From IMG/VR virus record IMGVR_UViG_3300031576_000288, positions 1 through 21,284 of that record: a stretch of DNA of 21,284 nt; one strand, 5' to 3'. Each line of letters opens with the position of its first letter. The stretch's first letter is position 1. The notes under the pieces were generated by a model. It ran no database searches, was not told where the DNA came from, and saw only the letters and a list, made by a program, of their open reading frames with translations. Positions 1 through 21,284 of the stretch are shown here, piece after piece. Both the position numbers and the translations under genes were made by a program. Source of the DNA: a virus.

Positions 1-207
1 CGTCCTGGCGGGCAGCAGCCCGACGAGGTCGATGTCGGCGGCCGTTACACGGTCGAGAAGCTCTGGATCATCGCCGTCCCCGCTGCCACCGCGGTGAGCG
101 CGCACGGCCGGCTCGTGATCGGCGCCCGCACGTTCAGCGTGGTGGATCTGCTCGGCAGGCACTCCTACAGCCCCGAGCTGCGGGTGCTCTGCGCCGAGGT
201 GCACTGA
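1..207 (+). CDS. Head closure / head-tail connector protein (3' part)
   Basis: This is the open 3' end of a gene that begins before the window. Frame 1 is open from base 1 to the TGA at 205-207 and gives 68 residues ending LRVLCAEVH. The fragment is beta-rich (KLWIIAVPA, HGRLVIGARTFSVVDLLG) and has no strong motif. Its position directly before an HK97-gp10-like gene, and the one-base stop/start overlap (TGATG), fit the head-closure protein that sits between the portal/adaptor and the tail terminator in siphoviruses. The call therefore rests on gene order more than on sequence. The missing 5' end prevents a length comparison. Confidence 0.55.
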   Translation, partial: RPGGQQPDEVDVGGRYTVEKLWIIAVPAATAVSAHGRLVIGARTFSVVDLLGRHSYSPELRVLCAEVH

Positions 208-533
208 TGCCGATCCAAGTGCGGGTCGTCCGCAACGACTTCGCGAAGATCGCCGGTGAGCTCCGCCCCAAGGTCACCAAGGCGGTGCGGGCGACCGCGC
301 TCGAGATCTCCGCCGAAGCGAAACAACGGGCGCCGGTCCTGACCGGCAACCTGCGCCGTTCGATCTACACGAGGCACCGCTCCGAGACCGCGTCGCGGGT
401 CGGTGTCGGCGCCGAGTACGGCCCCCATGTCGAGTACGGCACGACACGGATGGCGCCCCGCCCGTACCTCACGCCGGCTGTCGAGGCGGCACGGCACCGG
501 TTCGCGCAACGCGTCGCGAAGGTCTTCGAATGA
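207..533 (+). CDS. HK97 gp10-like head-tail connector / tail completion protein
   Basis: A 108-residue protein of the HK97-gp10 family, which joins the filled head to the tail. The family signature is clear: an amphipathic N-terminal helix, then RAPVLTGNLRRSI (residues 41-53), a strand with YGPHVEYGTTRM (71-82) and a final ARPYLTP-type element (PRPYLTP, 84-90) leading into the C-terminal helix. The length is normal for the family. The ATG overlaps the TGA of the preceding gene by one base, and the stop overlaps the ATG of the next gene (ATGA). It is therefore translated in a tightly coupled head-tail joining operon. Confidence 0.85.
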   Translation: MPIQVRVVRNDFAKIAGELRPKVTKAVRATALEISAEAKQRAPVLTGNLRRSIYTRHRSETASRVGVGAEYGPHVEYGTTRMAPRPYLTPAVEAARHRFAQRVAKVFE

Positions 534-970
534 GCCAGGAGCTCGACCGTGCCGACGCCTGGCTGAACACGAAGTTTGCTGCCGACGCGACGATCACCAG
601 CATCGTCGCCGGCAGGATCCATAGCACGGTCGTGCCGCCCGGCAGCACCTACCCGTGCGTCCTGTACGCGTATCTCGGCGGCTTCGACAGCGTCGGGACC
701 GGCGCGATGCGGATCCTGCACTCCGGCCTCTGGGTCGTCCGGGCGATCGCCGCGGTCGAGGACTGGGCGGCCGCGCCGCTCGGCACGCTCGCCGACCGGA
801 TCGACATCATCTTGCACCGTGCGACCGGCAGCGCGGCGGGCGCCGACGGGATCGTCTACACGGCGACACGCGAGAGCCCTTACCGCGAGATCGAGCACGA
901 GACCGGCGGTGTCGAACTCCGCCATAGCGGCGGTAGCTACCGACTGCTCGTGCAGGTCCCCGCCTCCTGA
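530..970 (+). CDS. Tail terminator-like protein (DUF3168/gpU-type)
   Basis: A 146-residue protein between the gp10-like connector and the major tail protein, the usual place of the tail terminator that caps the tail tube and docks it to the head. Visible features are an N-terminal helix (LDRADAWLNTKFAAD), the segment YPCVLYAYLGGFD and a central strand-helix pair ending LADRIDIILHRATG. The C-terminal strand is GGSYRLLVQVPA. This alternating pattern matches the DUF3168/minor tail U fold, but sequence conservation in this family is poor, so position carries much of the call. The start overlaps the previous stop as ATGA. Confidence 0.65.
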   Translation: MSQELDRADAWLNTKFAADATITSIVAGRIHSTVVPPGSTYPCVLYAYLGGFDSVGTGAMRILHSGLWVVRAIAAVEDWAAAPLGTLADRIDIILHRATGSAAGADGIVYTATRESPYREIEHETGGVELRHSGGSYRLLVQVPAS

Positions 971-1042
971 TCCGCCCGGATACCGCTTCGGCCTGTCAGC
1001 CCCCGCTCTACGCGCTCGCGCGCGCCCTCGCAAGGAGCTGTC

Positions 1043-2029
1043 ATGGCCGAACGCACCTCTGTCTCACAGATCGTCCAGCTCGGCGTCGAAACGACCGAGG
1101 GGACGGCGGTCGCCGCGAACCGGCTGCTGCCGTCACTGAAGATCGAACCGGCGATCCAGCAGGTGATCAACCACTACCGGGCGCTCGGCTTCAAGTTCCC
1201 GACCGTCACCGCGCTCGGCAAGAACTGGTCGGCCGCGAAGTTCTCCGGCGTCGCGACCTACGACGAGCTCGTCTACCTGCTCGCGTCGGTCATGTCGTTC
1301 ACCGCTCCGACGCAGCAGGGCGCGACGACCGCCTATAGCTGGCCGCACACGATCCTCTCGAGCGCCGAAGACGTCGTGAAGTTCTACACGGTCGAACAGG
1401 GCTCCGCCGTCCGCGCCCACAAGGCCGCGGGCTACCGGGTCGTTGATTTCCAGCTCGACTGGGACCGCGACAAGGCCGAGGTGTCTGGGCTGATGGTCGG
1501 CCGTGCGTTGACGGACGGGATCACGCTGACGGCGTCGCCGACCGCTGTGCCGCAAGTCCCGATCCTCGGAAACGACATCGAGATCTTCGCCGACGACACG
1601 AGCGCCGGGCTCGGCACGACCAAGCTCGGCCGCACCCACAAGGGCAGCCTGAAGATCGCCTCCCGGTTCGCTCCCTTGTGGGTTGTCGATCGGCTGCAGA
1701 CCTCGTTCGTCGCGCAGGTCGAGAAGGACATCGACGCGAAGCTGATGCTTTGGGCGCAGGCCGACGTCGGCGGCATGGGCTTCTACACGCTCTCCCAGAC
1801 CGCCGGCGCGAAGAAGTTCATCAGGGTGAAGGCCACGTCGGCGCAGAACGCCGGTACCGCGATCCCGTACAGCGCCAGCTTCGACGCGGCGTTGACGGTC
1901 GACAAGCTCGGCGACTTCGGCGACGACCAAGAGGTCTACGGGCTGCCGATCGATCTGATGCTCGTACACGACGCCACGTTCGCCAAGGCCATCGCCGCGA
2001 CCGTCATCAACACGCGCACCGCGCTCTGA
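1043..2029 (+). CDS. Major tail protein (tail tube subunit)
   Basis: A 328-residue protein that should form the hexameric rings of the tail tube. It starts at an ATG preceded by a strong ribosome binding site (AAGGAG at 1033-1038), as expected for the most abundant tail product. The 72-base gap before it is the longest in the tail operon. The N-terminus (VQLGVETTEGTAVAAN) is typical of siphovirus major tail proteins: a conserved Gly-Val-Glu-Thr stretch and then a TAVAANR-type loop. It is followed by a long beta-rich body and SASFDAALTVDKLGDF near the C-terminus. It lies immediately before the two chaperone genes and the tape measure. The TGA overlaps the next ATG by one base. Confidence 0.85.
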   Translation: MAERTSVSQIVQLGVETTEGTAVAANRLLPSLKIEPAIQQVINHYRALGFKFPTVTALGKNWSAAKFSGVATYDELVYLLASVMSFTAPTQQGATTAYSWPHTILSSAEDVVKFYTVEQGSAVRAHKAAGYRVVDFQLDWDRDKAEVSGLMVGRALTDGITLTASPTAVPQVPILGNDIEIFADDTSAGLGTTKLGRTHKGSLKIASRFAPLWVVDRLQTSFVAQVEKDIDAKLMLWAQADVGGMGFYTLSQTAGAKKFIRVKATSAQNAGTAIPYSASFDAALTVDKLGDFGDDQEVYGLPIDLMLVHDATFAKAIAATVINTRTAL

Positions 2030-2334
2030 TGCTGTCGATCGAAGCGCTCCTCGAGGATCGTGTGACGATCCACGTCCGCTACCTCGCGCACACACTCGAG
2101 GTGACCTACCGGCCGTCGGGGTTCACGACCGAGATGGTGAACGGTGTGATCTCCGGCAAGAGCCACGGCGAGATCATCGAGCAGCTCGTCGAGAGCTGGG
2201 ACCTCACCGAAGACGGTGAGCCGATCGGCACCGACCGTGAGACGGTCGAACGGATCGTGCCGGTCCCTGTCCAACGTGCGGTTACCGACGCGCTGTTGCG
2301 AGAGCTGCGGGGTGCCACAGACCCGGAAGTGTGA
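2029..2334 (+). CDS. Tail assembly chaperone (gpG-like)
   Basis: A 101-residue acidic helical protein starting MLSIEALLEDRVTIHV. The start is the ATG that overlaps the TGA of the major tail gene; the reading frame stays open further upstream only as a shadow of that gene. Between major tail protein and tape measure, siphoviruses encode a chaperone G and a frameshifted G-T product that keep the tape measure soluble during tail assembly. The size and the downstream overlapping ORF in the -1 frame fit that role exactly. The sequence itself shows no catalytic motif, as expected. Confidence 0.75.
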   Translation: MLSIEALLEDRVTIHVRYLAHTLEVTYRPSGFTTEMVNGVISGKSHGEIIEQLVESWDLTEDGEPIGTDRETVERIVPVPVQRAVTDALLRELRGATDPEV

Positions 2335-2558
2335 CGGAGCTCCGACGCAACCTGTTCTCGTCGGGCTCCATCGGCTCTCAACCGCCCTACTACATCGTCG
2401 AGCGGATGGCGCACCGGTTCGGCTTCGCGATGCACGACTGGTCGGCGGTCCCGGCGCTCGCCCGCTGGCACTACACGCAGATCTGGAACGCGGAGCAGCT
2501 CGCGGCCCGCGACCGGAAGAGGCACGGCGCACAGGTCGCGAAGTTCGAAGGCCGCTAG
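2331..2558 (+). CDS. Second tail assembly chaperone ORF (gpT-like)
   Basis: A 75-residue ORF in the -1 frame relative to the preceding chaperone, with a GTG that overlaps its stop (GTGTGA). The -1 frame is open from 2241, so a ribosome slipping anywhere between 2241 and 2334 would produce a G-T fusion. Residues HRFGFAMHDWSAVPALARW and IWNAEQLAARDRK resemble the T-type C-terminal domain of actinophage chaperones. A ribosome binding site for separate initiation is poor: GGAAG lies only a few bases before the GTG. That favours frameshifting or translational coupling. No canonical XXXYYYZ slippery heptamer is visible, so the mechanism is open. Confidence 0.65.
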   Translation: MTELRRNLFSSGSIGSQPPYYIVERMAHRFGFAMHDWSAVPALARWHYTQIWNAEQLAARDRKRHGAQVAKFEGR

Positions 2559-2573
2559 TCCGGAGGTGAGTTC

Positions 2574-5390
2574 ATGCCGGAAGTGACCGAGCTCGCCGCC
2601 GAGATCAGTGTCGAGGGCGCCGGCCAAGCGTCCCGTGAGCTCGACGAGTTCGGCCGACGGATCGACCAGACCGGCCAGAAGCAGCAGCAAGCCTCGAAGC
2701 GCTCCGCCGACTACGACCGCAACCTCCAATCGCTCGCGCGCAGCTCGCTGGTTGTTGGTGGGGCGATGCTGGCGGGGTTCGGGTTCGCGGCGCACGCATC
2801 GATGGAGTTCGGCAAGGAGATCTCGACCGTCGGCGCAGTATCAGACGCGACGAACGCCGAGCTCGCGCAACTCTCCGACGCGGCGCTCGAAGCCGGGAAG
2901 AGCAGCCAGTTCGTCGGGATCACCGCCCGTGATGCTGCGCAGGCCGAAGGCGAGCTTGCCCGTGCCGGGATCTCGGTCGCCGACATCCTCGGCGGGGCGC
3001 TCACCGGCTCGCTCTCTCTCGCCAGCGCCGGCCAGCTCGACGTCGCGACCGCCGCGACAATCGCGGCGCAGGCCCTCAACATCTTCAACCTCGAAGGCGA
3101 CCAGACCGGCCACGTCGCAGACGTCCTCGCCGCCGCCGCGAACAAGTCCGCGGCGGATGTCGAGGGGCTCGGCAACGCGCTCCGCCAAGGTGGCCTGCAA
3201 GCGAAGCTGACCGGCCTGTCGCTCGAAGACACGATCGGTGCGCTCGCCCTCTTCGCCGACAACGCGCTGATCTCCGAGGACGCCGGCACGTCACTGAAGT
3301 CGATGCTGCAGCGCCTCACGCCGCAGTCGGCCGAAGCCGCGGCGCTGATGACCGAGCTTGGTCTCGAGGCGTACGACGCCCGCGGCCAGTTCATCGGCCT
3401 CGAGGACTGGGCCGGCAAGCTCCAGGCCGGACTCCAAGGGCTCAGCGAGGAGCAGCGCAACTCAGCGATCGCGACGATCTTCGGGACCGACGCGGGCCGT
3501 GCCGCGGCGCTCGTCTACGACGCCGGCTCGAAGGGCGTGCGGGATTACCGCGACGCTGTGAACGATGTCGGTGCGGCGCAGCGGATGGCCGCCGACATGA
3601 CCGACAATCTCGCCGGCGACTTCGAGCAGCTGCAAGGTTCGATCGAAGGTGCGCTCATCGCCGGCGGTACCCAAGCGAACGACGCGCTCCGAGCGCTCAC
3701 CCAGACCGCGACCGGGCTGGTGAACGCGTTCGCGGAAGCTCCCGGCTGGCTACAGCAGACCGGGGTCGGTCTCGCCGGTGTCGGCGGCTCCGCCCTCCTC
3801 CTGGTCGGCGTGCTCGGCACGATCATCCCGAAGGCCCGGCAGGCACGCCTCGCGCTCGCCGCGATGAGCGCCGGCCAGACCATCGCGCTCGCCGGCGTCG
3901 TCGCCGCGTTGACGGTCGGCGCGATCGCGATCGCGCGCTGGGCGCGCGAGAAGGAACAGGCCCGCCAACGCGCGAACGAGTTCACCGATGCGTTGCGGCT
4001 CGACTCGGGCGCGCTCGGCGAGAACACCCGGGCGCTGGTCAAGAACAGCCTGCAGGAGCAGGGCCGGCTCGACGACCTCGGCCGGCTCAAGGGCCACCTC
4101 GATTCCGGCCGGGCGGCGTTCGACGTGTTCACGGACGCGGTGGGCGGCAACACGAAGAGCCAGGCCGAGTTCCGTGCGGCGATGATCGCCTCCGGCGAGG
4201 TGACCGTCGAACCCCTGGGCCGGCTCAGGCTCACCGCCGAGCAGTTGCGTGTGCTGCAGGAAGAGTTCATCCGCACCGGCGAGACGCAGTTCCAGGTCGC
4301 CGGCGGCCAGCACGCGATGATCCGAGGCAACATCGGGCTGCTCAGCTCACTCGACAAGCAGACCGCCGCGCAGGCCGACGCCCGGGCCGCGTTCGAAGCG
4401 ACCTCGGACGCGCAACGCACCGCCGCTGATGTCGAACGCGACCTCATGTCCGTTCGACGCGAGGCTGAAGATCTGCAGGCTGCGGGGATCCGGTCGGGCC
4501 CGCGCTTCGAAGCGGTCCAACGGCGGCTCGCCGCCGCGCTGCGCGAGCAGCAGGACGTGCAGGCCGCCGGCGCCGGAGTCACCTCGGAGAGCGCCGACAG
4601 CTTCGAGGCGTTCGCCGAGAAGGTGGCCGAGGCCGAGAAGGCGATCGACGAATACCAAGACGCGCTCGACGCGCTGATCGGCGTCCCGGTCGACCTTGAG
4701 AAGGCGACGATCGGCTGGGGAGAGAGCCTCGCGGATCTGAACGAGCAGCTCTTCACCGCCGGCACGACCCTCGACATCCACACGACAGCCGGCCGCGAGA
4801 ACCGTGATGCGATCATCGAAATGGTCGAAGCAGCGAAGGACCACGCGAAAGCCGCCGCGGAGCAGTCCGGCAGCATCGAGGTCGGCAACGCGGTCCTCGC
4901 GGCGCACCGTGAGGAGCTGCTCGACACGCTGACCCAGTTCGGTCTCACCCGCGAGGCAGCAGAGGCCTACGTCAATCAGCTCGGGCTCGTTCCTCCGTCG
5001 ATCTCGACCGTGATCAACGTCACCGCGGACACCTCCGCGGCGATCGCGTCGCTCGCTGCCATCGGTGCCAAGGCGGTCGCGATCGCCGGCGACATCGTTG
5101 TGCTCCAAGGCCGCGAGGAAGGGAAACGGCCGGGCCGTGCGTCGGGCGGGCCGGTCAGCGCGGGCGAGACCTATCTCATCGGTGAACGTGGCCCGGAGCT
5201 GCTCGTGATGCCCGCCGGCGGCGGCGACGGCTACGTGCTCCCGAACGGTGCCGCGGCGGCGGTCGGCGGCGCTACGACCCAGCACTTCCACTTCGACAAG
5301 CTCGTCCTCCCGAACGTGCGGAACGCCCGTCAGCTCGTCGACGAACTGCGTGAGATCGAGCGCGAGTTCGGCTACTCGATCGTCGGCTGA
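2574..5390 (+). CDS. Tape measure protein
   Basis: At 938 residues this is the largest gene in the window. It starts at an ATG behind a near-perfect ribosome binding site (GGAGGTGAG, 2562-2570). Residues about 80-320 match the TP901-type tape-measure domain (FGKEISTVGAVSDATNAELA, then LRQGGLQAKLTGLSLEDT and TIFGTDAGRAA). Two hydrophobic segments follow (about 396-418 and 437-455), then a long Ala/Glu-rich helical region that should form the rod setting tail length. The C-terminus has the common tape-measure motif ASGGPVSAGETYLIGERGPE starting near 856. At roughly 0.15 nm per residue, a literature rule of thumb, the tail would be about 140 nm. The TGA overlaps the next ATG. Confidence 0.95.
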   Translation: MPEVTELAAEISVEGAGQASRELDEFGRRIDQTGQKQQQASKRSADYDRNLQSLARSSLVVGGAMLAGFGFAAHASMEFGKEISTVGAVSDATNAELAQLSDAALEAGKSSQFVGITARDAAQAEGELARAGISVADILGGALTGSLSLASAGQLDVATAATIAAQALNIFNLEGDQTGHVADVLAAAANKSAADVEGLGNALRQGGLQAKLTGLSLEDTIGALALFADNALISEDAGTSLKSMLQRLTPQSAEAAALMTELGLEAYDARGQFIGLEDWAGKLQAGLQGLSEEQRNSAIATIFGTDAGRAAALVYDAGSKGVRDYRDAVNDVGAAQRMAADMTDNLAGDFEQLQGSIEGALIAGGTQANDALRALTQTATGLVNAFAEAPGWLQQTGVGLAGVGGSALLLVGVLGTIIPKARQARLALAAMSAGQTIALAGVVAALTVGAIAIARWAREKEQARQRANEFTDALRLDSGALGENTRALVKNSLQEQGRLDDLGRLKGHLDSGRAAFDVFTDAVGGNTKSQAEFRAAMIASGEVTVEPLGRLRLTAEQLRVLQEEFIRTGETQFQVAGGQHAMIRGNIGLLSSLDKQTAAQADARAAFEATSDAQRTAADVERDLMSVRREAEDLQAAGIRSGPRFEAVQRRLAAALREQQDVQAAGAGVTSESADSFEAFAEKVAEAEKAIDEYQDALDALIGVPVDLEKATIGWGESLADLNEQLFTAGTTLDIHTTAGRENRDAIIEMVEAAKDHAKAAAEQSGSIEVGNAVLAAHREELLDTLTQFGLTREAAEAYVNQLGLVPPSISTVINVTADTSAAIASLAAIGAKAVAIAGDIVVLQGREEGKRPGRASGGPVSAGETYLIGERGPELLVMPAGGGDGYVLPNGAAAAVGGATTQHFHFDKLVLPNVRNARQLVDELREIEREFGYSIVG

Positions 5391-6826
5391 TGCCGAACGC
5401 GGGGGCGATCGGTGCCGGCGGGTACGGCACCCAACCGTACGCAGGCGCAGCAGGCACACCGCTCGTCCCGCCGCTGACAGTCTTCCTGATCGGTATCCCG
5501 TCCGGGCAGGCGTTCGGGACGCCGTCGCTCGTCGACCCGAGTGCCGCACCTGCGACGCCGGGGTGGAAGGTCGAGATCTCCTTCGACGCGATCGACATCT
5601 TCACCCCCGGGACTTGGACTGACATCACCGCCTACGTCGACTTCGACGCCAAGCTGCGGCTCCGGGCGGGCCGGACCGATGAACGTGCGGTCGTCGAGCC
5701 TTCCGAGTGTGAGTTCACGATCGTCGACCATGACCGCCGGTTCGACCCGACGAACCTCGCGGGCCCGTACGCGAACCAGCTGATCCCACGCCGGCCGTTG
5801 CGGGTGTCTCGGGTGCATGGTGCGATGACGCACGTCCACTGCCACGGGTATGTGTCGCGCTGGCCGCAACGGTTCGACCGTCAGGCACGCGTCAACCGGA
5901 TCCCGATCCGTTCGTTGGATCTGCTGTCGGTCCTCGCCGGCATGTCCGTCCGGGCCGCGGATCCGTTCACGCTCGATGACGCCGTGCTGTCCGAGCTCGA
6001 TGTGAACATGGTCCTCGCCGACCCACGCCCCTACCGTGACCGTGAACGGTCCGGCGCCCGGATCGCCGGACTCTTGGATGAGGTCGGGATCCCCACGACG
6101 CACTATCAGGTCGACCCGGGGATGAGCGTCCTCCTCGCCCACGTCCTCGACACCGACGACCTCCTCGACTACCTCCGGCGGATCGAAGCGACCGAGCTCG
6201 GCCTCCTCTTCGTCAACATGGCCGGGATCCTGCAGTTCCATGAGCGGCTCGGCTGGTCGCAACGGCCGCTCGAGAGCGTCTCGCAGCTCACGTTCTCCGA
6301 CAACCTCGCGGATGCGAACGCCCGCTATGTCGACGTCGAACGTGACGACGTCGACATCCGCCTCATCTTGAACGATGTGACTCGTGGTGTGACGGGCGGC
6401 GATGAGGTCCGGGCGATCGACCGTACGTCGATCGCGAAGTTCGGTGAGCTCGGCGATAGCAAGACCGATCTGCTGTTCGACTCGATGTTGGATGCGCAGG
6501 ACCAGTGCGACGCGCTCATCGACCGGTATGCGGATTCTGCCGCGACCAGGTTCCGGCGGCTGATCTTCCATCCGGAGTCAGATCCTGACCGGCTCTGGAA
6601 CGCGATCACCTACGAGCTCGGCACCCGGATCACGGTGAAGCACCAGCCTGGCGGTGTCGGGACCGAGCTCGTCGGCGACTTCTGGATCGACGGGATCGAG
6701 ATCGTCACCGACGGTCTGAACACCGAGGTTGCCTGGTCGCTCGCCGCGGTCGACCCGACCGACTACTTCACGCTCGATGATGCCGTGCTCTCCGAACTCG
6801 ACGACGAGAACGTCCTCGCCTACTAG
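5390..6826 (+). CDS. Minor tail protein (distal-tail/baseplate-like)
   Basis: A 478-residue protein directly after the tape measure, the place of the distal tail or tail-tip hub proteins. The N-terminus carries GIPSGQAFGTPSLV (residues 35-48), the same motif that is tandemly repeated in the protein at 10821-12092. Next come a beta-rich segment (WTDITAYVDFDAKLRLRAGR), CEFTIVDHDRRFDP (107-120) and LIPRRPLRV, which resemble actinophage minor tail proteins. A second feature is the near-exact duplication of FTLDDAVLSELD at residues 193-204 and again at 460-471, the latter almost at the C-terminus. The start overlaps the tape-measure stop by one base. I infer a structural tail-tip role; no enzymatic motif is visible. 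Confidence 0.75.
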   Translation: MPNAGAIGAGGYGTQPYAGAAGTPLVPPLTVFLIGIPSGQAFGTPSLVDPSAAPATPGWKVEISFDAIDIFTPGTWTDITAYVDFDAKLRLRAGRTDERAVVEPSECEFTIVDHDRRFDPTNLAGPYANQLIPRRPLRVSRVHGAMTHVHCHGYVSRWPQRFDRQARVNRIPIRSLDLLSVLAGMSVRAADPFTLDDAVLSELDVNMVLADPRPYRDRERSGARIAGLLDEVGIPTTHYQVDPGMSVLLAHVLDTDDLLDYLRRIEATELGLLFVNMAGILQFHERLGWSQRPLESVSQLTFSDNLADANARYVDVERDDVDIRLILNDVTRGVTGGDEVRAIDRTSIAKFGELGDSKTDLLFDSMLDAQDQCDALIDRYADSAATRFRRLIFHPESDPDRLWNAITYELGTRITVKHQPGGVGTELVGDFWIDGIEIVTDGLNTEVAWSLAAVDPTDYFTLDDAVLSELDDENVLAY

Positions 6827-6855
6827 CCCGGCGTTACGCGCGGGGAGGGTGCTGA

Positions 6856-7344
6856 ATGTCGACGCGCACCGTCAACGTCTTCGCGTTCCGCGAGAAGCTC
6901 ACCTCCGCGAAGCTCAACAAGATGCCGATGGGCTGGCCGTTGCGCCGTCGGATCACCACGAACAACCAGTCGGGGATCTCGACCGAGACGGCGATCACCG
7001 AGTACACCGAGGCGCTCAACATCCCTGGTGCCGACCGGGCGTTGTTCTTCACCGCGTCGGTGAACGTGTACGCGTCCGTCGCGGCGTCGGACATCTTCGC
7101 GGAGGTCCGGATCCGCGACGGCGGGCTCGGCGGCTCGGTCGTCGGGTACGGCACGTCGGTGATCCGTGAGGATGACACCGACCGGATGCAGACGATCGTC
7201 GCGATCGGCACCGACCTCAACGTGTCGGGCGCGCACACCTACTACGTCTCGCTCGAGGTGCACGGGGTCGCGACATTGTTGACGGCGCACAGCTCGACCC
7301 GTCCAGGGTGCTTCGTGATCCAGGACATGGGGCCGTCCTCGTGA
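6856..7344 (+). CDS. Minor tail protein, small beta-rich
   Basis: A 162-residue protein starting at an ATG with a purine-rich stretch upstream (GGGGAGGG, 6842-6849). The opening VNVFAFREKLTSAKLNKMP resembles the N-terminal element of many actinophage tail proteins, where a strand is followed by an LTAAKLN-type helix that probably plugs into the tail tip. The remainder looks like a beta-sandwich (RALFFTASVNVYASV, AEVRIRDGG, TYYVSLEVHGVATLL). I infer a tail-tip or fibre-base structural role from context. It is translationally coupled to the next gene through a GTGA overlap. Confidence 0.6.
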   Translation: MSTRTVNVFAFREKLTSAKLNKMPMGWPLRRRITTNNQSGISTETAITEYTEALNIPGADRALFFTASVNVYASVAASDIFAEVRIRDGGLGGSVVGYGTSVIREDDTDRMQTIVAIGTDLNVSGAHTYYVSLEVHGVATLLTAHSSTRPGCFVIQDMGPSS

Positions 7345-7697
7345 GCTACCGGCGACGCACCAACGGCGCCTCCGGGACGCTCACCGCCGACCCGGGCGCG
7401 ACGGGTACAACCCTGAACAGTGCGGGGTTCGCGTCGCTCCCCGCGCTCAACATCTTCCTCGACGAGGTGATGGTCCTCACCCTCGACCCGCTCGAGACGG
7501 CGGGCGAGCTCGAGATCGTGCTCATCACCTCCCACACCGCGTCGGCGACATCGTTGACCGTCGCGCGTGGCTGGGAGGGCACGACCGGGCGTGCGCATGC
7601 GATCGGTGTCGCGTGGGCGCAGGGCGCGACCAAAGAGGATTTCGACGCGATCGAACGGCGCCACCGTGCGCACGTCGTCGCCAATCTCTACCGGTAG
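7341..7697 (+). CDS. Small minor tail / structural protein
   Basis: A 118-residue protein. I chose the GTG at 7341 because it overlaps the stop of the preceding gene (GTGA), whereas the longer upstream extension lies inside that gene. The sequence contains SLPALNIFLDEVMVLTLDPL, then ELEIVLITSHTASATSLTVARGWEGT. That resembles a recurring module of phage and actinobacterial structural proteins in which a strand pair ends in a TVxRGxxGT turn. The C-terminus is basic (ERRHRAHVVANLYR). I infer a minor structural component of the tail; no enzymatic residues are visible. Confidence 0.55.
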   Translation: MSYRRRTNGASGTLTADPGATGTTLNSAGFASLPALNIFLDEVMVLTLDPLETAGELEIVLITSHTASATSLTVARGWEGTTGRAHAIGVAWAQGATKEDFDAIERRHRAHVVANLYR

Positions 7698-7708
7698 GGG
7701 TGTGAGCG

Positions 7709-8095
7709 ATGGCTGCTGATCCGATCTTCATCGCCGCGCGCCGCACGCCGTTCGTGCAGGCCGTCACCGCGAACACGAACCGTGACGGGACCGGCACGAT
7801 CGCGACCGTTGTCACCGCGGGCACGAACGGGACGCGGATCGAGCGGGTGCGGGTGAAGGCGGTCGGCACGACCACCGTCGGCATGATCCGGCTCTACATC
7901 TCGGACGGCACGAACATCCGTCTGCTGCACGAGATCCCCGTCACCGCGATCACACCGTCGGGGACGGTCGAGAGCTTCGAGGCGGAGATCGTGTTCTCCG
8001 ACAATGAGCTGGTCCTCCAGACCGGCCATCTGCTCCGCGCGTCGACGCATGTCACCGAGACGTTCAATATCTTCTGCGAGGTAGGTGACTTCTGA
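7709..8095 (+). CDS. Small structural protein of the tail cluster, unknown role
   Basis: A 128-residue protein starting at an ATG preceded by AGGGGTGTGAG. It is strand-rich with conserved-looking turns (TNRDGTGTIATVVTAGTNGT, RIERVRVKAVGTTTVGMIRL, YISDGTNIRLLHEIPV, ELVLQTGHLLRASTHV). The pattern suggests a jelly-roll or beta-sandwich of the kind found as small head or tail decoration proteins. It sits just before the GH5-like gene and shares a one-base overlap with it (TGATG), so the two are likely made together. Its position makes a tail-fibre or adaptor role more likely than head decoration, but this is inference. Confidence 0.5.
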   Translation: MAADPIFIAARRTPFVQAVTANTNRDGTGTIATVVTAGTNGTRIERVRVKAVGTTTVGMIRLYISDGTNIRLLHEIPVTAITPSGTVESFEAEIVFSDNELVLQTGHLLRASTHVTETFNIFCEVGDF

Positions 8096-9969
8096 TGCCG
8101 ATCCCTTCGGAGCTGCTGCGTCAGATCCGCCGCGAGATCGCGCTCCACGCCGGCAACACCATCGTTGTCGACGGGATCCCCGACGACGCGAAGGTCCTCG
8201 CCGCGCAACCGCGGGTGCGGATGAATCTCGCGAACCCGGCGCTCGCACCGATGGCATGGTCGTCGAGCACCGGCTCGCTCTACGTCCGCCGTTTCGACGG
8301 GACGTGGGTGGTCCCGAACGTGTCGGGGACGGTGCCGGGCCCACCGAACCCGAACGTGTTCGAAACAGAAGGTGTCGACGCGTTCGTCGGCGTGAGCACC
8401 GACGCGGTCCCGGGGATCGTGCAAGGCACGGTCTACCGGCTCAACGGCGTGAACGACGCCCGCTCGCAGACCTCCGCGCCGCAGCAGGGCGCGCTCGACG
8501 ACATCAAGAACAAGGGCTACGACGCGGTCCGCAAGGTCCAGTACTGGAACGACTGGCAGCCGACCGCGACCGCGTCGCACTCGCCAGGGCAGGTCGAGCC
8601 GCTCGCACAGTCGATGATCGACGCGATGACCACGATGATCCAACGGTGCGAGATCGCCGACCTGTACATCATCCTCGACCCGCTCCACTGCGGCTACTAC
8701 AGCAACGACCCGGCGGACTATCCCGGCGGCCTCGCGGACGGGCATTTCCCCGGCGATGGGACACACCAGACGTTCCCTCTCTGGGTGTCGGGCACGAACC
8801 TGAACGCGACATCGTTGACGGGGATCGTATCGGTGGCCGGCTGGCTAGCGATGACGAAGAACGGGCACGGCCGGTCGAAGTGCGACACGCTCACGATGCC
8901 AGCCTCCGGCTCGCCGGGCGGGTTCACGAACGGCGCGCGGTACTGGCTGACGAACGTGGGGACGAACACGTTCGAGCTCGCGTCGAGCCTCGCGAACGCG
9001 ATCGCCGGGGTTTCGATCGCGGCGACGACGGCGGTCACCTACACGGGGACGATGCGGGTACCGGTCCCGCGTGCCGTCGCGAACGGTCATGTCGCGAACG
9101 GTGGCGACACGCTCGACTGGCTCGACCGTGACGGGGTGCAGTGGTGGCAGCAACTCGCCGCGCTCTACAAGGACCAGAAACGGGTCATCGCCTACGACCT
9201 GATCAACGAACCGAAGTTCACCGACGGGATCAACTACACCGGTTCGTCGTACGCGTACCGGGCACGGTTCTTCACCGTCATGGCGAAGCTCATCGCGGGG
9301 ATCCGTGCGGTCGACCCGTACAAGATCATTATGATCCCCTACGCCGCGGGCGGCTGGAACACGTTCGACACCGCGCTGATCACCCAGGCCGACGTCGACG
9401 TGATCAAGGCAGCGAACGGCGGCTCGTGGAAGAACATCGTCCTCACCTACCACGACTACTGGGCCGGCGCGCCCGCATCCGGGTCGGATACGACGACACC
9501 CTGGTCGGGCAGCGGCTTCACGACCGTCGGGAACTACACCTATAGCGCCGGCTCGGGCTACCCGGATTACGGCAACAACGCGGACCGGACGAAGAAGCAG
9601 ATCGACAACCTGCACGACACGCTCATGACGCAGGCCGCGAACATCGCGACCTTGGCGGGCGAGACGGGCGTCCCGATCCATATCGGCGAGGTCGGGTTCA
9701 ACAACCAGTTCGAGAGCACGTCGCCGACACAGAACGGCAAGACCGGCGTGCAGCAACGCGACCAGATCTGGGCCGACCGGCGCGTCACCTGCAACCGGAC
9801 GCCGGGCGGGATCTCGATCGTCGCATGGGAATTCTCGTCGGCGGGTGGCCTGAACCTCGCCGACGCCGCGCTCTCCCCCGACCAGATCCGTGCGTGGTGC
9901 GCGACAGCGTTCCCGGCCGCGGGGACCGAGACCGACAGTGGTGTGCGGCCGCCCGACAACAGCACCTGA
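8095..9969 (+). CDS. Tail-associated glycoside hydrolase, GH5-like, with beta-rich insert
   Basis: A 624-residue protein with the landmarks of a family 5 (clan A, cellulase-like) TIM barrel. The catalytic acid/base motif is VIAYDLINEP (E372 in NEP). HDYW (453-456) corresponds to the conserved His/Tyr strand, IHIGEVGF has the probable nucleophile E532, and AWEF (577-580) matches the late Trp strand. Residues 1-90 look like an attachment domain (GTWVVPNVSGTVPGPP). Residues about 240-320 form an insert inside the barrel, with CDTLTMPASGSPGGF and YWLTNVGTNTFELASS, a fold motif seen in phage tail proteins. Lying within the minor tail run, it probably degrades a host surface glycan during adsorption. 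The substrate cannot be read from sequence. Confidence 0.8.
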   Translation: MPIPSELLRQIRREIALHAGNTIVVDGIPDDAKVLAAQPRVRMNLANPALAPMAWSSSTGSLYVRRFDGTWVVPNVSGTVPGPPNPNVFETEGVDAFVGVSTDAVPGIVQGTVYRLNGVNDARSQTSAPQQGALDDIKNKGYDAVRKVQYWNDWQPTATASHSPGQVEPLAQSMIDAMTTMIQRCEIADLYIILDPLHCGYYSNDPADYPGGLADGHFPGDGTHQTFPLWVSGTNLNATSLTGIVSVAGWLAMTKNGHGRSKCDTLTMPASGSPGGFTNGARYWLTNVGTNTFELASSLANAIAGVSIAATTAVTYTGTMRVPVPRAVANGHVANGGDTLDWLDRDGVQWWQQLAALYKDQKRVIAYDLINEPKFTDGINYTGSSYAYRARFFTVMAKLIAGIRAVDPYKIIMIPYAAGGWNTFDTALITQADVDVIKAANGGSWKNIVLTYHDYWAGAPASGSDTTTPWSGSGFTTVGNYTYSAGSGYPDYGNNADRTKKQIDNLHDTLMTQAANIATLAGETGVPIHIGEVGFNNQFESTSPTQNGKTGVQQRDQIWADRRVTCNRTPGGISIVAWEFSSAGGLNLADAALSPDQIRAWCATAFPAAGTETDSGVRPPDNST

Positions 9970-9983
9970 CCTGAAGGAGCCCG

Positions 9984-10412
9984 ATGCCGAACGGCGTGTA
10001 CGACAAAGCGCGCGAGGCCTTCCTCGACGCCGCGATCGACTGGGACACCAACAACATCAAGGCCGTCGCCGTCAACGTCTCCGGCGCCGGGACGCTCTAC
10101 ACGGTCGACCTCGCGGCTCACGACAACCTCGATGACATCCCCGCCGCGGCACGGCTCGCGACCTCAGCGAACCTCACCGGCAAGACCAAGACCGCCGGCG
10201 TCGCGCGCTGCTCCGACTTCGGGCTCACGTTCGGCGCGTCGGTCGCGACCGTCGAAGCGATCGTCTTCTATGTCGACACCGGCACCGAATCGACATCGAA
10301 GCTCATCGCCTATATCGACACCGCGACGGGCCTCCCGTTCACACCGCCGCCTGGTGGCGGGACGGTGAACTTCGTCGTGGATCCCGGCGCTAACGGCGTC
10401 TTCAAGCTCTGA
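9984..10412 (+). CDS. Conserved actinophage minor tail protein
   Basis: A 142-residue protein with a good ribosome binding site (GAAGGAG, 9971-9977). It belongs to a widespread phage family recognisable by an opening helix (VYDKAREAFLDAAIDW), the step NNIKAVAVNV, then DNLDDIPAAARLATSANLTG. A C-terminal strand set follows (LIAYIDTATGLPFTP and ANGVFKL). In other phages it lies among tail-fibre or baseplate genes, as here, and has a structural role. Its biochemical role is not established. The protein is complete and of usual length. Confidence 0.7.
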   Translation: MPNGVYDKAREAFLDAAIDWDTNNIKAVAVNVSGAGTLYTVDLAAHDNLDDIPAAARLATSANLTGKTKTAGVARCSDFGLTFGASVATVEAIVFYVDTGTESTSKLIAYIDTATGLPFTPPPGGGTVNFVVDPGANGVFKL

Positions 10413-10419
10413 GCGTGCC

Positions 10420-10824
10420 GTGGGTGCGCTCACGGTCAGCGAGATCACGGGCCGTGTCGACGAGGCGGCCCGCGCGCTCGACACGTACGACCCACGGGCC
10501 CGCTGCTCGGCTCTCGCACCCGACCTCCCGCCGCCGGAGCTGCTCGAGCTACATCTCGCTGAGCCGGCGCACCACGTCCTCGTCGTCACCGACGCCGGGA
10601 CGCGTGTCGGGCTCGCGCTCGTGCGCGAGTCACGGATCCGCTGGCTGCTCGCCGACCGCGACCGCTATGTCGAAGTGGTGCAGGCGATCGTGCCGTGGGT
10701 CGTCGCCCGCTACGGCGAGTGTTGGGGGCAGGTCCACAATCCGGAGCTGCGCGCGCTGCTGCTCGAGGAGAGCACCGGCTATCGCGATAGTGGCGCGTAC
10801 CCGGATGAGGTGCGGTTCCCGTGA
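10420..10824 (+). CDS. Small protein with a possible GNAT-like fold
   Basis: A 134-residue protein starting at GTG, eight bases after the previous stop, with no clear ribosome binding site. Residues 51-125 run HHVLVVTDAGTRVGLALV, a helix ending IVPWVVARYGECWGQVHNPE, then LRALLLEESTGYRDSG. That order resembles the last strand-helix half of N-acetyltransferases, where a conserved Asn precedes a helix and a GF/GY element. The acetyl-CoA pyrophosphate loop (Q/RxxGxG/A) is not evident, so activity is doubtful. Phage virions sometimes carry GNAT-like proteins that serve structurally. The next gene starts in a GTGA overlap. The fold call is tentative. Confidence 0.45.
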   Translation: MGALTVSEITGRVDEAARALDTYDPRARCSALAPDLPPPELLELHLAEPAHHVLVVTDAGTRVGLALVRESRIRWLLADRDRYVEVVQAIVPWVVARYGECWGQVHNPELRALLLEESTGYRDSGAYPDEVRFP

Positions 10825-12092
10825 CCGACCTGAACATCTCGGTCCTGAACAACTCCAACGACGCCTACGAGGCCGACGACAACACCGGTTACTCCACCGC
10901 GTCGGGCGTCAACACGATCATCGCCGAAGCGTCGACGACCGCGAGCGTCCGCAAGAACGCGGCGATGCGCTTCGCCGGCGTGACCATCCAGCCGAAGGCC
11001 GTCATCCACACCGCCGTCGTCCGCATCAAGGTCCCCGCGAGCAAGACGACCGACGACCCCGAGCTCGACATCCTCGCCGAGGCCGCCGACAACCCCGCGA
11101 ACTTCGTCGACAACGCGGACGTGACCGGCCGGACCCGCGGCACCCAATCGGTCTCATGGTCCGCGACCGATATCGGGACGGGCGCGACCGTCGACTCGCC
11201 CGACATCAAGTCCGTGATCCAAGAGGTGATCGACCGGGCCGGTTGGGTCGGCGGCTTCGCGCTCGTCGTGTTCTTCGACGGGAAGAACGCGGCGAGCAAG
11301 ATCCTCGAGATCGCCGCGTTTCCGCATGCGACCGACCCGGAAGCGCAACTGCGGATCACCTACCTCGACCCGATCAGCCCGACGGGGATCGCGTCGAGTG
11401 AGGCGTTCGGTACCGGGTCGCTGCAACTGCAGATCCAGCCCGCAGGGATCGCGTCCGGCGAGCAGTTCGGTACTGCGTCGCTGCAACTCCAGATCCAGCC
11501 CACGGGGATTCCCAGCGCAGAAGCGCACGGCACCGGCTCGCTCCAGATCCAGGTGCAACCTGCGGGGATTCCCAGCGCGGAAGCGCACGGGACCGGCTCG
11601 TTGCAGATCCAGGTCGAGCCCGCCGGGATCGCAAGCCAAGAGGCATTCGGTACCGGCAGCGCACAGATCCAGGTGCAACCTGCGGGGATCCCAACCGGCG
11701 AAGCATTCGGTACCGCGAGCGCGCAACTGCAGATCCAGCCCGCGGGGATCCCCACGGCCGAGGCGTTCGGTACCGGGTCGCTGCAGCCGCAGGTCGCGCT
11801 CGCCGGCATCGCGACCGGCGAAGCGTTCGGGAGCCCGACGCTCATCGCGCTCGTCGCCCTCACCGGCATCCCTTCGGGGGAGGCGTTCGGGCTGCTGCAC
11901 GTCGCGCTCGTCACCCTCACCGGCATCCCCTCCGGCGAGGCGTTCGGGACGCTCACGATCGGCGGCACCGTCCGCAACCTCGGTCTCACCGTCGGCGCAC
12001 CCGTCACGAAGTGGTCGCCGTACGGGCCAGCCGCGAAATGGTCGCGTGCCGGCCCGACCGGGAAGTGGGCCGGCGGGCCGCCAACCGTCTGA
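10821..12092 (+). CDS. Tail protein with DNRLRE-like domain and ten tandem repeats
   Basis: A 423-residue protein with three parts. Residues 1-187 resemble the DNRLRE-type beta-sandwich of surface proteins: AAMRFAGVTIQPKAVI, a long mid-section, then the PDIKSVIQEVIDRAGW helix and a closing QLRITYLDP strand. Residues 189-385 hold ten repeats of about 20 residues with core GIPSGEAFGTxxLQ. Eight are full length, the ninth has 19 residues and the tenth is partial. The C-terminus has three 9-residue units that begin KWSPYGP, KWSRAGP and KWAGGPP. I infer a fibre-like or carbohydrate-binding tail component. The start GTG overlaps the previous stop. The repeat core also occurs once in the tail protein at 5390-6826, so the motif may be a shared assembly element. 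Confidence 0.7.
   Translation: MTDLNISVLNNSNDAYEADDNTGYSTASGVNTIIAEASTTASVRKNAAMRFAGVTIQPKAVIHTAVVRIKVPASKTTDDPELDILAEAADNPANFVDNADVTGRTRGTQSVSWSATDIGTGATVDSPDIKSVIQEVIDRAGWVGGFALVVFFDGKNAASKILEIAAFPHATDPEAQLRITYLDPISPTGIASSEAFGTGSLQLQIQPAGIASGEQFGTASLQLQIQPTGIPSAEAHGTGSLQIQVQPAGIPSAEAHGTGSLQIQVEPAGIASQEAFGTGSAQIQVQPAGIPTGEAFGTASAQLQIQPAGIPTAEAFGTGSLQPQVALAGIATGEAFGSPTLIALVALTGIPSGEAFGLLHVALVTLTGIPSGEAFGTLTIGGTVRNLGLTVGAPVTKWSPYGPAAKWSRAGPTGKWAGGPPTV
11385..11969 (+). repeat. Tandem 60-bp coding repeats (about ten units)
   Basis: Units begin at 11385 and every 60 bases through 11805, then at 11865 (57 bases) and 11922 (partial). They encode GI(A/P)SxEAFGTGSLQxQ-type units. The first seven are the closest to each other and often share the stretch GCGTTCGGTACCG, while the last three are more diverged. 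The reading frame is kept throughout. Such arrays can gain or lose units by slippage or recombination. Confidence 0.9.
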
Positions 12093-12106
12093 GAGCGAGG
12101 ACGCTG

Positions 12107-12418
12107 ATGTTGCGACTGCAACGCGATTCGCTCGAATACGTGCGTGTCCCGATCGCCGCGACCGAAGCCGGCACGACGGTGAACCCGACCGGCGATGCGG
12201 TCGCGCTCGCCGCACCCGCGGCCGGCCAGCCACCCGTCACCTACGTCGCGGGGAGCTGGGAAACCGCCACGATCAACGGTGTCACGACCTACTACGCGCG
12301 TGCCCTGTTCGGCACCGGCGGCCTCGACCTCGCGGTCGGGTTTTACGACCTCTACGTGAAGATCACCGACAGCCCTGAGATCCCCGTGATCCTCGCCGGC
12401 GGGCTGGAGATCTTCTGA
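12107..12418 (+). CDS. Baseplate/fibre-associated small protein
   Basis: A 103-residue protein. The frame is open further upstream, but the ATG at 12107 has a GCGAGG ribosome binding site at 12095-12100 and gives a sensible start (MLRLQRDSLEYVRVPIAAT). The pattern is a strand-rich N-terminus, GSWETATINGVTTYYARAL and then FYDLYVKITDSPEIPVILAG. It matches a common actinophage minor tail family in which the final ITDxPExPV strand is the most conserved part. It lies last in the tail block and its stop overlaps the endolysin start (TGATG). The role is likely structural. Confidence 0.6.
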   Translation: MLRLQRDSLEYVRVPIAATEAGTTVNPTGDAVALAAPAAGQPPVTYVAGSWETATINGVTTYYARALFGTGGLDLAVGFYDLYVKITDSPEIPVILAGGLEIF

Positions 12419-13152
12419 TGCTCGACCTCGACGCGATCCCGTTCCTCGAAGCACGCCACTATCGCGTCGGCCGGCGTGCACCGATCCGATTCCTCGTCAT
12501 CCACGACATGGAGTCGTCGGAGAAGGCCACGAGCGCGGAAGAGTGGCAGCAACGCACCCACACGCAAGACAAGGTCAGCTCGGTGCATTACGGCGTCGAC
12601 AACGACTCGATCTGTTGCGCGGTGTTCCCGACTGACGAGGCGTTCCACGCGGCGGGCGGGAACCGGGACACGATCGGGACCGAACATCCCGGTGTCGCAC
12701 GCCAGACCCGCGACGAATGGCTCGACACGTACGGGATCGCGATGTTGCGCCGTTCCGCCGCACTCCAAGCCGCGCTCTGCAAGCGGTTCGGGATCCCTGT
12801 ACGGCGTGCGACCGTCGCCGACTACGTCGCCGCGCAGAACGGCCAGCCGTTCGTCGGCGGGCTGCTCGGCCACATCGACATCACCGAAGCCGCCAAGATC
12901 CTCGGCCGCGCCCAGCACGGCCACTGGGACCCAGGACCCAACTTCCCGTGGGCCTACTTCATGGCGCTCGTCAGCGACGCCTACGACGAAGGAGACGAGA
13001 TGCTGAGCGACGACGACAAAAAGTGGATCGCGGCGACGATCGACAAGGCGATCGAGACGCACATCGGGCAGGTCGCGTCACCGTCGACAGCGAAGACCGT
13101 CTACGAAGCCGCCCGCGAAGCGATCCGCGACACCCCACCGAAGAGCACATGA
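12418..13152 (+). CDS. Endolysin, N-acetylmuramoyl-L-alanine amidase (Amidase_2)
   Basis: A 244-residue zinc amidase that should cut the bond between MurNAc and L-Ala in peptidoglycan at the end of infection. The Amidase_2/AmpD-type ligands are visible: H29 in FLVIHDME, H152 in GHIDIT and D171 in HWDPGPNFPW. The GTEH-PGV element (87-93) corresponds to the family's GIEH-type strand, with E89 a candidate catalytic residue. The C-terminal about 50 residues (from LSDDDKKWIAATIDKAIETH) are helical and could be a small cell-wall binding or oligomerisation segment. There is no signal peptide, so release should depend on a holin. Several small membrane-protein genes follow at once. Confidence 0.9.
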   Translation: MLDLDAIPFLEARHYRVGRRAPIRFLVIHDMESSEKATSAEEWQQRTHTQDKVSSVHYGVDNDSICCAVFPTDEAFHAAGGNRDTIGTEHPGVARQTRDEWLDTYGIAMLRRSAALQAALCKRFGIPVRRATVADYVAAQNGQPFVGGLLGHIDITEAAKILGRAQHGHWDPGPNFPWAYFMALVSDAYDEGDEMLSDDDKKWIAATIDKAIETHIGQVASPSTAKTVYEAAREAIRDTPPKST

Positions 13153-13523
13153 GGTGGTTGGTGAGGGCGCATCGACTCGTCTTCGCGGTCTACGCGGCCT
13201 GCATGGCCACGATCGCGTTCGTGCTCGCCCCGCCCTACCTCTGGACAGGATCGGGCATCGTCCAACGGGCGACGTTCGGTCTCCTCGCCGTCGGGCTCGC
13301 CGCCATCGCGTTCCGGCTGACCGACGCCGTGCGGTGGGCGAGCTGGCTCGTGATCCTCGGTCTCACCGGCCCGCTCTCCCGTGCGGCGGCGTTGACCGTC
13401 GAGGGGGCGAACCTCACCGGCGGGCAGCGGGTCTCCGGCATCGCGCTCTACACGGCGGTCTCGCTCGCGATCGCGCACGCGACCGGCACGATCGAAGCGA
13501 TGCGGAAGTTGACGGCCCGATGA
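13149..13523 (+). CDS. Four-helix membrane protein, candidate holin
   Basis: A 124-residue protein starting at the ATG that overlaps the endolysin stop (ATGA). Hydrophobic segments lie at about 10-28, 40-56, 61-78 and 95-113, separated by short charged loops, with a basic N-terminus (MRWLVRAHR) and a basic C-terminus (MRKLTAR). The position directly after the endolysin and the size fit a holin or holin-like lysis protein. Multi-helix holins are common in actinophages. No motif distinguishes a holin from an antiholin, so the role is inferred from context. Confidence 0.6.
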   Translation: MRWLVRAHRLVFAVYAACMATIAFVLAPPYLWTGSGIVQRATFGLLAVGLAAIAFRLTDAVRWASWLVILGLTGPLSRAAALTVEGANLTGGQRVSGIALYTAVSLAIAHATGTIEAMRKLTAR

Positions 13524-13777
13524 CCTGGGAGACGCGGCTCGTCGGTGCGGGCATGGTCGTCACCGCACTCTTGGCGATCGGCCGGTACGTCATCTACGGC
13601 GACAAGTACATCGCGCATGGCCTCATCGAGCGTGTCGCACGACAGGACGACGAGATCAAGGACCTTCGCGATGGCCTTCGCAGCGAACGTGAGGAACGCG
13701 CGGCTGATCGTGTCGCCTGCCAGGCCGAACTCGCGGAGTTACGCGAGCAGATCCGCGCATTGAAGGAGCAATCATGA
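13520..13777 (+). CDS. Small membrane protein with C-terminal coiled coil (lysis cassette)
   Basis: An 85-residue protein starting at an ATG that overlaps the previous stop. A single transmembrane segment covers residues 7-24 (LVGAGMVVTALLAIG), followed by a highly charged heptad-like helix (about 38-83, RQDDEIKDLRDGL through LAELREQIRALKEQS). The architecture resembles single-span phage lysis accessory proteins or inner-membrane spanin-like proteins. A true spanin partner would need a lipoprotein or second anchored subunit nearby, and none overlaps it. The Gram-positive-type host makes a holin-associated regulatory role more likely than a classical spanin. The next gene starts in an ATGA overlap. 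Confidence 0.55.
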   Translation: MTWETRLVGAGMVVTALLAIGRYVIYGDKYIAHGLIERVARQDDEIKDLRDGLRSEREERAADRVACQAELAELREQIRALKEQS

Positions 13778-14055
13778 GTTGGAGTCTGTCCCGAGAGATC
13801 GACGCCGACGCGAACGAGTTCGACGCGATCGACGACTGGATGGCCGAGGTTCCGCAGAATTTCCCCACCGACGAGAGCCGTGCGCAGTGTCTCGCCGCCG
13901 CGGAGGCCGCCCGCTCGCTGATCGGTGCGACGACGCGGGCTGGCGACCGCGTGAGCGTCAGCCTCTCCGGCCACACGACGCCGGGTTTGGAGCACTCCTG
14001 CTCGGTGCACGTGAGCCTGCGTCAGATCCTCGTGCCGCCGCCCACCGATGAGTGA
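13774..14055 (+). CDS. Conserved small phage protein in the lysis cassette, unknown role
   Basis: A 93-residue soluble protein preceded by AAGGAGCA (ribosome binding site), starting in an ATGA overlap. It begins MSWSLSREIDADANEFDA and ends with a short strand-rich part containing VSLSGHTTPGLEHSCSVHVS. A similar layout, an acidic helix and then a GHxxPG-containing strand, occurs in small proteins located among actinophage lysis or tail genes, but I know of no established role. It is not hydrophobic, so it is not a holin. Its stop lies eight bases inside the following membrane-protein gene. Confidence 0.5.
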   Translation: MSWSLSREIDADANEFDAIDDWMAEVPQNFPTDESRAQCLAAAEAARSLIGATTRAGDRVSVSLSGHTTPGLEHSCSVHVSLRQILVPPPTDE

Positions 14056-14248
14056 CACCACGAAGGACATCGTCATCGGCGCGATCTCCCGTGCTGTCAG
14101 CGCGGTCATCGCATTCCTCGTCCTCGTCGGGCTGCTCGACTGGTCGGGCGAGACCGTCGCCGCGTTCGTGATCGCCGTCGAGGCCGTCGTCGGCGCACCC
14201 CTCACGATCTGGCTCGCACTGCGGGTGAAGAGCCGCAACGGGACCTGA
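14048..14248 (+). CDS. Two-helix membrane protein, candidate holin
   Basis: A 66-residue protein with two transmembrane segments (about 14-31, RAVSAVIAFLVLVGLLD, and 36-58, VAAFVIAVEAVVGAPLTIWL), a short charged N-terminus and a basic tail (RVKSRNGT). This is the classic layout of a small class II-type holin or a phage r1t/Dp-1-like holin. It overlaps the preceding gene by eight bases and lacks its own strong ribosome binding site. With the four-helix protein at 13149-13523 there are two candidate holins, and the sequence does not say which one forms the lethal lesion. Confidence 0.65.
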   Translation: MSDTTKDIVIGAISRAVSAVIAFLVLVGLLDWSGETVAAFVIAVEAVVGAPLTIWLALRVKSRNGT

Positions 14249-14249
14249 C

Positions 14250-14429
14250 ATGCACCTCTACCTCGACGAGCGTGGACGGCTCTTCCGGCTCGATCCACTG
14301 CGCGGCTGGCTGCTCTGCGCGGGCCGGTACCGGTACACCGACCCGGATGCGCCGCCGGTAGAGGTCGGGCCGGGCGATGTCGAAGATGTGATCCTCGGTT
14401 GCGAACGGCTGCTCGGGAGTGCTACGTGA
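14250..14429 (+). CDS. Small hypothetical protein (59 aa)
   Basis: A short ORF, ATG at 14250 to TGA at 14427-14429, starting one base after the previous stop. It reads MHLYLDERGRLFRLDP, then a Trp/Leu/Cys-rich patch (RGWLLCAGRYRYTDP) and an acidic C-terminal helix (VEDVILGCERLLGSA). Its tight fit between two neighbours, with a four-base overlap downstream (GTGA), supports it being translated. I do not recognise a family. Confidence 0.5.
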   Translation: MHLYLDERGRLFRLDPLRGWLLCAGRYRYTDPDAPPVEVGPGDVEDVILGCERLLGSAT

Positions 14430-14554
14430 CCCGCCGGGCGCGACACCTCGTGATCTGTGCCGTCACGGTCGCCGGGGCGGTCTGCGCGGTCACCGGCTAC
14501 CTGACCGGGCAGCTCTACGAACGCCTCACCCACGGCCGACTCGAGCCACGATGA
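14426..14554 (+). CDS. Very small single-span membrane protein (42 aa)
   Basis: A GTG at 14426 overlaps the preceding stop, and the ORF runs to the TGA at 14552-14554, which itself overlaps the next ATG. The peptide has a basic start (MTRRARHLV), one hydrophobic span (about 8-27, LVICAVTVAGAVCAVTGYL) and a polar end (YERLTHGRLEPR). It is a plausible miniature lysis or membrane accessory protein. The call rests on the double four-base overlaps and the coherent membrane-span pattern. Confidence 0.45.
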   Translation: MTRRARHLVICAVTVAGAVCAVTGYLTGQLYERLTHGRLEPR

Positions 14555-15720
14555 GCGTGCCGGGTTCGTCGATCACCGCGAACGTCCTCGCCCAGAACCT
14601 CCTCACCGACGGGCCCGACCAGTACGCCGTGTTGATCACGAGCACCGGCCGGGTCCGTGTCGGCCGCCGCGCTGCGCGCGGTGAGTGGACCACGACCACG
14701 ATCCCCGCGACGATGCTCGGCCAGCCTGTTACCGGCGACGAACACTGCTACCCGACGCTCGCCTTGGATGACGACGGGTTCATCTTCGTCTGGGCGAACA
14801 TGCACGTCGACCCATACCGGTGCGTCCGATCGCTCCGGCCCCGCGACATCGGCGGCTGGAAGCAGGTGTCGCTCCCCGGCAAGTTCACCCGGAACACCTA
14901 CCCGGTCGTCGCGAAGCTCGCCGACGGGACGCTCTGGCTCCACCTCCGTGCCGGTGCGCTCGGCGGCCCAGGCCGCGGCGACAGTCACGTCTGGATGCGC
15001 CGCGACGGCCAATGGTGGTACTCCGGCAAGCTCTTCAAGGGTGTCAACGTCGCCGGCGGCAGCGGCCCTGCCGTCGACGACGCGACGAACTGGTCGGCGT
15101 ACCCGGTCCGGCCGCATGTTGAGCAGTCGGGCCGGGTGCATCTCGCGTGGTGCTGGCGCCGGTACGGCACCGACGAACCCGCCGGCGGTGACGCGTCACG
15201 GACGAACGAGCTGCTCTCCTACGCCTGGACCGACGACGGCGTCAACTGGCATGCGATCGACGGGACACCCCTCGCGCTGCCGATCGACCCGGTGGCCGAC
15301 ACGGCATGTCATACCGGCCTCGTGCTCGACCAGCTCGTCAACGGCGGCGGGATCACCCTCGACGACGCTGGCCTTCCGCACGTCGTGATCGGCCAGAACC
15401 CCTACCACCACGCATGGTGGGACGGCCAGCAGTGGGGCGCCGAGCAGATCGCGGATCCGCTCGGCGGTGTGAACCTCGCCGGCTTCGCCACCATCCACAA
15501 CGTCGACGGCAAGCTCTGGCTGCTCGTGACCCAGGTCCCCGCGCCACGCCGGCTCGTGCTCGTCGCACTCGACGGGAGCGAGGTGGTCGAGCTGGCGGTC
15601 CCGGGTGTCGAATGGTCGACCCACGCCGACCCTGGCGCCCTCTCCGGGCACGTCGAGGTGCTCGTCCCGGACGGCAACCAGTTCGAGACCGTCACCGTCG
15701 GGCTCCCCAGCCTCGTCTGA
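14551..15720 (+). CDS. BNR_4-type beta-propeller, polysaccharide lyase PL24/25-like
   Basis: A 389-residue protein. The frame opens earlier, but the ATG at 14551 overlaps the previous stop and gives a clean start. It has repeated propeller blades and reads like the BNR_4 family: GDEHCYPTLALDDDGFIFV, ANMHVDPYRCVRS, TYPVVAKLADGTLWLHLRAG, then WSAYP...GRVHLAW. Candidate catalytic residues are H65, H85, Y117 and R133. The H-H (20) and Y-R (16) spacings match what I remember for the catalytic set of ulvan lyases of PL24/PL25. No signal peptide is present. Lying behind the lysis cassette, it may be a virion glycan-binding or degrading protein. A non-enzymatic receptor-binding propeller is the main alternative. 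Confidence 0.65.
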   Translation: MSVPGSSITANVLAQNLLTDGPDQYAVLITSTGRVRVGRRAARGEWTTTTIPATMLGQPVTGDEHCYPTLALDDDGFIFVWANMHVDPYRCVRSLRPRDIGGWKQVSLPGKFTRNTYPVVAKLADGTLWLHLRAGALGGPGRGDSHVWMRRDGQWWYSGKLFKGVNVAGGSGPAVDDATNWSAYPVRPHVEQSGRVHLAWCWRRYGTDEPAGGDASRTNELLSYAWTDDGVNWHAIDGTPLALPIDPVADTACHTGLVLDQLVNGGGITLDDAGLPHVVIGQNPYHHAWWDGQQWGAEQIADPLGGVNLAGFATIHNVDGKLWLLVTQVPAPRRLVLVALDGSEVVELAVPGVEWSTHADPGALSGHVEVLVPDGNQFETVTVGLPSLV

Positions 15721-15786
15721 GTTCTATCCCGCCGCGCGCCGGGCGTTCTACGCGCGCCGACCCATCCCCGAACATCGGACAGACCC

Positions 15787-16347
15787 TTGACTCGTCGCGT
15801 CAGCATCACCCTCATCGCAATCCTGCTCGTTGTCTCGTGTGGTAGCCGCCCGGAAGGGCGGCCTTCGTCATTCCAGATCACCGCCACCGAACGCGCGGGC
15901 ACCGCCACCGAGGTGTCGATCTCGCCGTTGAGCAGCGCCCGCGACCGCGCCCTGTTCCACCGGTGGATCCAATACCAACTGGATCGCGCCGCCTTCCACC
16001 GGTGGGTGACATGGCAATGGGAGCACCGCAACCTCCCGCACCCATGCCGCGACGACGTCGAACGCGCGATCCGCAGAACATGGGCTGGCACCGGCGACGA
16101 GAACACGATGGTCGCGATCGCCTGGCGCGAATCAGCGTGCACACCGTGGGCCAGGAACCCCAACGGCGTCGACTCCGGCCTCTTCCAACTCTCGCTCCCA
16201 CTGCACGACGATCTGTTCTGGGCGGTCGGCTGCAACCCCGACACACAATGGGACGAACTCGGCTGCGGGGTGAAGGCTGCGAAGCAACTCTGGAACGGAT
16301 GTTCAATCGGTCCTTGGTCACCGCCGTACTACTGTCGACGACCATGA
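15787..16347 (+). CDS. Lipoprotein with lysozyme/transglycosylase-like domain
   Basis: A 186-residue protein starting at TTG. It has a basic, hydrophobic signal (MTRRVSITLIAILLVVSC) whose lipobox VVSC makes C18 the likely lipidated residue, so the protein should sit outside the membrane. After a Ser/Thr-rich linker come two similar helices (ALFHRWIQYQ and AFHRWVTWQW). A lysozyme-like core follows: AIAWRESACTPWARNP with probable catalytic E115, SGLFQL (130-135) and a final helix/loop AAKQLWNGCSIGPWSPPYY. Several Cys residues may pair. No clear ribosome binding site precedes the TTG, but later starts would lose the signal. Possible roles are secreted lysis aid, or a lysogeny surface factor acting on incoming phage. 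Confidence 0.65.
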   Translation: MTRRVSITLIAILLVVSCGSRPEGRPSSFQITATERAGTATEVSISPLSSARDRALFHRWIQYQLDRAAFHRWVTWQWEHRNLPHPCRDDVERAIRRTWAGTGDENTMVAIAWRESACTPWARNPNGVDSGLFQLSLPLHDDLFWAVGCNPDTQWDELGCGVKAAKQLWNGCSIGPWSPPYYCRRP

Positions 16348-16676
16348 GACGCGCTCGCTGGCGGCACCGCCGTGACGTACATCCGACCCACACGAGCGAC
16401 ATCTGGTGGGTCGAACAGCGGCGACCGTCGCTGTTCTGGCAGATCGCGACTCGGCTCGCACCAGGGTGGTGGAAGCACCGCAAGATGCGCCGCGAGTGGC
16501 AGCGTTACGCCGACATGTACACCGGCCGCAAGCCCGGACCGACATGCTCGAGCGACGACTGGGGCCGCCCGGGTGCCTACGGGGCGCAGTGGATGACCGC
16601 GGCCGAACGTGCGCGCGAGGAAGGGCTCGGTGTCGTGCTCGACCCGATCCACACGAGCGGCAGCTGGCACGCGTAG
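16344..16676 (+). CDS. Hypothetical Trp- and Arg-rich protein
   Basis: A 110-residue protein starting at the ATG that overlaps the lipoprotein stop (ATGA). The upstream extension of the frame is a shadow of that gene. It is strongly basic and aromatic: MRRARWRHRRDVH, SDIWWVEQRRPSLFWQIA, GWWKHRKMRREWQRYADMY. A C-terminal part contains DDWGRPGAYGAQWMTAAERA. No transmembrane segment or recognised motif is visible. It is the last rightward gene before the terminator at 16709-16743, so it ends the late transcript. I do not assign a role. Confidence 0.55.
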   Translation: MRRARWRHRRDVHPTHTSDIWWVEQRRPSLFWQIATRLAPGWWKHRKMRREWQRYADMYTGRKPGPTCSSDDWGRPGAYGAQWMTAAERAREEGLGVVLDPIHTSGSWHA

Positions 16677-16708
16677 GCTGGGACCTGCCCTACCACGAGA
16701 CGACGATC

Positions 16709-16743
16709 GAGCCCTCTGGCCTTACCAGCCGGGGGGCTCTTTC
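16709..16743 (+). terminator. Intrinsic terminator of the late operon
   Basis: An 11-bp stem (GAGCCCTCTGG paired with CCGGGGGGCTC, including G-T pairs) encloses a 9-base loop, with a short T run directly after (TTTC). It lies 33 bases past the last late gene and before the att region, so it should end late transcription before the integrase. Confidence 0.75.
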
Positions 16744-16756
16744 GCGCCCCAGCTGC

Positions 16757-16774
16757 CCATGGGCGCGCCCATGG
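16757..16774. repeat. Perfect 18-bp palindrome
   Basis: CCATGGGCGCGCCCATGG reads identically on both strands. It lies 14 bases after the terminator and about 110 bases before the att core. It could be a protein-binding site in the attP arm or a second hairpin supporting termination; nothing in the sequence decides between these. Confidence 0.8.
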
Positions 16775-16881
16775 AACCCGCCCGGACACACCCCCAGGCC
16801 CGACGCCCGCGACGCTCCGAAATGCCTCCCGACCAGCGAAAACAGGACGCCCAGCGACAGACAGAAGTGGTAGCGACCGCT

Positions 16882-16925
16882 CTCATAATCCTTTGGTCGC
16901 AGGTTCGATCCCTGCCGGGCCCACC
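16882..16925 (+). other. Probable attP core: 3' half of a CAU-anticodon tRNA gene
   Basis: The sequence contains an anticodon loop CTCATAA (16882-16888), a full T arm (GCAGG, loop TTCGATC, CCTGC, 16899-16915), a 3' acceptor strand CGGGCCC and discriminator A (16923). No matching 5' acceptor strand (GGGCCCG) is found about 75 bases upstream, and the sequence before the anticodon loop does not pair as an anticodon stem. It is therefore only the 3' half of a tRNA-Met(CAU)-type gene, or tRNA-Ile2. Integrases of this kind use such halves so that integration restores the host tRNA. The integrase gene starts 80 bases downstream. Confidence 0.8.
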
Positions 16926-16969
16926 TGGACATTCGTCGCTGTCGAGCGCATGATGCGAGGGTCGACGCC

Positions 16970-16993
16970 CACGTTTCTGCCAATGGAAACGTG
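16970..16993. promoter_or_regulatory. Inverted repeat just before the integrase start
   Basis: Arms CACGTTTC and GAAACGTG (8 bp, perfect) flank an 8-base loop. The repeat ends at the ribosome binding region GAGGAA (16993-16998), 11 bases before the ATG at 17005. It could be an operator, an integrase arm site, or an RNA hairpin that limits integrase translation. Another odd-centred palindrome, CGCATGATGCG, lies at 16947-16957. Confidence 0.55.
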
Positions 16994-17004
16994 AGGAACC
17001 ACGA

Positions 17005-18117
17005 ATGCGCGGCCATCTTCGCGAGCGCGGCAAGGACCGCTGGCAGCTCGCCGTCCACCTCGGCCACAACCGCTACGCCTACCGGACGATCCACGGCACC
17101 GAACGCCAAGCCGGCCGCGAGCTCGCGCGCATGATCGCCGACCTCGACACGCACGGCGCGACCCGCGGCCGCCCCACCTTCGCCCAAGTCGAAGCCGACT
17201 GGTGGGAGCTCCACGCACCACGCCTCGCACCCAACACCCGCCGCGGCTACCGCACCAAGCTCGACACGCACATCATCCCCGCCCTCGGCACGACCAAGAT
17301 CAACGCGGTGCGCACCGTCGACCTCGACCGGCTCTACCAACAGCTCGCCGCCGGCACCCGCGCCCGCAAGCCCCTCGCGCCCCGCACCATCCGCCAGATC
17401 CACGCCATCATCTCCGCGATCTGCTCGGCAGCCGTCCGGTGGGGCTACCTCACCCGCTCACCCGCCGACCATGCCGACCCGCCCAAGATCCCACCCTCCG
17501 AGCTCGCGCCGCCCGACGCGGCAGCCGTCCGGGCGCTACTCGCCGCCGCCAACACGCCCGGGCTCCGGCTCGCGATCCAGCTCGCCGTCGCGACCGGCGC
17601 CCGACGCGGCGAGATCTGCGCGCTGCGCTGGACCGACGTCGACCTCACGGCCGGCGAGCTCACGATCGCCCGGTCGATCACCCACCTCGACGACGGCAAG
17701 ACGATCAGCGAGAAGTCGACGAAGACCCACCAGTCGCGGACCGTCGCGCTCGACCCCACGACGATCGCCGCACTCGAGCAGTACCGCCGGACCCAGCGCG
17801 AAGCGTGGCTGCTCGCCGGCCACCCCTGGACCGCCGATCTCCACGTGCTCGCGACCGCGGCCGGTGAGCCGTGGCGGCCCGACCGGCTCACCCTCGCGTT
17901 CGAACGCGCGCGCAAACGGGCGAAGCACCCGACGGTCCGGTTCCATGATCTGCGCCACTTCCACGCGACCGAGCTCGCCGAAGCCGGCGTGCCGCTCACC
18001 GTGGTGCGGGACCGGCTCGGCCATCGTGATATCGCGACGACGGGGATCTACGCGCATGGCCGGCGTGATGGTGATCGTGCCGCGGCCGTGGCGATCGGCA
18101 AAATCCTCGCCGGCTAA
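17005..18117 (+). CDS. int: Tyrosine recombinase integrase
   Basis: A 370-residue phage integrase that should recombine attP with a host tRNA gene. Residues 1-50 form an AP2-like arm-binding domain (RGKDRWQLAVHLG...GTERQAGRELARMI). Residues about 57-145 form the SAM-like core-binding domain, and about 170-365 the catalytic domain. All catalytic residues are visible: R200 (ATGARRGEI), K240 (STKTHQSRTV), H314 and R317 (HDLRH), H340 (RLGHRDI) and nucleophile Y349 (TTGIYAHG). The length is usual and the gene looks intact. GAGGAA serves as ribosome binding site. It ends in a four-base convergent overlap with the minus-strand membrane gene at 18114. Confidence 0.95.
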   Translation: MRGHLRERGKDRWQLAVHLGHNRYAYRTIHGTERQAGRELARMIADLDTHGATRGRPTFAQVEADWWELHAPRLAPNTRRGYRTKLDTHIIPALGTTKINAVRTVDLDRLYQQLAAGTRARKPLAPRTIRQIHAIISAICSAAVRWGYLTRSPADHADPPKIPPSELAPPDAAAVRALLAAANTPGLRLAIQLAVATGARRGEICALRWTDVDLTAGELTIARSITHLDDGKTISEKSTKTHQSRTVALDPTTIAALEQYRRTQREAWLLAGHPWTADLHVLATAAGEPWRPDRLTLAFERARKRAKHPTVRFHDLRHFHATELAEAGVPLTVVRDRLGHRDIATTGIYAHGRRDGDRAAAVAIGKILAG

Positions 18118-18395
18118 CTCCGATCGTGCGTACGGTCGAGCATCAGGTCGAGCCGGCCGACGACCGTGCCCACGGCCGCGACGAGCAGCGAGATCATCAA
18201 GGGGATCAGCCCGGTTTGGGCGACGGCGACGAACTTCTGGCCGTCCGCGAGTTCATAGTCGCCGAGGTCGGACCAGGTCTGTACGGCGAGGATCGCGCTG
18301 ACAATGGCGCCGAGGAACCCGAGGATGATGAAGAAGCTTCCGGCGCTGGAGCTGGTGCGAGGTGTCGTCGTCGTCGTGGTGGTCTCGTCGGTCAT
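18114..18395 (-). CDS. Two-span membrane protein beside the integrase
   Basis: A 93-residue protein on the minus strand with an AGGAG ribosome binding site that overlaps the stop of the upstream minus gene, so the two are cotranslated. A polar N-terminus with seven consecutive Thr (MTDETTTTTTTPRTSS) is followed by two hydrophobic segments (about 20-39, SFFIILGFLGAIVSAILAVQ, and 60-80, LIPLMISLLVAAVGTVV). The tail is charged (RLDLMLDRTHDRS). No family is recognised. Genes expressed in the prophage state often sit between int and the repressor, so a membrane-based superinfection exclusion role is possible but unproven. Confidence 0.65.
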   Translation of the reverse strand: MTDETTTTTTTPRTSSSAGSFFIILGFLGAIVSAILAVQTWSDLGDYELADGQKFVAVAQTGLIPLMISLLVAAVGTVVGRLDLMLDRTHDRS

Positions 18396-18404
18396 GGGTT
18401 TCTC

Positions 18405-18788
18405 CTAGCAGAGCGTTTGTGTGGCGTCGATCAACGGTCCGATGCTGACGCGCAATCCACCGCCAGCGTCTTTCCAGATCGGAGTGATATCGGTGTAGCC
18501 GTCTTGCTTGGCGACACCGTTCAGCGCGTACTCGGTCCCGTCGACCTCCCACGTGACCGCGCCGCCGCTCCTGCAGTGCCCCTCGCCGCCGGTGGTGGTG
18601 AGCGGCCATTCTTCGTCGGCGTCGAAGAACGCGAGGGCCTCGTCGTAGCCGAGTGAGCCGCCCTCGTCGCTGTCATCGCTGCTCATTGCGCCGAACGCGA
18701 TCGACACCACGGCGACGACCACGACGAAGATCAGTACCGGCTTGAGGCACCCGCCACGCGACGGCGGGGGCTCGCTCGTGTCAGACAC
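18405..18788 (-). CDS. Membrane-anchored DUF2511-like protein
   Basis: A 127-residue minus-strand protein starting at GTG behind a strong GGAGGT site. A short polar N-terminus precedes one membrane span (about 16-34, KPVLIFVVVVAVVSIAFG) and an acidic linker. The exported domain runs EEWPLTTTGGEGHCRSGG, TYALNG-type DGTEYALNGVAKQDG, IWKD and IGPLIDATQTLC. The WPL...C...YALNG...C pattern matches what I know as DUF2511. C72 and C127 could form a disulfide outside the cell. The function of the family is unknown. It leads a two-gene minus operon between int and the repressor, a typical place for lysogeny-expressed cargo. Confidence 0.65.
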   Translation of the reverse strand: MSDTSEPPPSRGGCLKPVLIFVVVVAVVSIAFGAMSSDDSDEGGSLGYDEALAFFDADEEWPLTTTGGEGHCRSGGAVTWEVDGTEYALNGVAKQDGYTDITPIWKDAGGGLRVSIGPLIDATQTLC

Positions 18789-18825
18789 CGGACCTCCGAA
18801 TCACACGAGTGTCATTTGCCCCGGT

Positions 18826-18852
18826 TTGACTGTCCCACCCCGAACGTATGAT
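18826..18852 (+). promoter_or_regulatory. Sigma70-like promoter for the small coiled-coil gene
   Basis: TTGACT (18826-18831) and TATGAT (18847-18852) are each a 5/6 match to the consensus, with a somewhat short 15-bp spacer. Start of transcription would fall near 18859, followed by GGGAAGGGG and the ATG at 18877. Nearby palindromes GTGTCAGACAC (18778-18788) and ACACGAGTGT (18803-18812) might be operator sites for this divergent region. Confidence 0.5.
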
Positions 18853-18876
18853 CGACGTGGCGGGAAGGGGCTGGCG

Positions 18877-19053
18877 ATGAGGCGGATGCAGTTGGAACGA
18901 CGGATCACCGAGCTCGAGGGGCAGATCGCCGATCTCGCCGCGACGGTGCGGAACCTGGGCGTAGTTGCTATTGGCGTGCCGCGTCCCGCATATCACGATA
19001 GAGCCGCCGCAAGGTCTCGCGGTCGCGTTCGGAGAGTGCGTCGTCGACGTTGA
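18877..19053 (+). CDS. Small coiled-coil protein with Arg-rich tail
   Basis: A 58-residue ORF starting at the ATG at 18877, which follows GGGAAGGGG and a good promoter; the longer upstream frame has no such support. The N-terminal half is a clear heptad helix (MRRMQLERRITELEGQIADL, then AATVRN). The C-terminal half is basic and ends VRRVRRRR. The last 86 bases run antisense to the 3' end of the repressor gene, so the Arg-rich part may be a by-product of that overlap. It could dimerise and bind nucleic acid. I know of no homologue. Confidence 0.45.
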   Translation: MRRMQLERRITELEGQIADLAATVRNLGVVAIGVPRPAYHDRAAARSRGRVRRVRRRR

Positions 19054-19315
19054 TCGCTGCCTCGACGCTGAGCGCAGTTCCTGTGCGCATGAAGCCGAGC
19101 CGTGCCGAGATCTCGTTCCCGCGCAACTCGAGAGCGTCTTCGATGGCAAAGATGCGGGACGGACGGAGGGCGATCTGTCCGCTGGCCCACTGGCTGACGG
19201 CACCGATGTCGACGCCCAGTGCTGCGGCGATGATCTTCCGATTCTCGGCTGTCGCGTATGGCCGCAACGCCTCGCCGACGCGGCGGCGGTACTCGCTCTC
19301 GTCGCTCCTGCCCAT
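18968..19315 (-). CDS. Phage repressor-like HTH protein
   Basis: A 115-residue protein on the minus strand. The frame extends to 19546, but that extension runs through the operator region and the cro start. The ATG at 19313-19315 gives MGRSDESEYRRRVGEALRPY. The HTH is YATAENRKIIAAALGVDIGA, then VSQWASGQIALRPSR (about residues 20-54), where GVDIGAVSQWASG is the recognition part. A helical C-terminus (ALSERDRETLRRLYRDM) may dimerise. There is no peptidase-like cleavage domain, so induction would not be by LexA-type self-cleavage. It faces a Cro-like gene across three operator-like repeats, the standard lysis-lysogeny layout. A start further upstream, for example within 19380-19440, is an alternative. 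Confidence 0.7.
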   Translation of the reverse strand: MGRSDESEYRRRVGEALRPYATAENRKIIAAALGVDIGAVSQWASGQIALRPSRIFAIEDALELRGNEISARLGFMRTGTALSVEAAINVDDALSERDRETLRRLYRDMRDAARQ

Positions 19316-19400
19316 GCACCACCGGGGAGTGTGCTCGTCGTCGACTGCCGTGTCTACCTGGCGATATGAGACCTCAAGAGAACAGTAGTTCCACAGGTGT

Positions 19401-19450
19401 AAGTACTCGTCACTTCTCATAAGCATTGCTTGACAACCGTAAGTAATGCT
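19401..19450. promoter_or_regulatory. Three operator-like repeats, 20 bp apart
   Basis: AAGTACTCGT (19401), AAGCATTGCT (19421) and AAGTAATGCT (19441) are spaced exactly two helical turns apart. The middle copy is the perfect palindrome AAGCATTGCTT (19421-19431). ATAAGCATTGCTT and AAGTAATGCTTAT (19419-19431, 19441-19453) also form an inverted pair with one mismatch. They lie between the divergent repressor and Cro-like genes and overlap the rightward promoter, as phage operators do. Confidence 0.7.
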
Positions 19451-19458
19451 TATATCGT
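19430..19458 (+). promoter_or_regulatory. Rightward early promoter
   Basis: A perfect -35 (TTGACA, 19430-19435), a 17-bp spacer and a -10 with the key positions TA...T (TATCGT, 19453-19458). Two of the operator-like repeats overlap it. The predicted transcription start (about 19465-19467) coincides with the GTG at 19467. Confidence 0.65.
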
Positions 19459-19466
19459 GGGCCCTC

Positions 19467-19697
19467 GTGACTGCGGCGAAGACCCTGGGCATGCGGATCC
19501 GAGACCGGCGACGCGCCCTCTTCCTGACGCAGGCCGAGCTTGCCAAGATCTGCGTCGTTCACCAATCGGCCGTGAGCCAGTGGGAACGTGACGAGTCCGT
19601 CCCCTCGCTGCGGCTGCGTCCCGTACTGGCCGGCGCGCTGCACGTGTTCCCTCACGAGTTCTTCGACGACATCGAAGCCACCGAGGTCGCGTCGTGA
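19467..19697 (+). CDS. Cro-like HTH regulator
   Basis: A 76-residue XRE/HTH_3 protein. An ATG at 19446 is in frame but lies inside the promoter, so I prefer the GTG at 19467, which would make the mRNA leaderless; the ATG at 19491 is a further alternative. The fold reads MRIRDRRRALFLTQAELAKI, then CVVHQSAVSQWERDESVPSL and LRPVLAGALHV, where TQAELAK and QSAVSQWERD are the two helices of the HTH. It is divergent from the repressor and directed towards the early genes, as expected for Cro. The stop overlaps the next GTG (GTGA). Confidence 0.75.
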   Translation: MTAAKTLGMRIRDRRRALFLTQAELAKICVVHQSAVSQWERDESVPSLRLRPVLAGALHVFPHEFFDDIEATEVAS

Positions 19698-20005
19698 ACC
19701 CTGTGACGGTGCAGTGTCCGCCGCATTCGACTGACCGGCCGGATTGCGCGCCGACCACAACGACGCACCCGGAACCGACGAGCACCACGGTCATCGAGAC
19801 GACCACGCCGTCCATGCCGTCCTCGTCGACGATCAGCACCACGAGCCTCGACAACCCGACGACCACCAGCGCGCGCGTCGAGACAGCGACGACCGAACCC
19901 GTGCTGCCCGCGACCGGCAGCACCGACCTGTTCGGCACGCTCGGCCTGCTCGCGGTCATGGTGGGCGCGTCGTTGCTCGTGTGGGCACGACGGTGGACCC
20001 GATGA
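19694..20005 (+). CDS. LPxTG-type cell-wall sorting protein, copy 1
   Basis: A 103-residue protein. The GTG at 19694 overlaps the cro stop; GTG at 19703 matches the start of the second copy. The order is a conserved N-terminal block (VQCPPHSTDRPDCAP, two Cys ten apart), a Thr/Ser/Pro-rich stretch and a full sortase signal: LPATG, a hydrophobic segment (LFGTLGLLAVMVGASLLVWA) and the basic end RRWTR. No N-terminal signal peptide exists and none is available upstream in frame. Export is therefore unclear, and the C-terminal helix may simply anchor it in the membrane. It is a paralogue of 20685-21002. The location after cro makes it an early gene. Confidence 0.75.
   Translation: MNPVTVQCPPHSTDRPDCAPTTTTHPEPTSTTVIETTTPSMPSSSTISTTSLDNPTTTSARVETATTEPVLPATGSTDLFGTLGLLAVMVGASLLVWARRWTR
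19703..19756 (+). repeat. Conserved 54-bp block, copy 1 (N-terminus of LPxTG gene)
   Basis: Eighteen codons starting GTGACGGTGCAG match the block at 20685-20738. I count six differences, all at third positions and all synonymous. Confidence 0.8.
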
Positions 20006-20433
20006 CCGCCGCGCTCGACACGCCGCTGTTCGTCACCGTCCGCGAAGCAGCCCGACTGGTCGGCATCTCCCGCTCGCGCGCGTACGCGCTCGTGAACACC
20101 GGGGAGTGGCCCTCGACGAACGCGTGGGGCCGGCTGCTCATCCCGTACCGGTTCCTCGCGGAGCTCGCCGACCAGCTCACCGATTCTGCCGAATCGCGCG
20201 GCGCCCGCGCGCGCACCACACCTGCCGCCATAGCCGTTAGAGGCGTGGGCGTTGACACGGCCGGTGTGGTGCGCGGGCCGGCGGACGCGTCCAGCGCACC
20301 CAACCCCACCGCAGCCCCTTTTGCCGGAGGCACCGGTGGGCGTGTGCACAACCCGCCCCAGCAACGGTCGCCATCTACTCCGCCCGGTCGGCCGTCACCG
20401 GCGGGCACGAACGCCGGCCCAACCTCCTCCTGA
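20002..20433 (+). CDS. Excisionase-like HTH protein with disordered tail
   Basis: A 143-residue protein starting at an ATG in an ATGA overlap with the LPxTG gene; the longer upstream frame is a shadow. Residues 10-55 form a MerR/excisionase-type winged helix (HTH_17): FVTVREAARLVGISRSRAYA, then LVNTGEWPSTNAWGRLLIPY with the wing GRLLIP, and a helix LAELADQL. After about residue 60 the sequence is low-complexity, rich in Ala, Gly, Pro and Ser, probably disordered. It is the best candidate for the recombination directionality factor partner of the integrase, although a transcription regulator is equally compatible. Xis proteins are usually shorter than this. Confidence 0.65.
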   Translation: MTAALDTPLFVTVREAARLVGISRSRAYALVNTGEWPSTNAWGRLLIPYRFLAELADQLTDSAESRGARARTTPAAIAVRGVGVDTAGVVRGPADASSAPNPTAAPFAGGTGGRVHNPPQQRSPSTPPGRPSPAGTNAGPTSS

Positions 20434-20448
20434 AAGGCCTCGCCTGTC

Positions 20449-20688
20449 ATGCACGTTCTGATCCATGCCATCGACCTCACCGACGAGACGTCAGTCGTCG
20501 CGGTGAACCCTGAGCTTGTGGTTGTGAAGCTCGCCGAACGTCACGGTGTCTTGACGAGCGTGCACCTCCGGACTCGCGAGGACGCGTTGCGGCTCGGGAG
20601 CCTCTTCTTCGAGGCGATCACCGCGTTCGAACAAATCGCGGGCGATTGGTCGTCCCTGTGCCAGTCGGAACCCGAGGTGGTGTTGTGA
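20449..20688 (+). CDS. Small hypothetical protein between the two LPxTG genes
   Basis: A 79-residue protein starting at ATG 20449, 15 bases after the previous stop. GAAAGG at 20434-20439 may serve as ribosome binding site, though it is rather far. The N-terminal half is strand-rich (MHVLIHAIDL, SVVAVNPELVVVKLAE) and the C-terminal half one long helix (EDALRLGSLFFEAITAFEQI). It could be a compact alpha/beta fold. I recognise no family. The stop overlaps the GTG of the second LPxTG gene (GTGA), so it is translated with it. Confidence 0.55.
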   Translation: MHVLIHAIDLTDETSVVAVNPELVVVKLAERHGVLTSVHLRTREDALRLGSLFFEAITAFEQIAGDWSSLCQSEPEVVL

Positions 20689-20738
20689 CCGTGCAGTGTC
20701 CGCCGCATTCGACCGACCGGCCCGACTGCGCACCCACC
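20685..20738 (+). repeat. Conserved 54-bp block, copy 2 (N-terminus of LPxTG gene)
   Basis: The second copy of the 18-codon block at 19703-19756. The encoded residues are identical, while six third-position bases differ. Confidence 0.8.
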
Positions 20739-21002
20739 ACGACCACGACGACGCAACCGGAACCGACGACGACGGTGTCCGAGACGACGACCACCGTCGC
20801 CGAACAGACGACCACGACCGCAGCCGCGTCGACCACCACCGGCGACACCGTGATCGTCGCGACGACGAGCGTCGAAGTCCCCACGACCGCACCCGAACTC
20901 CCGATCACCGGCGCGTCGGATCTGCTCGGCACCCTCGCCCTCGTCGCGCTCGTGGCCGGTGCGGGCGTCCTCGCATGGGCACGACAGTGGGCACGACGAT
21001 GA
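20685..21002 (+). CDS. LPxTG-type cell-wall sorting protein, copy 2
   Basis: A 105-residue paralogue of 19694-20005. The GTG at 20685 overlaps the preceding stop; an in-frame upstream ATG at 20646 would only add residues that do not form a signal peptide. It carries the same N-terminal block (VQCPPHSTDRPDCAP), a longer Thr-rich stretch and LPITG. A hydrophobic segment (LLGTLALVALVAGAGVLAWA) and the basic end RQWARR follow. The two Cys in the block could pair or bind metal. The Thr-rich linker varies in length between copies, while the N-terminal block and sorting signal are kept, so those two parts are probably functional. Confidence 0.75.
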   Translation: MTVQCPPHSTDRPDCAPTTTTTTQPEPTTTVSETTTTVAEQTTTTAAASTTTGDTVIVATTSVEVPTTAPELPITGASDLLGTLALVALVAGAGVLAWARQWARR

Positions 21003-21284
21003 CCGCGTGGCGTGACTACCCGATCCTCGCCAAACAGATCCGGCCCGGCATGCACCTCCGCGTCGAACCCCTGCTCCCGCCCGAACGTGTCACCCGCACC
21101 GTCGACTTCGGCGACCACCTGATCGTCAACTTCGGGGCCGGTACCAGCGTCCGCTACCCCTCCACGTTGACGGTCCGGGTGCATGTGCCGCTCGACCCGC
21201 CCACCAAACCGACCGCGTGTGAACAGCACGACGACGATCTCGAACCTGCCGCGATCCACCGGCACCTCGTCGCCGTCCGCGAGA
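20999..21284 (+). CDS. Hypothetical early protein (5' part, runs off window)
   Basis: The ATG at 20999 overlaps the stop of the second LPxTG gene (ATGA), and the frame stays open to the end of the window (95 codons). The visible part has strands (MHLRVEPLL, TVDFGDHLIVNFG, STLTVRVHVPL) followed by an acidic, His-containing stretch (CEQHDDDLEPAAIHRH). This suggests a small beta-barrel N-terminus. I recognise no family. It is likely the next early gene. Confidence 0.6.
   Translation, partial: MTAWRDYPILAKQIRPGMHLRVEPLLPPERVTRTVDFGDHLIVNFGAGTSVRYPSTLTVRVHVPLDPPTKPTACEQHDDDLEPAAIHRHLVAVRE

Follow-up and report, generated by a model that had tools for sequence, protein, structure and literature searches.

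Early region of the phage and its two LPxTG genes

The window, by which we mean the whole stretch of DNA analysed (21,284 nucleotides of IMG/VR record IMGVR_UViG_3300031576_000288), has at its right end the early region of an uncultured temperate phage, probably of an actinobacterium. Two small genes of this region, here called ORF1 and ORF2, encode proteins with a conserved N-terminal block, a Thr-rich stalk and a C-terminal LPxTG sorting signal, but without a signal peptide. The features of the region are as follows:

17005-18117, integrase
18971-19321, minus strand, HTH gene transcribed divergently, probably coding for a CI-like repressor of the switch (20.0 bits to HTH_3, below cut-off; E 3e-4 to a PHROG transcriptional repressor)
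19420, operator-like dyad TAAGCATTGCTT, overlapping the promoter at 19430-19458
19430-19458, plus strand, sigma-70-like promoter TTGACA-17-TATCGT, preceding the Cro-like gene and ORF1
19440, operator-like dyad TAAGTAATGCTTA, overlapping the same promoter
19446-19697, plus strand, Cro-like HTH regulator, with which the early operon opens (PF01381 HTH_3 34.4 bits; PHROG transcriptional repressor)
19694-20005, plus strand, ORF1, without signal peptide: conserved block, Thr-rich stalk, LPATG, helix, ARRWTR (103 aa, GTG start)
19706-19753, plus strand, conserved block TVQCPPHSTDRPDCAP of ORF1
20002-20433, plus strand, HTH_17/excisionase-like gene (HTH_17 24.4 bits, below cut-off; phrog_66 excisionase, E 0.0016)
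20449-20688, plus strand, gene for a 79-aa protein with no assigned function
20685-21002, plus strand, ORF2, without signal peptide: conserved block, Thr-rich stalk, LPITG, helix, ARQWARR (105 aa, GTG start)
20688-20735, plus strand, conserved block TVQCPPHSTDRPDCAP of ORF2

The stop of the Cro-like gene overlaps the start of ORF1 by the four bases GTGA, as does the stop of the 79-aa gene the start of ORF2, and the stop of ORF1 is in turn overlapped by the start of the HTH_17/excisionase-like gene. These 4-base overlaps at both ORF starts and both ends suggest one translationally coupled operon, in which ORF1 sits immediately after the Cro-like gene and the promoter of that gene. No tRNA hinting at an attachment site was found in the window or in the second phage described below.

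Two minus-strand genes lie next to the integrase gene. One (18114-18395) encodes a small hydrophobic protein opening with a Thr run, the other (18405-18788) a DUF2511/phrog_2950 protein whose N-terminus forms a hydrophobic anchor; both products are candidate lysogen-expressed membrane proteins. Glycosyl hydrolase family 5 (cellulase) and BNR_4 domains mark the virion-region proteins encoded at 8095-9969 and 14419-15720 as possible polysaccharide-degrading tail parts. In the ORF at 10821-12092, a repeat of the form GIPSAEAHGTGSLQIQVQPA recurs about twelve times, and a motif resembling it is also present close to where the ORF at 5390 begins.

Sorting signals and start sites

In agreement with the preliminary description of this DNA, both proteins end in a complete sorting signal composed of LPxTG, a hydrophobic helix and an Arg-rich tail. 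ORF1 scored 22.2 bits against PF00746 (LPXTG anchor), above the curated cut-off of 20, and ORF2 14.8 bits, below it; against TIGR01167, the scores were 17.0 and 14.3, respectively, versus a cut-off of 15.9. Over 19 residues, the hydropathy of the C-terminal helix is 2.1-2.2 (2.11 in ORF1 and 2.19 in ORF2). There is no hydrophobic segment near the N-terminus, and in 19-residue windows hydropathy stays below zero throughout the first 48 residues of both proteins. The only secondary structure in the AlphaFold prediction, which is of low confidence, is one helix at 75-104; the mean pLDDT of modelling on three sequences was 55.6, too poor for a fold search. The N-terminal block contains Cys, His and Cys, which are possible metal ligands, and host-clade surface stalks typically have Thr-rich acidic linkers of this kind.

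A GAGGT Shine-Dalgarno-like string lies at equal spacing before both starts, and the sequence context assigns the starts of ORF1 and ORF2 to this string together with the 4-base overlaps, and that of the third copy, described below, to an operator-like element abutting its ATG. From the starts of ORF1 and ORF2 to TVQCPPHSTDRPDCAP the distance is one to five codons. The earlier statement on how the two proteins begin needs a correction: the N-terminus of ORF1 reads VNPVTVQCPP, which makes it three codons longer there than ORF2.

The upstream reading frame is open in phase for 34 codons before ORF1 and for 57 before ORF2. No signal-peptide-like stretch was found in frame at or upstream of either start, and none was obvious in the other upstream frames. 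For the in-frame extensions to the previous stop, we used a crude test, a simple heuristic other than SignalP, in which a value of 1.8 or more counts as signal-peptide-like: no h-region behind a basic residue was detected for ORF1 and ORF2, and the extension of the third copy contains a weak one (0.5). By the same test, 35 of 39 LPxTG-type ORFs of actinobacterial genomes pass and all three phage copies fail. Of the four genomic ORFs that do not pass, one fell short by 0.01, and the rest look like unusual or misread frames. The signal peptide is absent in three independent start contexts, and an upstream in-frame signal peptide, which by the preliminary description would have refuted its claim, is not seen for ORF1 and ORF2, the third copy having only the weak stretch.

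A third copy and selection on the N-terminal block

A pattern scan of IMG/VR yielded a third homologue, in the 37-kb record IMGVR_UViG_3300031576_001299 (hereafter G002), with an identical block, LPATG, the helix and the end WARRRTV. Across the three copies, the motif reads LPATG (ORF1), LPITG (ORF2) and LPATG, such that LP, T and G are constant in all of them and adjacent residues vary. ORF2 is 70% identical to the third copy versus 59% to ORF1; being closer to the copy of another phage, it is not the product of a recent tandem duplication, so that the 'twin' genes of the preliminary description are not simple twins. The two phages are otherwise largely unrelated, and protein comparison identified only three genes in common, all envelope-related: the LPxTG protein, an Amidase_2 endolysin and an SLT-like lipoprotein. 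In the window, the latter two lie at 12418-13152 and at 15787-16347 (with a lipobox-like N-terminus, VVSC) and show 53% and 55% identity to G002; a search of the phylum for the shared SLT-like lipoprotein found nothing.

In G002, the start codon of the third copy directly follows a 21-base dyad element (GGGTACA-N7-TGTACCC in its best form), of which there are four plus-strand sites, at 8316, 16275, 19133 and 35638 (L009/L010). Two of these copies are identical, each abutting a start codon, the second preceding the ATG of a HerA/DUF87-like gene. The dyads probably function as operators of a phage regulator or as its leaderless promoters, and the one abutting the ATG of the third copy supports this start and places the gene under phage control.

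Beyond G002, no relative turned up. Block patterns run against the genome contigs of about 85,000 species, a search that depends on the block, gave none; nor did profile searches, which covered some 400 genomes from across the phylum and some 400 from a single class and in which those matches that were read were only Thr-rich LPxTG proteins or lipoproteins without the block, nor did the 14 genomes of the closest family. Neither tblastn against named phages and plasmids, in which low-complexity masking of the Thr-rich part limits sensitivity, nor comparison with PHROGs and named phage proteins (INPHARED), in which BLAST masks the same part, produced a match for ORF1 or ORF2. Looser DNA patterns of the block in viral and genome contigs returned chance hits only, among them L006/L007 (L007, when translated, is the other frame of a carboxyltransferase gene) and L019 (the opposite strand of a phage structural gene adjoining a terminase gene); in the last such scan, 22 of 23 matches were due to chance.

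The six synonymous third-position differences between ORF1 and ORF2 that had been noted before were confirmed, over the 16 codons of the block (T..AP). The three pairs of copies differ at 6, 7 and 5 sites of the block, in third positions only, which amounts to at least nine substitutions on the three-copy tree and zero at first or second positions. The chance of at least nine changes all being silent is p ~5e-6, on the assumption that about a quarter of changes are silent. Within the block, dN is 0 and dS 0.58-1.06, compared with a dN of 0.26-0.54 in the Thr-rich middle, which diverges as described earlier, and of about 0.33 in the anchor. Because dS elsewhere in the genes is similar to that of the block, recent gene conversion does not account for the block identity. 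This pattern of substitutions argues that the N-terminal block is under purifying selection, as the preliminary description had proposed at the protein level. An antisense frame that shares the wobble positions is open and conserved at 16 of 16 positions in the block, which is a geometric by-product and, by identity alone, inseparable from selection on the sense frame; the remaining evidence all points to the sense genes.

Membrane orientation, host sortase and possible role

In every copy, 1-2 basic and 7-8 acidic residues precede LPxTG and three Arg follow the helix, for which the positive-inside rule predicts an N-out orientation in all three cases, as sortase substrates have. The phage proteins share with LPXTG sortase substrates (PF00746, TIGR01167) the LPxTG, the hydrophobic helix, the Arg-rich end and the Thr-rich stalk, and their anchor is close to one from the likely host clade; however, they are very small, are encoded by phage early genes and lack the N-terminal signal peptide. 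Since the signal peptide is a defining feature of the canonical LPXTG substrates, ORF1 and ORF2 are not classified among them. Their sequence features are those of N-out tail-anchored proteins, as exemplified by SCO2900 of Streptomyces, a protein of about 110 aa with no signal sequence and with one helix at its C-terminus, after which comes a short basic end; its published tail begins with TG, resembling a sorting signal (PMC3087755). The N-terminus of SCO2900 is predicted to be outside and probably is by a protease test, in which it was more accessible than N-in controls (PMC3087755). The likeness to the phage proteins extends to the single helix, the lack of a signal sequence and charges predicting N-out, the last being prediction only. 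Unlike them, SCO2900 is chromosomal, conserved in actinomycetes and not reported as a sortase substrate, and no CPPHSTDRPDC block is mentioned in that paper (PMC3087755). Tat-integrated tail-anchored sortase substrates integrate into the membrane by the C-tail before attachment by sortase but carry a Tat signal peptide (PMC10924467). The earlier statement that no phage system of this kind is described stands, with no counterpart in PHROGs, INPHARED, plasmids or the literature searched that combines these features with a selected N-terminal block, but the topology itself has a precedent in SCO2900 (PMC3087755).

The first 3.2 kb of G002 contain bacterial-type genes, including one for a nitronate monooxygenase whose identity to its counterparts in two bacterial genomes is 89% and 86%, and are likely a provirus flank; the genes neighbouring the nitronate monooxygenase show no synteny between G002 and those two genomes. 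Sortase genes were found in 56 of 60 genomes of that class, the likely host class of the second phage. Among the relatives, the three with the homologues closest to the G002 flank gene have 3, 2 and 4 sortase copies, the nitronate monooxygenase pair having 3 and 2; all these counts concern bacteria related to the inferred host of the second phage. One genome of the pair encodes an LPxTG protein that bears a signal peptide and an anchor much like that of the phage proteins, e.g. ELPVTGSGSTPLGVLGFVVALVGVGLLALSRR. The bacterial protein encoded by a minus-strand ORF at L088 (G751:C94) starts with a signal peptide, followed by a Cys pair, a Thr linker and LPFTG; its layout is like that of the phage proteins except for the signal peptide and a Cys loop that differs.

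The reading that we favour, tentatively and with somewhat more doubt than conviction, is that these early, N-out, C-terminally anchored proteins use the host sortase to display the block on the cell surface. The following account of topology, cleavage, linkage to the wall, disulfide, partner and purpose is inferred. ORF1 and ORF2 would be expressed early in infection, and the lone C-terminal helix would insert so that the N-terminus lies outside while the Arg-rich end stays inside, the acidic Thr-rich tail of about 70 residues crossing the membrane without a signal peptide by YidC/Sec-assisted N-tail translocation. The host sortase would then cut LPxT|G and join the chain to the wall. The block, probably with a disulfide joining its two Cys, would come to lie at the free end of a flexible stalk and might bind one conserved partner there. 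The most likely use would be an early alteration of the infected cell's surface, perhaps for superinfection exclusion, a purpose suggested only by the early timing and the surface location. The membrane proteins with which phages exclude superinfection early are, like ORF1 and ORF2, small, early and membrane-associated; we know of none with a sorting signal. Counting against display, early, Cro-linked expression would not protect a lysogen, and the helix begins only after about 75 residues, a long tail compared with the limit of roughly 50 residues reported for Oxa1-type insertion in the ER (PMC7616256). In known cases, YidC does move acidic N-tails (PMC9360617).

Of the three explanations offered in the preliminary description, N-out insertion by the C-terminal helix fits best, given the charges and the retained LP and TG, and the other two, a cytoplasmic module and interference with sortase, are weaker. 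In a cytoplasmic tail-anchored module, the N-terminus would remain inside and the Cys-His-Cys block would be a tethered, membrane-proximal site for binding or for metal, acting for instance on the early regulator or the replication machinery; LPxTG would be a relic of a borrowed host anchor. The entire absence of a signal peptide, the possible metal ligands and the coupling of ORF1 and ORF2 to genes for DNA-binding regulators all agree with such a module, and most Streptomyces tail-anchored proteins are N-in (PMC3087755). We nevertheless consider it unlikely, in view of the strongly N-out charges of all three copies, the retention of LP, T and G where adjacent residues change, and a linker of the kind seen in host-clade surface stalks. 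Alternatively, the protein might be a decoy that occupies or saturates the host sortase, so that host surface proteins, such as receptors, are sorted wrongly while infection proceeds. The host clade depends on sortases, and a full sorting signal on a minimal protein, with two genes in one phage, would suit this role, but it leaves the strict conservation of the block beside a freely changing stalk without a reason, and we judge it quite improbable.

The proteins could also be relics of a secreted LPxTG protein after loss of its signal, or the signal could be supplied by a longer product from a missed start or a frameshift. Host-clade proteins of the L088 type show the same design with a signal peptide, and the open in-frame codons upstream of ORF1 and ORF2 leave room for an extension; however, no hydrophobic stretch behind a basic residue lies there (only the weak one in the third copy), the three independent start contexts agree, and the block, unlike a relic, is under selection, which makes this explanation improbable. 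Very improbable is selection of the conserved stretch in the antisense frame or at the DNA level instead of in the sense protein. The openness and full conservation of the antisense frame, which might be cited for it, follow from frame geometry; the sense ORFs have Shine-Dalgarno sites, operon coupling and a Pfam anchor, and changes at nine wobble positions speak against a DNA-binding site.

Returning to sortase-mediated display, the three sequences at hand may represent a phage-specific family that reaches the wall by a route independent of a signal peptide, in which the helix of the sorting signal exports an N-out stalk presenting a strictly conserved, Cys-bounded peptide on the infected cell, a proposal that we regard as possible and put forward with greater reserve than display itself. 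To our knowledge, no phage sortase substrate of this topology has been known before. If this is true, the family would offer, in minimal and natural form, a system in which an N-tail is exported to sortase. Sortase substrates are assumed to need an N-terminal signal peptide for export; if ORF1 and ORF2 are exported and anchored, a C-terminal helix alone would suffice to feed sortase, and these proteins, at about 100 residues, would constitute a minimal system for surface display as well as a novel class of phage proteins at the host surface.
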